This document shows, in pieces, positions 1-64,000 of a stretch of DNA of 64,000 nt. Position numbers and translations under genes: made by a program. The stretch covers positions 1-64,000 of the forward strand of contig NZ_JAIVFQ010000017.1 of NCBI RefSeq assembly GCF_020829495.1. The letters are read 5' to 3'. The notes under the pieces were generated by a model, which was not told the DNA's origin, searched no databases, and saw only the letters and a program-made list of their open reading frames with translations. How positions within the stretch are numbered: position 1 is the first letter of the stretch; each line of letters begins with the position of its first letter. This DNA is from Nostoc favosum CHAB5714 (GTDB taxonomy: Bacteria > Cyanobacteriota > Cyanobacteriia > Cyanobacteriales > Nostocaceae).

Positions 1-186
1 GTTTGCTCGTTTCCTCCATGTTCTCCTCTCTTGCCTACGGCATTGGTCGGAGAACTGTCGTCAACTCACTCGCATTCATCCCACACTCCTAAGAGTGAGA
101 TGTGGGACTTCTGCTCAAAGAGTTAAAAAACTAACCAAACTCTCGTTACGAAATCTGGGGTACAATACCGCCTTACAGTCTTTGAG

Positions 187-1749
187 ATGATTATCCCAAT
201 TTCAAATATGCGTCTATTTCGAGAAAAAGAATGGTTATTTAGTTTACTGGTAATATCTCTAGTTCTATGGCTGATATTTTTAGGAAACTCCCCTTTACGA
301 GATTGGGATGAAGGTACTGTGGCACAGGTTGCCCGTGAAATTTGGCGTGCCCCACTTGGTTCAATGCATTGGCTTTTCCCCACCTTGGGAGGTGAACCTT
401 ATCATAATAAGCCACCACTGATGCACTTACTAATTGCTTGGACTTACTCTATCGGAGGCGTGAATGAGTGGACAACACGTCTACCGAGTGCAGTGTTAAC
501 TGCTTTGGGAGTACCTTTACTTTACTTGGTGGGATGTTTGCTTTTTAAAGAAAGTTTATCAGCTTTGTTTGCCGCTTTAGTTTACTTAACGATGTTGCCT
601 GTGGTGCGTCACGGAAGGCTAGCAATGCTAGATGGTACAACTATTACCTTTTTCTTGCTTTTGTTGTTTTGTTTGCTAAAAGCACGTCAGAATCGTCAGT
701 ATGCTCTAGGTGTGGGATTTTGTCTAGGGTTGATCGCTTTAACTAAAGGGATGATAGTTTTGCCGCTAGGGGCGATCGCTTGTTTATTCCTAATTGCAGA
801 TCGGCAGTTTGCTTTGTTAAAAAGCCCCTATTTATTAGTGGGAATGTTTTTAGGAAATGCGCCTGCGATCGCTTGGTTTGCTGCTCAATGGCAGCATTAT
901 GGCGAAAATTTCTTACAAGTTAATTTTCAAGCACAAACTTTTGATCGCCTTACACAATCTGTTGAAGGTCATAGTGGGCCTCTCTGGTACTATTTAATTG
1001 AGTTAATTAAGTATAGTTTTCCTTGGCTATTATTTTTTCCAGGTGGCTTTTATTTAGCTTGGAAAAAACGTCATACTACCTGGGGTAGCTTAATTATTAT
1101 TGGCACAATTGTTTACTTAGTAACTATCTCTTTAATGAGAACTAAACTGCCGTGGTATATTATGCCTGTATATCCATTTTTAGCTTTGGCAATTGGTGCT
1201 AAACTTAGCGAAATTTGGCAGTATGGTCATTTTAAGGTGCGAATTTTGACAATATTTCTGGCTATTATTTCTATTGCTGGTTTAGGAGGTTGTGTTTACT
1301 TTTTTATTAAAAAAGAACCTATTTTAATAGTCATGAGTATTGTTTTGGCAATAAGTATGGGCATCGCAGCCTGGCTAGTTAAACAGCGCGATCGCAACTT
1401 TATTCCAGTGTTATTTTCTGGGATGTACTTAGTTTTAGCACTGTTGATGAGTTCGCAATCATGGATTTGGGAATTGAATGAAGCTTTTCCAGTTAAACCA
1501 GTAGCGGAATTAATCCGGGCAAATGTTTCACCAGGAACACAAATTTATACTTCTTTTGCTTATGGGCGTCCTAGTTTAGACTTTTATAGCGATTGCAAGG
1601 TAACTGCTGCAACTGTGCCAATTTTACAAAAAATGTTATCTAATAAATCTTATTTGCTGTTAGACAATAAGGCTTTAGAGCAAATCAATTTAACTGGTAG
1701 TAAAATTCTAGGAGCAGCTAATGGATTTACACTTATTAGCAAAAACTAA
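187..1749 (+). CDS. ArnT/PMT-like (GT39) membrane glycosyltransferase
   Basis: 520-residue polytopic membrane protein. After a first membrane segment (about residues 14-33) comes an acidic loop with D39-W-D-E42, the Asp-Glu arrangement typical of GT39/GT83 enzymes that take sugar from a polyprenyl-phosphate donor. About ten further hydrophobic segments follow, then a soluble C-terminal tail (about 430-520). Such proteins transfer a sugar to lipid or protein acceptors on the outer face of the plasma membrane; acceptor and sugar cannot be read here. An alternative start is Met8 at 208. It faces the minus-strand transporter gene with a 49-bp convergent gap and stands alone on this strand. The family call is firm, the substrate unknown. 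Confidence 0.85.
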   Translation: MIIPISNMRLFREKEWLFSLLVISLVLWLIFLGNSPLRDWDEGTVAQVAREIWRAPLGSMHWLFPTLGGEPYHNKPPLMHLLIAWTYSIGGVNEWTTRLPSAVLTALGVPLLYLVGCLLFKESLSALFAALVYLTMLPVVRHGRLAMLDGTTITFFLLLLFCLLKARQNRQYALGVGFCLGLIALTKGMIVLPLGAIACLFLIADRQFALLKSPYLLVGMFLGNAPAIAWFAAQWQHYGENFLQVNFQAQTFDRLTQSVEGHSGPLWYYLIELIKYSFPWLLFFPGGFYLAWKKRHTTWGSLIIIGTIVYLVTISLMRTKLPWYIMPVYPFLALAIGAKLSEIWQYGHFKVRILTIFLAIISIAGLGGCVYFFIKKEPILIVMSIVLAISMGIAAWLVKQRDRNFIPVLFSGMYLVLALLMSSQSWIWELNEAFPVKPVAELIRANVSPGTQIYTSFAYGRPSLDFYSDCKVTAATVPILQKMLSNKSYLLLDNKALEQINLTGSKILGAANGFTLISKN

Positions 1750-1798
1750 CAAAACAGAATTCACCAGTAACTATGTTTGTTTACTACTTGTCATGGTG

Positions 1799-3730
1799 CT
1801 ACAAGCCTTCATTTGTTACTTGAACAGTGGATTGACTAGATTGGGCTAGATAGATACCCACTAAAACTACAGCGAAAGTCATCCAGTCAAACAAACCTAC
1901 TTGTTCTGAAAAAATGAACCAAGCGAAAATGGAAGCCAAGACTGGATTGAGGAGAAGGGTAACGGCGACGACGCCTGAGGAGAGTCTGCTGAGGCTATAA
2001 GTCAAAAGTCCCTGACCCAACACTTGGCAGAAGAGAGCTTGAAAAATGATGAAAAACCACCCCATCCAAGAATAGGGAAACAATCTCTCTTCGATGAATG
2101 GGAGAATAGGCAACAGAAACATTGTAGTCACACCACAACGCCAGAGCATTATGGTTGCGGTAGTAAATCGGGTTTGGAGTTGTTCTATCAGCAGCAAATA
2201 GGTGGCAATAAAAATTGCGGTTAGAAATGCTAGCGCATCACCAAGTATTTGGTCAGTTGCAAATTGCATCTTATGAAGTTCAAAGGCGATCGCTCCTAAA
2301 AGGGCTATGACCATACCAATAACAAATCTGTTATCGAAGCGCCGACCTAATAACAGATACCCAGCCGCAGCAACGAATAAGGGATTCAAATTAGACAGTA
2401 AAGCCACGTTAGCAACGCTAGTTTGACTCAGCGACCAAGCCCACAACAACAGGGAGGTCGTTGCAGCACTTCCCATTGCCAATAACAGCCACACGTCCTG
2501 TTTTGTAAAAGGCTTCTTTTCTATAGGTTGATGATCAGGTTGTTGGCGGCGCAAAGCCTCAAGTCCATTCCACAGCCCAAAGACGACTGCGGCGATCCAA
2601 CTGCGATGAAATCCTACAGCATTTGCACCAATTTCTTGTTCGCACAATTTTGCCAGAGATGGTGCCAAAGATATGGGAATTAGGGCAACAAATAATGAGA
2701 TAGCTCCTAATAAAGCTGGTGTTTCAAAGAATTGTTGCTTTAGTAATGACAGTTTGATCGTCATACTTTTAACGAAAGTGTTAACTATAGTTTTGACTGA
2801 TTCCTGAAACGGCAAATTAACAGCAGCTTGGCTAGATATGGCTAAGTATAAACCCATTAAAACTACAGCAAAACCTACCCAATTTGAGAAAGTTAATTTT
2901 TCCGAAAATATTACAAGAGCGAAAATGCCACTAAATACTGGCTCTAATAGATGCACTAAGGAGACAACCACAGAGGAAAACTTGGCAAGGCTATAGGTCA
3001 AAAGCCCATGACCTAAAACTTGGCAGATCAGGGCTAGGGAAATCACCCAAAGCCACCCACTGACTGTAGAGGGGAAAACCTGATCTTGAGTGAACAAAAG
3101 TATGGGGAAGATGACTAAAGCCGCGATCGCACTGATCCACAACTGGATTGTGGCGGGAGAAAATTTGGTTCGTAATTTTTCTACAATTAGCAGGTATCCA
3201 CTTAAGAAAACCGCAGAAACGATCGCAGCAAAGCCTCCTTGAACTTCGTCTGTGGCGATTTGCAGTTCCTCAAATTCAATAGCGATCGCTCCCCCAAGCG
3301 CAATGACCATCCCAATTAGGAATTGGCGCTTCATACCCTGACGAAATAACAGCCACACTCCTAAGCTAGTAAATATAGGGGCAAGGTTATGCAACACACT
3401 AGAAATCGCAACGCTAGTTTGAGTCAGCGACCAAGCCAAAAAGACTAAAGTGGCAGCCCAAAGAATACCAGCGCCTAGCAATAGGCATAGATCCTGACTG
3501 GTGTAGGTCTGCTGTTCTACAGGTTTTTCTAAGGAGAATTGCTGCCGTATTGCCTTGTATCCATGCCATACCAAGAAGACCACACTAGCAAGCCAAAAGC
3601 GATTAAATACAGTGGCACTGGGGCTGAGTTCAATTTCGCTCAATTTCATAAAAATAGAGCCAAAAGAAATGGCACCTACACCTACAAATAATGAAGCGAT
3701 CGCTATCTTCGTTTGATTGGATACATTCAT
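1799..3730 (-). CDS. Double-length EamA/DMT-family transporter (tandem fusion)
   Basis: 643 residues made of two homologous halves (about 8-300 and 325-640). Each half looks like a complete 10-segment drug/metabolite exporter with two EamA repeats. The halves share landmark phrases: a FWLAS/RSWIA-type stretch after the first helix, WSL(T/S)QTSVA, RF(V)IGMVIALGGAIA-like, CQVLG(H/Q)GLLTYSL, and a final (F/L)AVVL(M/V)G(L/I)YLA. DMT exporters are usually about 300 residues, so this is a fused duplication with around 20 membrane segments, joined by a short linker near residue 305. It could be a covalent dimer. Substrate unknown. The gene lies 30 bp downstream of the mannosyltransferase-like gene on the same strand, so the two may be co-transcribed. 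Confidence 0.85.
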   Translation of the reverse strand: MNVSNQTKIAIASLFVGVGAISFGSIFMKLSEIELSPSATVFNRFWLASVVFLVWHGYKAIRQQFSLEKPVEQQTYTSQDLCLLLGAGILWAATLVFLAWSLTQTSVAISSVLHNLAPIFTSLGVWLLFRQGMKRQFLIGMVIALGGAIAIEFEELQIATDEVQGGFAAIVSAVFLSGYLLIVEKLRTKFSPATIQLWISAIAALVIFPILLFTQDQVFPSTVSGWLWVISLALICQVLGHGLLTYSLAKFSSVVVSLVHLLEPVFSGIFALVIFSEKLTFSNWVGFAVVLMGLYLAISSQAAVNLPFQESVKTIVNTFVKSMTIKLSLLKQQFFETPALLGAISLFVALIPISLAPSLAKLCEQEIGANAVGFHRSWIAAVVFGLWNGLEALRRQQPDHQPIEKKPFTKQDVWLLLAMGSAATTSLLLWAWSLSQTSVANVALLSNLNPLFVAAAGYLLLGRRFDNRFVIGMVIALLGAIAFELHKMQFATDQILGDALAFLTAIFIATYLLLIEQLQTRFTTATIMLWRCGVTTMFLLPILPFIEERLFPYSWMGWFFIIFQALFCQVLGQGLLTYSLSRLSSGVVAVTLLLNPVLASIFAWFIFSEQVGLFDWMTFAVVLVGIYLAQSSQSTVQVTNEGL

Positions 3731-3760
3731 TAGGAAATTTAAATATATAGATCAAACCCT

Positions 3761-5125
3761 CTAACCAACCCAACGCTCTTGGGCAAATCCTACAGCTATT
3801 TTGGCTAGTAGTGTCACAAAAGCGCCCAATATTAAATATCCCTGACGAGGATGGCGAGATAGCAGCACACCAATGGCTATATTCAGAGGCACTATACCAT
3901 AGGCGAGGCGGCTCAAGGAGATAGTACCTCCAGAAGCTAGGAGCAAACCAATACCGCAAAAGCCATAAATAACTGTAACTGCGGTCAATTTCGTGTGTAA
4001 GCGCCACAACACATAGCCACCACCTAAGACCATGAATAAGTTGAGCAAGTTATTGATCCACTCTTCACTTGCCAGAATCAACAACAATAAGACTAAAGCA
4101 TAAAAGCCATAGAATAATTTCACAGAACTAAAACGTTGACGGAAACGCCATAAAAGATAACTACTAGCAACAATTACGCCAAACAACAACAGATACCAGG
4201 GATCTTGAATCCCGCCAGAGGGGTTTTGAACCCAACCATATTGCCAATTTTTTGTGCCAACTGCAATTTGCATCAGCATATTTAACCAACCTTGCCAATC
4301 AAACCCCAGAGTTGGTCGCCATCCGCGTTGTGCTTCGATAAAAGCTAAAGGGTTACCAAAATAAATCGCACAATACAAACTGAATAGAAGTATGCCAATG
4401 GCGGTAGTAAAACCAGCTATATAGGCAATGGGTGGTCGGCGTTCTTTCCACGCTGCGATCGCAAATGCTGGAATTAGTGCCATACCTGTAGGACGTGTTG
4501 CTGTCGCCATCGCGCCCCAAAGCGCAGTCCAGCCATACTGCTTTTGATCAAACGCCCGCAAAGCCGATGTACTCAAAAACAAATAAAGCCCCTCTGTGTA
4601 AATCACGCCCGTAAACATGGAAGATGGATACAAAGAAACTACAGCAGTCGTCCACTGCGCTGCATTGATCCCATAATTCTCTTTGATCCAAAAGTACAAA
4701 CAGTAAAGGGCTGCGAAAAATGCCAAGTTGTTGACTAACGTACCGGCTAACTCAAACGGCAAGCCCAGTTTCATCAAAACCCAAATGCTTAAGGGAAACA
4801 GGGGAAAGAAGGCAAGATTGTGTTGCTTACCGTCATTCACAAATTCATATCCAGAAGTAGCGATCGCTCGGTAATGCATACTATCCCATGCATCAACAAC
4901 CCCCCAGCCAAAACGGGGCAAAAATTCTTCTGCTGGTAACGGTAGCTTTGGCGCAACCAGCAACATAGCAGTGCAGATGAATATTCGACTGGCAAGCCAT
5001 ATTACTGCTGGAAAAAGGAAATCATTTTTCCATAAAACTTTTTTTATAACTATCTGAACTTTAACCATAAGCTTGAGTGCTTCAACAAACTCCTTTATAT
5101 ATTTTTTTACATATAGCTGCAACAC
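3761..5125 (-). CDS. PIG-V/Gpi18-like membrane mannosyltransferase family protein
   Basis: 454-residue polytopic membrane protein. It has an N-terminal membrane segment, a luminal-type loop (FGWGVVDAWDSMHYRAIA, about 72-90) carrying the conserved D-x-x-H/W-D pattern of the GPI mannosyltransferase II superfamily, the motif FFPLFPLS, and ten or so hydrophobic helices. Bacterial members are thought to use a polyprenyl-phosphate sugar donor, but their acceptors are mostly unknown. The start is uncertain: the longest frame begins at 5125, while Met20 (5068) gives a more usual N-terminus just before the first hydrophobic segment. It is followed closely by the double EamA transporter. Confidence 0.75.
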   Translation of the reverse strand: MLQLYVKKYIKEFVEALKLMVKVQIVIKKVLWKNDFLFPAVIWLASRIFICTAMLLVAPKLPLPAEEFLPRFGWGVVDAWDSMHYRAIATSGYEFVNDGKQHNLAFFPLFPLSIWVLMKLGLPFELAGTLVNNLAFFAALYCLYFWIKENYGINAAQWTTAVVSLYPSSMFTGVIYTEGLYLFLSTSALRAFDQKQYGWTALWGAMATATRPTGMALIPAFAIAAWKERRPPIAYIAGFTTAIGILLFSLYCAIYFGNPLAFIEAQRGWRPTLGFDWQGWLNMLMQIAVGTKNWQYGWVQNPSGGIQDPWYLLLFGVIVASSYLLWRFRQRFSSVKLFYGFYALVLLLLILASEEWINNLLNLFMVLGGGYVLWRLHTKLTAVTVIYGFCGIGLLLASGGTISLSRLAYGIVPLNIAIGVLLSRHPRQGYLILGAFVTLLAKIAVGFAQERWVG

Positions 5126-5520
5126 AGCAATTTATGAGTAATATTTTGCATATTAAATCTTCCACCAACATCATTAACAAACTGGACAGATTATCAATTA
5201 ATTAAAATTATTTCTTATTTGGTTACTTTTGACAATTTTTTCCTAATTTATCTTTAAAAAGATACTATTTATAAATACAATTTTTGTCTAGTTATATGAA
5301 AGTTGAGCAACTTTAGTACTTTATGGCTAGCAATTTATCGAGTTAAAATTAACGGATTGGGGCTAGCGCAGTGAGGAGGACACAGGTAAATTTTCCTTCT
5401 TTGCGTCCTTTCCTTGCGTCTCCCCCTCCCCGTCATCAGTGTATCGATTATAGTGATTCCTGTTATTAATGAGTCCCCGGCAATTTATAGTGGGAGTTGT
5501 CTGTAAATCCTTAAGCAATT
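5126..5520. other. Intergenic region between divergent genes
   Basis: 395 bp between the divergent mannosyltransferase-like gene and dxr. The left two thirds is very AT-rich; the right third carries a pyrimidine-rich stretch (about 5380-5435). Promoters for both genes presumably lie here, but I see no clear -35/-10 pair or operator. Confidence 0.4.
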
Positions 5521-6717
5521 GTGAAAGCGATTACTCTTGTTGGTTCCACTGGTTCTATTGGTACTCAGACTTTAGATATTGTCACTCAGTACCCAGATCA
5601 GTTTCGGATTGTGGGATTGGCAGCTGGGAACAATGTAGAGATGTTGGCTGCTCAAATTCGGCAGTTTCGACCGGAAATAGCAGCCATCTGCTCAGAAGAT
5701 AAATTACCAGCGCTCAAAGAAGCTATCATTGACCTCGATCCCCAACCGATTCTACTGGCTGGTGAGGCGGGAGTGATAGAAGTCGCTCGCTACGGTGATG
5801 CTCAAACCGTTGTCACTGGGATCGTTGGTTGTGCTGGTTTGCTACCCACGATCGCAGCTATTGAAGCTGGTAAAGATATTGCCTTAGCGAACAAAGAAAC
5901 CCTGATTGCTGGGGCCCCTGTGGTTCTACCCTTAGTTGAAAAACATGGTGTAAAACTACTCCCTGCCGATTCCGAACATTCCGCAATCTTTCAGTGCCTC
6001 CAAGGTGTGCCAAAGGCAGGCTTGCGGAAAATTTTGCTGACTGCATCAGGTGGGGCTTTCCGGGATTGGGATGTAGAAAAGTTAGCAGATGTAACCGTTG
6101 CTGACGCTCTTAAGCATCCTAATTGGTCGATGGGGCGTAAAATCACTGTAGACTCTGCTACTTTGATGAATAAAGGACTGGAAGTAATTGAGGCTCACTT
6201 TCTCTTTGGCTTAGATTATGACAATATCGAAATTGTCATTCATCCCCAGAGCATTATTCACTCGCTGATTGAACTGCAAGATACTTCAGTTTTAGCCCAA
6301 CTTGGTTGGCCAGATATGCGCTTACCTTTACTGTATGCTCTATCTTGGCCCGATCGCATTTACACCAACTGGGAACGACTAGATTTAGTCAAAGCTGGAA
6401 ACTTAACCTTCCGTGAACCAGATCACCAAAAGTATCCTTGTATGCAGTTAGCTTATGCTGTGGGTAAAGCTGGTGGTTCGATGCCAGCTGTGTTAAATGC
6501 CGCAAATGAGCAAGCTGTGGCTTTATTTTTATCAGAAAAAATTCGGTTTTTAGATATTCCCCGGTGTATCGAATGGGTGTGCGATCGCCATCAAAATGAT
6601 AACCGTTCTAATCCCTCTTTAGATGACATTTTGACAGCAGATAAATGGGCAAGACAAGAAGTTTTAACAGTGACTGAAAAGTTAGAAACTCAGTCGCGGA
6701 TAATTTCTCTGCGATAA
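5521..6717 (+). CDS. dxr: 1-deoxy-D-xylulose 5-phosphate reductoisomerase
   Basis: 398 residues, normal length for DXR, which converts DXP to 2-C-methyl-D-erythritol 4-phosphate with NADPH in the MEP isoprenoid pathway (carotenoids, phytol and quinone tails in cyanobacteria). Visible: the N-terminal dinucleotide motif GSTGSIG (8-14), [11 protein letters not shown], the metal and substrate site [11 protein letters not shown], and [19 protein letters not shown]. The start is GTG at 5521, directly in front of the conserved [13 protein letters not shown], so no other start is plausible. Monocistronic as far as can be seen. Cytoplasmic. Confidence 0.97.
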
Positions 6718-6774
6718 AAACCTTTACCCAGATACCCAAAAGGCAGATTTTCTGGCTTTTGATTAATTCTTGTT

Positions 6775-6801
6775 TAGCCTTCAGCATTAGGCTGAAGGCT
6801 A
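6775..6801. repeat. Short palindromic hairpin downstream of dxr
   Basis: TAGCCTTCAGC and its exact reverse complement, separated by 5 nt: an 11-bp perfect stem, 58 bp after the dxr stop. There is no T-run directly after it, so it is a dispersed palindromic repeat or a weak terminator or mRNA-stabilising hairpin. Confidence 0.55.
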
Positions 6802-6870
6802 ACAGCTAAATTCATTTTTGTCCATCCTCTGCAATGCGTTGTTAGCCTCTTTCTCTGAGAGAGCTATTGA

Positions 6871-7284
6871 TTAACTAAAGACATTTGTCTTTGGCTTTTG
6901 TAATAACAAAACAATTCCTAAAACCGGAAGAGTTAAAGCGATTAAATGTATTACTTGAAACAATGTTAAATTTGTTACAAATTGTGCTGAGAAATATACC
7001 CTGATGATTGTCTGAATAATATGAAAAATATACCAACTATAGATCGCAATTGTAATCCATTTTGCCCACACCTTTTCTTGAAATATTCCAACTATTGTGG
7101 CAACCGCCACTAAAGCAGCGATCGCTGGAAAAAATATTGCTGTCAAAGATATCTCGCTACCAGCAGTATTATTTCGAGCTATTAGAATCCAAATTATTGC
7201 ATTAGCTACACAAGCTAGGGCAATCAACCCTAAATATACTATGCTGTATAACTTTCCAACTTTGGTATAAATTTTGGTTACCAT
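6871..7284 (-). CDS. Small four-helix membrane protein, function unknown
   Basis: 137 residues if started at the ATG at 7284 (MVTKIYTKVGKLY); an in-frame ATG at 7314 would add ten basic residues. Four hydrophobic segments are clear, with short loops and no catalytic motif. The pattern resembles DoxX-like or DUF-type four-helix inner-membrane proteins, but I do not recognise the family. It stands alone, convergent with dxr. Confidence 0.6.
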   Translation of the reverse strand: MVTKIYTKVGKLYSIVYLGLIALACVANAIIWILIARNNTAGSEISLTAIFFPAIAALVAVATIVGIFQEKVWAKWITIAIYSWYIFHIIQTIIRVYFSAQFVTNLTLFQVIHLIALTLPVLGIVLLLQKPKTNVFS

Positions 7285-7314
7285 ACACTCTATTCTGAGC
7301 CTTTTGATTCTCAC

Positions 7315-7625
7315 AAATCAAATAGCGTTACTGTATCGTTACAAAAATATAACTGTTTTATAATGTAATTATTTATACAAAAACATCAATAAAAAATCTT
7401 TTTAAGAATTCTGCCAAATTGCCAAATAAGTTGCCTCTTATCTGAATCATTGCCTCCTTTTCAGGTAATATGGCATTGGTACAGTTAAAAAATCTTACCT
7501 TTAGTATCTATTCCAAATTAGGTCTAATAGCTTTAGTACTAATAATTTTTACTTCAGATAAAAACTTCCCCTTTCTGAATAAACGCCTTGTCAGGTAAGG
7601 GCTATTGTTAAGGAATTTCTACATT
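7315..7625. other. AT-rich intergenic region
   Basis: About 310 bp, strongly AT-rich, between two divergent small membrane-protein genes. No RNA gene, repeat family or clear promoter could be recognised. Confidence 0.4.
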
Positions 7626-7823
7626 ATGATTGCTACGTTGATTGTAGCTTGGATTATCTTCATAATATTGTGGAAGTTGTTAAAAGCAACCGTGAGTAGT
7701 GCATTAACTATTGCCGCAATCCTGATTTTATTAAACATTAGTTTTGGCATTACCCCACAAGATATTTGGCATCACATAATGCAGTTTACGCAAACTATAT
7801 CACAGTTTCAAAACGGCAAGTAA
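7626..7823 (+). CDS. Very small membrane protein, function unknown
   Basis: 65 residues from the ATG at 7626, preceded by AAGGA at 7610-7614. A TTG start at 7605 is possible but less likely. Two hydrophobic segments (about residues 2-20 and 25-42) are followed by a short polar tail ending QFQNGK. Nothing identifies a function; the length and composition resemble small thylakoid or plasma-membrane subunits, which is only an impression. Confidence 0.5.
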   Translation: MIATLIVAWIIFIILWKLLKATVSSALTIAAILILLNISFGITPQDIWHHIMQFTQTISQFQNGK

Positions 7824-7832
7824 AAAATTAAA

Positions 7833-7860
7833 AATTCACCTTTATGAACGAAGGTGAATT
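7833..7860 (-). terminator. Rho-independent terminator of the thioesterase gene
   Basis: A perfect 10-bp stem (AATTCACCTT / AAGGTGAATT) with an 8-nt loop. Read on the minus strand it is followed by TTTTTAATTTTTT. It lies about 60 bp beyond the stop of the thioesterase gene and just after the small + strand gene, so it may serve both directions. Confidence 0.7.
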
Positions 7861-7922
7861 ACAAAAAATGAATAAATAAAATTTACAACATTGAAGTAAA
7901 TTGCCTTTTTAAGCTTTGTTAG

Positions 7923-8429
7923 TCAATTTTTATTTAATGCTGAAATTTTAGCCAGTGCATCCTTAACACTCGTCGGCAACTGACGCATAATCTTCCCTCT
8001 TTCGCGATCTAAAGCTACTAAAGTCACCTTGGCAGTGACGTACAATTGTTGTCCATCAGTTGAGACAATGGCATAGTCCCAATTGATTCGGACACCAGTC
8101 ACCTCAGCCATGCGCGTTTTTACCAGCACTGATATGCCCAATTGAATTGAACGGTGATAGCGCACCGACAGTTCTACTACTGGTAAATCGCAACCTATAG
8201 CGACTAAATCAGCAAATTCAATCCCTATAGATCGCAAGCATTCAATCCGCGCTTCTTCCATCCAAGCTAGATAGGAACCGTGCCAGACAAGACCGGCATA
8301 GTCAGTGTGGTGGGGTTGCACTCTGACAGGATATTCAAACCAATTCCCAAATTCATTAGTTGATGGATTGTCAAGGGCGCTGGTTGGTGTTAGTTTTGGT
8401 TGGCTGGGTTTTTCTTCTGACATCTTCAA
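7923..8429 (-). CDS. 4HBT hot-dog-fold acyl-CoA thioesterase
   Basis: 168 residues. An approximately 35-residue polar N-terminal extension precedes a single hot-dog domain with VQPHHTDYAGLVWHGSYLAWMEEAR, matching the 4-hydroxybenzoyl-CoA thioesterase signature with its catalytic Asp (HTDYAG), then LPVVELSVRYHR. These cytoplasmic enzymes hydrolyse acyl-CoA or acyl-ACP thioesters. It is possibly a DHNA-CoA thioesterase paralogue, but the substrate cannot be told. The start is either 8429 or 8423 (MKMSEE). Confidence 0.85.
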   Translation of the reverse strand: MKMSEEKPSQPKLTPTSALDNPSTNEFGNWFEYPVRVQPHHTDYAGLVWHGSYLAWMEEARIECLRSIGIEFADLVAIGCDLPVVELSVRYHRSIQLGISVLVKTRMAEVTGVRINWDYAIVSTDGQQLYVTAKVTLVALDRERGKIMRQLPTSVKDALAKISALNKN

Positions 8430-8539
8430 ATTTCTCAGTACCTATAAATTTTCCAAATTATTGAATAGCATAAAAATTAATTGCGTTGCCGGACTTATTG
8501 ATTTAATATTTACCTTCCGAGTATAGGGAGTGTTTTGTT

Positions 8540-9224
8540 ATGCAGCTTAATCTCCGGTATGTGAGTGTTGTTACTTTTACTCTACTTAGTTTACTAGGTT
8601 TTGGGATGGCATACCCAGACAATAACCAAGTAAGCAAAAATGCAAGGTTGAGGTACGACTCTGGAGAAAAAGCTCAAGCTTTATCCAAGAATAATCAACT
8701 CTCAGAAATTACAAGGCTCAACGAAGAAGCTATCAAAGAATCTCGGCAAGGTCAATCAAAAGAGGCGTTGCAGACATTACAAAAAGCATTAGCCATCAGT
8801 AGAGAACTTGGAGAGCGCTCTTGGGAATGGCGATCGCGTTAACTTTAGAAATGTCGCCACTTGGTCACTCCCCCATGTGGATTTAGTAGTGTTGAGCGCC
8901 TGTGAAACCGGCTTGGGACGCAAGTTAGGTAACGGTGAGGAAATTTTGGGCTTTGGCTATCAGATGCAACAAACCGGCGCAAAAGCTGCGATCGCCTCAT
9001 TGTGGTCTGTAGATGATGGTGGTACACAGGCACTTATGAGCGTTTTTTATAATATCCTCTCTACTGATAAGTTGACTAAAACTGAAGCTTTACGCCAAGC
9101 TCAAGTCTCATTAATTACTGGGGACTCGAAGGTAAGAAGTCATAATGTCCCCGTTGCAGCAGTTAGTAATTTTAGTCACCCGTACTACTGGGCATCCTTT
9201 ATTTTGATTGGCAATGGACTTTAA
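8540..9224 (+). pseudogene. Internally deleted TPR-CHAT protein gene
   Basis: The 5' part (8540-8842) encodes a signal peptide and the start of a tetratricopeptide repeat (NEEAIKESRQGQSKEALQTLQKALAISRELG), then stops. The 3' part (readable to 9224) encodes the end of a CHAT peptidase domain, including VVLSACETGLG with the usual catalytic Cys, and ASLWSVDDGGTQALM. The repeats between and the first half of the CHAT domain with its catalytic His are missing, and the two parts are in different frames. The junction near 8810-8840 contains a HIP1 site. TPR-CHAT proteins are caspase-like proteases common in filamentous cyanobacteria; this copy cannot be active. Confidence 0.85.
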
Positions 9225-9349
9225 CTGTTTGCCTGATGTGTCAGCGAGAAAATTCATTAAAAATTCATAATTCATAATTGATAATTCATAATTGCGTTAT
9301 ATTAAGTAGATTTAGATCCAAGCAAAACGGGGTTGCTTGCTTGATAGTT

Positions 9350-9373
9350 GCAGGTTAAAAAAACCTGCCTTTT
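9350..9373 (+). terminator. Hairpin terminator after the TPR-CHAT remnant
   Basis: GCAGGTT-AAAAA-AACCTGC followed by CTTTT. It lies about 125 bp after the CHAT stop. Confidence 0.55.
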
Positions 9374-9608
9374 AATTATGAATTATGAATTAGTAATTAC
9401 TAATTATCTTGTGCGTTTTACCAACCTTCCAGCTAAAGGCTCAGAATCCGGCTCGTGAGGTTTTGGCAGATACAAAAAAATATGCGACGGCCCAGCCACG
9501 AGCCAATCACTTAATGGTAATGGAGAATAGGTAAGAGCGATCGCTAACTAACCCACCATTACCAATTACCAATAATCAATTTCTAATTTGCCATCGACCT
9601 TTGGAACC
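9374..9608. other. Repeat-rich spacer
   Basis: Between the terminator hairpin and the DUF1815 gene: runs of the AT-rich dispersed word AATTATGAATT/AATTAGTAATT, then mixed sequence with one HIP1 site. No coding signal or RNA gene seen. Confidence 0.4.
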
Positions 9609-9953
9609 TTAATACTTCTTGGCAAGAGTTTTAGAGCCTGTATCGGTTTGCATAGATTGCTTGACAAGATCAGCCAGTTCATCTAACTGGCTAATTGCCT
9701 CTGCACCTTCTAGCTTCATTAATTCGCGGTCATCCCGCATTTCCGTCCAAGTAATCCCGTAATCGGACACCAAAAACCGAATCAGGTGGTTATCACCCAA
9801 GCTAACCATAAACGATGCACTATTCATTTGGTCGCCACAGGTGTAACAGGATGCAAGATACCCGCGCCGCTCTAATACAACCGCCAAGGCTTGCAGGTTC
9901 ATTACCAAGTCTTGGACGAATTGTCGATGTTGATGTGCTAGTCTCAGAAACAC
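9609..9953 (-). CDS. DUF1815 family protein
   Basis: 114 residues. The N-terminal core (FLRLAHQHRQFVQDLVMNLQALAVVLERRGYLASCYTCG) and central SFMVSLGDNHLIRFLVSDYGITWTEMRDDRELMKLEGAEAI match, from memory, the small cyanobacteria-restricted DUF1815 family. Function unknown. Cys36 and Cys39 form a CYTC pair that could bind metal or be redox active. Stands alone. Confidence 0.75.
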   Translation of the reverse strand: MFLRLAHQHRQFVQDLVMNLQALAVVLERRGYLASCYTCGDQMNSASFMVSLGDNHLIRFLVSDYGITWTEMRDDRELMKLEGAEAISQLDELADLVKQSMQTDTGSKTLAKKY

Positions 9954-10689
9954 TTTTGTCCTCCAGACACCACAGTAATTTGAGTTTCTTTTATATTTTC
10001 TTTAGATTTTCTCATCCACTGGTATTGTAAACTATTCAATACAATTACCAGACAGATGATATTGAGTCGTTAATTGACTACCTTGTTTAGGGTAGTAGAT
10101 CAGGTTTTTGAGCGCCGTATCAAACTATTCAGTTTGCAAATTAAAAATCTCGGACAGAATTGCTAAATTTAACTATATCTTTATACACTTATGTCGGGGT
10201 AGATTCTTACAAGAAGCGATCCGCTTTAAGAGTAACTTAAATCTAGCACTAGTCAACTACAGAAAAGTTACATATTTCGCTTTTATTGGCGACGTGCAGC
10301 CTAAATGAGTGTTATTAGAAGCTATAACGTAGTTTTACATCGTTATAGTGTCTTTTTTAGATGTTTCCTCTGTTCTCTTTCTAACGTAGATTTTGGTATA
10401 GACAAAGAATTAAGTATACCAAATTCGCTCCTCCTGTATATATAAAGTTGAGCAGATAACAGTACAAATTTCATATTCAGTACTATAAGCAGGTTAGTTA
10501 TAGTTCTTTATACAAACTTTACGTAATTAATAGACAAGTGTGTAGAATCCACAATGGATAAACTCAACACTGACAATACCTAAACTCAGCAGAGAAATGT
10601 TGCCATTTAGGCAATATTATTTTCAGCTATTTTTTCTACATACCAGCCATGTGCGCTTAACCTAATTACTTCTGCTCTTTCTCCCCTTG
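9954..10689. other. Gene-free stretch with one terminator-like hairpin
   Basis: About 740 bp, AT-rich. At 10322-10357 there is CTATAACG / CGTTATAG (8-bp stem, 11-nt loop) followed by six T on the + strand. No intact gene ends in front of it, so it is either the remains of a lost gene or an unannotated small RNA end. The left part should contain the DUF1815 promoter. Nothing else recognisable. Confidence 0.4.
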
Positions 10690-10880
10690 CTTGCTTGGGG
10701 GATGGTCATGATGGAGTGTGGAATCTGTTTGCAGAAATTGGCAGCACCGCACATCGGCAGGAAATTTTAGACTGGTATCACCTCAAAGAGAATCAATACA
10801 TCGGTTGGTGGGTCGCTCAAACGCCTGAAAGCGGCAGAGATATTTCTTTGGCATTTTGGCATTTTCTCATTCCCTGGCTG
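10690..10880 (+). pseudogene. Transposase relic (ISKra4-like), frameshifted
   Basis: One frame reads GDGHDGVWNLFAEIG...RQEILDWYHLKEN. The sequence then continues in the +1 frame as VGGSLKRLKAAEIFLW. Together these match, from memory, a conserved block of ISKra4-type transposases (GDGHxGVW ... ILDWYHLxENLxKVGGSLKRLK). Only about 60 codons survive, with one frameshift and no ends visible. It abuts leuD. Confidence 0.7.
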
Positions 10881-10902
10881 ATAACCAGAGAATAAGAAAA
10901 TC

Positions 10903-11511
10903 CTAACTTGCAGCTAAATTGCCCCAACCAACGTAGGGTAATTTTGCAGCCGTTACCCGAACTTGGTCAGCATTGGCTACCAACTGACCGCAAGCGTCCC
11001 AAGTTCCAGAAATAAATGTGCTTCTTGTCCCTTCACCGATCGCAACTGGGGCGGTGTAATCACCAATTTGCACTTGCAAGGTTTCCAAATTCACTGTCAC
11101 GGCGGCTTGGGGATTGGCAGCGACTAACTCTTGCAGTTGTTTAACAGTAACAGCATCGGCTGTCACACAAGGTATGCCCATTGCCACACAGTTACCAAAA
11201 AAGATTTCGGCGAAGCTTTCACCGATTAAAGCTTGGATTCCCCATTTTGCGATCGCTTGGGGTGCGTGTTCCCGTGATGAACCACAGCCAAAATTTCTAT
11301 TGACTATTAAAATATTCGCCCCTTGGTACTGGGGTTGGTCAAAGGGATGTTCACCTTTAAGTGCTGTCCGGTCATCGATAAACGCACCTTCACCTAACCC
11401 ATCAAAGGTAACGGCTTTCAAATATCGCGCGGGAATGATGCGATCGGTATCTATATCATTGCCCACTAAGGGTATGCCACGCCCTGAAACTGTTTTAACT
11501 TCACTCACCAT
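10903..11511 (-). CDS. leuD: 3-isopropylmalate dehydratase, small subunit
   Basis: 202 residues. It carries the swivel-domain landmarks of Leu[17 protein letters not shown] near the start and [14 protein letters not shown] with the substrate-binding loop. With LeuC it isomerises 2- to 3-isopropylmalate in leucine synthesis (cytoplasm). It lies 64 bp downstream of leuC on the same strand, so the pair is almost certainly one operon. Confidence 0.96.
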
Positions 11512-11575
11512 AAACTTAAGTTCTTACTTGAATTATTGAAATTTCTCCATTCCCCTCCTTGCTTTTGGGGTGGGG

Positions 11576-12979
11576 TTACAGCAACTCGCGTACATCAGAG
11601 ACTTCGCCTTTAATCGCAGCAGTGGCGACCATTGCCGGACTCATTAATAATGTCCGACCGGAAGAGGAACCCTGTCTTCCTTTAAAGTTGCGGTTGGAGG
11701 AAGAAGCGCTGATTTGTCTTCCTTGTAGCTTATCGGGGTTCATAGCTAGACACATAGAACATCCTGGTTCCCGCCACTCAAATCCGGCTTCCTGAAAGAT
11801 TTTATCCAGTCCTTCAGCTTCCGCCTCTTCTTTCACCCGTTCAGAACCAGGGACAACAAAGGCTTTGATTCCTTCTGCAACGTGGCGACCTTTGGCTATT
11901 TTCGCCGCTTCTCGCAAATCAGTAATTCTGCCGTTGGTGCAACTCCCAATAAAGCAAACATCTATTTTAGTGCCCTTGATGGGTTGACCAGGATATAAAT
12001 CCATGTAGCGGTAAGCTTCTTCAGCAATAAATCGGTCTTCTTCCAGCAGCTCTTCTGGTTGAGGCACTGACTGGTTAACACCGATACCTTGACCGGGAGT
12101 AATCCCCCAGGTGACAGTAGGAGAGATTTCCGCAGCGTTGAATAGCACTATATCATCGTACTGGGCATTAGCATCGCTCTTGATGGAATCCCACCAAGCC
12201 ACTGCTTTATCCCAATCTGCATTTTTGGGTGCAAAATCTCTGCCTTTGAGGTAATCGTAGGTGACTTGATCGGGATTGACGTAGCCGCATCTAGCACCGC
12301 CTTCGATCGCCATATTGCAGACAGTCATCCTCTCTTCCATATTCATTTGTTCAAATGTCGTACCTGCAAATTCGTAAGCATAGCCCACGCCACCTTTAAC
12401 ACCAAGTGAGCGGATGATATGTAAAATTACATCTTTGGCGTAAACACCAGGGTTGAGAGTGCCGTTAACTGCGATTTTGCGGACTTTCAGTTTGGAGAGA
12501 GCAAGGGTTTGGGAAGCAAGAACATCCCGGACTTGGCTAGTACCAATACCAAATGCGATCGCACCAAATGCCCCATGACTGGAAGTGTGGCTATCTCCAC
12601 AAGCGATCGTCATTCCTGGCTGAGTCAGCCCAAGTTCTGGAGCGATCACATGAACTATACCCTGACTACCAGAACCGATATTGTAAAAAGTTATGTTATT
12701 TTCTTGACAGTTACTTTCGAGCGCCTGAATCATTTCTTCTGCCAAGCTATCGGCAAAGGGACGCGCCTGGTTTTCTGTAGGCACAATATGATCGACTGTG
12801 GCGACGGTACGCTGTGGAAACAGGACTTTTAGACCCCTCTCGCGTAACATAGCAAAGGCTTGGGGACTGGTGACTTCATGAATTAGGTGAAGCCCGATAA
12901 ATAGTTGCGTCAGTCCTGAGGGAAGTGTACCAACGGTGTGTAAGTCCCAAACTTTATCAAACAGGGTACCTTTGCTCAT
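11576..12979 (-). CDS. leuC: 3-isopropylmalate dehydratase, large subunit
   Basis: 467 residues, full length. The aconitase-fold [4Fe-4S] ligands are visible in [10 protein letters not shown] (one Cys) and GCSMCLAMN (two Cys); [20 protein letters not shown] is another family block. First gene of leuC-leuD; the ATG at 12979 starts the conserved [14 protein letters not shown]. No leader peptide or T-box-like structure was seen in the 150 bp upstream. Confidence 0.97.
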
Positions 12980-13137
12980 ACGTCAATCAATATTTCAAGA
13001 GTCCGGTCTTAAATAGTATCAAAAAAAAGTCTCGGTTTTGGCAGATCACTTAATATTACTTACACCTTTGCCCTCTTATTTCTCTGTGCCGCGCCAGTTG
13101 CTACAACGGGGGGAACCCCCGCGTCGATATTGCTGAT

Positions 13138-13386
13138 GTGCTGCTAGCGATCGCTCGTCGTGTGAGTCAAAGTCTGGATAAAATTACTTTGGAGTCACCC
13201 AACAAGTTTAATGAGTTGCTGCAAGGTGCTTGGAAGGTCTTAAACTCCGAGGTGACGGCGGGAAAACTTAAGGTTCCGGTGCTTGGTGATGTCAGTTTAT
13301 CCGCAGATAAAATGTTAATCCGGTTTTGGCAGAGGCGAGAGAACTACAGTGAGAAATCAGGGAACCGAAAAACAATTAGATTATGA
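13138..13386 (+). CDS. Small protein, unknown, first of three coupled genes
   Basis: 82 residues from GTG at 13138. Mixed polar sequence (VSQSLDKITLESPNKFNELLQGAWKVLNSEV) with no recognised domain. The DNA just upstream (13080-13135) belongs to a dispersed repeat also found near 29720, so the frame may be a 5'-truncated remnant whose start was supplied by the repeat. Its stop overlaps the next start (ATGA at 13383-13386), a translational-coupling arrangement. Confidence 0.4.
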   Translation: MLLAIARRVSQSLDKITLESPNKFNELLQGAWKVLNSEVTAGKLKVPVLGDVSLSADKMLIRFWQRRENYSEKSGNRKTIRL

Positions 13387-13583
13387 AACCAGAAACCAAA
13401 AATGTTTTGTTAAAAGCTTACGCACAATTGCACCAAATCACAGAAGAATTGTACTCAGCCTCAGATAAAGCTGTAGAAAACAACGATTTTGAGGACGCTA
13501 GCTTACTCGCTAGCAGAGCAGATAGACTTTATGAAGAGATAGAAAATTTAGAGATTGTAATTTCAGAACAGGAGGAAATATGA
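13383..13583 (+). CDS. Small helical protein, unknown, second of three coupled genes
   Basis: 66 residues, acidic and predicted fully alpha-helical (LLKAYAQLHQITEELYSASDKAVENNDFEDASLLASRADRL...). Its start overlaps the preceding stop and its stop overlaps the following start, both as ATGA. The size and heptad-like hydrophobic spacing suggest a coiled-coil partner protein. Function not recognised. Confidence 0.55.
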   Translation: MKPETKNVLLKAYAQLHQITEELYSASDKAVENNDFEDASLLASRADRLYEEIENLEIVISEQEEI

Positions 13584-13768
13584 AAACAATCCAAGAGTTA
13601 AAGACTCGTATTCAAGAACTCAGTAAACAAGCTGTTGAATTTAGTAGAAAAGCATCTGAAGTGTGTTTAAGTGACCGTCAGCAAGCCAAGTATTTTAGAC
13701 AGCAAGCAAGAGAAGCTAGCAAACGCGCTCAAGTATTGATACAGGAGTTAAAACGCCAGGAAGTTTAA
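13580..13768 (+). CDS. Small basic helical protein, unknown, third of three coupled genes
   Basis: 62 residues, basic, with continuous helix propensity (KTIQELKTRIQELSKQAVEFSRKASEV...). A good ribosome site (CAGGAGG at 13568-13574) lies before the ATG at 13580, which overlaps the previous stop. The acidic/basic pair of helical proteins encoded back to back suggests a complex. Immediately downstream lies a ruined nSTAND gene, so the trio may once have been part of a signalling or defence operon (inference only). Confidence 0.5.
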   Translation: MKTIQELKTRIQELSKQAVEFSRKASEVCLSDRQQAKYFRQQAREASKRAQVLIQELKRQEV

Positions 13769-14562
13769 TTTTGCACTCTAGATTTACGTCAGCTTATGAC
13801 AAACTCGCAACCACCAGAAGATAACCATGTAAACAGCGATGTCTACGACGGGCTATTCGGCGTCGCTCTCTGAAACAATTAGCTTGGCGATCAAATCCTC
13901 CGTGGGACAGTTTAAGCTGATTTTGGCACGGTGTAATTATGCTAGAGAGCGCGATCGCTTAATCTCCAGATTGCGGGAAATTTGTCAAGCTGAAATTCGT
14001 GTTTTGGCGGTACAGCAATCCAACAGGACTCTTTATACTGCCATTCAGGAAGAATTCGGCGAAAAAATACCAGCCTGTGTGATGGTTGTGGGTTTGGAAT
14101 CAGTGCAGAATTTATCTGTGATGTTAACTTCTGCGAATCAGGTGCGGGAGGAGTTTCGCAAGAATTTTGCTTTTCCCTTAGTGTTGTGGATTGACGATGA
14201 AATCTACAAACAACTAATACAGCTTGCGCCAGATTTGGAAAGTTGGGCAACTACGAGAAATTTTGCCATATCAACACAGGAATTAGTAGATTTTATCATC
14301 CAAACCGCTAATCAATGGTTTAGTAATAACTTAAAATTTAGCGTAGATGAATATATTAAACTGGAAAATAAGTTAGAAGCAGCGCAAAAATATTTACTCA
14401 AAAAGCCAGATGTTTATAATTTAGAAATTCAAGCAAATTTAGAATCTTTGTTAGGTTTTATCAAACAGATAAATAATCAAAAAGATTCGGCGTTAGAGCA
14501 TTATCATAAAGCTTACAAGCTTTGGCAGGAAAGTAATAATTTAGAACGGCAGGCAAAAATCC

Positions 14563-14694
14563 CTGACTTTTCAGGCCATGTGGAAAACCTAACCCCCCAG
14601 CTCCCTTTCCTATTAGGGAAGGGGGAGAATTCAAAGCCTCTCTCCTTGCAGGAGAGAGGTTTGGAGAGAGGTTTTCCAGATCCTCCTATGAAAA
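14563..14694. mobile_element. 132-bp repeat element inserted in the nSTAND relic
   Basis: The segment is bounded by a perfect 15-bp direct repeat (GGCAGGCAAAAATCC at 14548-14562 and 14695-14709), as expected of a target duplication. Inside, TGGAAAACCT and AGGTTTTCCA form subterminal inverted repeats, and GC-rich hairpins fill the middle. Removing it restores the reading RQAKILAEIGF. No coding capacity, so any mobility would be in trans. Confidence 0.65.
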
Positions 14695-14767
14695 GGCAGG
14701 CAAAAATCCTCGCTGAAATAGGCTTTTAGGAAAAAGTGGGGAGTGGGGAGAGTTAGAACCTCAACGT

Positions 14768-14990
14768 TCAGCCTTTGAACTCGGAACTTCGACCTCTGAA
14801 CTCGGAACTTCAGCCTTTGAACTCGGAACTTCGACCTCTGAACTCGGAACTTCAGCCTTTGAACTCGGAACTTCGACCTCTGAACTCGGAACTTCGACCT
14901 CTGAACTCGGAACTTCGACCTCTGAACTCGGAACTTCGACCTCAAAACCTCAACGTTCGACTTTTGAACTTGGAACTTCGACCTCAGAAC
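14768..14990. repeat. Array of 21-bp tandem repeats
   Basis: About ten units of the type TGAACTCGGAACTTCGACCTC, alternating between a CGACCTC and a CAGCCTT version, slightly decayed at the right end. Because 21 is a multiple of 3 the array is open in one frame on each strand: PLNSELR repeats on + and RVQRSKF repeats on -. There are no spacers, so it is a minisatellite and not CRISPR. It sits inside the decayed nSTAND gene. Confidence 0.9.
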
Positions 14991-15337
14991 CTCAAAATCC
15001 CCACTCTGTACAGACGCTATTAATCGCGTCTCTCCCCACTCCCCACTCTCTCCTCTCCCAACTCCGCAAAAACGAACAGCACAACCTCCGCACAGTACTA
15101 ATTTTTGATCAATTTGAGGCTTCTGGCAGTGGTGACAACACCATCAAACTCTGGGATGTCAGACAGGCAAAGCCATCAAAACCCTGACTGGGCATAGCAG
15201 TAGGGTCAGTAGCGTCGGATTCAGCCCCGATGGCAAGACACTGGCTTCTGGCAGTGGTGACACCTTACCCTTTTCCCCACTTCTGCAAGAAGTCTAATAT
15301 ATGAAATAGACGAAATAGATAATCACAAGGTGGAAGG

Positions 15338-15952
15338 ATGGCATACAGCGATTTTAGTCTCGCTAAGGTGAAAAAGAGTTTTGACTTAACACTTGATGAA
15401 ACTCGTAATTTATTTGCTGATACAAAACCTGTTACACCATCAGAAACTCTCAGGACAATTTTAATAGATTACATTCCTTTAGCAACTGCAATTTCAACCG
15501 AAAAAGCTAGGTCAGAGTTTTTAATCGCACCAATACTGGCAGAGGTTAGACGCTTCTTAAATAATAAAATCTCACTGTTCTCTGGAAATGAATTTAATGT
15601 TGATGCAACTCAAGACTTGCAAGGCTTTTGCGATTACATTATCAGCAATTCCCAAGAGCAATTATTTATTTCTGCTCCGGTAATGTTTATTTTTGAAGCG
15701 AAAAAAGAAGATATTATCGGTGGTCTGGGTCAATGTGTAGCGGCAATGATTGCGGCGCAGTTGTTCAATCAAAATCAAGGTAATGAAGTTGGGCGAATTT
15801 ATGGCTCGGTTACTAGTGGAACTAACTGGAAGTTTTTATTTTTAGAAGAGACGACTGTTTATATAGATTCGACTGAGTACTATATTAAAGAAGTTGATAA
15901 AATTTTGGGTATTTTGTTGCAACCTTTTCAGCCTGTTTTAACTGCTGTTTGA
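15338..15952 (+). CDS. Putative PD-(D/E)XK nuclease-fold protein
   Basis: 204 residues with a ribosome site (GGTGGAAGGATG) at the ATG. After an N-terminal helical part comes a segment reading DLQGFCDYIISNSQEQLFISAPVMFIFEAKKEDIIGGLGQCVAAMIAAQ. The GFCDY...FEAKKE spacing fits the D...ExK catalytic core of the restriction-endonuclease-like fold, followed by a helix with a conserved Q/A pattern. Proteins like this are common and uncharacterised in filamentous cyanobacteria. The nuclease assignment is inferred from motif spacing alone. It follows the nSTAND relic in the same direction. Confidence 0.6.
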   Translation: MAYSDFSLAKVKKSFDLTLDETRNLFADTKPVTPSETLRTILIDYIPLATAISTEKARSEFLIAPILAEVRRFLNNKISLFSGNEFNVDATQDLQGFCDYIISNSQEQLFISAPVMFIFEAKKEDIIGGLGQCVAAMIAAQLFNQNQGNEVGRIYGSVTSGTNWKFLFLEETTVYIDSTEYYIKEVDKILGILLQPFQPVLTAV

Positions 15953-16056
15953 ATGTATAGCAGGTGATGATATAACTTACCTGGTCACGGTTTAAAATTT
16001 GTTGAAAAATAAGAGAAGTTAGAAAACTCGTCCACCATTAACACTATTCAATTGAT

Positions 16057-16809
16057 ATGAGTCTATATTGTTTAGTTCACGGTGCCTTCCAAGCCACTTG
16101 GTGTTGGGATTTGCTAATTCACTACTTAGAAGCACAGGGTCACAAAACTGTAGCAGTGGATTTGCCAATTGAAAGTGCATCTGCTACTTTGTCCCAATTT
16201 GCAGATGTAGTAATTCAAGCGCTGCCAAAAACTGATGATGATATTGTCCTAGTCGGTCACTCAATGGCTGGTACTATAATTCCCCTGGTTGCAGAAGCGG
16301 TAAAAGTGCGTCAACTAGTGTTTGTGGCTGCGCTACTCCCCTATCCTGGAATCAGTACACTCGACCAATTTTCTCATCGTCTTGATTCTGATACGCTCAA
16401 ATCATTTAATTACCAACCAAAAGAGCCAAGTATACTCGAACAATTCCACGATGAGCCTGATATGTATGAACCAGCTTCCGTAGGGAAAGATTATTCAGAC
16501 GAAGCAGTATTAAGGAATTTTTTCTTTCATGATTGTCAACCAGATGTAGCACAGTGGGCAATCTCGAAAAGTCGTTCGCAACAATCTATGGCATATATGT
16601 TTGAAACGAATCCTCTAAAAGCTTTGCCGCATGTTGAGCGTAAATATATTGTTTGTACCAATGACCGAATAATATCTCCTACATGGTCACGCTATGCTGC
16701 ACGCAAGCGCTTAGGAGTTGATGCCGTTGAGCTACCTTCTGGACATTGCCCACATCTGTCTCGTCCTGACCTTCTTGCTTCAGTATTACAGCAGTTTTCA
16801 TGTATTTGA
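16057..16809 (+). CDS. Alpha/beta hydrolase, plant-esterase (SABP2/MES) like
   Basis: 250 residues. It begins directly with the oxyanion-hole strand LVHGAFQATWCWD (HG at 8-9), has the nucleophile elbow VGHSMAG with Ser, and ends with SGHCPHLSRPDLLASVL containing the catalytic His. This short form with HGAxxxxWCW resembles methyl-salicylate/pyrethroid-type esterases and hydroxynitrile lyases. Cytoplasmic, substrate unknown. Monocistronic. Confidence 0.85.
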   Translation: MSLYCLVHGAFQATWCWDLLIHYLEAQGHKTVAVDLPIESASATLSQFADVVIQALPKTDDDIVLVGHSMAGTIIPLVAEAVKVRQLVFVAALLPYPGISTLDQFSHRLDSDTLKSFNYQPKEPSILEQFHDEPDMYEPASVGKDYSDEAVLRNFFFHDCQPDVAQWAISKSRSQQSMAYMFETNPLKALPHVERKYIVCTNDRIISPTWSRYAARKRLGVDAVELPSGHCPHLSRPDLLASVLQQFSCI

Positions 16810-16983
16810 ACCACATCTGTTGTAAGGGTAAAGCGCATTGCTAAACCCCTACCGCGTGGTCTATTTACCTGAAAATAGCTGTAACTAATGATTAATTGTT
16901 TGAGCAGTTTTCGCTTGGGTCAATTGTTGGCATGTGCAACGCCGATATTAGTAGCCGCTCAATTAGAGATTGTCAATCCATTT
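16810..16983. other. Spacer before the tRNA-Val terminator
   Basis: 174 bp between the esterase stop and the tRNA-Val terminator. No gene or hairpin of note. Confidence 0.3.
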
Positions 16984-17022
16984 AAAAAAGGCTAGAAACC
17001 GCATCTAAGCTGTCTCTAGCCT
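16984..17022 (-). terminator. Terminator of tRNA-Val
   Basis: Inverted repeat AGGCTAGA ... TCTAGCCT. On the minus strand the hairpin is followed by a run of T (the A-run at 16984-16989 on +), 12 nt beyond the tRNA 3' end. Confidence 0.8.
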
Positions 17023-17034
17023 TTATTTACTTAA

Positions 17035-17107
<73 letters not shown>

Positions 17108-17250
17108 TTTTGTTCAATCCTTAACTAATATAGCAAAAGATTTCGCATCGCGCTAGTAGTTTTAAGAAAATCTTTTTTTCTCTTATACTGACTCAGTATT
17201 CAGTTACTCAGCACTGGCTCAACGCCCCGCTATCGCTAACAGGATTTAGG

Positions 17251-17838
17251 ATGCCCTCTGGTCGGACGCACGATCGCATTACTATGTATGCTCTGCCATT
17301 CGTGGCGGGCGTTACTTTCTGGCAAACTCGCAGTAGCAATGCAACTTTGTTGGTTGCAGGCGGGTTTCTCTTTGGCGGGCTGATGTTTGGCCCGGATTTA
17401 GATATTTACTCTGTGCAATTTCAACGCTGGGGTTTCTTGCGCTGGATTTGGCTACCTTATCAAAAAAGTCTCCGGCATCGTTCTTTTTTATCCCACGGGC
17501 CGATTATTGGCACGATTGGGCGGATACTTTATCTGGGGTGTTTGCTTGCTATCTTGGCAATTTTCGTTTTGGCGATCGCCGAAAGGTTATGGAATCTAAG
17601 CTTTACTTGGCAAGATTTGGGTGGAACTGTGGGGCGATCGCTCGTGCAATACAATACTGAATATATCGCCCTCTTTTTGGGTTTAGAACTCGGTGCAATG
17701 AGTCATTCTCTGAGCGATTGGGGGGGTTCGGCTTATAAGCGTTTTAAAAAGCAGGGGGTTCGGGGGTTGCTTCCTAGTGGCAAAATTAAGAAGCGGAAAG
17801 TGAGGGGTGGTAGTCGTCGGGCGAGAGTGAAGAAATAA
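17251..17838 (+). CDS. DUF2227 putative metal-binding membrane protein
   Basis: 195 residues beginning MPSGRTHDRIT, the characteristic start of the DUF2227 family with its His, followed by a hydrophobic segment, FGPDLDIYS, and KSLRHRSFLSHGPIIGTIGR. The repeated H/D pairs are the presumed metal ligands, an arrangement also seen in membrane YdjM-like hydrolases. Four hydrophobic stretches; the last 25 residues are strongly basic. Function unknown. 51 bp before mazG on the same strand. Confidence 0.8.
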   Translation: MPSGRTHDRITMYALPFVAGVTFWQTRSSNATLLVAGGFLFGGLMFGPDLDIYSVQFQRWGFLRWIWLPYQKSLRHRSFLSHGPIIGTIGRILYLGCLLAILAIFVLAIAERLWNLSFTWQDLGGTVGRSLVQYNTEYIALFLGLELGAMSHSLSDWGGSAYKRFKKQGVRGLLPSGKIKKRKVRGGSRRARVKK

Positions 17839-17889
17839 TTTTTTTTAACGCAAAGGGACGCTAAGGGAAGCGCAGAGGTACGCAGAGGT

Positions 17890-18714
17890 ATGGAAAAGGT
17901 AAATGAGAGTTTGGCGGCGTTGCAGGAGTTGATTGAGGTGGTGGCGAAGTTGCGATCGCCTGATGGTGGTTGTCCGTGGGATTTGGCTCAAACTGCCCAA
18001 ACGCTGACGCCTTATGTGATTGAGGAAGCTTATGAGGTGGTGGACGCGATTAAGAGTGGGGATAAGGGTGCGATCGCACAGGAGTTAGGCGATTTATTAT
18101 TACAGGTGGTATTGCAAGCCCAAATTGCTAGCGAATCTGGGCAATTTTCTCTCAAAGAAATAACTCAGGGGATTTCCCAAAAGTTGATTCGCCGTCATCC
18201 CCATGTGTTTGGTGATGTGTCGGTTGCCAGTGTGGATGAGGTGCGGCAAAATTGGGAACAAATCAAGGCTGCGGAAAAGGGCGAAGCATCTCCAGAGGCG
18301 CAAAAACTTAGTGCTAAACTCGGTCGTTATGGGCGCACTCTTCCCCCACTGACGGCAGCAATGAAGATTTCCCAAAAAACTGCGGCGATCGGGTTTGAAT
18401 GGGAAAATATTCAGGGCGTCTGGGATAAGTTTTATGAGGAGTTGGGCGAGTTTCAACAGGCTTTAGCTGAGGAAACACCAGAACGGCAAGAAGCAGAATT
18501 AGGCGATTTACTGTTTGCAGTTATTCAGCTAGCCCGTTGGCATAATCTTGACCCCAGCACCGCTTTGCAAGGCACAAATCAACGATTTGTCCAGCGATTA
18601 GAAAAAATGGAGGCAGTTGTTGACCGTCCCCTTTCTGATTACAGTTTGGATGAGTTAGAAAACTTGTGGCAACAGGCAAAAGCTCAACTTGCTCAAAAAG
18701 GGAGTGGGGAGTAG
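17890..18714 (+). CDS. mazG: Nucleoside triphosphate pyrophosphohydrolase
   Basis: 274 residues with two MazG repeats. The first (about 20-110) has GGCPWDLAQTAQTLTPYVIEEAYEVVDAI and ELGDLLLQVVLQAQ, i.e. the EExxE...ExxD metal-binding set. The second (about 165-255) has FEWEN...ELGEF and EAELGDLLFAVIQLARW. MazG hydrolyses NTPs and dNTPs to NMPs plus PPi and limits (p)ppGpp accumulation or misincorporation; cytoplasmic dimer. Confidence 0.93.
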   Translation: MEKVNESLAALQELIEVVAKLRSPDGGCPWDLAQTAQTLTPYVIEEAYEVVDAIKSGDKGAIAQELGDLLLQVVLQAQIASESGQFSLKEITQGISQKLIRRHPHVFGDVSVASVDEVRQNWEQIKAAEKGEASPEAQKLSAKLGRYGRTLPPLTAAMKISQKTAAIGFEWENIQGVWDKFYEELGEFQQALAEETPERQEAELGDLLFAVIQLARWHNLDPSTALQGTNQRFVQRLEKMEAVVDRPLSDYSLDELENLWQQAKAQLAQKGSGE

Positions 18715-18871
18715 GGAATGGGGAATGGGGCATGGGGCATGGGCATAGGTTATTCTCCTTGTCCTCTTATCTCCCCCAGTTTTTTTCTTCTCTACAAGAC
18801 GCTGCGGGTACAATTTTGAATTTTGAATTTTGAATTTTGAATTTTGAATTGATTTCTCCCCACTCCCTTCT
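18715..18871. repeat. Heptanucleotide repeat spacer
   Basis: Runs of GGGGAAT/GGGGCAT (about 18717-18742) and four to five copies of TTTTGAA-type heptamers (about 18812-18850), the short tandem repeats typical of Nostoc-group genomes. Confidence 0.75.
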
Positions 18872-20062
18872 TCAAGATTTTTCAGCATCGAACCACTTAT
18901 CATGTAGCGATTGATAAGTGCCATTTTCTTTGAGATTCAGCAACGCCTGATTAATTGGTTTGCGGTAGGGACTGTTGTTAGGCAGAATGATGCCGTAGCT
19001 TTCTTCACGCAAGATACTACCAACAATCTGTACTTTCCCTTTGCCTTCGTTGGCAGCATAGAACAGAAGTACAGGCGCATCAAACACCACAGCATCAGCT
19101 TTTTTGGTTTGCAGAGCATTGTAAGCTTGCTCAATTTTGGTAACTTCTAAAACTGAAATCTTATGTTCTCGCACATATGCGGCGGCTGTGCTACCCGCAG
19201 TTGTGGCCACTACCTTGCCGGATAAATCGTCTATACTCTTGATATCACCCTGAAGCTGTTGTATTGTCAATAAGGTAGTCGCGCTGGCTGTAAAGTAGGC
19301 GGCAAAAAGTACTCCGATGAACATCCAGACAATACCTACTAGGCGTCCCAGTACTCCTTTGGGCATTTCATCCGCTTGGGTTGCTAATGTGGCAGCTGCC
19401 CACCAACAAGCTTTGAAAATGCCGGGAAAGTATGATTGGGGAATCATCCCATCTTTATGATGGCGCTCAGATAACCAAATAATGTGGCCTGCTACGACAA
19501 TTAACACTAGAGCAACGCCTATTACCTGCAAGAGCCTAGTAGAGAAAAATAATTGCAAAATATTTGGGAAGGCACTGTTGTTGGTTTCTGAGTTTCGTAC
19601 CATAATTTGCAGCCCCCCAGTTAAAATGGGTAATGAGAAATCAAAATTCTGCTGGCGTTCGGCTGTAATGGAGATAGCTGCAATTCCCAAATTAGCTTTG
19701 TTGTCTTTGATAGCAGTAAGCAGTTCCGGCACAGAGGAATATTCAATAAATTTAGACTCTACACCTATTTGGTTGGCGATGCTACGCCAGAGGTCGATGC
19801 TGAATCCCGATAACTCACCTTTGTTTAGTATCACAAAGGGCGGTATAACTCGTGTAGCTACTAATAACGTTTGTTGGAGTTGTGGTTTTTGGGCTAGTCC
19901 TGGGGATGTCATTAACAATAATGCCAGAATCCCACCTACTAATCCTATGCAGGTATACAGTGCTAAGGAACGCCTGGTTTTGTTTTTACGGTCATATCTG
20001 CCAATCGGGCTTTTTCTCCCAGCTAGAATTTGGCGAAATCTAGTAGCGATCGCATTTCTCAT
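18872..20062 (-). CDS. Prokaryotic ionotropic glutamate-receptor-like channel
   Basis: 396 residues with the GluR0 layout. A signal or anchor segment at about 33-55 is followed by the first half of a periplasmic solute-binding (SBP_bac_3) domain (LLVATRVIPPFVILNKGELSGFSIDLWRSIA ... NFDFSLPIL). Then come a membrane helix (about 172-192), a pore loop (WWAAATLATQADEMPKG), a second helix (GIVWMFIGVLFAAYFTASATTLL), and the second ligand-binding half, starting at DLSGKVVATTAGSTAAAYVREH. Such proteins open an ion channel when an amino acid binds. The position where GluR0 has the K+ filter TVGYGD reads TQAD, so the filter motif is missing. It could be a differently selective channel or a non-conducting sensor. 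It is on the opposite strand to mazG and ends 158 bp beyond it. Confidence 0.85.
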   Translation of the reverse strand: MRNAIATRFRQILAGRKSPIGRYDRKNKTRRSLALYTCIGLVGGILALLLMTSPGLAQKPQLQQTLLVATRVIPPFVILNKGELSGFSIDLWRSIANQIGVESKFIEYSSVPELLTAIKDNKANLGIAAISITAERQQNFDFSLPILTGGLQIMVRNSETNNSAFPNILQLFFSTRLLQVIGVALVLIVVAGHIIWLSERHHKDGMIPQSYFPGIFKACWWAAATLATQADEMPKGVLGRLVGIVWMFIGVLFAAYFTASATTLLTIQQLQGDIKSIDDLSGKVVATTAGSTAAAYVREHKISVLEVTKIEQAYNALQTKKADAVVFDAPVLLFYAANEGKGKVQIVGSILREESYGIILPNNSPYRKPINQALLNLKENGTYQSLHDKWFDAEKS

Positions 20063-20168
20063 TAGAATTTTCTAAAGGTTGTATGCTATATCTATTTATC
20101 ATGCCCACCCCATATCAAATATGACATTTATCATCCCCCTAAAACCGATTTTTTTCAGATTTAGAGGG

Positions 20169-20402
20169 ATGAACATGAGTGATATCGGAATGCCAGATGA
20201 AGATGGTTATGCGCTGATTCGCAAAGTGCGAATCAGCGAAGCAGCTCGAGGAAAAAAAATTCCAGTAGCACTGACAACCTTTGCTAGAGATGAAGAGTCC
20301 AAACTGGCTCTGCAAGCTGGATTCCACGTTCATCTATCCAAGCCAATCGAGCCAGATAAGTTGGTGACAGTAGTGGCGAACCTGGTTAAAGGCAGTAAAT
20401 AA
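20169..20402 (+). pseudogene. Receiver-domain (REC) C-terminal fragment
   Basis: About 77 residues: MNMSDIGMPDEDGYALIRKVRISE...KIPVALTTFARDEESKLALQAGFHVHLSKPIEPDKLVTVVANLV. It contains the phospho-Asp strand (SDIGMPDEDGY) and the T and K switch positions (LTTFA, LSKP), but the first alpha/beta units with the acidic pocket are missing. It resembles the end of a hybrid histidine kinase. Upstream in-frame sequence (20079-20168) does not look like REC. Confidence 0.7.
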
Positions 20403-20867
20403 GTTTAACTCAATTCCGTGGGTTTAAGTCCCCCGGTTCAATAAAAAAGCAAGTTTTGTGTTGGGGTTAAATCCCCATTACAAAACAAAATTTACGAACT
20501 TGTACTGAGCCTGTCTTGAGCTTGTCCTGAGCGCAGTCGAAGAGCGTAGCCGAAGTATTACGAATTATTTAACGTACAGTCAACGTCCACTTTTTCCTTA
20601 AAGGTAGGCTCTACTTCTCTTTTTTACAAAATTTTTGCGTTTCTGTAAATCATATTTATGGTCTTAATGATATCATGTTCGCATAATTAGTTATGATTTC
20701 CACAGTCATTGCACCCCACCCCTTAATCCCCTCCCCGCTCTTCGGGAGGGGAGACGAAGCGTAGCTTTGGCAGGGTGGGGTTCTTCGGGTTTAATAAGTA
20801 ATCAAGCGAACATGATATGATAAGTCTTTTACAGGACATGATATCATTCATCCCTGCCCATGAATTA
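20403..20867. repeat. Repeat-packed spacer
   Basis: No gene. From left to right: a 71-bp repeat unit (20416-20486) containing the imperfect palindrome GTTTTGTGTTGGGG...CCCCATTACAAAAC, also present inverted at 34394-34465 and partly at 37511-37585; a unit of the CTTGTACTGAGC...GTAGCCGAAGTATT type (about 20500-20560), which recurs at 24119 and 24208; and a large GC-rich hairpin (about 20713-20782) formed by CCCACCCC... and ...GGGTGGGG. The hairpin is flanked by ATATCATGT words that also occur at 20670 and 20815. Confidence 0.75.
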
Positions 20868-23867
20868 TCAATTAGAAGCTGCCTTTTCTGCTACAGTACG
20901 AATTATTTCCTCCAGCGTTTGGAGTAATTCTTGCTCGTTGTAAGGTTTAGAAAAGTAAGCCCTAGCACCCAATTGCATCGCCAATTGCCGATGTTTATTG
21001 CTACTACGAGAAGTCAGCATGGCAACTGGAATATTTTTTGTATCAACGTCTGAATTTACCTTACCTAAAAAGCCATAACCATCAAGGCGAGGCATTTCAA
21101 TATCGCAAATTACTGCCTCAACTCTCAATCCACTATGGAGTTTTTCTAAGGCATCTTGACCGTCTTTAGCTTGCTCTACTTGATAACCTCCTTTTTCAAG
21201 GGTCAGCGCTAAAAAGCGGCGAACATTAATCGAATCATCTACGATTAAAATTGTGCCTTTCTGTTTAACAGACGCGGCTGATATTTTCTCTTCATCAAAT
21301 ATGAGGAATGGTGTTTTTAACCTTGCTGATGGTAATTGAGTACCTCTCTTAGTCCGCCGATTTGTAGCAATCCAATACAGCAACTCATTAATATTAACTA
21401 GTGGCACTACTCGACCATCACCGAGAATTGTGCAGTTGCTGAAGCCTTCAGGTAAAGGTATATTTCCCTCGACTTGGCGAATAGCAACTTCCTGTTCACC
21501 CCAGCAACGGTCTATTTGGATCGCTACTGACTGATTATTACCTTTGACTACTAAGACGCTGTTAGCATTAATTGCTGCCGGAGTCTCTAACTCTGAGCTA
21601 TAGCGCAGGCAATTAAACTCTAAATAACGAGTCAGGCGAATCAGTGGCAGCATGGTTCCTTGCCAATTTAGGACTTCACTACCTGCCATTTGGAAAACTC
21701 GCTCGTCTTGGAGTAAAGATATTTCTGAAATGACATCTGTGGGAAATGCCAATAGCATTTTGTTGATTTCTACCAGCAGAACTCGCGCCACGGAAAGTGT
21801 AAATGGTACTGATAAGGTAAAAGTAGTACCAACCCCTGGTTCCGTATCAACTTTCACATCTCCTCGAATCAGTTTGAGGTTGTTGCGAACCACATCCATA
21901 CCGACACCGCGACCAGATAATGCTGTGACTTGCTCGGAGGTGGTAAAACCTGGTTCAAAAATTAGTGATAACAGTTCTTCATCACTAGCATTAGCGAGTA
22001 GAGAAGCATCTAATCCCATAGCTAGGGCGCGGGTGCGAATTTTCTCTAGAGAAATGCCCCAACCATCATCACGGATAGTAATCAGGGTGCGATTGCTGCG
22101 GTGAGTAGCTGTAATTTCAATCAATCCTTGTTCTGGTTTACCCAGAAGGCGGCGGGTGCTAGAGTCTTCGATACCATGATCGAAAGCATTCCTTAAGAGA
22201 TGCATTAAAGGTTCGTTTAATGCTTCTAAAATGCTGCGTTCAATTAAAGTGTTGCCACCTTCAATTTTTAACTGGACATTTTTCCCATACTCTACATTTA
22301 AATCGCGCAAGGCTCTGGGAAAACGTTCAATTAAATCGGACAGCGGCCGCATTCGGATGTGATTGAGCTTTGTTTGTAACTGTTTGGATGTTTTGTTCAG
22401 TTTCCGAGCAATTTGGTCTGTATCATCTACACTCAATTGAACATCAGTTGTGACTTCCTGTACCTGAACAATGGTTTCCATAACTTCCTGCGATCGCAGG
22501 TTTAAATCGTTATAGCGATCCATTTCTAAAGTATCAAATTCCCTCTCTGTACCTTGTGTTTGGTGGCTATTTTCAGCTTGCACCCGCACCCCAGCTTGAG
22601 TAGAAATTTTGTCATATACTATACGTAATTCCTGGTTTTCTCGGTCGAGAACTTGGACTCGCTGGTTCAGGTTACGAACGAGTTTGCGTAATCTTTCTAG
22701 TTGCGAGTTTAACCCATTTCGCTGGACAATCAGTTCGCCAAATAAATCATTAATTTGCTCTAGTTGTTTGCTGGGAACTCTGACGCTATTTTCATGAGTT
22801 TCCCGCTCTTTAGCAACGCCATTTGGCTCTGCTTTACCTTCGCCAAATCTGGCATCTAGAGGATTATTTTCTCTAGCAAATATTGTATTATGCTCAGTGA
22901 CATTGACAGCATTAACATCATCGGCCAATTCTGCATCTACAAATGTAAAATTAGCAGCTATCGCTTCATGATTAGTCCAATTTTCTCTAGTATTTTCTAG
23001 TGGCCAAACAGATGTTGACACTACTTGTGTATCTGTGGCTATATGTGGTATTACTTCTGCTGGTAATAGTGGCTGGGATTGCGTATAACTACTATTTAAG
23101 TCAAGTTCTGTAGGCAAGTTATCTAGTTGATTAGTCAGCACCAACGCTTGCGATCGCCGCCATGCTTGCAATGCTAACCGGGCAATTTCTGGAATGCGCG
23201 AGCTGCTAACAGTTTCCAATTGCTGCGTTACTGACTCACAAAGCTTGGTAAAAGCTGCCAACTGGAGCATTTCACCCAAACCGCCCAATTCAGCTGCCAT
23301 GATCACAACTTCTTCATGCAAACCAGGCTGTTCGCTATCTGCCAATATAAATTCTAGGCGTTGCAAACACTCTTCTACTTCTGTGCCAAATAGCAAAGGG
23401 ATAACGTCTTGGCCATCTTCTGGGGATAGCATGGTTGAGGCATCCTCAGGGGTAGGATCGCCCAAGCGATCGTGCAACTCATCAAAAATTGGGTAACAAA
23501 AGGTTGCTAACCACGCATCTTCAACAAGATTGCCTTCTGCAAGCAATTCTACAATTTGACGCAGCCAATCAACTCCAGATAGCAATAAACTTTGCAACTG
23601 AGTATCAATTTCGAGAGAATTTTTTTTAGTTTTTAAAACTTTAAAGGAATCTTCCAGACGGTGAGCTAAATCACTTAGCGATCTAAATCCCATCATCCCC
23701 GCGCCACCTTTAATAGAATGAGCGGCCCGGAGTGCAGCATTGATTTTATCCAAATCGATGCGGTTAGTAGTATCAATTTCCAGCAATACCGTTTCTAAGG
23801 TATTCAAGTAATCAGTTGCTTCTTCCAGAAACTGCATCTGGATTTCTAGTTCTTTGTCTTGTAACAT
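20868..23867 (-). CDS. CheA-type hybrid histidine kinase with C-terminal receiver (HmpE/PilL-like)
   Basis: 999 residues. Hpt domain (about 1-110) with phospho-acceptor His50 in ALRAAHSIKGGAGMMG; a second helical region (about 160-245); a low-complexity linker; a dimerisation/P3 coiled coil (about 365-520) with RMRPLSDLIERFPRALRD; a HATPase (HLLRNAFDHGIE, DDGWGISLEKI, GRGVGMDVVRNNL); a CheW-like domain (about 690-830); and a receiver (about 865-995) with ILIVDDS, phospho-Asp in CDIEMPRLDGYGFL, and MLTSR. The kinase feeds CheY-like regulators that control type IV pilus gliding in filamentous cyanobacteria. Last gene of a five-gene minus-strand operon; a 414-bp repeat spacer separates it from the MCP gene. 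Confidence 0.92.
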   Translation of the reverse strand: MLQDKELEIQMQFLEEATDYLNTLETVLLEIDTTNRIDLDKINAALRAAHSIKGGAGMMGFRSLSDLAHRLEDSFKVLKTKKNSLEIDTQLQSLLLSGVDWLRQIVELLAEGNLVEDAWLATFCYPIFDELHDRLGDPTPEDASTMLSPEDGQDVIPLLFGTEVEECLQRLEFILADSEQPGLHEEVVIMAAELGGLGEMLQLAAFTKLCESVTQQLETVSSSRIPEIARLALQAWRRSQALVLTNQLDNLPTELDLNSSYTQSQPLLPAEVIPHIATDTQVVSTSVWPLENTRENWTNHEAIAANFTFVDAELADDVNAVNVTEHNTIFARENNPLDARFGEGKAEPNGVAKERETHENSVRVPSKQLEQINDLFGELIVQRNGLNSQLERLRKLVRNLNQRVQVLDRENQELRIVYDKISTQAGVRVQAENSHQTQGTEREFDTLEMDRYNDLNLRSQEVMETIVQVQEVTTDVQLSVDDTDQIARKLNKTSKQLQTKLNHIRMRPLSDLIERFPRALRDLNVEYGKNVQLKIEGGNTLIERSILEALNEPLMHLLRNAFDHGIEDSSTRRLLGKPEQGLIEITATHRSNRTLITIRDDGWGISLEKIRTRALAMGLDASLLANASDEELLSLIFEPGFTTSEQVTALSGRGVGMDVVRNNLKLIRGDVKVDTEPGVGTTFTLSVPFTLSVARVLLVEINKMLLAFPTDVISEISLLQDERVFQMAGSEVLNWQGTMLPLIRLTRYLEFNCLRYSSELETPAAINANSVLVVKGNNQSVAIQIDRCWGEQEVAIRQVEGNIPLPEGFSNCTILGDGRVVPLVNINELLYWIATNRRTKRGTQLPSARLKTPFLIFDEEKISAASVKQKGTILIVDDSINVRRFLALTLEKGGYQVEQAKDGQDALEKLHSGLRVEAVICDIEMPRLDGYGFLGKVNSDVDTKNIPVAMLTSRSSNKHRQLAMQLGARAYFSKPYNEQELLQTLEEIIRTVAEKAASN

Positions 23868-24281
23868 GGTTTTTGTCCTTGGTCAACATAATTCGTAATT
23901 GATAATTCGTAATTCGTAATTCAGAGCAACCGACTGAAGTCGCTTGCTCTGAATAAGGAATGAATTTATTGATTCCATTAATAAATTAAGTTGCTCTGTA
24001 TCCTTAATGAATTAATTATTAATTTCTCCTTAATGAATTCAAAATTTACGAATTACGAATTACGAATTAGTAATTATTTGGTCATTGGTCATTAGTCATT
24101 AGTAATTGGTCATTAGTCACTTGTACTGAGCGTAGCCGAAGTATTAGTCATTGGTAAAATGACAAAGGACAAATGACAACCGACAAATAACAAAAGTCAT
24201 TCGTCACTTGTACTGAGCGTAGTCGAAGTATTGATCACTAGCAAATAGCAAAGGACAAATGACAAATGACAAATGATAAAC
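23868..24281. repeat. Intra-operon spacer filled with short repeats
   Basis: 414 bp between the MCP and CheA genes. It carries ACGAATTACGAATT words, a GCTCTGAATAAGG...TTGCTCTG inverted pair, many CATTAGT/CATTGGT heptamers, and two copies of CTTGTACTGAGCGTAG(C/T)CGAAGTATT (about 24119 and 24208). No coding signal. It is unusual inside an operon and may uncouple CheA expression from the genes upstream. Confidence 0.75.
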
Positions 24282-27110
24282 TTAACTAACTTTGAAAGCC
24301 TCGACAGTCTCTTGTAACTGATGAGAAATCTCCACGGTTTGTTGCAGAGATTCGGAAACTTGACGAGAAGAATCGCTGGTGCGTTGTGATACAGCAGCGA
24401 TATCTTTCATCAATTGGCTAACACTTTGCGATGTTTCAACCTGAGATGCAGTTGCAGTGGAAATCGACTGCACTAAGGAGTCAATTTCACGCGATACATC
24501 CAAAATTTCACTCAGACTTTGTTTAGCCTCCTCCACAATTCGAGTTCCTTCTACCACTTGGGTAGTGCCTATTTCCATCGCTAGTACCACCTCACTGGTT
24601 TCTCGTTGGATATTTTCAACAATTTGTTCAATTTCTTGGGTTGCTGCGGCACTCCTGACTGCTAATTCGCCGACTTCTTCAGCCACTACGGCAAAACCTT
24701 GACCTTCTTCACCCGCACGCGCTGCTTCAATACCGGCGTTAATGGCTAATAAGTTAGTTTGAATAGCGATTTGGTTAATCAAGGAAACCACGCGAGAAAT
24801 TTGTTGCGAAGATTCTCCCAAACGTTTCACTTTCTTAGCAGTTTCACCCACGGTTTCCCGCAAAGACAGGATGTTTTGTACCGTCAAATCCATTGCGTGT
24901 CCACTCTTGGTGGCGGTGTGAGCCGCATGATTGGCAACGAAAGCAGCTTTTTCGGCGCTTTCGGCTACAGCTTTCATGGATTGGGTCATTTGGTCAACAG
25001 CATCGAGGGTGCGGTTGATTTCGGCAGCTTGGGTCAGTGCTTCCTCTGCTAGGTGGCGAATGGCTCCTTCGTCAGAACCAATGGCAGTATTAACGTGGAT
25101 AGCAGCTTGTTTAACTTGGGTAACAATATCTCGGAGGCTTTCTACAATGGAGTTGAAAAAGTCGGCAACAGTGCCTATTTCCCCAGGCGTCACGTCTGCA
25201 CGCACTGTCAAGTCACCTCTGGCTGCACCTTCTACGTTGTTGAGTAGTTCTAAAAGTTGCTGTTGCAGTGTTTCGTTTTGACACCGTTCGTCGTCAGAAC
25301 CGATTACTGCAACATTTCTAGATTGCTCTATCTTCTCTAATAACTTGGCTTGTTCTAAGGCATAGCCAATTTGAGTTGCTATCTGTTGAAACAAGTCAAT
25401 TTCCGGCTGTTGCCAAACACGAGGAGTTTGGCACTGATGAGCAATTAATAAGCATAAAAGTTGCCCTTGGGCAAGAATCGGTACGATCAAATTACCTTTG
25501 ACGGCAAATTTTTCCAAAAGTTGGATGTAACCGTCGGCATTTTTCAGACTTTGGTCTTGATGAATGTTAGTAACTGCAAGCACCCGTCCATCGTAATCAG
25601 TTTCTACATAACGTTCTCGAAAATAAAGATCGTCGATTTTAACTCCGATCATTTCCGGCCAATTACCAGTTACTGATTCAGCAACGACAACGCCATCCCT
25701 AGTATTTGGATTCACGCTATAAACGATTACCCTGTCTGTTTTTAGCGCTAGCTGAACTTCTTTTACTGCTGCGTGATAAATATCTTCAGTTTTGAGACTT
25801 CTCCGAATTTCTAGGGTAATATCTGTTAGTAATTTTGCCCCTTCAACGTCTAGTTCTTGTTCCTTAACTAAGACCTGCAATTGTTCGGCCATCTGGTTGA
25901 TATTTGCACTCAATACCCCTAATTCGTCTTCTCTTTCGATTTCCAGACGGGTATTAAATTTACCTTGACCAAGCTTTGCTAATGCCGCAGTTGCATTTAA
26001 AATTGGCTGTGTAGTAAGTTTAGCTAACCGAGATGCGATCGCAGCTACAATCAATGCTGTCACTGCTGTACCAATGGCTATAATCCATAACAATTGTCTT
26101 TGCGGCTCAAATACAATTGCTGTGTCTGAAGATAAAAGTACTTGCCAGTTTAAATCTGGTAAGCCATCTAACTTACTGGCTGGTACGTAGCTGACTAGTT
26201 CTTCTTTTTTGCCAGTTTTGGGAACTTCTATAAAACTATCTACCTTTTTGGCTGCTATCAGTTTAGGTAAACTAGAATACTCTCCCTTTGCCTCTTTCCC
26301 TAATAATTCCTTTTGTGGACTCAAGAAAACTGTTCCCGAAGCATCGAGCAAATGGTATTGTTGTCCATTGGCTGCGTAGTTTTTGATTACTTCTTCTAAA
26401 GATTTTACGGGCATCCGCGCTCTTACCACACCAATCGTTTGGCCCGTCCTTATCTCTTTCACAGGTGCAGCTATATAAATACTCATTACACCAGTATTTT
26501 TTGCTGCTTCAGGTTTACTAATGACAGGAGTATCTTTTTGTAAAACCTCTTGAAAGTAGGTACGGTCTTTTTGGTTGTCTAGGGGTTCGCCTGTGGATTG
26601 GACAATCAACTTACCTTGGCGATCAAAAACAGCAACGCTGTCATAAACTTTGTAGGCTTCGATAACTCCATCTAGGATTGCTTGTTTATCTTGATTGGTG
26701 ATACTTACACTAGCCTGGGGACTTGTCAAAAAAAGTAAACTTGATATTACCTGAATATCTCCGTAGCGTCCCAACATGAAACGGTTAACTTTATCACTTA
26801 AGCCAATAGCTTCAGCTTGTTGAGATTGGGTAATTTGCTTAGTAATCGATTTGTTGGCAAAGCTAAAAGCGATCGCGCCGATGCCCAATAGTGGTATTGT
26901 AGCAATTGCGATCGCTACAATAGTCGCTTTCTTAGCCAATCCGAGTTTTGTAAAAGAGGCAATAGCCTGATTTAGGAAAGAATTATTAGCCGTTTCACTA
27001 GTAGTTTTAGTTGGTAGCTTTATGACACTACCAGTTATTTTTTGGGATGAAATCAGTGATGCTCGATTTTGAGCGCCACTACCTTGATTCGCGTTGGTTT
27101 TATTAAACAT
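24282..27110 (-). CDS. Methyl-accepting chemotaxis protein (HmpD/PilJ-like), Cache-HAMP-GAF-MCP
   Basis: 942 residues. A polar N-terminus, membrane helix at about 62-84, an extracytoplasmic double-Cache-like domain (about 90-335; [37 protein letters not shown]), a second helix (about 338-360), HAMP, a GAF domain (about 430-590), and a long coiled-coil signalling domain with the hairpin tip [37 protein letters not shown]. The GAF has the CBCR-like text [23 protein letters not shown] but no Cys where the bilin is normally attached (YIQLLEKF), so it probably binds no chromophore. No CheR/CheB genes are nearby. Third from last in the operon order PatA-CheY-CheW-MCP-CheA. Confidence 0.92.
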
Positions 27111-27170
27111 AAAAGTAGTTCTCCTAACTATGTGAATAAGAACACTAAAAATCCTTTTTAGTAGTACACT

Positions 27171-27668
27171 CTAATCACTGCGGAGAATAGAAGACTGCAC
27201 AATTGCCTGGGCATCTAATACCAGTAATATTTCTTCTTGTTGCACAAGGCACCCACATAAATAAGGAACTAAACTGGATGCCACTTGTCCTATAGGAGAA
27301 TGAATATCATCAGGGATGAACTTAGTCGTACCTTTTATTTCTTGCACAACTAAACCCAACACCAATGATTCCACTTGGATAACGATCGCACTGTACTGTC
27401 GCAGTCGATAATCTAGGGATTCTAAATTGAGCATTCTTGGCAAATCAACAACCCAAATTATCCGACTCCGCCAATTCATTAATCCTAATATACAGGAGGG
27501 CATATTAGGCATTGAGGTTACAGACTCAATAGGTACAATAATTGCTTCTTGCGTCTGTTTCATTGATAAAACAGCAGCAGTCTGTTGATTTAGCTGAAAC
27601 TTCAGATAACCGTCTGCTAAATTATTTTGGGTTTCTTTTGAAGGAAGTGTAATGTTTATACTAGTCAT
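27171..27668 (-). CDS. CheW-like adaptor (HmpC/PilI-like)
   Basis: 165 residues forming a single CheW domain (about 22-158) with VTSMPNMPSCILGLMNWRSRIIWVVDLPRML and VQEIKGTTKFIPDDI, the usual beta-barrel landmarks. It couples the MCP to the CheA kinase. The ATG at 27668 lies 4 bp after the CheY stop and the gene ends 60 bp before the MCP start, consistent with one transcript. Confidence 0.92.
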   Translation of the reverse strand: MTSINITLPSKETQNNLADGYLKFQLNQQTAAVLSMKQTQEAIIVPIESVTSMPNMPSCILGLMNWRSRIIWVVDLPRMLNLESLDYRLRQYSAIVIQVESLVLGLVVQEIKGTTKFIPDDIHSPIGQVASSLVPYLCGCLVQQEEILLVLDAQAIVQSSILRSD

Positions 27669-27672
27669 TGAT

Positions 27673-28050
27673 TCAAATTCCCACTGATTTAATAGTACGT
27701 AGCAGAAGTTCGCGGGTGTAAGGTTTAGTTATGTAGGCATCAGCACCTTGTCTCATCGCCCATAAACGGTCAATTTCTTGATTTTTGGAACTACAAATTA
27801 CAATTGGCACTTTTGCAGTAATCGGATTTCTTCTCAGATAACGACACAATTCAAATCCGCTCATTTCTGGCATTACTACATCAGTAACGATCACATCTGG
27901 TTTTTCTAATACAGCTTTTTCTAAGCCCTCTTTTGCACCACTTGCTTTAATTACGTTGTAACCACTTTCTTTCAGATAATGGCTCATTAATTCCAATTCA
28001 CTGGGAGAATCTTCTACAATTAGAATTGTGCCAAGTAAAGTCAGACTCAC
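27673..28050 (-). CDS. CheY-like response regulator (HmpB/PilH-like)
   Basis: Single receiver domain of 125 residues. Acidic pair in ILIVEDSPSE, phospho-Asp in VIVTDVVMPEMSGFELC, Ser/Thr switch in VICSSKN, and Lys in YITKPY. I prefer the GTG start at 28050, because AGGAG precedes it at proper spacing and the protein then begins at the first beta strand; an ATG at 28074 is in frame but would use no visible ribosome site. Confidence 0.9.
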   Translation of the reverse strand: MSLTLLGTILIVEDSPSELELMSHYLKESGYNVIKASGAKEGLEKAVLEKPDVIVTDVVMPEMSGFELCRYLRRNPITAKVPIVICSSKNQEIDRLWAMRQGADAYITKPYTRELLLRTIKSVGI

Positions 28051-28112
28051 TATTAAATCTCCTAAAAAACTCAATTCAACATATTTTGTTATTTTTATTT
28101 GCCTTGTTTAAA

Positions 28113-29180
28113 TTAACCAAGATGTTTGAAAACCATTTTTAGCAATTCTGATTGTGTAAAAGGCTTAGTCAAATATCCTGAGGATCTGACTAGTTTTGCC
28201 TTTGCCCTGTCGATAAAGCCTGTTCTACCAGTCACCATAATAATAGGTGTATGTTTAAAAGCTGAATGTTTCCGTAATAAGGAACATAGCTCATAGCCAT
28301 CTAAACTTGGCATCTCAACATCTAGCAATATCAGGTCGGGTTTACTCCGAATAATTTGCATTAAAGCCTTAACAGGGTCGTTAATCATCACAACTGAAAA
28401 TGTGTTTTCATCCAAAAAGTGTTTAATGGAATTCAAAACTGTTTGGCTATCATCAATGCAGGCAATTGTATATAGTTTTTTACCAGCAGGTAGCTGAGTA
28501 TTTTTCTTGTTTTCAGGAATATCAAAATTGATTGGTATCGGTAACTTTTGCCCAAGTTTTATTTGTAGTTGTGGCTGAACTTGAGACGGTTGTATTTTAG
28601 ACAAAACTTGGGAACTCCCACCAGCCGGAATTGATGACTGGATATTTTGCCGATTTCGTAACTGTTTTTGACAGTGTTCAACAAGTAACCGCAAATCCAG
28701 CCGACAGAACTTTGGTAGTTCATCCAAAGAACTTTCCGGGCTGAATTCATAGCTACCTTCTTTTAAACACAGAAATGATTCCAGTACTTCTTTTGCTAAT
28801 TCGTCTATCAGGCTTGCTGCTTGCACAGAAGTGATATAGTCCTGATTTACTAACCAACAAATAGCTTGGTAATCGGCATTGGGTATTGATTGGTGTTCAT
28901 TCTTCGTCTCAAACATCAGCCGCATCTGCACGCGAGTGGCGCTGTTGAGAGCAGGAATTTGCTGGCTCAAGCGTCGCAAGTGACTGTCAAGCCGCTCAAA
29001 CAGTTTATCTGAATAGGAGGCATAAGTAAGTTTACCGTCCTCTAGATAAATTGACCAAGAAACCATTCCAGTAAATATGTTTAAGCACCCTGTAGCACGC
29101 CGACTGGTTAATTGTGCCAACAGAGATAGCGGATGTAGTTTCTGGAACAACCTGTAGCTACCTATAGGAGTTGTGCTCAT
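28113..29180 (-). CDS. PatA-like regulator: DUF4388 (PATAN) plus receiver (HmpA/PilG-like)
   Basis: 355 residues. The N-terminal DUF4388 domain (about 10-130) has HPLSLLAQLTSRRATGCLNIFTGMVSWSIYLEDGKLTYASY. A helical middle (130-175) and a variable linker follow, then a C-terminal receiver (about 233-355) with IACIDDSQTVLNSI, phospho-Asp in LILLDVEMPSLDGYELC, MVTGR and LTKPF. This is the PatA/PixG architecture. It is the first gene of the five-gene chemotaxis operon. The order PatA-CheY-CheW-MCP-CheA equals, from memory, the hmp locus of Nostoc punctiforme, but Nostoc genomes hold several paralogous loci, so I give no locus symbol. Confidence 0.9.
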   Translation of the reverse strand: MSTTPIGSYRLFQKLHPLSLLAQLTSRRATGCLNIFTGMVSWSIYLEDGKLTYASYSDKLFERLDSHLRRLSQQIPALNSATRVQMRLMFETKNEHQSIPNADYQAICWLVNQDYITSVQAASLIDELAKEVLESFLCLKEGSYEFSPESSLDELPKFCRLDLRLLVEHCQKQLRNRQNIQSSIPAGGSSQVLSKIQPSQVQPQLQIKLGQKLPIPINFDIPENKKNTQLPAGKKLYTIACIDDSQTVLNSIKHFLDENTFSVVMINDPVKALMQIIRSKPDLILLDVEMPSLDGYELCSLLRKHSAFKHTPIIMVTGRTGFIDRAKAKLVRSSGYLTKPFTQSELLKMVFKHLG

Positions 29181-29686
29181 TTTGCTTTTACTTCAGCTAA
29201 ATTCGATACATGTAAGCTAAATTCGTACAGAGTTATTCCACAATTTAAATCAAGTAAAAAGCATCAAACTTTTGCATTTTCAAGTACATCAGTTTATATC
29301 TAAACTTGGTGGTGAAACTCAACGAAAACAGCGTCATTTTCAAATGATCGAATCTCAGTAATAGGAAGTAAAATATTATTAATTTACTTCCTGTTACTGA
29401 GATTTACAGACTTTTTGGACAATAAGACATAAAAATGTCAAGACTAGATGAAGCCACTTTCCATTGAGTAACCCCAATCTGACCACAGGAATAATACTGA
29501 TTTTGTAGATAGTAATATATTTGAACTTCTGTATTTACACTTAAGTAAACTCTATTTTTTAAGCAGATAGGACTAATGAAGCCACTTTGCATCGAGTAAC
29601 TTCAACTTGACCACAGTAATAATACTGGTTTATTGATAATAATAAATTGATTTTTTTATATGTTTTAGTTTCATGAACAGAGATAT
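29181..29686. other. Promoter-side region of the chemotaxis operon with two direct repeats
   Basis: 506 bp. Two diverged copies of a roughly 75-bp sequence (about 29449-29525 and 29575-29650; shared words TGAAGCCACTTT, GACCACAG, AATAATACTG) lie in direct orientation 126 bp apart. There is also an inverted pair, TCAGTAATAGGAAGTAAA / TTTACTTCCTGTTACTGA (29355-29401). No gene. Operon promoters should lie in the right part of the minus-strand upstream region (29181-29350), but none is distinct. Confidence 0.5.
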
Positions 29687-30128
29687 AGGACTTACGCAAA
29701 ATATCTCTTAAACTCTCATTTCTCCGTGTCGCGCCAGTTGCTAAAGAGCGGGAACGCTAAGAGCGAACAAGTCTCTTAACCGCAAGGGCGCACTGGCCTC
29801 TCTGCGCCTCTGCGGTAGCCTGCGGCAAGCCCTCCGGGTGACGCTCGTACCTTGCTAACGCTGCGCTAACAGCAGTCGCTCATGGGGAAAACCCCCATGC
29901 GCTAAAGCGTCTCCCCTTGGGAGAAGACCGCGCTGCTTCACCGCTTTGCGTCCAATACGGTTCGGTTAAGAATATTTGTAGGTTGGGTTGAACATTCGTG
30001 TTACCCAACAAACCCCACAATATGTTGGGTTTCGTTCCTCAACCCAACCTACACATTTTCATTTTTTGGGCTTAACCGAACCGTATTGGCTTTGCGTCTA
30101 CGTTATTCCGTAAATCGTGCGTAAGTCC
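29687..30128. mobile_element. Short mobile repeat with AGGACTTACGC ends, carrying a nested MITE
   Basis: Terminal inverted repeats AGGACTTACGC (29687-29697) and GCGTAAGTCC (30119-30128). The core is a mosaic of GC-rich dispersed words (GCGCCAGTTGCT, CTCCGGGTGACGCTCGTACC, CGCTAACGCTGCGCTAAC). A 136-bp MITE is inserted at 29953. Family members are at 49279-49369 and 51980-52184. No open frame. Confidence 0.7.
29953..30088. mobile_element. CAATACGG-type MITE, copy 1 (136 bp, 10-bp target duplication)
   Basis: Left end CAATACGGTTCGGTTAAG, right end its exact reverse complement. Flanked by perfect 10-bp direct repeats GCTTTGCGTC (29943-29952 and 30089-30098). The core is an inverted repeat of the GTAGGTTGGGTTGA ... 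TCAACCCAACCTAC kind. The empty site (ACCGCTTTGCGTCTAC) can be read in the related repeat at about 52120-52135. No coding capacity. Confidence 0.85.
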
Positions 30129-30217
30129 AAAGATAGTATGTCTTATTTCACTGTTCATACCTCGGTGGATACTGCGGAAGTCTTATCAGCAGAAAAAACT
30201 AAGAGTATCCGCAGCCC

Positions 30218-30493
30218 TGCCTGGAGGGGGACATGCGTAATATTTATGAAAAGTTGGGCATTGCTGTTGTTTTAGTAGGAACTGACCGTTTAAAAGCAGT
30301 AATTAAGCGAGATGAACAAGTTTATAACCGCTTTCGGGCTTGTCATCGTTTCGGGAAGTTGCCAGGGAAGAAGTTCCAGGATACTGTACAAACCTGGGAA
30401 ATAAGGTTTTAAAGTTGCCATTGCCTTCTAATCTTATTAACAAAGATATTCTGCGGATTTTGACTTCGGCAACAGAAGGTTACATTGGTCAGC
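30218..30493 (+). pseudogene. TnsC/TniB ATPase fragment of a Tn7-like or CAST element
   Basis: Frame one reads EGDMRNIYEKLGIAVVLVG, then TDRLKAVIKRDEQVYNRFRA, then CHRFGKLPGKKFQDTVQTWE. After a frameshift near 30400 it continues VLKLPLPSNLINKDILRILT, then SATEGYIGQL. This corresponds closely, from memory, to the sensor-1 to C-terminal part of TniB/TnsC, including TnsC of cyanobacterial type V-K CRISPR-associated transposons. The Walker A half is missing, and the 3' end is cut by a MITE at 30494. On the + strand; no tnsB, tniQ or cas12k sequence was recognised nearby. Confidence 0.8.
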
Positions 30494-30646
30494 TATAGCA
30501 ATCCTAAATGAGTCGTGAAAAATATAGATAAGGAAACGAACCGCCTTCGCGCAGCGTCTCGTTAGAGAAGAACGCCAAGGACGCAAAGATAAGAGAGAAA
30601 AAAGAGATATATAATTAATTTTCACAAATGATTTAGGATTGCTATA
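30494..30646. mobile_element. MITE with TATAGCAATCCTAAAT ends
   Basis: 153 bp. Left end TATAGCAATCCTAAATGA and right end TGATTTAGGATTGCTATA are near-perfect inverted repeats, continued inwards by GTGAAAA / TTTTCAC. Written as TA-TAGCAATCC...GGATTGCTA-TA the ends fit a TA target duplication, as produced by IS630/Tc1-type transposases (inference). The core carries GC-rich dispersed repeat words. It truncates the TnsC relic. Confidence 0.7.
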
Positions 30647-30655
30647 TAAGCTATT

Positions 30656-32122
30656 CTAAAATTTAGGATATGGAGAACGAACAATTTTTCTTACCTTACC
30701 ATCGCTCTTAGAGGTTACATAAATTTCCCCCTCTTCGTCTACCCCAAACCTGACATCAGAACGTTTACTACCAATGATTTCTAGAAAAGAACCTTCTTTT
30801 TGACCATCAAACAGTCTAAGTTCTTTAATCTTTGCCTGTTTACCATTCACAAGTTCATCTACAGGTACATGAAAAAAACGTCCATCGTTGGCAAAATCAG
30901 CAAAAATATACTGACCTACTAATTCAGGAATGGCTCTACCTCTATAAACATAACCACCTGCGATCGCAACCGAATAAAAACCCTGCCAATCAGCAGGTAA
31001 ATCATGGTCATATTGAGCAACCGGATATGTGTAACCATACTTGGCATCATCTTGAGGTAAAGGAAATAGAACATTCTCATTCTTTTCATTTATCACCCAC
31101 CTTCCCTCACGATTCCCCCATCCGTAGTTAGCGCCTTTTCTCCCAAGATTGATTTCTTCAATCAAAGCTTGACCGATATCAACAATTAACATCTTGCCTT
31201 GGCCACCTGTATCCCAACTAAAACGATGGGGATTACGTAACCCATAAGCCCAAATTTCCCCTAAAGTTTTGCGGTTGTTATCCTGAGCAAAAGGATTATT
31301 TTTAGGGATGCCGTACTTACCGTTAGCGCTGTTCTTACCAAAAGGATTTATACGCAGAATTTTTCCTAGAGGTGTACTCAGGTCTTGTCCATTATCTAGA
31401 GGATCTGTATTGCTGACAGGAAAGCCGTCACTTCCTCCGTCTGCTGTAGCAATGTACAACATTCCATAATCAACATCTCTAGGTTTAGCATTAGGATTGA
31501 AGCCCAATTGCCCGATATTATGGTCTGGATATGGCTGTTCAATCCGCAGAATTTCTCGAAAAGTTCCAGAAAAAATATTAGCAGCAGGATTAGTAGTTTT
31601 CCATTCTAGAACTACGTCATGGTGAGAACTTTCGATGATTTTACCTGCCCTATTAATAATTGTTTTTCTCACCGGAAAATCAGGAATGGAGTTATCTTTG
31701 TCTTCACTGTGTACAGTATAAAAAATTCCATTTTGCCTAAATTCTGGATGGAAAGCGAAATAAGAGAAACCTTGTTGAGTGCTTTTATCATTAAAGCTTA
31801 AGGATAGTAATCGCTTTAAATCCATGTAAACTGAGGCTTGATTATTATTAATTACATAGAGTTTGCCACGCATATCATTGACGAATAACCTGCCGCTACC
31901 ATCACCTGTATTGGCTAACATATTCAATCTTGCGATTCTCTCTTGACTTGGCGCTATAACGCTTTTGGGTATTTGCACAACTTCTTGTATACCTACGGAA
32001 ATCTGTGATTTTTCAATCTTTTCAAGAATGGGGTCTGTAATTTGAGCCGAAGAAATATTAGAAAACACTAAGTTGAAAACCAAGGCTATGCAGATACCAA
32101 CTAAAATGTATAATTTTTTCAT
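30656..32122 (-). CDS. PQQ-dependent sugar (aldose) dehydrogenase, secreted
   Basis: 488 residues: signal peptide (cleavage after about SSAQ, residue 27), then a six-bladed GSDH beta-propeller. Recognisable: LFVNDMRGKLYVI, GFSYFAFHPEFRQNGIFYTVHSE, DHNIGQLGFNPNA with the conserved His, YIATADGGSDG, GKILRINPFG, YGLRNPHRFSWD, and FADFANDGRFFHV. Soluble and membrane-attached members oxidise aldose sugars to lactones with pyrroloquinoline quinone outside the cytoplasm. No PQQ biosynthesis gene is in the window. It is divergently transcribed from the mutarotase gene with only 27 bp between the start codons, so both promoters must overlap the other gene's 5' end or be very compact. Confidence 0.85.
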   Translation of the reverse strand: MKKLYILVGICIALVFNLVFSNISSAQITDPILEKIEKSQISVGIQEVVQIPKSVIAPSQERIARLNMLANTGDGSGRLFVNDMRGKLYVINNNQASVYMDLKRLLSLSFNDKSTQQGFSYFAFHPEFRQNGIFYTVHSEDKDNSIPDFPVRKTIINRAGKIIESSHHDVVLEWKTTNPAANIFSGTFREILRIEQPYPDHNIGQLGFNPNAKPRDVDYGMLYIATADGGSDGFPVSNTDPLDNGQDLSTPLGKILRINPFGKNSANGKYGIPKNNPFAQDNNRKTLGEIWAYGLRNPHRFSWDTGGQGKMLIVDIGQALIEEINLGRKGANYGWGNREGRWVINEKNENVLFPLPQDDAKYGYTYPVAQYDHDLPADWQGFYSVAIAGGYVYRGRAIPELVGQYIFADFANDGRFFHVPVDELVNGKQAKIKELRLFDGQKEGSFLEIIGSKRSDVRFGVDEEGEIYVTSKSDGKVRKIVRSPYPKF

Positions 32123-32149
32123 GATTCAGTTAGAAATAGGTTTTAGTTT

Positions 32150-33517
32150 ATGCAATCTAGGTTTATTAAGAATATAACACTAGCCTCAAGTCCCATAACT
32201 ATGGGAATCAGTATTATCTTGATGAGTATTTTGTACCCTTGTCAAGGGGAAAGAGCTAAGATTAAATCAGTATCATTAAACACAATTAATGCACGTATTA
32301 AAGATTCGCATCAGCAGAATACAAGTATAACTGTTACTGAATGGGGTAAAGCTGAAAATGGTCAATCAGTAAACCTTTTTACCTTGACTAATGCTAATGG
32401 ACTAGTAGCTAAAATAACAAACTATGGCGCAATTATTACAGAATTAAAAGTTCCGGATCGTCAGGGTAAATTAGACGATGTAGTATTGGGATTCGATACT
32501 CTAGAGGCTTATAAACAGGTTAATCGCTATTCATATTTTGGTGCGATCGTTGGGCGAGTTGCCAACCGTATTGCCAATGGCAAGTTTACTCTTGATGGTA
32601 AAGAATATACTCTAGCTACTAATGCGGGTTTACATCATCTTCACGGTGGTAAAAAGGGTTTTGATCAAGTAGTTTGGCAAGCCGAACCAATCACAAGCCT
32701 GACTGGAGCAACATTGAAATTGACATATTTAAGTGTTGATGGAGAGGAAGGCTATCCTGGTAATTTAACAGTAACAGTAACTTATACGTTAACCAATAAT
32801 AACGAATTTAAAATGGAGATGACTGCCACTACAGATAAGCCTACACCAGTCAATTTGACAAACCACTCTTACTGGAATTTGGCTGGTCATGCTTCTGGTA
32901 GTATACTAGGACATCAATTATTAATTAATGCAGATAAATATACACCAAATAATGCCCAAAAAATCCCTACAGGAGAGATTAAATTAGTTCAAAATACCCC
33001 CTATGACTTTACTCAACCCAAGTTAATTAATGATGGCATTAAACAACTTGAGGGCGATAAACCCAGTTATGACATCAACTATGTACTCAACGGGAAACCC
33101 GGACAAATAAAACTCGCTGCAAAAGTGGATGAACTATTCTCTGGTCGAGTCATGGAGGTTTATACAACTAAACCAGGAATGCAGCTTTACACTGGTTACT
33201 TGCAGAATTTGAAAACTCAGGGGAAAGGTGGAGTTAACTATCAGGGATATGCTGGCTTATGCCTAGAAACGCAATACTTTCCCAATTCAATTAATCAACC
33301 CAATTTTCCTTCTACTATCTTGCGTCCTGGTCAAATTTATCGTCATATTACCATACATAAGTTTTATACAAAACAGGATAATTTACAAAGCATTCTTGAC
33401 AAGAATACTCAAGTTGAAAAAATTGCTAGAAATTTCAAATTTACAGAGGGGCCGCTTTGGCATCCAAATGGTTTTCTACTTTTAAGTGATATTCCTGCCA
33501 ATACAATTTATCAATGA
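32150..33517 (+). CDS. Aldose 1-epimerase (mutarotase), N-terminal part of a broken fusion
   Basis: 455 codons to an in-frame TGA. A short N-terminal hydrophobic stretch (about residues 8-27) suggests export. The mutarotase domain (about 60-400) has GRVANRIANGKF, LHHLHGGKKGFDQVVW, PVNLTNHSYWNLAG with catalytic His, and LCLETQYFPNS with catalytic Glu. Beyond residue 405 the protein starts a second domain (KFTEGPLWHPNGFLLLSDIPANTIYQ), the first strand of an SMP-30/gluconolactonase propeller, cut off by TGA at 33515-33517. Mutarotase interconverts alpha and beta anomers, which would supply the anomer needed by the divergent PQQ dehydrogenase. Confidence 0.88.
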   Translation: MQSRFIKNITLASSPITMGISIILMSILYPCQGERAKIKSVSLNTINARIKDSHQQNTSITVTEWGKAENGQSVNLFTLTNANGLVAKITNYGAIITELKVPDRQGKLDDVVLGFDTLEAYKQVNRYSYFGAIVGRVANRIANGKFTLDGKEYTLATNAGLHHLHGGKKGFDQVVWQAEPITSLTGATLKLTYLSVDGEEGYPGNLTVTVTYTLTNNNEFKMEMTATTDKPTPVNLTNHSYWNLAGHASGSILGHQLLINADKYTPNNAQKIPTGEIKLVQNTPYDFTQPKLINDGIKQLEGDKPSYDINYVLNGKPGQIKLAAKVDELFSGRVMEVYTTKPGMQLYTGYLQNLKTQGKGGVNYQGYAGLCLETQYFPNSINQPNFPSTILRPGQIYRHITIHKFYTKQDNLQSILDKNTQVEKIARNFKFTEGPLWHPNGFLLLSDIPANTIYQ

Positions 33518-33532
33518 CAACCTAATCAAAAA

Positions 33533-34249
33533 TTGCAGATTTTCCGCCATCCTTCTGGTAATGCTAATGGCAACACCTTTGACCTTCAAGGGCATTTAAT
33601 TACTGCTGAACACAGTAACCGTCGTGTATCTCGTACAGAAAAAAATGGCAAATTAGTCACACTTGTTAGCCATTACCAAGGAAAACGACTTAATAGCCCA
33701 AACGATTTAGTAGTGAAATCAGATGGAAGTATCTACTTCACAGATCCACCCTATGGTATTAAACCACAACAAAAAGAATTAGGTTTTTATGGTGTTTATC
33801 GTCTGACATCAGATGGGAAATTAACTCTATTAGCTAAAGATTTTGTCCGTCCCAATGGCATCGCCTTTTCTCCTGATGAAACCAAACTATATGTCAATGA
33901 TTCTGAAACAGGCCATATCCGTGTCTTTGATGTTAATTCCGATGGTCTTTTGAAAAATGCACGTATTTTTGCCCAACAAAAATATCCTGGTAAGGAAGGA
34001 GTTCCAGATGGAATAAAAGTAGATATCAAAGGGAATGTTTATAGTACGGGGCCTGGAGGAGTGTGGGTTTTCTCACCTGCGGGCAATCTACTAGGTATTA
34101 TTGAAGTCCCAGAAGTTCCAGCTAACTTGGCGTGGGGAGATAATGATTATAAAACTTTGTACATCACGGCGAGAAATAGCTTGTATCGTATCCGCCTTAA
34201 AAACCCAGGTGTTATACCAGGAAAGAGTTTTGCGCTGCGTAGTTGGTAA
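33533..34249 (+). CDS. SMP-30/gluconolactonase domain, C-terminal part of a broken fusion
   Basis: The reading frame of the mutarotase gene continues without a gap after the TGA (33518 onward: QPNQKLQIFRHPSGNANGN...). A restart could use TTG at 33533, giving 238 residues. Gluconolactonase landmarks: NGNTFDLQGHLITAEH, LNSPNDLVVKSDGSIYFTDPPYG (metal-ligand Asn), VRPNGIAFSPDE, and GVPDGIKVDIKGNVYSTGPGGVWVF (metal-ligand Asp). The metal-ligand Glu of the family lies in TEGPLWHP, before the stop, so a restarted product would lack it. The stop most likely replaced TGG, since a Trp is expected there (IYxW). Lactonase would open the glucono-lactone made by the neighbouring dehydrogenase. Confidence 0.8.
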   Translation: MQIFRHPSGNANGNTFDLQGHLITAEHSNRRVSRTEKNGKLVTLVSHYQGKRLNSPNDLVVKSDGSIYFTDPPYGIKPQQKELGFYGVYRLTSDGKLTLLAKDFVRPNGIAFSPDETKLYVNDSETGHIRVFDVNSDGLLKNARIFAQQKYPGKEGVPDGIKVDIKGNVYSTGPGGVWVFSPAGNLLGIIEVPEVPANLAWGDNDYKTLYITARNSLYRIRLKNPGVIPGKSFALRSW

Positions 34250-34393
34250 AATGAGCGTAGAAAATTGGCAAAATAAAGAATCTACAAAAATATAATTAAA
34301 TAATTCGTAATTCGTAATGACGCTCGTTCCGACGCTCGTTCCTCGCTAACGCTGCGCTATCGCTACCGCTACGCTAACGTAATTCGTAATTAA

Positions 34394-34465
34394 GTTTTGT
34401 AATGGGGATTTAACCCCAACACAAAACTTGCTTTTTTATTGAACCGGGGGACTTAAACCCACGGA
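34394..34465. repeat. Dispersed repeat with GTTTTG...CAAAAC palindrome
   Basis: Inverted copy of the unit at 20416-20486 (shared: GTTTTGTAATGGGGATTTAA and CCGGGGGACTTAAACCCACGG). The palindromic half also occurs at about 37545-37585. It is preceded by GC-rich words of the CTCGCTAACGCTGCGCTA family (34317-34380). Confidence 0.75.
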
Positions 34466-34474
34466 ACTAGTTAA

Positions 34475-34528
34475 AAATTATCATAAACACATTATGTTTT
34501 GTAAAAAATAATGTGTTTATGATAATTT
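34475..34528. repeat. 54-bp perfect hairpin
   Basis: Two exactly complementary 21-nt arms (34475-34495 and 34508-34528; the core of the arm is TTATCATAAACACATTAT) with a 12-nt loop. It is too long for an ordinary terminator and lacks a T-run. It lies just inside the putative CAST end and could be a small palindromic mobile element. Confidence 0.8.
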
Positions 34529-34555
34529 AATTTATCGCGTGATTAAGGTGTTTGT

Positions 34556-34604
34556 CTCAATGACAATAATCTGTCACCGACGAAAAACAATTAGTCACTG
34601 CACA
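34556..34604 (-). mobile_element. Putative left end of a type V-K CRISPR-associated transposon (relic)
   Basis: Read from 34604 leftward on the minus strand, the terminus is TGTGCAGTGACTAATTG, followed by TCGTCGGTGACAGATTA and TGTCATTGAGAC. Compared from memory with the published left end of the Scytonema Cas12k transposon (TGTACAGTGACAAATTA... TCGTCGGTGACAGATTA...), the 49 bp align without gaps with about seven differences and keep the TnsB-site-like GTGAC words. Similarity stops after about 50 bp, so most of the element is gone. The terminus is 44 bp from the 3' end of tRNA-Leu, the usual kind of attachment site for these transposons. Confidence 0.65.
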
Positions 34605-34637
34605 GTATAACTACCAGCCTAGATAAGGCAATTCAAT

Positions 34638-34669
34638 TTATTAAAAATGCGGATGAAAGGACTTGAACC
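34638..34669 (-). other. Candidate PAM and protospacer for the CAST insertion
   Basis: On the minus strand, GGTT at 34669-34666 (in the T-loop of tRNA-Leu) is followed by CAAGTCCTTTCATCCGC... Between the PAM and the transposon terminus at 34604 there are exactly 61 bp, inside the 60-66 bp insertion distance reported for Cas12k systems, with the left end facing the target. This is an inference from geometry; no crRNA is visible. Confidence 0.5.
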
Positions 34670-34729
34670 TTCACTCCTTTCGGAACTAGAACCTAAATCT
34701 AGCGCGTCTGCCAATTCCGCCACATCCGC
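34648..34729 (-). tRNA. tRNA-Leu (anticodon UAG)
   Basis: 82-nt class II tRNA: acceptor GCGGATG / CATCCGC, anticodon stem CTAGA/TCTAG with loop TTTAGGT (anticodon TAG), a variable arm of about 11 nt, and T-loop GTTCAAG. CCA is not encoded. Flanked downstream by the putative CAST end. Confidence 0.95.
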
Positions 34730-34769
34730 ATCAGCTTCCTATCATACCATGAGAAATTATTTTTGGGAA

Positions 34770-34928
34770 TAGGGAGTGGGGAGTGGGGAGATGAGGGAGC
34801 AGGGGGAGCAGGGGGAGCAGGGGAAGCAGGGGGAGAATAACTATTGATTTTTAACCAATGCCCAATGCCCAATGCCCAATGCCCAATGCCCAATGCCCAA
34901 TGCCCAATGCCCCATGCCCCATGCCCAA
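34770..34928. repeat. Heptanucleotide repeats between tRNA-Leu and alr
   Basis: GGGGAGT units, GGGGGAGCA-type 9-mers, and then about ten copies of CCCAATG/CCCCATG running up to the alr stop codon. Short open frames in this tract are artefacts of the repeats. Confidence 0.85.
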
Positions 34929-36116
34929 TTACATGACCGCAACACGAGGCAGACGATGCTTAAACCCACAAAGAATTTCCCAGGAAATAGTGTTTAGTTG
35001 TTCTGCCCAATCGTCTGCTGAAATTTGTTCTTTTCCCTGTTCCCCTAGCAAGGTGACTACTTCCCCTTCTTGGATATTGGGTATGGCACTCACATCCAGC
35101 ATCAACTGATCCATTGTAATTGCCCCGATTTGCGAAACTCGCTGACCGCGAATTAACACCTGCATTTTGTTGGAAAGATTACGAGGCACACCGTCAGCAT
35201 AGCCAATTCCTACAACGGCGAGGCAAAGTTCACGCGGGGCAATAAATTGATGCCCGTAGCTAACAGCTGTTCCTGCGGCAATTGTTTTAACTTGGGTAAC
35301 TCTTGCCTTAAGTTGCAAAACCGGCTTGAGATTGATCGCATTTTGTAAATGCAGCGCTGGGTAGAGTCCGTAAACAGCTAAACCTACTCGCACAATGTCA
35401 TAATGTAATCCCGGATCTGTCAGTGCAGCCGCAGAGTTTGCCAAGTGCAAGCAAGGTGGCTCAATTCCCATTGCTTTGATTTGAGCGATCGCTTCCTCAA
35501 ATCGTCTATGCTGTTCTTCCATTGCCGTAGTATCAGGATCATCTGCTGTTGCCAAATGAGAATAAATACTGGCAATAGATAGATGTGGTAAGCGCTGTAC
35601 TAATTGCACAAATTCACCAGCTTGCTGCCAATTAGTTCCCAACCTAGACATTCCCGTGTCTAATTTGATGTGTACGGGCACTGGAGAATCATGATTCATG
35701 GATTCTAGGATATCGGAAAATACTAAAGCTTGTTTAGGGCTACAGAGTGTGGGCTGAAGTTTCCAATGTGCGATCGCATGAATCTGCTCTGGTGTATGAG
35801 TTGCCCCTAAAATCAAAATTGGGGCTTGAATCCCGCCTTCACGCAATTCAATAGCTTCTGGAACTGTAGCGACTCCCAGCCAACTCGCTCCCGATTGGAT
35901 TGCAGTTTGGGCGACTGTTACCGCTCCATGTCCATAGGCATCAGCTTTTACTACTGCCATCAACTCAGTATGCGGCGATAAAAACTGCACCAATTGCTGT
36001 ATATTGTACGACAACGCTCCTAAATCAATTTCTACCCAAGCTCGTTGCGAAAACCACGCGTAGGTGTCGCACTGCTGATTAGGAACTACACCAGGGATTT
36101 GTTTGCGACTTAACAT
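34929..36116 (-). CDS. alr: Alanine racemase
   Basis: 395 residues, fold type III PLP enzyme that makes D-alanine for peptidoglycan. Visible: [15 protein letters not shown] with the PLP Lys, [47 protein letters not shown], and MDQLMLDVS. The catalytic Tyr is expected around SYGHQ. The N-terminal 30 residues are an extension before [13 protein letters not shown]. The stop codon sits at the edge of a heptamer repeat tract. Confidence 0.95.
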
Positions 36117-36419
36117 TTGTACTGACTCCTATCCCACCACGGCTAAACTTCCAAGTTATCTATACACGCTTACTAAAGCGAGATCAGATTAAATAGGAAG
36201 TGTAACCTTCAGATTGGAATTGATACAAGATGTTGCAGTAGTAAAGTAAAAGTTAAGATTTATAACTTGCGAGCAAAGCCAGAGACGCTCCTCACTTCTC
36301 AACTTCTAACTCATAACTTAATTGCCGAATTATCCCGAAAGTATAATTTATTCTCATCTCCCTAGCAGGATGTATTTGTGTTAACATTTATGTAAAGCTA
36401 ATACCCTGAGCGCAGATAA
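36117..36419. other. Divergent promoter region alr / HNH gene
   Basis: About 300 bp, AT-rich, between two divergent genes. It should hold both promoters. No repeat element or clear regulatory site could be recognised. Confidence 0.4.
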
Positions 36420-36917
36420 ATGGGGAAGGTTTTAGTCTTAAACGCCTCTTACGAACCTCTCAATATAACGAGTTGGCGTCGTGCTGTGGTTCTTTTAATT
36501 AAGGGCAAAGCAGAACGCGTGGAACACAACGGGAAATTCCTATACTCGGATTTTCCGTTACCGACCGTGATCAGGTTGCGTCATTACGTGCGTGTTCCTT
36601 ATAAAGAAATTCCTCTGACTCGCCGAAATATATTGCACCGTGACGGTCATGCGTGTCAATACTGTGGTTATACAGGGGATGAGTTGACCCTAGACCATGT
36701 AATACCGCGATCGCGCGGCGGAGGTGATAACTGGGAGAACATTGTGACCGCTTGTGTGCGTTGCAATGTCAAAAAAGGCAGTCGGACTCCCCATGAAGCT
36801 CACATGCCCTTACGTCATCCTCCTCGCCAACCTTATAGCAGCCTCTATTTCGAGGTCAGCAAACATCTTAAGAGTGGACTGCATACAGAGTGGCAAAAGT
36901 ATGTTATAGGTCTTTGA
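36420..36917 (+). CDS. HNH endonuclease family protein (cyanobacterial type)
   Basis: 165 residues. The N-terminal part (VLVLNASYEPLNITSWRRAVVLLIKGKAERVE) is followed by an HNH nuclease core with two zinc-knuckle CxxC pairs: CQYCGYTGDELTLDHVIPRSRGGGDNWENIVTACVRCNVKKGSRT. The HNH His is in LDHVIPRSRGG. Close relatives occur in almost all cyanobacteria and in plants, but the substrate is not established. ATG at 36420; monocistronic. Confidence 0.9.
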   Translation: MGKVLVLNASYEPLNITSWRRAVVLLIKGKAERVEHNGKFLYSDFPLPTVIRLRHYVRVPYKEIPLTRRNILHRDGHACQYCGYTGDELTLDHVIPRSRGGGDNWENIVTACVRCNVKKGSRTPHEAHMPLRHPPRQPYSSLYFEVSKHLKSGLHTEWQKYVIGL

Positions 36918-38029
36918 GCAAAAAAGCAGAGGAGCAAAGGAAAAAGAAGAAACATCTTTTTGTTTTGGGACAGTGCCAATAACTTTAGTTATCGATTGTT
37001 GAAAAATTGGTGGCTATATTGCTTGCAACGAATGCGATCGCGTCTCCTAAACAGGCGCAATGCGCCAACGCTCAAGCCTCTACATTTGTGTATGGGGCTT
37101 GCTCTTTCCTCCCTGGCTTCTCCCAAGGGGAGACGCTAAAAGCGATCTGATATCATGTCCGACTTAATACTTATGTCATTGCGAGCGGAGCGTGGCAATC
37201 CCAAACCTTTGCGATTGCTTCATTTCACTTCGTTGCATTCGCAATGACATATCGTAAGTGATTTGCCGAACTTGATATGACTTCTTGCACTAGTACAGCG
37301 CGGCGTAAATCAAGCTACCATTTTAAAAGTTGCAAAAGCCTTGATATACAAAACTTTTGACACTTCGACTCCTTTCGACTGCGCTCAAGGCAAGTCGCTC
37401 AGTGTTAACTTTTGACTTTCGCCTTGCGGTACTAGGTTTCGCTCTAAATTATCAGAATTTTTAAAGGGAATAAAAAACACGCATTGTTCAATAAAAATAA
37501 TTGTTAACATTTTTGAGGGGTCTAAGTCCCTCGCTTCTAACAAGCGACAAGTTTTGCGGTGGGGTTAAAATCCCCATTGCAAAACAAAATTTACGAATTA
37601 CGAATTACGAATTACGAATTATTTTAATTGCTCAATAGTCACAATAATGAGATTATTGAGCATAAGACTATTTCAAATATCAAGGACTAACCCGAAAGTA
37701 TAAGATAGAAGGTATACCCTAAGTCAGATTAAAATTCCGCTAATTGAATTTACGGAAGAGAAAAAAAGCTCCTCAAGCAGATTTATGTTATCAAATACAG
37801 CCCTATATGCTAGACTTCCTTGTTTCCAGCACCTATACGCGTAAGAGTGGAATTTAGTTCATTGTTGACCATTGTTGAGCGCTGATGTGACTGACAAAAA
37901 TATACTTAGATGTATAGTGCAATGTCTTGATATTTTTGCGAAGATCAAAATAATGTGGCTGAATTCAGTGAATTGCTGATTGTAGTATTTCTGAATTAAA
38001 GGAGCCTCACACTTTAAAAAAAGTTCCCT
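36918..38029. other. 1.1-kb gene-free region with several repeat types
   Basis: No supportable gene. Contents: GC-rich dispersed words (37030-37145, including CTCCCAAGGGGAGACGCTAAA), an inverted pair around 37170-37255 (ATTGCGAGCGGAGCGTGGCAATC and GCATTCGCAATGACAT), a CGACTCCTTTCGACTGCGCTC word (37365), a GTTTTGC...GCAAAAC palindromic repeat (37545-37585), and ACGAATT words. The last 400 bp is AT-rich unique sequence, the likely promoter region of the DHH gene. Confidence 0.5.
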
Positions 38030-39313
38030 ATGTACTTGAATTCTCCCGTTACTCAGTTTGAGAGTTTGTCATCGACCACAGAGCCAAACCCAGAGGAACC
38101 TGAAATAGAAAAAGCGCCAGTGGAAGTTTCATTTAAAACTCCGTCATTACCGCCATCGGTAGGTGAAGGAGCTATATATCTCAGTCAGCGTGGTAATTCC
38201 CTGGCACAACAAAAGTCAGAAGAACTGCAAAGAACCCTTCTGGCACACCGACACGATCGCCAACTGGTAATTCTGCAAGATTTTCCTGACCCTGATGCCC
38301 TTTCCTGTGCCTGGGCTTATCAGTTAATTGCCCAGCAATATGATATCAAATGTGAAATCATTTATGCTGGCGCATTGAGCCATCAAGAAAATATTGCCTT
38401 GGTGAGGCTGACTAATTTACCAATCCAACGCTGGACACCGCAAACCTTGAAAACAAAAGATTTGTCATCTTATCAAGGTTTTGTATTAATTGATAACCAG
38501 GGAACCACTTCACAGCTACTGTCGGCGGTGCAACAGGCTAAAATTCCCCTAGTAGTCCTCATTGACCATCACAGTATCCAAGGTGATCTGCAATCAGAGT
38601 TTGAGGATATCCGTCCCTATGTAAGAGCGACGGCAACAATTTTTACCCAATACCTGCAAACGGGATTATTGGCATTAGATAGCAGCATAAATCAACACGT
38701 CAAATGCGCTACTGCCTTGATGCACGGCTTGCGATCGGATACAAATCGGCTAATGCAAGCGCAAGAAGAAGATTTTATGGCAGCTGCGTATTTAAGCCGA
38801 TTTTATGACGCTCAACTGCTAAACGCAATTTTACAGGCGAATCGTTCCAAGCGGGTAATGGATGTGATCGAGCGATCGCTAAAAAATCGCATCGTCCAAA
38901 ATAACTTTTCCATCGCTGGTGTTGGTTACTTACGCTACGAAGACCGTGACGCCATCCCCCAAGCGGCTGATTTTCTCGTCACCGAAGAAAACGTCCATAC
39001 AGCCGTAGTTTACGGCATTGTTCACGATGAAGACGATGAACTGGAAATAGTCATTGGCTCCCTGAGAACTAGCAAACTGACCCTTGACCCCGATGAATTC
39101 ATCAAAGAAGCCTTTGGACAAGATAGTGCAGGGCGCTTTTTCGGCGGTGGAAGGACAAGCGCAGGCGGCTTTGAAATTCCAATGGGCTTCTTATCTGGCA
39201 GCAACGAAAATTCCGCATACGCGAAAATGAAATGGGAAGTATTCGACGCTCAAATTAAGCAAAAACTGCTGAGGTTAGTTAATCCCAGAGACAACCCGAT
39301 TCAGTCCGAGTAG
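38030..39313 (+). CDS. DHH/DHHA1 phosphoesterase (NrnA-like)
   Basis: 427 residues. After a 60-residue polar N-terminus, the DHH domain shows VILQDFPDPDALSCAWAYQLI (motif I), FVLIDNQGT, VVLIDHHSIQGDL (DHH motif), and ATALMHGLRSDT. The C-terminal DHHA1 domain has DSAGRFFGGGRTSAGGFEIP. Family members degrade nanoRNA, pAp or c-di-nucleotides with Mn2+. Which of these this protein handles cannot be told. The ATG at 38030 is preceded by AAAGGAG at about 38000 with other A-rich sequence between, so the start is moderately supported. Confidence 0.85.
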   Translation: MYLNSPVTQFESLSSTTEPNPEEPEIEKAPVEVSFKTPSLPPSVGEGAIYLSQRGNSLAQQKSEELQRTLLAHRHDRQLVILQDFPDPDALSCAWAYQLIAQQYDIKCEIIYAGALSHQENIALVRLTNLPIQRWTPQTLKTKDLSSYQGFVLIDNQGTTSQLLSAVQQAKIPLVVLIDHHSIQGDLQSEFEDIRPYVRATATIFTQYLQTGLLALDSSINQHVKCATALMHGLRSDTNRLMQAQEEDFMAAAYLSRFYDAQLLNAILQANRSKRVMDVIERSLKNRIVQNNFSIAGVGYLRYEDRDAIPQAADFLVTEENVHTAVVYGIVHDEDDELEIVIGSLRTSKLTLDPDEFIKEAFGQDSAGRFFGGGRTSAGGFEIPMGFLSGSNENSAYAKMKWEVFDAQIKQKLLRLVNPRDNPIQSE

Positions 39314-39478
39314 AGGGAACTCAAGGAGATGCGGAGAACTGCTAACTAATGCAGCAGTCAAAGTGTTTGGTCAAATAGCATCCCTTCCCGATTTTTGATA
39401 AAAGTCGGGAATTTGGGTTTTATGACCTAAATCAAACTTAACTTGCGCCTACCTATTTATTTGCCAAGGAGAAGCGCT

Positions 39479-40165
39479 ATGAAGATTATAGAACTGCAAA
39501 TGTTACAAACTCTGTATGAGCAAGATTTTTATGCTTGGGTAGAGCAGACAGCAGAGCTTTTGCGATGTCTACGACGGGCTACGCCTACGCACCAGTGGGA
39601 CACGCTAGATTTAGAACACTTAATTGAGGAAGTGGTGGACTTGGGTAAAAGCCAACAACGGGCGTTGCAAAGTGCGTTGCGGTTGGTGTTGTCGCATTTG
39701 TTGAAGTGGAAGTATCAACTAGAACGTCGTAGCCACAGTTGGCAAGTGACCATTACCCGTGAGCGACTGAATATAGATGAATTGCTGCAAGAAAGTCCTA
39801 GCTTGCGGCATTTTTTAAATGATGCTGAGTGGATAAATACTACCTATCAAAGAGCGCAGCGAGAGGCAATGGTAGAAAGGGGTTTATCAGAGGAGAACTT
39901 TGCGATCGCTATTGTAAAAAGTTTAGAACTCGCTATTAGTCAACTTTCACCAGAGGATCTAGCTGCTTTTCGTACCTGGTTTGCAGAATTCGATGCAGCA
40001 GCTTGGGATAAACAGATTGAAATTGAACCTGCCTCCCAGTCACCAGATTTTGACTTGATGAATGATAACTTTATTGGGATGTGGAGCGATCGCCAAGATT
40101 TAGCTGATAGCACTGCTTGGGTGCGTGGTGTTCGAGAAAATGAGTGGTCAAAGTCACATGACTAA
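39479..40165 (+). CDS. DUF29 family protein with an in-frame repeat insertion
   Basis: 228 residues from the ATG at 39479 (MKIIELQMLQTLYEQDFYAW), which has AAGGAG at 39466-39471; a longer frame from 39443 lacks such a site. DUF29 landmarks: LYEQDFYAWVEQTAELLR, WDTLDLEHLIEEVVDLGKSQQRALQSALRLVLSHLLKWKYQ, and LLQESPSLRHFL. Between LLR and WDT, the DNA GATGTCTACGACGGGCTACG (about 39564-39583) belongs to a dispersed repeat and adds about 9 residues not expected in the family. DUF29 has no known function. The stop overlaps the start of the PIN gene. Confidence 0.85.
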   Translation: MKIIELQMLQTLYEQDFYAWVEQTAELLRCLRRATPTHQWDTLDLEHLIEEVVDLGKSQQRALQSALRLVLSHLLKWKYQLERRSHSWQVTITRERLNIDELLQESPSLRHFLNDAEWINTTYQRAQREAMVERGLSEENFAIAIVKSLELAISQLSPEDLAAFRTWFAEFDAAAWDKQIEIEPASQSPDFDLMNDNFIGMWSDRQDLADSTAWVRGVRENEWSKSHD

Positions 40166-40547
40166 CTCAACCATCGTTGATACTGATATTCTAATTGATG
40201 CAGGTAGCGGTGTTCTCGAAGCAGTAAAGTGTTTGCAAAATCTGAAAGCGAGTTCTGGCTTGGCAATTAGCATAATCACACAAATGGAACTAATGGTTAG
40301 TTGTCGTAACAAAGCAGAGCTACAAACACTCTTAAATTTCCTCAAGCAGTTTTACATCATTAAGATTGACCAGGCTGTATCTGACACAGCAGTTGATTTA
40401 TTGCGGTCTTATCGGCTCAGTGATAATTTGGCCATTCCTGATAGTCTCATTGCAGCTACAGCAATAGTGTGGAATTACCCGTTTATCACAAAAAACCAAC
40501 GGGATTACAGATTTATTCAAGGTTTAAACCTGTTGCCATATCCGTAA
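40158..40547 (+). CDS. PIN-domain ribonuclease, VapC-like
   Basis: 129 residues from the ATG at 40158. It has the PIN acidic set: IVDTDILIDAG (Asp), ITQMELMVS (Glu), and LAIPDSLIAATAIVW (Asp), plus TKNQRDYRFI. VapC toxins cleave RNA and are normally preceded by a small antitoxin gene. Here the gene overlaps the end of the DUF29 gene by 8 nt (ATGACTAA), and no antitoxin-like gene is present. The overlap implies translational coupling with DUF29. Confidence 0.85.
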   Translation: MTNSTIVDTDILIDAGSGVLEAVKCLQNLKASSGLAISIITQMELMVSCRNKAELQTLLNFLKQFYIIKIDQAVSDTAVDLLRSYRLSDNLAIPDSLIAATAIVWNYPFITKNQRDYRFIQGLNLLPYP

Positions 40548-40699
40548 CACGTTAGAACACCTAACGCCGCGTTGCACCGGACAGATCGCATATCAACGAA
40601 TACGTAATAATGATTAAGATTAGGATAGGTTAATTGACAGCAGACGTAAATCCTAACTAAGCACGGGCTACGCCCCGCTATGCTAACAGAACTCAAAGT

Positions 40700-41194
40700 A
40701 TGGAACTATATTTAATTCGTCATGGCATCGCCGAAGATAAAGGATTAGGCATCAAAGATGAGGAACGCAGCCTTACCAAAGAAGGACGGCAAAAAACTGA
40801 GAAAGTCGCTCAGAAACTTGTTAAATTGGGATTAAACTTTGATTTGATTCTCACCAGCCCCTTAGTGCGGGCCCGCCAAACGGCTGATATCCTCATAGCA
40901 GAAAAACTAAGCTCCCAATTAGAGGAATCTAGCCACCTCGCCCACGATGGTCAAATTTCTAGTTGGCTAAAAGACTGGTTAAAGCCAAGAAATTATTCCC
41001 AAAATACCCAATTGGCACTGGTTGGACACGAACCTGATTTGACCAATTGGGCAGAAATTCTCCTATGGGGAGAAGTCAAAGCAAGCTTAGTCTTGAAAAA
41101 AGCAGGTATGATTGGGATAAAACTACCAGAAACAGGTTCTCCTCTGGGTCGGAGTCAGATGTTTTGGTTGACACCACCCAAGTACCTGCTATAA
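40700..41194 (+). CDS. sixA: Phosphohistidine phosphatase SixA
   Basis: 164 residues, histidine-phosphatase fold. The protein begins MELYLIRHGIAEDKG with the RHG catalytic motif; then LTKEGRQKTEKVA, LILTSPLVRARQTADIL, and LVGHEPDLTNWAEIL with the second catalytic His. SixA removes phosphate from phospho-His residues, classically on Hpt domains. It lies in front of gltA in the same direction, 107 bp apart. Confidence 0.9.
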   Translation: MELYLIRHGIAEDKGLGIKDEERSLTKEGRQKTEKVAQKLVKLGLNFDLILTSPLVRARQTADILIAEKLSSQLEESSHLAHDGQISSWLKDWLKPRNYSQNTQLALVGHEPDLTNWAEILLWGEVKASLVLKKAGMIGIKLPETGSPLGRSQMFWLTPPKYLL

Positions 41195-41301
41195 CAGTTT
41201 TTCAACATTTCCAATTGTTGTTAGAAGGGCTACTGTTATAGCGACAATAATTTCTGGTAAGTTAGCTTGATCAGATATTTCACAAAGCGAATGGTGGTGC
41301 C

Positions 41302-42438
41302 ATGATGGTGTGCGAATACAAGCCTGGTTTAGAAGGCATTCCCGCCGCCCAATCAAGTATCAGCTATGTTGATGGGCAAAAGGGAATACTAGAATATCGT
41401 GGCATCCGGATTGAGGAACTAGCAGAAAAAAGTACATTCCTAGAAACTGCTTATCTCTTAATCTGGGGCGAACTGCCAAGCAACGAAGAATTGAAAGCAT
41501 TTGAGCATGAAGTTCGTTATCACCGGCGGATAAAATACCGCATTCGGGACATGATGAAATGCTTTCCAGAAAGCGGTCACCCAATGGATGCGCTGCAAGC
41601 CTCTGCTGCTGCTTTAGGGTTATTTTATTCGCTTCGGGATTTACATAATCCTGCCTACATTCGGGATTCAGTGGTGCGCCTGATAGCAACCATTCCCACG
41701 ATGGTAGCAGCGTTCCAACTGATGCGAAAAGGCAATGACCCGATACGTCCCCGTGATGACTTAGACTACTCCGCCAACTTTCTATACATGCTCGATGAGA
41801 AAGAACCCGATCCTCTGATGGCGCGGATTTTTGATATCTGCTTGATACTTCAAGTTGAGCATACAATGAATGCTTCTACTTTCAGTGCCAGGGTGACAGC
41901 TTCCACCTTAACTGATCCTTACGCTGTGGTTGCTAGTGCAGTGGGAACTTTGGGAGGGCCCTTGCATGGCGGAGCCAATGAAGAAGTAATTCAGATGTTG
42001 GAAAAAATTGGCTCTGTGGAAAATGTCCGTCCCTACATAGAGGATTGTCTGCAAACTAAATCTAAGATTATGGGCTTTGGACATCGTGTGTATAAAGTGA
42101 AAGACCCACGAGCCACAATCTTACAAGGTCTAGCAGAACAGCTGTTTGAAAAGTTTGGGCATGACAAGTTCTATGATATTGCCCTAGAGATGGAACGCGT
42201 GGTAGAGGAAAAACTCGGTAGCAAAGGGATTTATCCCAATATTGACTTTTACTCAGGTTTGGTGTATAGGAAGATGGGGATTCCTACAGACTTGTTTACG
42301 CCAATATTTGCGATCGCTCGCGTTGCCGGTTGGTTAGCCCACTGGAAAGAACAACTAGCAGAAAACCGGATTTTCCGTCCTACCCAGGTTTACAACGGTC
42401 TGCACGAAGTTACTTATACCCCAATTGACAAACGGTAA
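41302..42438 (+). CDS. gltA: Citrate synthase
   Basis: 378 residues, short (type I, dimeric-like) citrate synthase. GILEYRGIRIEELAEKSTFLETAYLLIWGELP, then HxxHGGAN in GGPLHGGANEEVI, IMGFGHRVYKVKDPR with catalytic His, and the catalytic Asp in IYPNIDFYSGLVY. Condenses oxaloacetate and acetyl-CoA. Two in-frame ATG codons open the gene (41302 and 41305). It lies upstream of ndhA, an arrangement common in Nostoc-group genomes. Confidence 0.95.
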   Translation: MMVCEYKPGLEGIPAAQSSISYVDGQKGILEYRGIRIEELAEKSTFLETAYLLIWGELPSNEELKAFEHEVRYHRRIKYRIRDMMKCFPESGHPMDALQASAAALGLFYSLRDLHNPAYIRDSVVRLIATIPTMVAAFQLMRKGNDPIRPRDDLDYSANFLYMLDEKEPDPLMARIFDICLILQVEHTMNASTFSARVTASTLTDPYAVVASAVGTLGGPLHGGANEEVIQMLEKIGSVENVRPYIEDCLQTKSKIMGFGHRVYKVKDPRATILQGLAEQLFEKFGHDKFYDIALEMERVVEEKLGSKGIYPNIDFYSGLVYRKMGIPTDLFTPIFAIARVAGWLAHWKEQLAENRIFRPTQVYNGLHEVTYTPIDKR

Positions 42439-42839
42439 ATGGGCATGGGGCATGGGGCATGGGGCATGGGGCATGGGGCATGGGGCATTGAAAAGAAGCA
42501 GAGGGGCAGGGTGCAGGGGGCAGGGGGCAGAGGGGAAAACTCTTCTCCCTTATCTTCCCCTGCTTCCCCTGCTTCCCCTGCTCCCTCTGCTCCCTCTGCT
42601 CCCCCTGCTTCCTCATGCCCCCGTCTCCTCAATAGCAATCTCAATGCCAACCATAAGTAGAAGTTCTCATCTCGCTTCAGAGGGCTAAAACCATCCAAGG
42701 ATATACTAGGCATGGGAATTAGCAACAAATCTTCAATCAAGCGTCATCTGGGCAAAAATTAAAAATGGGTGAATTTACAGGTATTAATTCAACTAATAGT
42801 TGTAATTCACCATGACTCGATGTCTTAAAGAGTGGAAAC
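42439..42839. repeat. Spacer gltA-ndhA with heptamer and nonamer tandem repeats
   Basis: Right after the gltA stop come about six GGGCATG(G) heptamers (42438-42487), then AGGGGGC(A) units and CTTCCCCTG/CTCCCTCTG nonamers (42545-42612). The remaining 220 bp is unique sequence and presumably contains the ndhA promoter. Confidence 0.8.
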
Positions 42840-43958
42840 ATGAACTCAGGAATTGACCTCCAAGGAACTTTTATTGAATCCCTCCGGGATTTAGGTATAC
42901 CACCAGGAACAGCCAAAGCAATTTGGATGCCACTGCCAATGATACTGATGCTGATTGGGGCAACAGTGGGGGTATTAGTTGCTACTTGGCTAGAACGAAA
43001 AATTTCCGCCGCCGCACAGCAGCGAATTGGGCCAGAATACCAGGGGCCTTTTGGGTTGCTGGTACCTGTAGCGGATGGTTTGAAGTTGGTATTTAAAGAA
43101 GATATAGTACCAGCTAAATCTGACCCTTGGCTGTTTACCCTTGGGCCAATTATTGTTGTGATTCCGGTGTTTCTGTCATTCCTGATCGTCCCCTTTGGGC
43201 AGAACATCGTAATTAGCAATGTGGGCATGGGCGTATTCTTGTGGATTGCCTTGTCAAGCATTCAACCCATTGGTTTGTTAATGGCTGGCTACGCATCTAA
43301 TAATAAATACTCCCTTTTAGGGGGGTTGCGGGCAGCAGCGCAATCTATTAGTTATGAAATTCCTTTGGCGCTGGCGGTGTTAGCGATCGCTATGATGTCT
43401 AATAGCCTCGACACCGTTGATATTGTCAATCAACAGTCTGGCTACGGCATTCTGGGCTGGAACATTTGGCGACAACCAATCGGTTTCCTAATCTTTTGGA
43501 TAGCCGCCCTAGCTGAATGCGAACGATTACCCTTTGACTTACCTGAAGCGGAAGAAGAAATCGTCGCAGGCTATCAGACTGAATACTCAGGTATGAAATT
43601 CGGTCTTTTCTACCTGGGTTCTTACGTTAACTTGATTCTTTCTTCCTTACTAGTAGCAATTCTCTACCTGGGCGGTTGGGACTTTCCCATTCCCCTCAAC
43701 CTCATCGCTGGTTGGCTGGGAGTCAGTGAACTAAATCCCGTGTTCCAGATAGTAACTGCTGCTTTGGGGATCACCATGACCGTGTTCAAAGCCTATTTAC
43801 TAGTGTTTGTCGCCATCCTGTTGCGCTGGACAGTGCCACGGGTACGGATTGACCAGCTGTTAGATTTAGGATGGAAGTTTTTGTTGCCAGTTGGCTTGGT
43901 TAATCTCCTATTAACCGCCGCTCTGAAACTAGCCTTTCCCTTCGCCTTCGGCGGGTAA
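42840..43958 (+). CDS. ndhA: NAD(P)H-quinone oxidoreductase (NDH-1) subunit 1
   Basis: 372 residues, eight or so membrane helices, normal length for cyanobacterial NdhA. Family blocks: [68 protein letters not shown], and [13 protein letters not shown]. It forms part of the quinone chamber of the thylakoid complex that carries respiratory and cyclic electron flow from ferredoxin. First gene of ndhA-ndhI-ndhG-ndhE. Confidence 0.97.
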
Positions 43959-43964
43959 TGAGAG

Positions 43965-44090
43965 AGTTAAGAGTTAAGAGTTAGGAGTTATAAGTTATGA
44001 GTTATGAGTTATGAGTTTTTAATTAACTCCTCATTCCTCACTCCTAACTCCTCACTCCTCACTCCTCACTCCTAACTTTTATCCCCTTAA
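43965..44090. repeat. Heptamer repeats between ndhA and ndhI
   Basis: Units of the type GAGTTAA/GAGTTAT on the left and CTCCTCA/CTCCTAA on the right. The two halves are roughly complementary, so the transcript could fold into a long hairpin inside the ndh operon. Confidence 0.8.
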
Positions 44091-44104
44091 AAGAGAGACA
44101 AAAA

Positions 44105-44689
44105 ATGCTAAAGTTCCTGAAACAAGTTGGTGATTACGCCAAAGAAACAGTACAAGCTGCGCGTTACATTGGTCAGGGGCTTTCTGTCACCTTCGATCAC
44201 ATGCGGCGGCGTCCGATTACCGTACAGTACCCTTACGAGAAACTGATTCCTGGCGAACGGTTTCGCGGTAGAATTCACTTTGAATTTGATAAGTGTATCG
44301 CCTGCGAAGTCTGTGTTCGCGTTTGTCCAATTAACCTGCCTGTAGTAGATTGGGAATACGACAAAGCCAGCAAAAAGAAAAAACTCAACCACTACAGCAT
44401 TGACTTTGGAGTTTGTATCTTTTGCGGTAATTGTGTGGAATTTTGCCCCACTAACTGTCTATCTATGACAGAAGAGTATGAGCTTTCCACTTACGATCGC
44501 CATGAATTGAACTATGACAGCGTAGCGCTAGGTCGTCTGCCCTACAAGGTAACAGATGATCCAATGGTTACACCACTGCGCGAACTAGTTTACCTACCCA
44601 AGGGCGTCCTCGAACCACATGGACTGCCCGCAGATGCACCGCGTGCTGGTGCGCGTCCAGAAAACCTGGTAGAACAAACAGAAAAATAA
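44105..44689 (+). CDS. ndhI: NDH-1 subunit I (two [4Fe-4S] clusters)
   Basis: 194 residues. Two ferredoxin motifs: [16 protein letters not shown] and [16 protein letters not shown], each CxxCxxCxxxCP. The peripheral-arm subunit passes electrons towards plastoquinone. An AAAGAGAGA purine stretch lies just before the ATG. The C-terminal tail (about 150-194) is Pro/Ala-rich, as in other cyanobacterial NdhI. Followed by an 81-bp spacer of AATGACT-type heptamers. Confidence 0.97.
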
Positions 44690-44770
44690 ATGTCATTAGT
44701 CATTTGTCCTTTCCTAATGACCAATGACCAATGACTAATGACTAAATCCAATGACTAAGGACAAAAAACA

Positions 44771-45385
44771 GTGAATCTAGCGGAAGGAGTACAGTTTGTA
44801 TCGCTTGGCATACTAGGCGTGATGATGATTGGGGCAGCCATTGGTGTAGTGCTGTTCTCCAACATCGTCTATTCTGCCTTTTTGCTGGGGGGTGTGTTCA
44901 TCAGCATAGCGGGAATCTACCTGTTGCTAAATGCTGATTTTGTTGCAGCTGCACAAATACTGATTTACGTTGGGGCGGTTAACGTGTTGATTTTGTTTGC
45001 CATTATGTTGGTGAACAAGCGGGAGGATTTTGTAGCATTTCCCAACTCTTGGGTGCGGAAAGTACTAACGGGTATAGTCAGTGTAGGATTGTTCGGTCTT
45101 TTAAGTACGATGGTGCTGGCTACTCCTTGGGCTTACTCACCTGCTCCTGTGGCGGGTGGTGAAAGTTCTATAGTTTTAATTGGAGAACATTTCTTCACTG
45201 ACTTTTTACTGCCTTTTGAACTGGCTTCCATTTTGCTGCTGATAGCAATGGTAGGAGCAATTATTTTGGCACGCCGCGAGTATTTGCCAGACCTGTTGAC
45301 ACCATCCAAACTGGGGCAAACTGTTTTGACTTTGCAAGAACGCCCCAGAGAACTAGTATCAACAACCAGCGAAATAAAAGAGTAA
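44771..45385 (+). CDS. ndhG: NDH-1 subunit 6
   Basis: 204 residues starting with GTG (44771). Five membrane helices with the conserved pi-bulge helix region FVAAAQILIYVGAVNVLILFAIMLVNKRE. The start is set by the family N-terminus (NLAEGVQFVSLGILGVMMIGAAIGVV); upstream sequence is heptamer repeat. 60 bp before ndhE. Confidence 0.95.
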   Translation: MNLAEGVQFVSLGILGVMMIGAAIGVVLFSNIVYSAFLLGGVFISIAGIYLLLNADFVAAAQILIYVGAVNVLILFAIMLVNKREDFVAFPNSWVRKVLTGIVSVGLFGLLSTMVLATPWAYSPAPVAGGESSIVLIGEHFFTDFLLPFELASILLLIAMVGAIILARREYLPDLLTPSKLGQTVLTLQERPRELVSTTSEIKE

Positions 45386-45445
45386 TATTTGCGACTTCAT
45401 TCGCAGATAAATAGTCAGATTTTTTCAGGAGGGATATTCAGATTC

Positions 45446-45751
45446 ATGCAACTCCAGTACTTTCTATTACTAGCAGCAGCTTTATTCTGTATCGGCATCT
45501 ACGGTTTAATTACCAGCCGCAACGCTGTGCGGGTGCTGATGTCAATTGAGTTACTGCTCAATGCTGTTAATCTGAATTTAATGGCATTTTCCAACTTCCT
45601 CGACTCAACATTAATTAAGGGTCAGGTTTTCACAGTATTTGTGATTACCGTGGCCGCAGCCGAGGCGGCGGTGGGTTTAGCGATCGTGCTTGCCATTTAT
45701 CGCAACCGCGATACCGTCGATATGGAGCAGTTTAATCTCCTGAAGTGGTAA
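45446..45751 (+). CDS. ndhE: NDH-1 subunit 4L
   Basis: 101 residues, three helices, [45 protein letters not shown] and the buried-Glu helix [22 protein letters not shown]. The ATG at 45446 has a strong AGGAGGG site at 45427-45433; the longer frame from TTG at 45389 is not used by the family. Ends 6 nt before the likely nadK start. Confidence 0.95.
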
Positions 45752-45757
45752 TTGTGC

Positions 45758-46678
45758 GTGCAACTCAAGCAGGTAATCATTGCTTATAAAGCGCGGGATG
45801 CCCGGAGTAAACAATGGGCAGAAATCTGTGCTAAACAACTAGAAAGTCGCGAGTGCCAGGTGTTGATGGGGCCTAGCGGCCCGAAAGACAACCCCTATCC
45901 TGTCTTTTTGGCTTCGGCGGCTCAACCAATCGATCTCGCCTTGGTACTCGGTGGCGATGGTACTGTTTTAACTGGTGCCAGACATTTAGCCCCAGCGGGC
46001 ATCCCTATTCTGGGAGTGAATGTGGGAGGTCATCTGGGGTTTTTAACTGAGTCAGTGGAAGAATTTCAGGATACTGAAAAAGTTTGGGATCGACTGTTTG
46101 AGGATCGCTATGCTATCCAACGACGGATGATGTTACAAGCTGCTGTGTATGAGGGTCACGGGTCTAATTTAGAACCAGTGAGTGAGCATTATCTGGCTCT
46201 GAATGAGTTTTGTGTCAAACCCGCCTCCGCAGACCGGATGATTACTTCAATTCTGGAAATGGAAATTGACGGTGAGGTAGTCGATCAGTACGTCGGGGAC
46301 GGGTTGATTATTTCCACCCCCACAGGTTCCACTGGTTACACTGTTTCTGCTAATGGGCCAATTATGCATGATGGTATGGAGGCGATTACGATCACTCCTA
46401 TTTGTGCAATGAGCCTTTCTAGTCGCCCCCTCGTTTTACCCCCTGGTTCTGTGGTGAGTATTTGGCCTTTGGGGGATTATGATTTGAGTACAAAATTGTG
46501 GACAGATGGGGTTTTGGGAACTTCTATATGGCCGGGACACCGCGTTGATGTGCGGATGGCAGATTGTCGGGCTAAATTTATTATTTTGCGCGAGAACAAT
46601 TCCTACTATCAAACGCTGCGGGAGAAGTTGCTTTGGGCAGGTACAAGGGTTCACTACAGCAATAATCACCGTAATTAA
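45758..46678 (+). CDS. nadK: NAD kinase
   Basis: 306 residues from GTG at 45758 (MQLKQVIIAYK); a TTG at 45752 is also in frame. GGDGT motif in LVLGGDGTVLTGARHLAP, then GVNVGGHLGFLTE, NEFCVKPA, DGLIISTPTGSTGYTVSANGPIMH, and SLSSRPLVLPPGS. Makes NADP+ from NAD+ and ATP. It is packed against ndhE and probably belongs to the ndh operon, which links NADP supply with electron transport genes. Two NAD kinases are common in cyanobacteria; which type this is cannot be said. Confidence 0.95.
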   Translation: MQLKQVIIAYKARDARSKQWAEICAKQLESRECQVLMGPSGPKDNPYPVFLASAAQPIDLALVLGGDGTVLTGARHLAPAGIPILGVNVGGHLGFLTESVEEFQDTEKVWDRLFEDRYAIQRRMMLQAAVYEGHGSNLEPVSEHYLALNEFCVKPASADRMITSILEMEIDGEVVDQYVGDGLIISTPTGSTGYTVSANGPIMHDGMEAITITPICAMSLSSRPLVLPPGSVVSIWPLGDYDLSTKLWTDGVLGTSIWPGHRVDVRMADCRAKFIILRENNSYYQTLREKLLWAGTRVHYSNNHRN

Positions 46679-46765
46679 TTTAGTATTTTAGAGTGCATTT
46701 ACCGCAGATTGCAATGGCGTAGGCGATCGCTACGCTCACCGCAGCCATCGCAACCAAAATTATCC

Positions 46766-46797
46766 AAGCCCCTGGATTTATCCGGGGGCTTTGACTT
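46766..46797 (+). terminator. Rho-independent terminator after nadK
   Basis: AAGCCCCTGGA / TCCGGGGGCTT stem (11 bp with one G-T pair), loop TTTA, followed by TTGACTTTCTTT. Lies 88 bp after the nadK stop and would end the gltA-ndh-nadK region. Confidence 0.75.
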
Positions 46798-46844
46798 TCT
46801 TTGCTGATACCATTTCACTTTAATAATGATACAAATACGCTAGT

Positions 46845-46978
46845 CAATACGGTTCGGTTAAGGTGCATAGGCCTTAAAGATCCCCCTTAGTCCCCCGATA
46901 AATTGGGGAAATAGAGCCATTTTTAGCCCCCCTTTTTAAGGGGGGTTGGGGGGATCGAGTCTTATCCGAACCGTATTG
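46845..46978. mobile_element. CAATACGG-type MITE, copy 2 (134 bp, 10-bp target duplication)
   Basis: Left end CAATACGGTTCGGTTAAG, right end CTTATCCGAACCGTATTG (one mismatch). Perfect 10-bp direct repeats ATACGCTAGT at 46835-46844 and 46979-46988. The core is a different repeat (GATCCCCCTTAGTCCCCC ... GGGGGGTTGGGGGGATC) forming a GC-rich hairpin. Confidence 0.85.
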
Positions 46979-46988
46979 ATACGCTAGT

Positions 46989-47543
46989 AGGGGCAAGTCT
47001 TTGCCCATTGGTGTCAACTTAAGCTCAAACGCTTATCCCACAGGCGTTTTACCCCACACGCTATCCGGCTCCACGCAGGTGAACCCCAAGACCGCACTGG
47101 CTCCCCTTAATCCCCTCCTGCTTGCGGGGAGGGGAAGTTTTGGCTTTAGACAAAACTGGGGTGGGGTGACGCGTCGAGTGATGGGTAAGTGAGTGAACTC
47201 AATATCAGGTCTTTACAAGGGTTTCACGTTAAGTTGACACCTATGGTCTTTGCCATGCCCCTACAATAAATCTATATGTATCAAGGTTTTGAAAATTGGT
47301 ATGACTTGCATTTATAGCCTATATCAAAGCAAAATTTTGTATCTTATTGCCAGATTTTTTAGGAATTAATCTCCATAATAAAAGCACTCTACCTCTAATC
47401 CAAGAGAGTAAAAAAGCTCTCTAGAAGTTCTTTTATCAAAAACTGTCTCAATCACGTTTCGACACATTAAAGCATAATGTGAGCTATTTGTATAGTGCCT
47501 AAATACTAGTAGAATATTTTCTCAAATCTAAGTACGAAGATAG
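46989..47543. other. Gene-free region with GC-rich hairpin repeats
   Basis: 555 bp. About 47000-47240 is a mosaic of dispersed repeats (TTGGTGTCAACTTAA at 47009 mirrored by TTAAGTTGACACC at 47229, suggesting an outer inverted pair; inside it CTTAATCCCCTCC ... GGGGAGGGG). The right 270 bp is AT-rich unique DNA, upstream of the acyltransferase gene. Confidence 0.5.
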
Positions 47544-48326
47544 ATGGAAGTTTCTGGACGCAACATCAATTACCCACTGAATCCTCCTGCCCCTCTTGAA
47601 GATTTTCCCGTCCTTCAAACTGAAAAATATATCCTACGGCTGGCGTCAACTAAAGAAGAATTAGAATCAATTTTTCGGTTGCGCTTTGAAGTTTTTAATC
47701 TTGAACTAGGCTTGGGATTTTCTGCTTCTAACTTTACCCAAATGGATATAGATAAGTTTGATGCGGTTTGCCATCATTTAATCCTAATCTCCAAAAAAAC
47801 GGGTAAAACCATTGGAACTTATCGGATGCAAACTTATACAATGGCATCTCAAAGACTAGGCTTTGATGCTGCCGATATATTTAATCTTAATGCGATTCCC
47901 AATTCTGTGCTTCAGGCATCAGTTGAAGTTGGACGTGCATGTATAGTTAAAGAATACCGCAATATTCAGGCACTTTTACTATTATGGAAAGGGCTAGCAA
48001 ATTATCTCATCTGGAGTAGAAATCAATATTTCTTTGGCTGTGCATCATTACTAACACAATGTCCTTTAAAAGCTACTTGCACTTATGATTATTTTCAGCA
48101 GAATGGCTTGATGCATCCAAGTATTTTGGTTTATCCAAATTCACAATTTTGTCTAAAAATGCCGCATAAATGCCCAGATTCATCCAATGTCGAAATACCT
48201 AAAATTTTGCAAGCATACTTAAATATTGGAGTTAAAATATGCAGTATTCCAGCTATTGATAGGCAGTTTAAGACTATTGATTTTTTAACTATATCTAATA
48301 CCAAAGACTTTGCTAGATGGCGTTAG
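47544..48326 (+). CDS. GNAT-fold acyltransferase, OlsB/hemolysin-like
   Basis: 260 residues. The core reads YILRLASTKEELESIFRLRFEVFNLELG, then ICHLI-type DAVCHHLILISKKTGKTIGTYRMQT and SVEVGRACIVKEYRNIQALLLLWKGLANYL, matching the L-ornithine N-alpha-acyltransferase (OlsB)/PEP-CTERM-associated acyltransferase family that transfers acyl groups from ACP. It might acylate an amino acid head group or be an acyl-homoserine-lactone-type enzyme; the family is broad. A single gene in its surroundings. Confidence 0.75.
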   Translation: MEVSGRNINYPLNPPAPLEDFPVLQTEKYILRLASTKEELESIFRLRFEVFNLELGLGFSASNFTQMDIDKFDAVCHHLILISKKTGKTIGTYRMQTYTMASQRLGFDAADIFNLNAIPNSVLQASVEVGRACIVKEYRNIQALLLLWKGLANYLIWSRNQYFFGCASLLTQCPLKATCTYDYFQQNGLMHPSILVYPNSQFCLKMPHKCPDSSNVEIPKILQAYLNIGVKICSIPAIDRQFKTIDFLTISNTKDFARWR

Positions 48327-48572
48327 CAAATATTGTAAAAATTCTCTAACTTGAATTCCCCTTATTGTCTTGTAGGGAACTCAGGACTTCCATAAAATTT
48401 GGGCTAAACCCAAATTTTATGGAGATTAGAGTCGAAGGGCTAGCTTTCAAGGGTAGGTATTTAAAAAAGGCATAGATAATAGGACTAGTACCGCAAGGTG
48501 GAAGTCAAAAGTCAAAACAATTGTATTCCAATCCTTTGCGCCATTTGAAATGGTATGTTTAGTTTCAATTAT

Positions 48573-49217
48573 TTACCTTTTAACATTTTTGTCTTCCAAT
48601 GCTCTTACTTTCTCTGACAATGCTAAAATTGTTTTTTGCTGTTCCTGAACAACTTTGGTTAGTACCCCTACGATATCCATAGAACTGAGTCCTTTTCTAT
48701 CAGGGGTTGCTACAAGCTCTGGAACATCTTCTGCAATGAATCCAATGTGGTGTGTTTTTTCTGTATCAGCTTTGTATTTGAACTTGACAGGGTTCAGGTC
48801 TTTTAGTGTCTCAAGTGCCTCTTTACTTGAAAGCTCGGTAATATTTTCCTTCAACTTCTTAGATGAACCCTGGATTAACGCACCACTAATTGAAACATTC
48901 CCATTGGGGTTCAAACTCATTACATTATTATTTGTAAGGTTTGAAAAGAAATTCATTACGCTGTTATTACCAGGACCAACTGCGATATCCCAAAAGTTAA
49001 AATTAGCCACATTGAATCGCAATCGGGCAAAATCACCCTCCTGTGTCTGCCTGATCTGAATCTGAGGAAAGTCAAAACCAAGATTATTACTGACAAAAAT
49101 CCTTTGGCTCTGTTGTGCTTGTGCTGGTTCATCGCTAAGGATTTTTGTGGCTGCTGCTCCAGCAATGAAAGCGCTAGTTGCCCTTAAAATTTGATTCCGA
49201 GAGAAGTTATTAGACAT
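48573..49217 (-). CDS. Exported protein with Peptidase_S74 (tail-fibre chaperone) domain
   Basis: 214 residues from the ATG at 49217. The N-terminus (MSNNFSRNQILRATSAFIAGAAATKILSDEPAQAQQ) looks like an export signal. A middle beta-rich part (FVSNNLGFDFPQIQIRQTQEGDFARLRFNVANF) leads to a C-terminal intramolecular-chaperone domain (SSKKLKENITELSSKEALETLKDLNPVKFKYK ... HIGFIAEDVPEL ... DIVGVLTKVVQEQQ) with a terminal coiled coil. Such domains drive trimerisation of phage tail spikes and then cleave themselves. Here it sits on a tiny non-phage protein, with no phage genes around. Confidence 0.8.
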   Translation of the reverse strand: MSNNFSRNQILRATSAFIAGAAATKILSDEPAQAQQSQRIFVSNNLGFDFPQIQIRQTQEGDFARLRFNVANFNFWDIAVGPGNNSVMNFFSNLTNNNVMSLNPNGNVSISGALIQGSSKKLKENITELSSKEALETLKDLNPVKFKYKADTEKTHHIGFIAEDVPELVATPDRKGLSSMDIVGVLTKVVQEQQKTILALSEKVRALEDKNVKR

Positions 49218-49278
49218 GTGCTTATAACCAAATGGAATGTAAGGATAAACTAAGTACCTCTGGTAGTTAATCAAGTAT

Positions 49279-49369
49279 AGGACTGACGCAAAAGTACATG
49301 CTGTAGGGACAATTCATGAATTGCCCCTACCTGAAAATAAGGGTTTCGGTTATTGTTTGCGTAAGTCCT
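49279..49369. mobile_element. Short AGGACTKACGC-type element (91 bp)
   Basis: Ends AGGACTGACGCAAA and TTTGCGTAAGTCCT (one mismatch) enclose a palindrome GTAGGGACAATTCATG...GAATTGCCCCTAC. Smallest member of the family at 29687 and 51980. It lies just upstream of the S74 gene. Confidence 0.75.
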
Positions 49370-49982
49370 GAAGTAGACTGACTCTTAAGCATAATATCAA
49401 TGTACGCGTTAATAGAAGAGAGGTATTTATAAAACTTACCATAGTACATAAGTAATACACGCAATTTGGGTATTTTAGCCATGTTTAGCATTCAGCGATC
49501 GCAACTTTCAGCTTTCATCCTCTTTGCACAATACCTACTATGCTGCCGTCGCAATCTAGTACTGGAAAGTAACTTAATAACAAGTTGATAAATAGCAAAT
49601 AACTGCTGTATTATTGCTATGACCTCTTTTTGGAAATCTAAGTACATCTTTTAATCCAAAAACAACCTGGCACTCAATACTTAACTTTGAGTTAAACAAA
49701 TAGATTGTTTTTCATAGCCAAATGGCTTGAGAAAAATTCAGAGTTTGTTTTAAAAGTGATTGACTGTAATTTTAGGTACTTATTTACCCCGCCTATCCCC
49801 CCTTTTGAAAGTGGAAACCGGAATCAAACCCCCAAATTTATCGCGGGATTTAGGGGTATCTAGAATGTTTTGCTACCGAGAAAATAACTTTTAAAACATC
49901 CTTTCAATTTCTTTGTTTCTCATATCTTTGGGATAATGCTCCAATTGAATTTAGTCTCTATTTGCAATTAAGGACAATGTTC
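49370..49982. other. AT-rich gene-free region
   Basis: About 610 bp. Contains one HIP1 site and a stretch of the CCCCGCCTATCCCCC type near 49787. No gene, RNA or structured element identified. The right end should carry the nuclease promoter. Confidence 0.4.
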
Positions 49983-51731
49983 ATGAGTTCTATCCGAAAA
50001 ATCTTGCAGACACTATGTTTGATTGTTTTTCTTGCATTCTGCCTTCCTTCAGGAATCGCTCATAGTGTAGAAGTTACATCTTTGGTAGGAAGTCCTACGC
50101 AATTAACAGTTGCCACTTTCAATGTCGAAAACCTTGATCCTAAAAAGGAAAACGTCTCTAAGGTTGATAAAAATACGACTAGAAACGTCGATGATGATGT
50201 GAAAAGCGGTAAGTTTACAGCTTTGGCAAACCAGATTGTTACTAATCTTGAAGCACCAGACATTATTGCTTTGCAAGAAATACAAGACAATGATGGAGCT
50301 GAATTGAGTTCAGTAGTTGATGCTAGTCTGACTGCTGAGACTCTGATCAGTTCTATCGAATCTGCGGGAGGCCCAGCCTATGAGTATCAAGAAATTCCTC
50401 CTCAGAATGGACTGGATGGAGGCCAACCAGGTGGCAACATCCGAGTAGGCTTTTTGTTCAATCCTCAACGAGTTAAGCTACAGAAACTTGAACGCTTTGC
50501 GGATGACCCGGCTTTTTTAGAAAGTCGTAAACCTTTAGTGGGTGAATTTACTTTCAACAATATTCCCATCACCCTGATAAACAACCACTTTGCTTCTAAA
50601 AGCGGGGGAGCGGCTTCCAACCCAAAACGGATAAAGCAGGCAACAATTGTTAATGAATTTGTTGTAGATCGCTTAACTACTGACCCAAATGCAAATATCG
50701 TTGTTCTTGGCGATCTGAATGATACTCCAGACTCTCAGCCGATAAAAGTTCTTGAAGGAAATAAGCTAGAAAATTTGGTAAACAAAATTCCATCGGCAGA
50801 CCGCTTTTCTTATGTCTTCCGAGGGAGTAAAGAACAAATTGACCAGATCCTGATTACCCCAAACTTGCTTAACAATGGAAATCCTGAAATAAATGCTGTT
50901 CATGTCAACGCAGGTATTTCTAGGTCAGCCAGCGATCACGACCCTGTGATTGCTCGATTTACTCTATTATCTCTTGGTGAGTCTACTCCTATTTCATCAG
51001 CCCCAGTTAGCAGTTCTGAACCAGCAGTTACACCAAGCACGATTGTTGCTGGTATTACAGGAGACGATTTACTGAAAAAACTGGATAGCCTTTACTCTCC
51101 TCGTGCTAGCCTCGGATATGGTAGCGCCCGCGATCTGCTCTACACCCAAATAGATAACCAAGGCGGTATAGTAACAGACATCTACGCTGGTTACAGTGTT
51201 CCGATCAACCAAAATTCAAATAAACCCAGAGAGGAAGCTGCACAACACAGAATCAATGCAGAACACGTCTGGCCGCAGAGCATGGGAGCTGAAGGCCCAG
51301 CAAAAAGCGATTTGCATAACCTCTTTGCTTCACGGATGGAAGTTAACAGCGATCGCGCCAACTTTCCATTTGGAGATATTCCTGATAATCAAACTACATC
51401 TTGGTATCTCGATGATGAAGAATTGAGTTTCAAACCGAGTCCACAGGATATTGACAAGTACAGTGAATTTAAACGGGGATTCTTTGAACCACGGGAGGCA
51501 AAAAAAGGGGATATAGCTCGGATAATTTTCTATTTCCGCACAGTCTACCCAGAACTAGCAAATGCAAACTTCTTTCAGACACAAAAAGATACTCTTTGTA
51601 AGTGGCAAGCAGACGATCCAATTGATGCTGGTGAGCTAGCACGTAGTAATGCGATCGCTAAAACTTCCCAAGGTAATGATAATCCCTTTGTGTTAGATCC
51701 TACTCTGCCACAACGAACCTACTGTAATTAA
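49983..51731 (+). CDS. Secreted double nuclease: EEP domain fused to endonuclease I domain
   Basis: 582 residues from the ATG at 49983, which has TAAGGA at good spacing (an ATG at 49977 is too close to it). Signal peptide at about 1-27. Domain 1 (about 35-345) is an exonuclease-endonuclease-phosphatase fold: LTVATFNVENLDP, DIIALQEIQDND (catalytic Glu), VVLGDLNDTPDS, and SDHDPVIARF (catalytic Asp-His). Domain 2 (about 365-575) is a bacterial endonuclease I/NucM-type domain: RINAEHVWPQSMGAEGPAKSDLHNLFASRMEVNSDRANFPFG. Two catalytic nuclease folds on one exported protein suggest extracellular DNA degradation for phosphate or nucleotides (inference). Confidence 0.88.
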   Translation: MSSIRKILQTLCLIVFLAFCLPSGIAHSVEVTSLVGSPTQLTVATFNVENLDPKKENVSKVDKNTTRNVDDDVKSGKFTALANQIVTNLEAPDIIALQEIQDNDGAELSSVVDASLTAETLISSIESAGGPAYEYQEIPPQNGLDGGQPGGNIRVGFLFNPQRVKLQKLERFADDPAFLESRKPLVGEFTFNNIPITLINNHFASKSGGAASNPKRIKQATIVNEFVVDRLTTDPNANIVVLGDLNDTPDSQPIKVLEGNKLENLVNKIPSADRFSYVFRGSKEQIDQILITPNLLNNGNPEINAVHVNAGISRSASDHDPVIARFTLLSLGESTPISSAPVSSSEPAVTPSTIVAGITGDDLLKKLDSLYSPRASLGYGSARDLLYTQIDNQGGIVTDIYAGYSVPINQNSNKPREEAAQHRINAEHVWPQSMGAEGPAKSDLHNLFASRMEVNSDRANFPFGDIPDNQTTSWYLDDEELSFKPSPQDIDKYSEFKRGFFEPREAKKGDIARIIFYFRTVYPELANANFFQTQKDTLCKWQADDPIDAGELARSNAIAKTSQGNDNPFVLDPTLPQRTYCN

Positions 51732-51747
51732 AAAGTAGGGTAGCACA

Positions 51748-51885
51748 CAATACGGTTCAGTTAAGGCTAAAATCCTTTGTTAAATTCAATTTTTTAACGT
51801 AGACGCAAAGCGGCTTGCCGCAGGCTACCTTATTAGGCGCAGAGGACACCGAGAGAAGAAAGAAATGCTTAACTGAACTGTATTG
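51748..51885. mobile_element. CAATACGG-type MITE, copy 3 (138 bp, 10-bp target duplication)
   Basis: Ends CAATACGGTTCAGTTAAG and CTTAACTGAACTGTATTG (one mismatch between arms). Perfect 10-bp direct repeats GGGTAGCACA at 51738-51747 and 51886-51895. The core is a third unrelated sequence, a mosaic with ACGCAAAGCGG and CTTGCCGCAGGCTACC words. It inserted 17 bp after the nuclease stop codon. Confidence 0.85.
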
Positions 51886-51979
51886 GGGTAGCACACCTGT
51901 GCTACCATACGATGGGATGTTTTTTTACTGGAAGTATCTAAGACGCGTTAAACCATATAAATAAGGACGCAAAGAAATT

Positions 51980-52184
51980 AGGAGTTACGCATCAAGTACG
52001 AAATGTAGGGGCAATACCCTGCGGGAAGCCCTCCGGGTTCGGGGGTTCGCAAGACGCTCGAAGACTCGCTAACGCTGCGCTAACGACGGGAACCGCCAAG
52101 ACTGCGACCCCCTCACCGCTTTGCGTCTACATGAATTGCCCTTACGGTAAATCAAGGCTTTCACTGCCTTTTTGCGTAAGTCTT
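51980..52184. mobile_element. AGGAGTTACGC-type element with nested GC-rich insertion
   Basis: Ends AGGAGTTACGCA and TTTGCGTAAGTCTT (diverged relatives of AGGACTTACGCAAA). Compared with the 91-bp member at 49279, the palindromic core GTAGGGRCAAT...GAATTGCCC is split by about 100 bp of GC-rich repeat words ending ACCGCTTTGCGTCTAC. Confidence 0.65.
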
Positions 52185-52215
52185 GGAAATAAAGAAGTTG
52201 TTTATGCAATATTAT

Positions 52216-52650
52216 CTACAAGCGATCGCGAATTGTTTTGAGTTGATCTTGAGTCTTAATTGGCTCTCGCGGTGCTGGTAATTCGGTATTAGGCCAGTTA
52301 GGTAAATCATTGCACGGGCATAACAACGCCGGCATCCCGACGTTTCGCGCGGCTACTGGCATACTGCAACGGCTGCAAGGTAGCATCTCCCAGGCTGGTG
52401 TCAAAAGTTCAGCAATGGTTTCATGTGTACCCTCTAGGTAACAATCACCCGATTCCGGTGAGAGAATTTTTTGCCAGCATTCTTCAAATTCTTCACTATA
52501 GCGATCGCCATTTAGCACCGATAGCGGAGCGTTAGCGAGTCCGCGAGCGTCTTGGGGCAAAAAGCTTGCCTTACCGTTGCTCGTAATCACTTTCTTACCC
52601 AACTGAAACCAGTAGGCAAGGTATCCTCTAACTTCTTGTTTGGTTGCCAT
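52216..52650 (-). CDS. Conserved cyanobacterial protein with Cys cluster, unknown
   Basis: 144 residues. Start MATKQEVRGYLAYWFQLGKKVI; C-terminal half has LPCSRCSMPVAARNVGMPALLCPCNDLPNWPN, a CxxC...CxC set that could bind zinc or Fe-S. The segment DARGLANAPLSVL is encoded by a dispersed repeat (52505-52555, GCTAGCGAGTCCGCGAGCG-like words) that seems to have been inserted in frame. Function not recognised. Precedes nothing on its strand; cobU is 52 bp upstream in the same direction. Confidence 0.6.
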   Translation of the reverse strand: MATKQEVRGYLAYWFQLGKKVITSNGKASFLPQDARGLANAPLSVLNGDRYSEEFEECWQKILSPESGDCYLEGTHETIAELLTPAWEMLPCSRCSMPVAARNVGMPALLCPCNDLPNWPNTELPAPREPIKTQDQLKTIRDRL

Positions 52651-52702
52651 ATTACAATTTTAGATTTTAGATTTTAGATTTTGGATTAATTTGAATCAAT
52701 AG

Positions 52703-53278
52703 TTAAGAATCTTGACCCCTGAATGTTCCAGAATCCCCTCTATTTGGCAATGGGTAACCAAGGATGCTGAGATTGAGAACATGACCACCAGTAACTAAAT
52801 AAACAGTATTGCTGAGTACACCTAGCTGGCGCACTAAAGAACCCAAGCGATCGCGGAACGCCCTCCCAAGGGGATAAGCTGGTATCACACCCCAACCTAC
52901 CTCTTCTGCTACAAACACTATATCAGCAGCAACCAGATCCACTGTCTCTAATAACTCTGCAACGATGCTTTCCCAGCTAGATTCTTCCTCTTCTAAGAGA
53001 TTAGCAACCCAAGTTCCTAAAGAATCAACTAAAAGACAGGTATAGGGTTTGGCATCGGCGAGGGTAGCAGACAGTTCCACAGGTACAGATAGAGTTACCC
53101 AGTCTTGGGGGCGACGTTGTTGGTGTTCTAAAATGCGTTGATGCCATTCTTGGTCATCTGGGTTATCGGTGGCTGTTGCTACGTAAACAACTGCTTTTCC
53201 TGACTGCATGGCCAGAGTTTCCGCCCATTCACTTTTACCAGATCGTGCTGGCCCTGTTACTAAGATGATTTTACCCAA
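52703..53278 (-). CDS. cobU: Adenosylcobinamide kinase / guanylyltransferase
   Basis: 191 residues. P-loop ILVTGPARSGKSEWAE at residues 4-19, LVDSLGTWVANLL, and VFVAEEVGWGVIPAYPLGRAFRDRLG. The enzyme phosphorylates adenosylcobinamide and attaches GMP in late cobalamin or pseudocobalamin assembly. The final residues (DSGTFRGQDS) are shorter than in some homologues. No cobalamin riboswitch was recognised upstream. Confidence 0.93.
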   Translation of the reverse strand: MGKIILVTGPARSGKSEWAETLAMQSGKAVVYVATATDNPDDQEWHQRILEHQQRRPQDWVTLSVPVELSATLADAKPYTCLLVDSLGTWVANLLEEEESSWESIVAELLETVDLVAADIVFVAEEVGWGVIPAYPLGRAFRDRLGSLVRQLGVLSNTVYLVTGGHVLNLSILGYPLPNRGDSGTFRGQDS

Positions 53279-53635
53279 AGTTGTTTCCTAATATTTTAAC
53301 AATATGCCTACGATTGCAATTTATCACCGCAGTTTTTTACTTTATCGGCAAAATTTTTAGTTTCAAATAACTTTTAAGGGATAAAATTAGCACCAGCATC
53401 ATTCAAAATTTATAATTCTGTTTCCAGTCGTGATGAAACCCCATCGCAAACGGGACTACCGTCATTAATCGGGTAAAACCCCTTTTTAATTACGAATTAC
53501 GTTAGCGTAGCGGGGCGTAGCCCATTATGAATTACGAATTAGATTGATGTCACAATTGGCAAAAGCCGAAAATCCCAACAACCCCATTCTTAATTATTCA
53601 ACACCATTGGGGACAGCAAACTTTAGGATGTCTTT
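53279..53635. other. Intergenic region between cobU and the 269-residue gene
   Basis: 357 bp. Contains ACGAATTA words around 53495-53540 with GTTAGCGTAGCGGGGCGTAGCCC, a dispersed palindromic word, between them. Otherwise AT-rich and without recognisable structure. Confidence 0.4.
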
Positions 53636-54445
53636 ATGAACGCAGGCTTAAAACGCATAGAAGCAACTCTACACGATTTAGGGAATCGCGGCACTGCCTC
53701 TGCCGCCGAAGCTGGTGATTCGACGACAAAACGGCCTTTCTCCTTTAGAATCAGTGTCGGAGCCAACGAACCCACAGAAAGTACACAAACTCCATCTTCT
53801 CAGGAAGAACAAACAGTTGACTTGGGCAAAGATACTGAGAGTGATTATCCTTCTGAACAAAATTTCTTTCCTCACCATGACTCTGTTCAGACCTTTCAAG
53901 CAGAAGAGAATGGGAGCAAAACACCCAGCCTACCCAAGTTGAAAACTCCGACCTTTAGTAGCCATCGCCACGGAGCAAATCCAGCATTGGCGATGAATCT
54001 ATTGCAAGAAATTCAGGAAACTGTCGCCGGTTGGCAAATAGAGCTGCAAAATATTTTGAAGCAAATTCAGGATATTTACTTAGAAGGGCCAATTGTCAAT
54101 GGCTGGTTAGAATCCAATCCTAAGGAACCAGAATCAGGAGGAACTGCAACATTACGCCATGCAGAAGTTGACCGCCTGATGAACTACGTAGAAGAAATTT
54201 GCGCCACTGGTGGGAAAGTATCTTATCAATCATCTATTACTGGCTACCGTCTCTGTGGTGTAGACGATACTGGTAAAGTCTGGTCGCGTCCATGTCCAGC
54301 AGATCAGGTTCCCAATGTTAGCATGGCGATCGCCCGTTACCAAAAGTTACGTCAACTGTTAGGGCGCAAGCAATCTTTGGAAACCCGTTTGAGTCAACTG
54401 GCCCAAACACTTGTAGTTTTACACAGTCATATTCAACAAACGTAA
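53636..54445 (+). CDS. Conserved hypothetical protein with C-terminal helical domain
   Basis: 269 residues. The first 115 are low-complexity and polar (Glu/Ser/Thr-rich), likely disordered. From 120 a helical domain begins (LAMNLLQEIQETVAGWQIELQNILKQIQDIYLEGPIVNGWLES), followed by RLMNYVEEICATGGKVSYQSSITGYRLCGVDDTGKVWSRPCPADQVP and a terminal coiled coil. I do not recognise a functional family. Monocistronic, upstream of the polysaccharide genes. Confidence 0.65.
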   Translation: MNAGLKRIEATLHDLGNRGTASAAEAGDSTTKRPFSFRISVGANEPTESTQTPSSQEEQTVDLGKDTESDYPSEQNFFPHHDSVQTFQAEENGSKTPSLPKLKTPTFSSHRHGANPALAMNLLQEIQETVAGWQIELQNILKQIQDIYLEGPIVNGWLESNPKEPESGGTATLRHAEVDRLMNYVEEICATGGKVSYQSSITGYRLCGVDDTGKVWSRPCPADQVPNVSMAIARYQKLRQLLGRKQSLETRLSQLAQTLVVLHSHIQQT

Positions 54446-54549
54446 AGTTTTAAAGATTATTTTCAAAGAAACTCGGTTGGTGGGTCGGTAATTTTTAGTT
54501 TAGATTAACTCTCAGCAGGTGTGCGTTGGATTTAAGATTTTAATCTAAA

Positions 54550-54665
54550 ATCGTTCGATGGTTCCTGAGCGAAGTCGTTCGCGTAGCGTCCCGCAGGGAA
54601 GGACTGAGCCAAGCCGTACCCCTCCGGGGAAGCAAGCTACGCGTAGCGTTCCGCAGGAAAGTCCC
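54550..54665. repeat. Cluster of palindromic GC-rich repeat words
   Basis: Words such as GTTCGCGTAGCGTCCCGCAGGGAAGG and CTACGCGTAGCGTTCCGCAGGAAAG form two similar units of about 50 bp, in front of the first glycosyltransferase gene. Confidence 0.65.
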
Positions 54666-54690
54666 AAATCTCAAATCCAAAATAAAATCT

Positions 54691-55623
54691 ATGCCAGACA
54701 CCCAAATCTCTGCCATTATCTGTACCCACAATCGAGATACCTATTTAGGGGCTGCAATTGATAGTCTTTTAGCGCAGGATTTTGCTGCTGACTTTGAAAT
54801 TGTGGTAGTTGATAATGGATCTAGCGATCGCACTCGTGAGGTTGTAGAACAAAGGGCCCACAATCCGCGCCTGAAGTATGTATTTGAACCCACCATTGGT
54901 TTGTCTGTCGCCCGTAACACAGGTGCAAAAGTAGCTAGTGGTGATATTCTTGCTTATTTAGATGACGATGCCGTTGCGAGCAAGGGCTGGCTACAAGTTT
55001 TATATTTTGCCTATTACAATAATTCTAAACTAGCGATCGCAGGTGGCAAAGTCACTCTCATCTGGCCCCAAGGAATCGAGCAACCACGGTGGCTATCTCC
55101 AGGGCTAGCTGCAAATTTGGGTGCATACGATTTGGGTGACAGTATCATCTACATCGAGCAATCTGGCTTAACACCCAGAGGCTTAAATTACTCCATCCGC
55201 CGCAGTTTCCTAGAAGAAATTGGCGGTTTTGATCCTCATCTCGGTCGAGTGGGGAAAAATCTATTATCAAATGAAGAACTGCAAATGACCGAATTTGCCC
55301 TACAGCGTAATTGGCAAGTTGCTTATCTTCCCGAAGCGCTGGTTGCTCATCATGTTGCCCCAGAACGCCTCCAACGCTCCTGGTTTTTAAACCGGGGCTG
55401 GTGGCAAGGTATCAGTGAATGCTATCGAGAACAACTCGCTGGTAAAGCTGGAATCGCTCAATTGCAGCGAGGTGGCGAACGGTTTGTGCGCGGCTTGTAT
55501 AAGGCATTGCAATATTTTTCTGATCCAGCAGAACGGTTTGACAAACTTGTATATGCTTACGGTCAGATTGGTTACTTAAATGCTGCTATTCAAGGTCTTT
55601 TATCCCCATCAAATAAGAAATAA
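54691..55623 (+). CDS. GT2-family glycosyltransferase
   Basis: 310 residues, GT-A fold. ISAIICTHNRDTYLGAAIDSLLAQ, EIVVVDNGSSDRTREVV, GLSVARNTGAKVASGDILAYLDDDAV (DDD metal-binding motif), LNYSIRRSFLEEIGGFDPHLGR, and NEELQMTEFALQRNWQVAYLPEALVAHHV. No membrane helices; cytosolic or membrane-peripheral. The first of three genes that look like a surface-polysaccharide set. Confidence 0.9.
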   Translation: MPDTQISAIICTHNRDTYLGAAIDSLLAQDFAADFEIVVVDNGSSDRTREVVEQRAHNPRLKYVFEPTIGLSVARNTGAKVASGDILAYLDDDAVASKGWLQVLYFAYYNNSKLAIAGGKVTLIWPQGIEQPRWLSPGLAANLGAYDLGDSIIYIEQSGLTPRGLNYSIRRSFLEEIGGFDPHLGRVGKNLLSNEELQMTEFALQRNWQVAYLPEALVAHHVAPERLQRSWFLNRGWWQGISECYREQLAGKAGIAQLQRGGERFVRGLYKALQYFSDPAERFDKLVYAYGQIGYLNAAIQGLLSPSNKK

Positions 55624-55707
55624 AGAAGAATGGAGAATTTAGAATTCAGAATTCAGAATGCTTTTCTCTTGAGAATACAATCCGCAATCATATTCAAGTC
55701 CATTCTA

Positions 55708-55815
55708 ACAGACGCGATTAATCGCGTCTCTTGTACAGACGCGATTAATCGCGTCTCTTGTACAGACGCGATTAATCGCGTCTCTTGTACAGACGCGATT
55801 AATCGCGTCTCTCCT
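55708..55815. repeat. Four tandem 27-bp palindromic units
   Basis: Unit ACAGACGCGATTAATCGCGT plus CTCTTGT, repeated four times head to tail, the last slightly altered. Each contains the perfect palindrome AGACGCGATTAATCGCGTCT. A single copy lies at about 15006-15030. No spacers, so not CRISPR. The transcript would fold into four consecutive hairpins between the two glycosyltransferase genes. Confidence 0.9.
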
Positions 55816-55835
55816 AACTCCTAACTCCCAAATAT

Positions 55836-56768
55836 ATGTCATCAAAAATACCAGTTTCTGTATTAATTCCGGCAAAAAACGAACAAGCCAACTTGCCTGC
55901 TTGCCTTGCTAGCCTCAGCAGAGCAGATGAAATATTTGTAGTAGATTCTCAAAGTACTGATAACAGCATTGAAATTGCTAAAAGTCACGGTGTAAATGTC
56001 GTACAATTCAACTTCAATGGACGCTGGCCTAAAAAGAAAAATTGGTCTTTAGATAATCTACCTTTTCGTAACGAATGGGTGCTAATTGTAGATTGCGATG
56101 AGCGCATCCCTCCCGAACTGTGGGAAGAAATTGACCAAGCAATTCAAAACAAGGAATATACAGGTTATTATCTCAACCGCCGCGTATTTTTCTTAGGAAA
56201 ATGGATTCGTTATGGTGGAAAATATCCCGATTGGAATCTACGTTTATTTCAACATAAAAAAGGTCGTTACGAAAACCTACATACAGAAGATATTCCCAAT
56301 ACTGGTGATAACGAAGTTCACGAACATGTGATTTTGCAGGGCAAAGTTGGGTATCTCAAAAATGATATGCTCCACGAGGACTTCCGCGACCTTTATCACT
56401 GGTTAGAACGACACAACCGCTATTCAAACTGGGAAGCCAGCGTTTATTTTAATATTCTCACAGGTAAAGATGATAGCGGCACTATCGGCGCGAATCTATT
56501 TGGTGATGCAGTGCAACGCAAGCGCTTTTTGAAAAAAGTGTGGGTACATCTGCCATTTAAACCCATTTTACGATTTGTTTTATTTTATATTATTCAACGC
56601 GGTTTTTTGGATGGCAAAGCCGGATATATCTATGCACGCTTGCTGAGTCAATATGAATATCAAATTGGCGTTAAACTCTACGAATTACGCAACTGTGGTG
56701 GTCACTTAAATACTGCAACTACCCCGAAAGAAGGAGCAGAGGGAGAGCTATTGACTATTGACTCCTAA
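55836..56768 (+). CDS. GT2-family glycosyltransferase, WaaE/KdtX-like
   Basis: 310 residues. VSVLIPAKNEQANLPACLASL, EIFVVDSQSTDNSIEIAKSHG, WVLIVDCDERIPPELW (DxD-type DCD), and YTGYYLNRRVFFLGKWIRYGGKYPDWNLRLFQHKKGRYENLHTED, then a hydrophobic C-terminal segment (FKPILRFVLFYIIQRGFLDG). It resembles enzymes that add sugars to lipopolysaccharide cores or exopolysaccharide repeat units. Downstream, TAATGAC heptamers lead directly into the acetyltransferase gene. Confidence 0.9.
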   Translation: MSSKIPVSVLIPAKNEQANLPACLASLSRADEIFVVDSQSTDNSIEIAKSHGVNVVQFNFNGRWPKKKNWSLDNLPFRNEWVLIVDCDERIPPELWEEIDQAIQNKEYTGYYLNRRVFFLGKWIRYGGKYPDWNLRLFQHKKGRYENLHTEDIPNTGDNEVHEHVILQGKVGYLKNDMLHEDFRDLYHWLERHNRYSNWEASVYFNILTGKDDSGTIGANLFGDAVQRKRFLKKVWVHLPFKPILRFVLFYIIQRGFLDGKAGYIYARLLSQYEYQIGVKLYELRNCGGHLNTATTPKEGAEGELLTIDS

Positions 56769-56806
56769 CTAATAACTAATAACTAATGACTAATGACTAA
56801 TGACTA

Positions 56807-57385
56807 ATGACTAATGACCCTTTCGTAGATTTACGCAAATATGACCAATCTTGGTTTGATCGGGGACGTCCAGCTTGGTATATTTTATTATGGTGGCTTG
56901 TACAAGCGATCGCCTTTCCCCTGACTCCTCAACCGTTAAATATTCTGCGTTGTGCTTTGCTACGATTATTTGGCGCTCGTATCGGTAAAGGCGTATTAAT
57001 TAGGCCCACCGCCCGCTTCACCTACCCTTGGAAAGTTACCATCGGCAACCACAGTTGGATTGGAGATAACGTAGTTTTATATAGCCTCGATCAGATCAGC
57101 ATCGGTGAACACTGTGTAATTTCGCAAAAAAGCTACCTGTGTACTGGTAGTCATGATATCCAAGACCCAGCCTTTGGGTTGAAAACAGCAAGTATCACCA
57201 TTGAGAATGGTGCATGGGTAGCAACAGATTGTTTTGTTGGGCCGGGAGTGCAAATCGGCGCAAATGCTGTGATTGGCGCTCGTAGTAGTGTTTTTACTAA
57301 CATGCCTTCTGGGCAAATTTGTTGGGGAAGCCCCTGTCGTCCCAAGACGGTTCGGATAAAACTTGATCCCCCCACAAACCCGTGA
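56807..57385 (+). CDS. WcaF-like polysaccharide O-acetyltransferase (HpsU-like)
   Basis: 192 residues. After a membrane-proximal N-terminal part (WYILLWWLVQAIAFPLTPQPLNILRCALLRLFGARIG) come left-handed beta-helix hexapeptide repeats (VLIRPTARFTYPWKVTIGNHSWIGDNVVLYSLDQISIGEHCVIS), the catalytic-loop His in CTGSHDIQDP, and GVQIGANAVIGARSSVF. From memory this is the type called HpsU in hormogonium polysaccharide clusters. The ATG at 56807 lies inside a run of TAATGAC heptamers, so its first codons derive from repeat DNA. A degenerate copy of its 3' end recurs at 58430. Confidence 0.85.
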   Translation: MTNDPFVDLRKYDQSWFDRGRPAWYILLWWLVQAIAFPLTPQPLNILRCALLRLFGARIGKGVLIRPTARFTYPWKVTIGNHSWIGDNVVLYSLDQISIGEHCVISQKSYLCTGSHDIQDPAFGLKTASITIENGAWVATDCFVGPGVQIGANAVIGARSSVFTNMPSGQICWGSPCRPKTVRIKLDPPTNP

Positions 57386-57457
57386 TTTGAGTGCGTTGCG
57401 GGGGTAAATAAGCGATCGTACAGAAAGTTCCGCGCTTGGCTGAAAACTTTACTAAAT

Positions 57458-58273
57458 GTGGTAGGTGTTGGAATCACATTAGCTTATAACGCTAGTGGTC
57501 TTACTGTACCAGCAGGTGGAATTAAGCTTTCACGAGCTAGTTACTGTGGGATTTTGAACGGTAGCATCACAAATTGGAATAATGCCAGCATTAGTGCAGA
57601 TAACGGCCGCCAAATAGCACTTAATCTACCCATCAAAGTTGTACGTCGTAGTGACTCAAGTGGTAGCACTTTTGTAGTAACCAGTCATCTCAATACTGCA
57701 TGTAAGCCTGCTGCGACTCCAGGTATTCCAGCAGCTAATGTATGGAATAGAGGAGTGGGTACAACTGTTAGTTGGCCAAGTACTTTCATTGGTGCTACTG
57801 GTGGTGGTGGTGTAGCCAGTGCGATCGCAACTACTCCTGGTGCAATTGGTTATGTGGATAGTGCTACCCGTTTAGCTAATAACCTACCTGCCGCACTTTT
57901 ACGTAACAAGGCAGGTAATTACACTGCTCCTTCAACAGACGCAATTACAGACGCTCTTCTAGGTGGAACTGTCGTCAAATACGGTACTAATCCCACTAAC
58001 AGGCTGATTAGAATCGATAATTTGAACGATCCAACCCGTCCAAATGCTTATCCTATTTCCACAGCAACTTATTTCCTGTTTTATGACATATACTCAGATG
58101 CTACCATAATAAATGGTATTAAAACCTTGAACACCTTGGCTTTGGGATCAGCTGCGGATACTTTCCTTACATCTCTAGGATATGCCCCTCTTCCCGCTCC
58201 CATTAAAACTGTGTCTACAGGTGTTGTGAATACTTGCGTAAATACTGTTTTAGGCCCTTCTCCTTGCAATTAG
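57458..58273 (+). pseudogene. 5'-truncated PstS-like phosphate-binding protein
   Basis: 272 codons open from GTG at 57458: GITLAYNASGLTVPAGGIKLSRASYCGILNGSITNWNNASI, KVVRRSDSSGSTFVVTSHL (phosphate-loop-like S-S-G-S-T), and GGVASAIATTPGAIGYVDSATR. This is the C-terminal three quarters of a PstS-type periplasmic phosphate-binding protein. The export signal and first lobe (roughly 80-100 residues) are missing, so the product could not be secreted. Flanked on both sides by acetyltransferase 3'-end sequence. Confidence 0.75.
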
Positions 58274-58429
58274 GTTATAAATTGACCTAGCAGCCTGTCG
58301 GACAATAGCTGTTAATTCTGCTTGCAGACTTTAACAGCTATCGACGGCATTGCTGAATTTAAGTATGATTTACCCACTCAAGCCTGAAAACCTGATCCCT
58401 CCTAATAAAAAGGAAGGAACTCTAAAGCC

Positions 58430-58547
58430 CCATTTTGGCGCTCGTATTACTGTTTTTACTAATATGCCTTCTGTCCAGGTTCGTTGGGGAAGTCCCTGTC
58501 GTCCAAAGGTGACTCGGATAAAACTTGATCCCCCGAAAAACCCGTGA
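58430..58547 (+). pseudogene. Duplicated 3' end of the acetyltransferase gene
   Basis: Encodes HFGARITVFTNMPSVQVRWG, then SPCRPKVTRIKLDPPKNP. The intact gene ends GARSSVFTNMPSGQICWG, then SPCRPKTVRIKLDPPTNP. By eye the two DNA stretches are a little over 80 percent identical over about 115 bp and both end with AAACCCGTGATTT. It is a remnant of a second acetyltransferase gene or of a duplication that brought in the pstS fragment. Confidence 0.8.
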
Positions 58548-58641
58548 TTTTATAGATAAACATAAAATTAAAGTCTCCTCAAGCAAGACGGTAAGTAGCA
58601 ATGATAGTATATTTTCATGGCTGCTCTAATCCTTGCTATTG

Positions 58642-59118
58642 ATGAACAAACTATTGGATGAAACGCTGTCAATCAAAATTGCTGAAAGTATAAACAGCAG
58701 AGCTAGCACTCCGTTTGATAATGCTTACAAAGCAGCATTATCCACTGAGGGAGCAAGATATATTCAGGGATTTTTAGCTTTTGCAGGGAAACCATACAGA
58801 CCGATTGAACACGGTTGGATTGAGATTGGCGACGCTTCCGATGTCCGTATTGTCGATCCCACATTACCGCACCTAAACAAAAATCCCCAAGAACTCTGGT
58901 ATTTTGCAGCACAAAGGCTGACCGTTAAAAAACTGAAAGCCATCATTGAAGAATCGAAAGAAGATTATCCAGAAGATGATCCATTGCCAATCTATGGCGA
59001 TCCACCTTATGAATATTACGGTGATGTCATGTTAGGTGGCCAAGACTACTTGGCAGCATATCAAGCCGCAGAGGCTAAATGCAGAGAAATCAGCGAACTC
59101 AACCCTGAGAGTAACTAA
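58642..59118 (+). CDS. Hypothetical protein, function unknown
   Basis: 158 residues from the ATG at 58642. YIQGFLAFAGKPYRPIEHGWIEIGDASDVRIVDPTLPHLNK ... ELWYFAAQRLTVKKLKAIIEESKEDYPEDDPLPIYGDPPYEYYGDVMLGGQDYLAAYQAAEAK. Soluble and acidic. The HGWIE...VDPTL pattern resembles small proteins that occur beside mobile elements and transglutaminase-like folds, but I make no assignment. Solitary. Confidence 0.5.
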   Translation: MNKLLDETLSIKIAESINSRASTPFDNAYKAALSTEGARYIQGFLAFAGKPYRPIEHGWIEIGDASDVRIVDPTLPHLNKNPQELWYFAAQRLTVKKLKAIIEESKEDYPEDDPLPIYGDPPYEYYGDVMLGGQDYLAAYQAAEAKCREISELNPESN

Positions 59119-59175
59119 GAAGAGTGTATCAAATAATTCGTAATTCGTAATTACGAATTACGAATTACGAATTAT

Positions 59176-59574
59176 TTAATACGATTTACCATCGCTGCCA
59201 AAGTATTCCCTATAGCCACAAATTTTGTCTCCACGTACATCAAAAGAAACTGCTACCCGATTTTTGTAAGGCTGTCCAAACAAAAGCCCCTCATCCCGAA
59301 ACTCAAAGACAGCTGTCGTTTCACTGCTAGTAACACGGTCTAGACTAGTCAGGTTCAAACCAGGACTGAATGATTCAGAAACGTACTGGAAAAATTCTCT
59401 AGCTCGCTCTTTTCCCACATTCAAACCGTGGAATTTTCCCATTGGAAACCAAAGGGTAAAATCTTCTGTGAGCATATCTAACAACGGTTCCCACTCTCCT
59501 GTTGCCATCCCATGCGTCAGATTATCAAATGCCTGTTGAGCAACTTTTAAAGTATTTTCTGAATCTTGCGTCAT
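59176..59574 (-). CDS. NTF2-like (SnoaL-like) small protein
   Basis: 132 residues from the ATG at 59574 (MTQDSENTLKVAQQAFDNLTHGMATGEWEPLLDMLTEDFTLWFPMGKFHGLNVGKERAREFF); a longer frame overlaps the oxidoreductase gene. The cone-shaped alpha+beta fold of SnoaL/ketosteroid-isomerase-like proteins is indicated by WEPLLDMLTEDFTLW and AVFEFRDEGLLFGQPYKNRVAVSFDV. These act as small-molecule isomerases, cyclases or hydrolases, or as binding proteins. 38 bp downstream of the MDR gene, same strand, so probably co-transcribed. Confidence 0.75.
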   Translation of the reverse strand: MTQDSENTLKVAQQAFDNLTHGMATGEWEPLLDMLTEDFTLWFPMGKFHGLNVGKERAREFFQYVSESFSPGLNLTSLDRVTSSETTAVFEFRDEGLLFGQPYKNRVAVSFDVRGDKICGYREYFGSDGKSY

Positions 59575-59612
59575 TTTCACCCCCGACTGGATATAAACTA
59601 ATACCGTGTTAC

Positions 59613-60620
59613 TTAAAATCTCACAACTACTTTGCCACAATTCTGGCCACTGAGGAGATGTTCTACAGCGTCGGGTACAGATTCTATGCCTTGAAACTGT
59701 CTTGGATCAATGGCAACTTTGAGTTTGTCTGTGTAGAACAGGTAAAAAATGCGATCGCGTGCCTCTACCATATATTCTTTATAATGAGGCATGAGAAAGC
59801 CTCTTACAGAAGCAGCTTTCCAAAATAACTGGTGATAAATGCGTGATTGTGTAATTTGCTCTACATGATTTGCGTATTCGGAAATAAAACCAACCACTAC
59901 TAAACGTCCGCGCACTGCCAAGTTTTCAACGCAAGTATCAAATACTGCTTTGCCTACACACTCAAAAATTAGATTAATCCCATTGGGGTATTCTTGTTTG
60001 AGGACTTGATTGAGGTTTTCTGTGCGATAGTTGATGATGCGATCGCACCCTAATTCCTTTAGTAAATCTGCCTTAGCCTCAGAACTACAAGTACCAATGA
60101 CATGATTACCAGCTAATTTAGCCAATTGCACCGCAATATGACCGGTTCCTCCTGCTGCTGCTGTCACTAAAACCACTTCATTACTTTTCATCTCTCCTAC
60201 TTGTTCCAATGCAACCAAAGCTGATACACCTGTAGGTATTAGTGTTAGCACCTCTGGCGTTGCTTCCCGCACCTTCAGGGCTAAGTTTGCATCGATAAGC
60301 TGATATTCTCGATAACCGCCACCACGCGCCGTAGTTATTACAGCATCACCTATTTGAAAATCTTTAACATTTTCACCCACAGCAACAACTTTTCCTACTG
60401 CTTCTACACCTAAATCAAAAGGAGGAATCAAGTTAACATAGGGAACATCACCACGACAAAGTAAGGTGTCAAAGCCACCGTTAACGCCAGCAAATTTGTT
60501 TTGAATTAAAAGTTCACTAGACGCAGGTTTAGGAATAGGAATTTCGACAATTTCAATGGCAGATTTAAAATCTTGATTAAGTTGCTTTGCTATTAACTTT
60601 TTGTAAGTTTTTGCGTTCAT
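59613..60620 (-). CDS. MDR-family NADPH-dependent quinone/enone oxidoreductase
   Basis: 335 residues. GroES-like N-terminal domain (LIQNKFAGVNGGFDTLLCRGDVP, PFDLGVEAVGKVVAVGENVKDFQIGDAVIT), then a Rossmann domain with VTAAAGGTGHIAVQLAKLAGNHVIGTCSS and LGCDRIINYRTENL. It lacks zinc-ligand Cys clusters, so it is a zinc-free quinone oxidoreductase / prostaglandin-reductase-3-like enzyme that reduces an activated C=C bond. Part of the 59-64 kb gene group. Confidence 0.88.
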   Translation of the reverse strand: MNAKTYKKLIAKQLNQDFKSAIEIVEIPIPKPASSELLIQNKFAGVNGGFDTLLCRGDVPYVNLIPPFDLGVEAVGKVVAVGENVKDFQIGDAVITTARGGGYREYQLIDANLALKVREATPEVLTLIPTGVSALVALEQVGEMKSNEVVLVTAAAGGTGHIAVQLAKLAGNHVIGTCSSEAKADLLKELGCDRIINYRTENLNQVLKQEYPNGINLIFECVGKAVFDTCVENLAVRGRLVVVGFISEYANHVEQITQSRIYHQLFWKAASVRGFLMPHYKEYMVEARDRIFYLFYTDKLKVAIDPRQFQGIESVPDAVEHLLSGQNCGKVVVRF

Positions 60621-60711
60621 TTACCTAGATTAATTTAAGAAATATAAATGTAGTGTGCGTTCTGCTTTCAGCTAACGCACCATCAACAATCTAAAGTGCA
60701 TTACACTAAGC

Positions 60712-61506
60712 TTATAAAGCTTTATCCCACTCTAATTGATGAGCTAAACCATACTTAATAAAATCTTCTACTTTAGCTTTATCGCTTTTACCAAAAACAC
60801 CTAAGCTGTAGGGATTATCTTGCATCCGTTGTGTAACTTGCTCTTTCTCAAATCGGATAACTTCATCTCTAGGTTTATCCGGTTTAAAAAAGTCTACAAC
60901 CAAGACAGTTCTATCATAATTAGTATAATTATGCGGACAGTGTGGATAACTATGATCTAAAACCAGGAATTTTCCTTCATGCCAATAAAGTTGCTCATGG
61001 CATATTTTCATAGCCACATCTCCCTCTGGCACGATTAATCCTAGATAGCCACGATTCATGTGAGGGTTGTAGTTTACATGCAGCTTGATATCCAAGCCGG
61101 GATGGAATGTACCAAAATACACATTTCTGATGATTCCATCATTGCTAAAATTAACTTTTTCTATTACTTTAGCCAAATTGGGGAAGTATTTCTCTCTTAA
61201 TATAAGTGCTTTTTTTGATGCATCATCTGGCCCATAATCAGGATATTGTATTTGATGCGTCTGAATATATTTTTCAATAAACATACCTTGAAATAAAATC
61301 CCAAAAGCACTGTATTTTGCATCACCCTTGGTTTTAATCGTTTGACTTTTAGGGCCAAAAATATCATAAGTTAACTTTAACTCGTCATCAGATGCATTCT
61401 TAATAAAGCGTGTAAACTCATCTCTAATCACTTGCCAGTTATCTTCAAAACTTTTGAGAAAAGTAAAATTTTTTGGGTCTATATGATACTCATTAAAACT
61501 TTCCAT
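60712..61506 (-). CDS. Aspartyl/asparaginyl beta-hydroxylase-like protein
   Basis: 264 residues from the ATG at 61506, which has AGGAG 8 nt upstream; an ATG at 61533 is in frame but has no such site. The second half resembles the Asp_Arg_Hydrox fold: FHPGLDIKLHVNYNPHMNRGYLGLIVPEGDVAMKICHEQLYWHEGKFLVLDHSYPHCPHNYTNYDRTVLVVDFFKP. These are 2-oxoglutarate/Fe(II) dioxygenases with two His iron ligands. The second (YPHCPHN) is visible; at the first, usually HLGL, this protein has YLGL. Either another His (NPH) serves, or the activity is altered. The substrate is unknown. 91 bp upstream of the MDR gene on the same strand and divergent from the amidohydrolase gene. Confidence 0.8.
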   Translation of the reverse strand: MESFNEYHIDPKNFTFLKSFEDNWQVIRDEFTRFIKNASDDELKLTYDIFGPKSQTIKTKGDAKYSAFGILFQGMFIEKYIQTHQIQYPDYGPDDASKKALILREKYFPNLAKVIEKVNFSNDGIIRNVYFGTFHPGLDIKLHVNYNPHMNRGYLGLIVPEGDVAMKICHEQLYWHEGKFLVLDHSYPHCPHNYTNYDRTVLVVDFFKPDKPRDEVIRFEKEQVTQRMQDNPYSLGVFGKSDKAKVEDFIKYGLAHQLEWDKAL

Positions 61507-61611
61507 TGTCTTTTCTCCTGAAGATGATTTCATAAAAAACCGTTATATAATGATGGGATTTGGTCTTCGTCCCGATTCGATGTTGGAATTCCTGACTAAA
61601 CTCATTTTAGT

Positions 61612-63093
61612 GTGAGGTCTACTGTGTCTGAAACTGCCGTATTAGATAAAATTATCAAAAATGTGCGGGTAGTTCGTCCCCATCAGGATGTAATCGAACT
61701 ACTCGATTTAGGCATTAAGGATGGAAAATTTGCTCAGATTGCCCCTAATATTAGCGCAGACACAGGTAAAGAGGTATTTGATGGCAAAAATCTGCTAGGC
61801 TTTCCTGGGGTCGTGGATGCCCACATGCACATCGGTATCTATCAACCTCTGGACAAAGATGCTGTAACTGAAACCAAAGCAGCCGCAATGGGAGGCGTGA
61901 CTACCAGCTTAAATTACATCCGTACAGGGCAGTATTATCTTAACAAAGGCGGCTCCTACCGCGATTTTTTTCCAGAGGTGTTGGCGTTATCCGCAGGTAA
62001 TTTTTTTGTAGATTACAGCTATCACATCGCACCTATAGCTAGCCAGCATATCGACGAAATACCTTTATTGTTTGAAGAACACGGTGTCTCTTCGTTTAAA
62101 ATCTTCATGTTTTATGGCGGTTATGGGTTGCATGGTTTGTCAGACCAGCAAAACCTCTTTTTAATGATTAATAAAGAGGAACGGTACGATTTCGCCCATT
62201 TTGAATTTATTATGCGTGGTCTAACTCGCTTGATGGAAAAGCATCCAGAAGCGCGAGATACTATCAGCTTGAGTTTGCATTGCGAAGTTGCAGAAATTCT
62301 CAACGCTTATACCAAAATAGTTGAAAACGATTATACTCTTAGCGGATTACACGCTTACAGTGCAGCACGTCCACCTCATTCCGAAGGTTTAGCAATTTGC
62401 ATTGCTTCTTATTTGGCGCATGAGACTAACTGTGCAAATATCAATTTGTTGCACCTGAGTTCGCGTAAAGCAATGGAAGCAGCTTTGACTATGCAAACTG
62501 CTTTTCCTCATATCAACTTTCGGCGAGAAGTTACTATCGGACATTTGTTATTAGATGTCGATACTCCCAATACAATTTGGGCAAAAGTCAACCCTCCTAT
62601 TCGTCCCCGTGCCGATGTGGAATACTTATGGCAAGCAGTACTCAACAATCAAGTAGATTGGATAGTTAGCGACCACGCTTGCTGTTCTGCTGAACAGAAA
62701 AGAAGTGCTAAAGACTCGGATAATATTTGGTTAGCAAAGTCTGGTTTTGGTGGTACAGAATATTTACTTTCTGGTGTATTTAGTGAAGGTAGCAAGCGGG
62801 GTATGTTTTACAATCACATGGCTAAGTTACTATCTTGGAACCCATCGCGGCGTTTTGGTTTGTTAGAAAAAGGTGATATTGCTATTGGTTATGATGCTGA
62901 CTTGGTGCTGTTAGACCCTAATGAAACCTTTGTGGTACGTGCGGCTGAGTCGGAGTCACAACAAGGTTACACACCTTTTGAAGGAGTTGAGTTAACCGGG
63001 CGGGTTAAGAGTACTTTTTTACGGGGAAATTTGATTTACAATAACGGACAGGTTTTGGGTTCTCCAACTGGGCGCTATTTAAAAAGAGCATAG
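61612..63093 (+). CDS. Dihydropyrimidinase/hydantoinase-like amidohydrolase
   Basis: 493 residues, cyclic amidohydrolase fold. A full binuclear metal site is visible: DAHMHIG (HxH), SSFKIFMFYGG (Lys to be carboxylated), SLSLHCEVAEI (His), INLLHLSSRKAME (His), and WIVSDHACCS (Asp). The N-terminal strand (IIKNVRVVRPHQDVIELLDLGIKDGKFAQI) and C-terminal DLVLLDPNETFVV complete the small beta domain. It cleaves cyclic amides such as hydantoins, dihydropyrimidines or allantoin; the exact ring is unknown. Start GTG at 61612, alternative GTG at 61624. Divergent from the beta-hydroxylase-like gene (105 bp apart), convergent with the alpha/beta-fold gene (4 bp apart). Confidence 0.88.
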   Translation: MRSTVSETAVLDKIIKNVRVVRPHQDVIELLDLGIKDGKFAQIAPNISADTGKEVFDGKNLLGFPGVVDAHMHIGIYQPLDKDAVTETKAAAMGGVTTSLNYIRTGQYYLNKGGSYRDFFPEVLALSAGNFFVDYSYHIAPIASQHIDEIPLLFEEHGVSSFKIFMFYGGYGLHGLSDQQNLFLMINKEERYDFAHFEFIMRGLTRLMEKHPEARDTISLSLHCEVAEILNAYTKIVENDYTLSGLHAYSAARPPHSEGLAICIASYLAHETNCANINLLHLSSRKAMEAALTMQTAFPHINFRREVTIGHLLLDVDTPNTIWAKVNPPIRPRADVEYLWQAVLNNQVDWIVSDHACCSAEQKRSAKDSDNIWLAKSGFGGTEYLLSGVFSEGSKRGMFYNHMAKLLSWNPSRRFGLLEKGDIAIGYDADLVLLDPNETFVVRAAESESQQGYTPFEGVELTGRVKSTFLRGNLIYNNGQVLGSPTGRYLKRA

Positions 63094-63097
63094 AGTT

Positions 63098-63922
63098 TTA
63101 AACATTTGTATTGTCCAGAAACTCTATAATTACCTTTGATATTTCTTCAGGTATTTGGTTCATCATGCAAATGGTTCCATCTGGAAACTCCACAACCTTA
63201 GCATGGGGAATTGCTTGTGATAAGAAATATCGGTCTTTTGCTAGTGCTAAACCTAATTTTTGGAATTCTTCTACATCGTCAATTCCCCAGACTATCAGTG
63301 TAGGACACTTAATTGAAGTAAACCTTTGGGCGGCATCTATACAGTAATTTCCTACTGCCCAAACTGCGTACAAAGGATAGCCAAAGCATTTCAAATCATC
63401 TAAAACCCAACGATGATTTAAATCAGCAGAACCTACATATCTGGAACGGGCTAACCATCTTTCCATCAAGTGAGAACCATCCTCTTTAATGACGAAACCT
63501 TCTTGAAACCGCTTCATTAAATCTGCTTTTCCAGCTTCACCAAAACCAGCAACGTTACACAAAATTAAATTATTGACCCGTTCCGGATAAGCTGAGGCTA
63601 CTTCTCCAGAAACGAAAGCGCCCGTGTGGTTACCCAGAATATTTGTTTGTTCAATACTCAACTCATCCAACAGGGCAATAACAGTTTTAGCGTAGTCCGC
63701 CACTGAATACAATTTTGGTGGTTTATCAGATTCACCAAAACCCATAAGATCCATTGCTATCACGCGGTACTTTGTTACCAAAATGGACATTAATTCACGA
63801 TATTCGTCACTACTGCGGGGGTTCATATGCAGCAGTAACAAAGGCTCTCCTTCACCGCCAATCCGATAAAGAATCTGTCCATCTTCAGTGTCTAAAAAAG
63901 CTCGCTTGATTGGTTTATTCAT
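63098..63922 (-). CDS. Alpha/beta-hydrolase-fold protein with atypical active site
   Basis: 274 residues. Fold landmarks: LLLLHMNPRSSDEYRELMSIL, VIAMDLMGFGESDKPPKL, LILCNVAGFG, and PTLIVWGIDDVEEF. The nucleophile elbow, usually GxSxG, reads GNHTG (ILGNHTGAFVSGEVA), and the place of the catalytic His near the C-terminus reads FPDGTICMMNQIPEE with no His. The Asp-carrying turn (GIDD) is present. This could be a non-hydrolytic member or one using different chemistry. The stop codon is 4 bp from that of the hydantoinase-like gene. Confidence 0.8.
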   Translation of the reverse strand: MNKPIKRAFLDTEDGQILYRIGGEGEPLLLLHMNPRSSDEYRELMSILVTKYRVIAMDLMGFGESDKPPKLYSVADYAKTVIALLDELSIEQTNILGNHTGAFVSGEVASAYPERVNNLILCNVAGFGEAGKADLMKRFQEGFVIKEDGSHLMERWLARSRYVGSADLNHRWVLDDLKCFGYPLYAVWAVGNYCIDAAQRFTSIKCPTLIVWGIDDVEEFQKLGLALAKDRYFLSQAIPHAKVVEFPDGTICMMNQIPEEISKVIIEFLDNTNV

Positions 63923-64000
63923 ACTACCCTGATAAATTTAGGATTTATATCAGCCTTTATTTAACTTCTTCAGCAAATTACCTTTTCTGTGCTATGTTCT
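63923..64000. other. Window edge
   Basis: The last 78 bp is AT-rich upstream sequence of the alpha/beta-fold gene. Nothing recognisable. The gene group may continue beyond the window. Confidence 0.3.

Follow-up and report, generated by a model that had tools for sequence, protein, structure and literature searches.

The window, a 64,000-nucleotide stretch of DNA from Nostoc favosum CHAB5714, contains five closely spaced genes near its right end, all present at the positions and on the strands given in a preliminary description of the sequence. The domains proposed there were also found in a Pfam profile search (SnoaL_2, zinc-type MDR domains, Asp_Arg_Hydrox, amidohydrolase and Abhydrolase_1). 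The features are as follows.

58633..59118, + strand: flanking gene of 161 aa with no family found, a border marker outside the pathway
59176..59574, - strand: NTF2/SnoaL-like small protein of 132 aa (PF12680, 40.2 bits, cut-off 27)
59613..60620, - strand: MDR-superfamily NAD(P)H enone/quinone-reductase-like protein (PF00107, 93.2 bits)
60712..61533, - strand: BHYD, aspartyl/asparaginyl beta-hydroxylase-like protein with an altered iron site (PF05118, 72.8 bits, cut-off 22.6)
61534..61611, no strand: divergent intergenic stretch of 78 bp between BHYD and AMID, a putative common control region
61612..63093, + strand: AMID, cyclic amidohydrolase of 493 aa, its own subfamily nearest allantoinase and hydantoinase
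63098..63922, - strand: ABH, alpha/beta-hydrolase-fold protein with a GNHTG elbow and no serine nucleophile (PF00561, 71.5 bits)

AMID and ABH converge with the 4 bp gap reported earlier, the AMID stop ending at 63093 and the ABH stop beginning at 63098. The probable start of the NTF2-like gene is the ATG at 59574 rather than the TTG at 59640 (the TTG version overlaps the MDR gene); from this ATG the gene encodes 132 aa, approximately the length of most orthologues. The suggestion that the cluster might run past 64 kb did not hold, as emfourin and an M4 protease come next on the right. These two are the right-hand neighbours at 13 of 57 cyanobacterial loci (12 Nostoc, 1 Desmonostoc), and a methyltransferase lies in the same flank at 11 of the 57. 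The 161-aa gene is found in 74 of 243 genomes, including 18 of 18 sampled from the window's own family, 10 without AMID, and its presence in many AMID-less genomes rules it out as a pathway member. A PHROGs search of two proteins gave no match.

The amidohydrolase and its metal site

The amidohydrolase had been described as complete, and all six metal-site residues are indeed present in the window's AMID. Among the aligned copies, whose number here and below overstates independent copies because the same genome was entered twice in some cases (e.g. L037/L100, L043/L134, L046/L112), five of the six positions are conserved in 83/83 and the first His in 82/83. Arg104 is invariant (83/83) and Lys or Arg occupies position 112 in 81/83; these two residues could hold a carboxylate side chain of the substrate. 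AMID belongs to the same superfamily as allantoinase, D-hydantoinase and dihydropyrimidinase, has a similar length, and keeps the HxH...Lys...His...His...Asp site and the active-site Tyr intact, residues to which we assign the roles that we take to be general in cyclic amidohydrolases. It differs from these enzymes in the invariant Arg104 and in its gene neighbours.

Against NCBIfam, AMID scores 231.6 with allantoinase (cut-off 357.85) and 193.1 with D-hydantoinase (cut-off 393.25), and it stays under the cut-off of every model among the best 25 of 50. For many relatives of solved structure, the alignment spans just a portion of AMID. Judged from its sequence, AMID is a distinct cyclic-amidohydrolase family whose binuclear metal site, with a putatively carboxylated Lys, is predicted to be intact. 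Passages of two papers group imidase with the cyclic amidohydrolases (PMC4437985, PMC5832032). AMID occurs in other phyla, including Chloroflexota and Pseudomonadota, at 66-75% identity; in the AMID tree, the cyanobacterial sequences all fall on one side of a branch with 100/99 support, and cyanobacterial AMID was probably gained once. The family stays highly similar across phyla and is tied to two gene sets; none of the libraries searched assigns it a curated function.

Linkage, co-occurrence and joint loss

Conserved linkage across cyanobacteria, as opposed to scattered and unlinked homologues, was what the preliminary description would lead one to expect, and this is what was found. AMID orthologues are present in 24 of the 243 sampled genomes of the order and BHYD also in 24, with 23 genomes common to both. 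Counted as both/first only/second only/neither, co-occurrence is 23/1/1/218 for AMID and BHYD (Fisher p = 6e-30), 23/1/5/214 for AMID and the CN-hydrolase-fold gene CNH, and 23/1/13/206 for AMID and DUF3598, a lipocalin-fold gene. CNH and DUF3598 are each present in 23/24 AMID genomes; the only one without both is G178, the assembly of which is 77% complete. At 44 of 57 cyanobacterial loci, the gene directly next to AMID in divergent orientation is BHYD. The linkage of the cluster genes is far beyond chance.

Half of the set, which would form a small pathway, lies in the window, and the other half is on another contig. This second half (G000:C208:136008-142326) comprises DUF3598, an aldehyde dehydrogenase, CNH and an RCC-reductase-like gene, and adjoins the housekeeping gene hisS. 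The two-half layout is seen in L058, and the halves are joined in L039, L087, L100, L102 and L104. Co-occurrence persists where a single contig carries the genes at a great distance from each other (G168, G120) and where they are on separate contigs (G000, G068, G242). Six partners co-diverge with AMID (Mantel r 0.64-0.87, 16-48 loci each), against r 0.41 for the neighbouring hisS (16 loci), a value reached in 2/999 permutations. As a pathway member hisS was rejected, being single copy in 9/9 genomes, three of them AMID-less.

The cyanobacterial gene group is patchily distributed, and is inherited and lost together. A CNH remnant of approximately 50 C-terminal residues persists in AMID-less G058 and G240, a half-length DUF3598 in AMID-less G154, and in G111 only the last half of AMID is left, interrupted by stops, with no BHYD found. 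The short distance between the 161-aa gene and hisS in G058 was considered as an empty insertion site and rejected; the stretch is a deletion, because NTF2, aldehyde dehydrogenase and the CNH remnant remain there. Partners are retained in AMID-less genomes as CNH in 5, DUF3598 in 13 and a partial BHYD match in 1 (G238). Not every AMID-less genome shows decay, since G235 has whole DUF3598 and aldehyde dehydrogenase genes beside hisS, and the RCC-reductase loci of G094, G139 and G197 have no other cluster gene.

Partner proteins with altered active sites

The preliminary description assigned a dioxygenase-like role to BHYD. This role is weakened because the first of the positions that we take to be the iron-binding His residues of AspH is Tyr in 71/71 copies; the second is His in 71/71. 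In the predicted BHYD structure, pLDDT averages 62.7 and falls under 50 in parts of the presumed active site. CNH (PF00795, 101.5 bits, cut-off 23.2, L037 copy) has a Glu-Arg-Ser triad in 43/43 copies and not the Glu-Lys-Cys of the family when aligned to 1ems and 2uxy, and is no normal half-amidase candidate because the catalytic Lys and Cys are absent. In ABH, the nucleophile position is occupied by His (27), Leu (10), Val (3) or Thr (1), with no Ser, Cys or Asp in 41/41. ABH is found at 21 of 57 cyanobacterial loci and tends to take the place of a DUF4437 cupin, which was not found in the window's genome in a search run without a positive control. The labels of all three proteins are unsafe because the textbook catalytic residues are absent in every copy aligned, and BHYD, CNH and ABH probably no longer carry out the textbook chemistry of their families. 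These three members, which keep a hydrolase or oxygenase fold without such residues, are promising subjects in the search for new enzyme chemistry.

The aldehyde dehydrogenase has its catalytic Asn, Glu and Cys, all in 38/38 copies. The NTF2-like gene lies near AMID at 26 of 57 cyanobacterial loci and is not exclusive to the pathway, because it survives without AMID in G058 and G154. For the MDR protein, the best NCBIfam model is PIG3 quinone reductase (162.9, cut-off 296.8). By ORF-HMM counts, the MDR gene occurs at 21 of 57 cyanobacterial loci and an enoyl-reductase-type SDR at 4, never alongside MDR; 30 of the 57 have no reductase.

The DUF3598 model is close to the polyether spirocyclases OssO/OlmO (Z 14-15), and also to further lipocalin-like barrels that include nitrobindin (Z 15) and fatty-acid-binding proteins (Z 11-12). 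With regard to a possible role as a bilin binder, the S-type bilin lyases 3bdr and 4tq2 give Z approximately 13, a value between those of nitrobindin and the fatty-acid-binding proteins. Passages of PMC6214176 and PMC4640240 give no function for DUF3598. The RCC-reductase-like gene (PF06405, 81.4 bits, cut-off 24.9, L037 copy; the window genome's copy is 60% identical) resembles red chlorophyll catabolite reductase, one of the bilin reductases, by Pfam and by its PDB relative 3agb (1e-11). It adjoins CNH in G000, G035, G077 and G229, and is present in 8 of 24 AMID genomes against 7 of 219 others (p = 1e-5); it is an accessory at best.

Neighbours in other phyla and the proposed pathway

Hydratase, ICL-family lyase, CaiB, PrpD or CoA-ester-lyase genes accompany AMID at 19 of 25 non-cyanobacterial loci against 4 of 57 cyanobacterial ones, counted with queries taken from those same heterotroph loci. 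The count was made by tblastn, as ORF calling misses genes under longer antisense ORFs; it missed AMID itself in GC-rich L133, L139 and L152. Among 17 heterotroph neighbours compared with NCBIfam, hydratase subunits alone pass any cut-off. Those of L138 pass leuC and leuD, and could therefore be ordinary leucine-biosynthesis enzymes. At a locus on a Rhodococcus plasmid lie an amidase, a CoA transferase and a lyase whose nearest model is RipC of itaconate breakdown (154.6, cut-off 375). One CaiB neighbour comes closest to succinate-glutarate CoA-transferase (241, cut-off 750). The lyase that was compared gives matches to petal death protein, methylisocitrate lyase and 2,3-dimethylmalate lyase without setting one apart. 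Petal death protein acts preferentially on 2-alkylmalates, and a 2,3-dimethylmaleate/dimethylmalate breakdown branch is known. Heterotroph AMID loci resemble this branch and the itaconate (Rip) route in having a hydratase with an ICL-family lyase, or a CoA-transferase with a RipC-like lyase; the cyanobacterial loci differ in their scarcity of such genes. In cyanobacteria, the ICL-family lyase was rejected as a member (10/24 AMID genomes against 46/219 others, p = 0.026). Its gene is close to the other cluster genes in G035, G055, G191 and Lyngbya aestuarii, and by coordinates in G058, but it has no match at E 1e-60 in the window's genome.

The contrast in neighbours suggests that ring opening is followed by conversion to a branched dicarboxylate. 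AMID is proposed as a candidate cyclic-imide hydrolase, a reading taken entirely from the heterotroph loci, because the neighbours there point to such a product. The preliminary description had considered a pathway for a cyclic amide or a nitrogen-rich natural product that it could not name, and nothing nameable matched here either; outside cyanobacteria, the gene contexts speak more for degradation of a cyclic imide or amide into a dicarboxylate than for assembly of a nitrogen-rich product. The best explanation, with a probability of about 0.35, is that AMID opens a cyclic imide or amide in a joint pathway with BHYD, CNH, DUF3598 and other partners. The substrate of AMID would be a cyclic imide or a close relative among five-membered cyclic amides, and its product a ring-opened half-amide. 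In heterotrophs, loss of nitrogen from the half-amide would give a branched dicarboxylate, probably a substituted maleate. An aconitase-type hydratase with an ICL-family lyase, or a CoA-transferase with a lyase, would then cut this dicarboxylate into central metabolites. In cyanobacteria, AMID would work in a different set with BHYD, CNH and DUF3598 as near-constant partners, often joined by one enone/enoyl reductase, either MDR or SDR, and also by an aldehyde dehydrogenase and small proteins of binding or isomerase fold. Turnover, or partial remodelling, of a ring compound of the same kind is the most likely task of this set. The heterotroph route is not simply transferable, because the hydratase-lyase-CoA-transferase module rarely adjoins AMID in cyanobacteria and the ICL-family lyase has no match at that threshold in the window's genome. 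Bacterial cyclic-imide degradation proceeds by an imidase and then a half-amidase. A hydantoinase-type step, amide cleavage and dicarboxylate metabolism would fit the heterotroph AMID loci, whereas the cyanobacterial CN-hydrolase partner lacks Lys and Cys.

Searches of open-licence papers returned none for DUF4437 and cyanobacteria, for RCC reductase, cyanobacteria and amidohydrolase, for dimethylmalate lyase and hydantoinase, or for hydantoinase, cyanobacteria, beta-hydroxylase and gene cluster, and those on petal death protein gave nothing usable. If the imide reading is true, it provides candidate genes for what microbes do with maleimides. Reports of maleimides in senescent leaves and lake sediments are cited in PMC7318184, and those in old sediments are taken as breakdown products of photosynthetic pigments (PMC8669743). 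Pigment-derived maleimides are the boldest candidate substrate. There is a small chance that AMID fills the gap at the end of chlorophyll, haem and bilin breakdown, opening maleimides such as hematinic acid and methyl-ethyl-maleimide. In this same unlikely reading, heterotrophs would hydrate and cut the dialkylmaleate to pyruvate and glutarate or butyrate, and cyanobacteria would recycle their own pigment nitrogen and carbon through a cluster with the RCC-reductase-like enzyme and lipocalin folds.

It is possible, though less likely than not, that the cyanobacterial set makes a specialised metabolite, with AMID closing a ring, or opening one as a tailoring step, and its partners acting as repurposed tailoring enzymes. 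Patchy distribution (24/243 genomes), SnoaL-like, MDR/SDR and alpha/beta-fold members, three folds with active sites altered in every aligned copy, and the closeness of the DUF3598 model to OssO/OlmO would suit such a role, but no carrier-protein, PKS/NRPS or transporter family occurs at three or more of 24 loci (ORFs of at least 90 aa). Moreover, the same AMID (66-75% identity) appears elsewhere in catabolic-looking contexts, and the aldehyde dehydrogenase and NTF2 genes persist in the absence of AMID. Detoxification of an environmental imide or lactam, e.g. a glutarimide-type antibiotic, rather than metabolism of an internal compound, is unlikely. Spotty presence, signs of a single gain with several losses, and Liv-type uptake genes beside AMID at 7/25 heterotroph loci are consistent with it; however, such uptake genes are found at 0/57 cyanobacterial loci, and no transporter, regulator or known resistance family is among the families at three or more loci. 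Even less probable is ordinary reductive pyrimidine or hydantoin/allantoin breakdown, with AMID as dihydropyrimidinase or allantoinase and CNH as beta-ureidopropionase: AMID is far below the cut-offs of both the allantoinase and dihydropyrimidinase models, although these are its best in NCBIfam, CNH has the altered triad in 43/43, and the recurring annotated neighbours include aldehyde dehydrogenase and CN_hydrolase but no dihydropyrimidine dehydrogenase or ureidoglycolate family. That the genes are chance neighbours without a common pathway is scarcely credible, for although the apparent members hisS and the 161-aa gene are mere neighbours, the others co-occur across distant loci and contigs and are lost jointly with remnants left behind.

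The gene set and its two halves

All five ORFs of the cluster were recovered as the preliminary description had them, with the expected Pfam domains, and the 4 bp convergent gap that it placed between the cyclic amidohydrolase gene (AMID) and the alpha/beta-hydrolase-fold gene (ABH) is right. The amidohydrolase is indeed complete, its metal site being entire in the residue alignment. The other members are an aspartyl/asparaginyl beta-hydroxylase-like gene (BHYD), an MDR reductase-like gene and a gene for an NTF2/SnoaL-like small protein (NTF2), whose start is most likely 59574. The gene set is real, co-inherited and so far without a name, and about half of it lies inside the window.

Window 61612-63093: AMID, amidohydrolase with complete metal site
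C208:136008-142326 (another contig of this genome): CN-hydrolase-fold gene (CNH), red chlorophyll catabolite (RCC) reductase-like gene, aldehyde dehydrogenase (ALDH) and lipocalin-fold gene (DUF3598), adjoining hisS

Of 243 genomes sampled from the order, 24 have AMID (E <= 1e-60), 24 have BHYD and 28 CNH (both E <= 1e-40), 36 have DUF3598 (E <= 1e-25) and 15 have the RCC-reductase-like gene (E <= 1e-20). AMID and BHYD occur together in 23 genomes. All AMID genomes but one have both CNH and DUF3598 (23/24), and the exception (G178), which lacks both, is 77% complete; all 28 CNH genomes also have DUF3598. When ORFs of at least 90 aa were clustered across 24 loci, including that of the window, further families recurred besides the five, namely ALDH, CNH, DUF3598, a DUF4437 cupin, an SDR reductase-like gene, a second MDR (MDR2), RidA, DUF1838 and RCC reductase. 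At 57 named cyanobacterial loci, many broken off at contig ends (35 exceed 20 kb), ORF-HMM counts are BHYD 48, NTF2 26, MDR, ABH, DUF4437 and DUF3598 21 each, ALDH and CNH 16 each, RidA 7, DUF1838 6, MDR2 5, SDR 4 and RCC reductase 3. It is very probable (about 95%) that the set is a functional unit.

Both halves stand on one stretch in five relatives (L039, L087, L100, L102, and L104, which lacks RCC reductase). On C208, other ORFs intervene between DUF3598 and ALDH. At this locus (L058), positions 12788-13171 match the final portion of the RCC-reductase-like gene, close to the full copy; the start of the ORF there looks unlike RCC-reductase copies. The hisS gene is a neighbour only, giving a single match at E 1e-60 in 9/9 genomes tested, of which three lack AMID.

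Patterns of loss and divergence also link the members. G058, which has no AMID, retains the 161-aa gene found left of the window cluster, NTF2, hisS, ALDH and the 50 C-terminal residues of CNH. In G240, which belongs to the same genus as the window, hisS, ALDH and RCC reductase remain, together with roughly 50 residues from the end of CNH; G154 retains ALDH, hisS, NTF2 and about half of DUF3598. ALDH and DUF3598 are still whole in G235. In G111, CNH, ALDH, DUF3598, ABH, DUF4437, MDR and NTF2 are present, only the second half of AMID is left and it contains two stops, and BHYD was not found. CNH occurs without AMID in five genomes (G055, G096, G173, G196, G215). From these remnants, AMID and BHYD are lost together, mostly along with CNH, and ALDH, NTF2 and DUF3598 can persist after them. 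Pairwise divergence of AMID correlates with that of BHYD, MDR, ALDH, NTF2, CNH and DUF3598 (Mantel r 0.64-0.87), and less with that of hisS (0.41).

Active sites and interchangeable members

The catalytic residues of ALDH and AMID are intact in the alignments. In alignments computed here, whose copy counts exceed independent copies as some genomes were entered under two locus ids, Tyr replaces the first iron His of AspH in 71/71 BHYD copies (invariant His at 152, 158, 198 and 201), CNH has Glu-Arg-Ser in place of Glu-Lys-Cys in 43/43, and the ABH nucleophile is never Ser, Cys or Asp in 41/41 (His 27, Leu 10, Val 3, Thr 1); the residue roles are those of AspH, nitrilase and hydrolase. Strict conservation of the changed residues argues against simple decay of BHYD and CNH. 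The ABH position, unlike these, is variable.

MDR and SDR occur together at 0/57 loci by ORF-HMM calls. The nearest model to SDR, below its cut-off, is a FabL-type enoyl reductase, and SDR has Tyr-x6-Lys spacing. The set may therefore need one enone or enoyl reduction, although no reductase lies within reach at 30/57 loci. DUF4437 and ABH tend to be mutually exclusive: each is present without the other at 17 loci, both are present at 4 and both are missing from 19 (one-sided p = 0.03).

AMID outside cyanobacteria and the putative substrate

A named-genome scan kept the best 80 of at least 373 confirmed AMID relatives. Cyanobacteria account for 57 of these; the other 23 belong to Chloroflexota, Pseudomonadota, Acidobacteriota, Bacteroidota and Rokubacteria and share 66-75% identity with the AMID of the window. 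Two actinobacterial plasmids carry copies 59% identical to that of a Hyphomicrobiales locus (L143). In a tree of 83 sequences, rooted by midpoint only, the 58 cyanobacterial AMID fall on one side of a branch (support 100/99), which is most simply explained by a single gain followed by inheritance and loss.

Beside 25 non-cyanobacterial AMID, with queries taken from these same loci and several contigs of only 4-8 kb, there are aconitase/IPM-dehydratase-type subunits, ICL-family lyases and CaiB CoA-transferases (9 each), fumarate-reductase/TcuA-like flavoproteins (8), Liv-type transporters (7), PrpD (4), HyuA/B (3), isochorismatase (2) and CoA-ester lyase (2, one at 30% identity). At least one of hydratase, lyase, CaiB, PrpD and CoA-ester lyase occurs at 19/25 of these loci versus 4/57 cyanobacterial ones in the same search; the six loci without them include L133, L151 and L169, which have full flanks. 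The downstream sets differ (hydratase with ICL-family lyase; CoA-transferase with hydratase; CoA-transferase with PrpD and RipC-like lyase), and their common logic would be the cutting of a branched unsaturated or hydroxylated dicarboxylate to central metabolites. As the AMID product would end in dicarboxylate cutting, opening of a cyclic imide, of maleimide or succinimide type, is the simplest proposal for AMID, and a tentative one. PMC4437985 and PMC5832032 treat imidase as an accepted member of the cyclic amidohydrolase class. Some of these hydratases may serve leucine synthesis, since the L138 subunits exceed the leuC and leuD cut-offs too. With the same AMID in a different cyanobacterial set, substrate type may be common and product fate different.

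A link to tetrapyrrole pigment breakdown is possible, though improbable. It is suggested by the RCC-reductase-like gene, enriched, not general (8/24 AMID genomes vs 7/219 others, p = 1e-5), by the DUF3598 fold, and by hematinic acid, described in PMC7318184 as a chlorophyll breakdown product in leaves; that paper cites maleimides from senescent leaves and sediments, but the authors' own work detected none. DUF3598 is modelled with confidence (pLDDT 94.5) as a lipocalin barrel. Its nearest structures are BFA1 and Npun_R4044; nitrobindins and spirocyclases come next, followed by bilin lyases, likeness to which barely exceeds that to fatty-acid-binding proteins.

Several further neighbours were observed. 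DUF3598 (40% identity), DUF4437, a Lipocalin_5 protein and DUF1838 (HMM score 153) stand singly beside some non-cyanobacterial AMID (Blastocatellia, a gammaproteobacterium, Chloroflexi, Cytophagales). On a Rhodococcus plasmid, AMID neighbours HyuA/B, an amidase, PrpD, a cyclase-family protein, a RipC-like lyase, a flavoprotein, a CoA transferase and an MFS transporter. In a Hyphomicrobiaceae genome, the gene immediately after AMID (L138 11624-12793) resembles SfnG/RutA flavin monooxygenases, though it scores under the cut-off of each. Three consecutive AMID-like matches at L136 3855-8908, which share 31%, 78% and 75% identity with the L143 copy and of which the third is fragmentary, are possibly a duplication or second subfamily. 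ICL-family lyases, about 39-43% identical to that beside non-cyanobacterial AMID, lie near the cluster in four cyanobacterial genomes (L037 18227-19087, L068 6557-7447, L060 12902-13756, L123 7926-8783); none was found in the window's genome at E 1e-60.

Borders of the window cluster

The suggestion that the cluster extends past 64 kb did not hold. The window is positions 1-64000 of contig C88 (116,628 bases). To its right follow emfourin, M4 protease, methyltransferase and a 3-dehydroquinate-synthase-like cyclase; the first two occur at 13/57 named cyanobacterial AMID loci, the others at 11/57 and 2/57, so the cluster is not continued that way. The emfourin-like inhibitor gene and the M4 (protealysin-type) protease gene beside it (C88:63978-65668) stand at the window's very edge (window 63978-64000). 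The sugar phosphate cyclase (C88:67909-69141) has no obvious mycosporine genes adjoining it in this genome.

On the left, the 161-aa gene is a mere neighbour, present in 18/18 sampled family genomes, 10 without AMID. Between it and the NTF2-like gene lies a palindromic short repeat (59117-59190), within which fall all 54 further matches listed in a whole-genome search with 59000-64000 (40/299 candidates scored), one being its own reverse strand. A PBP_like_2 (phosphate-binding-protein-like) ORF at 57458-58273, with a GTG start, is possibly truncated (271 aa versus about 387 aa in a relative, L035).
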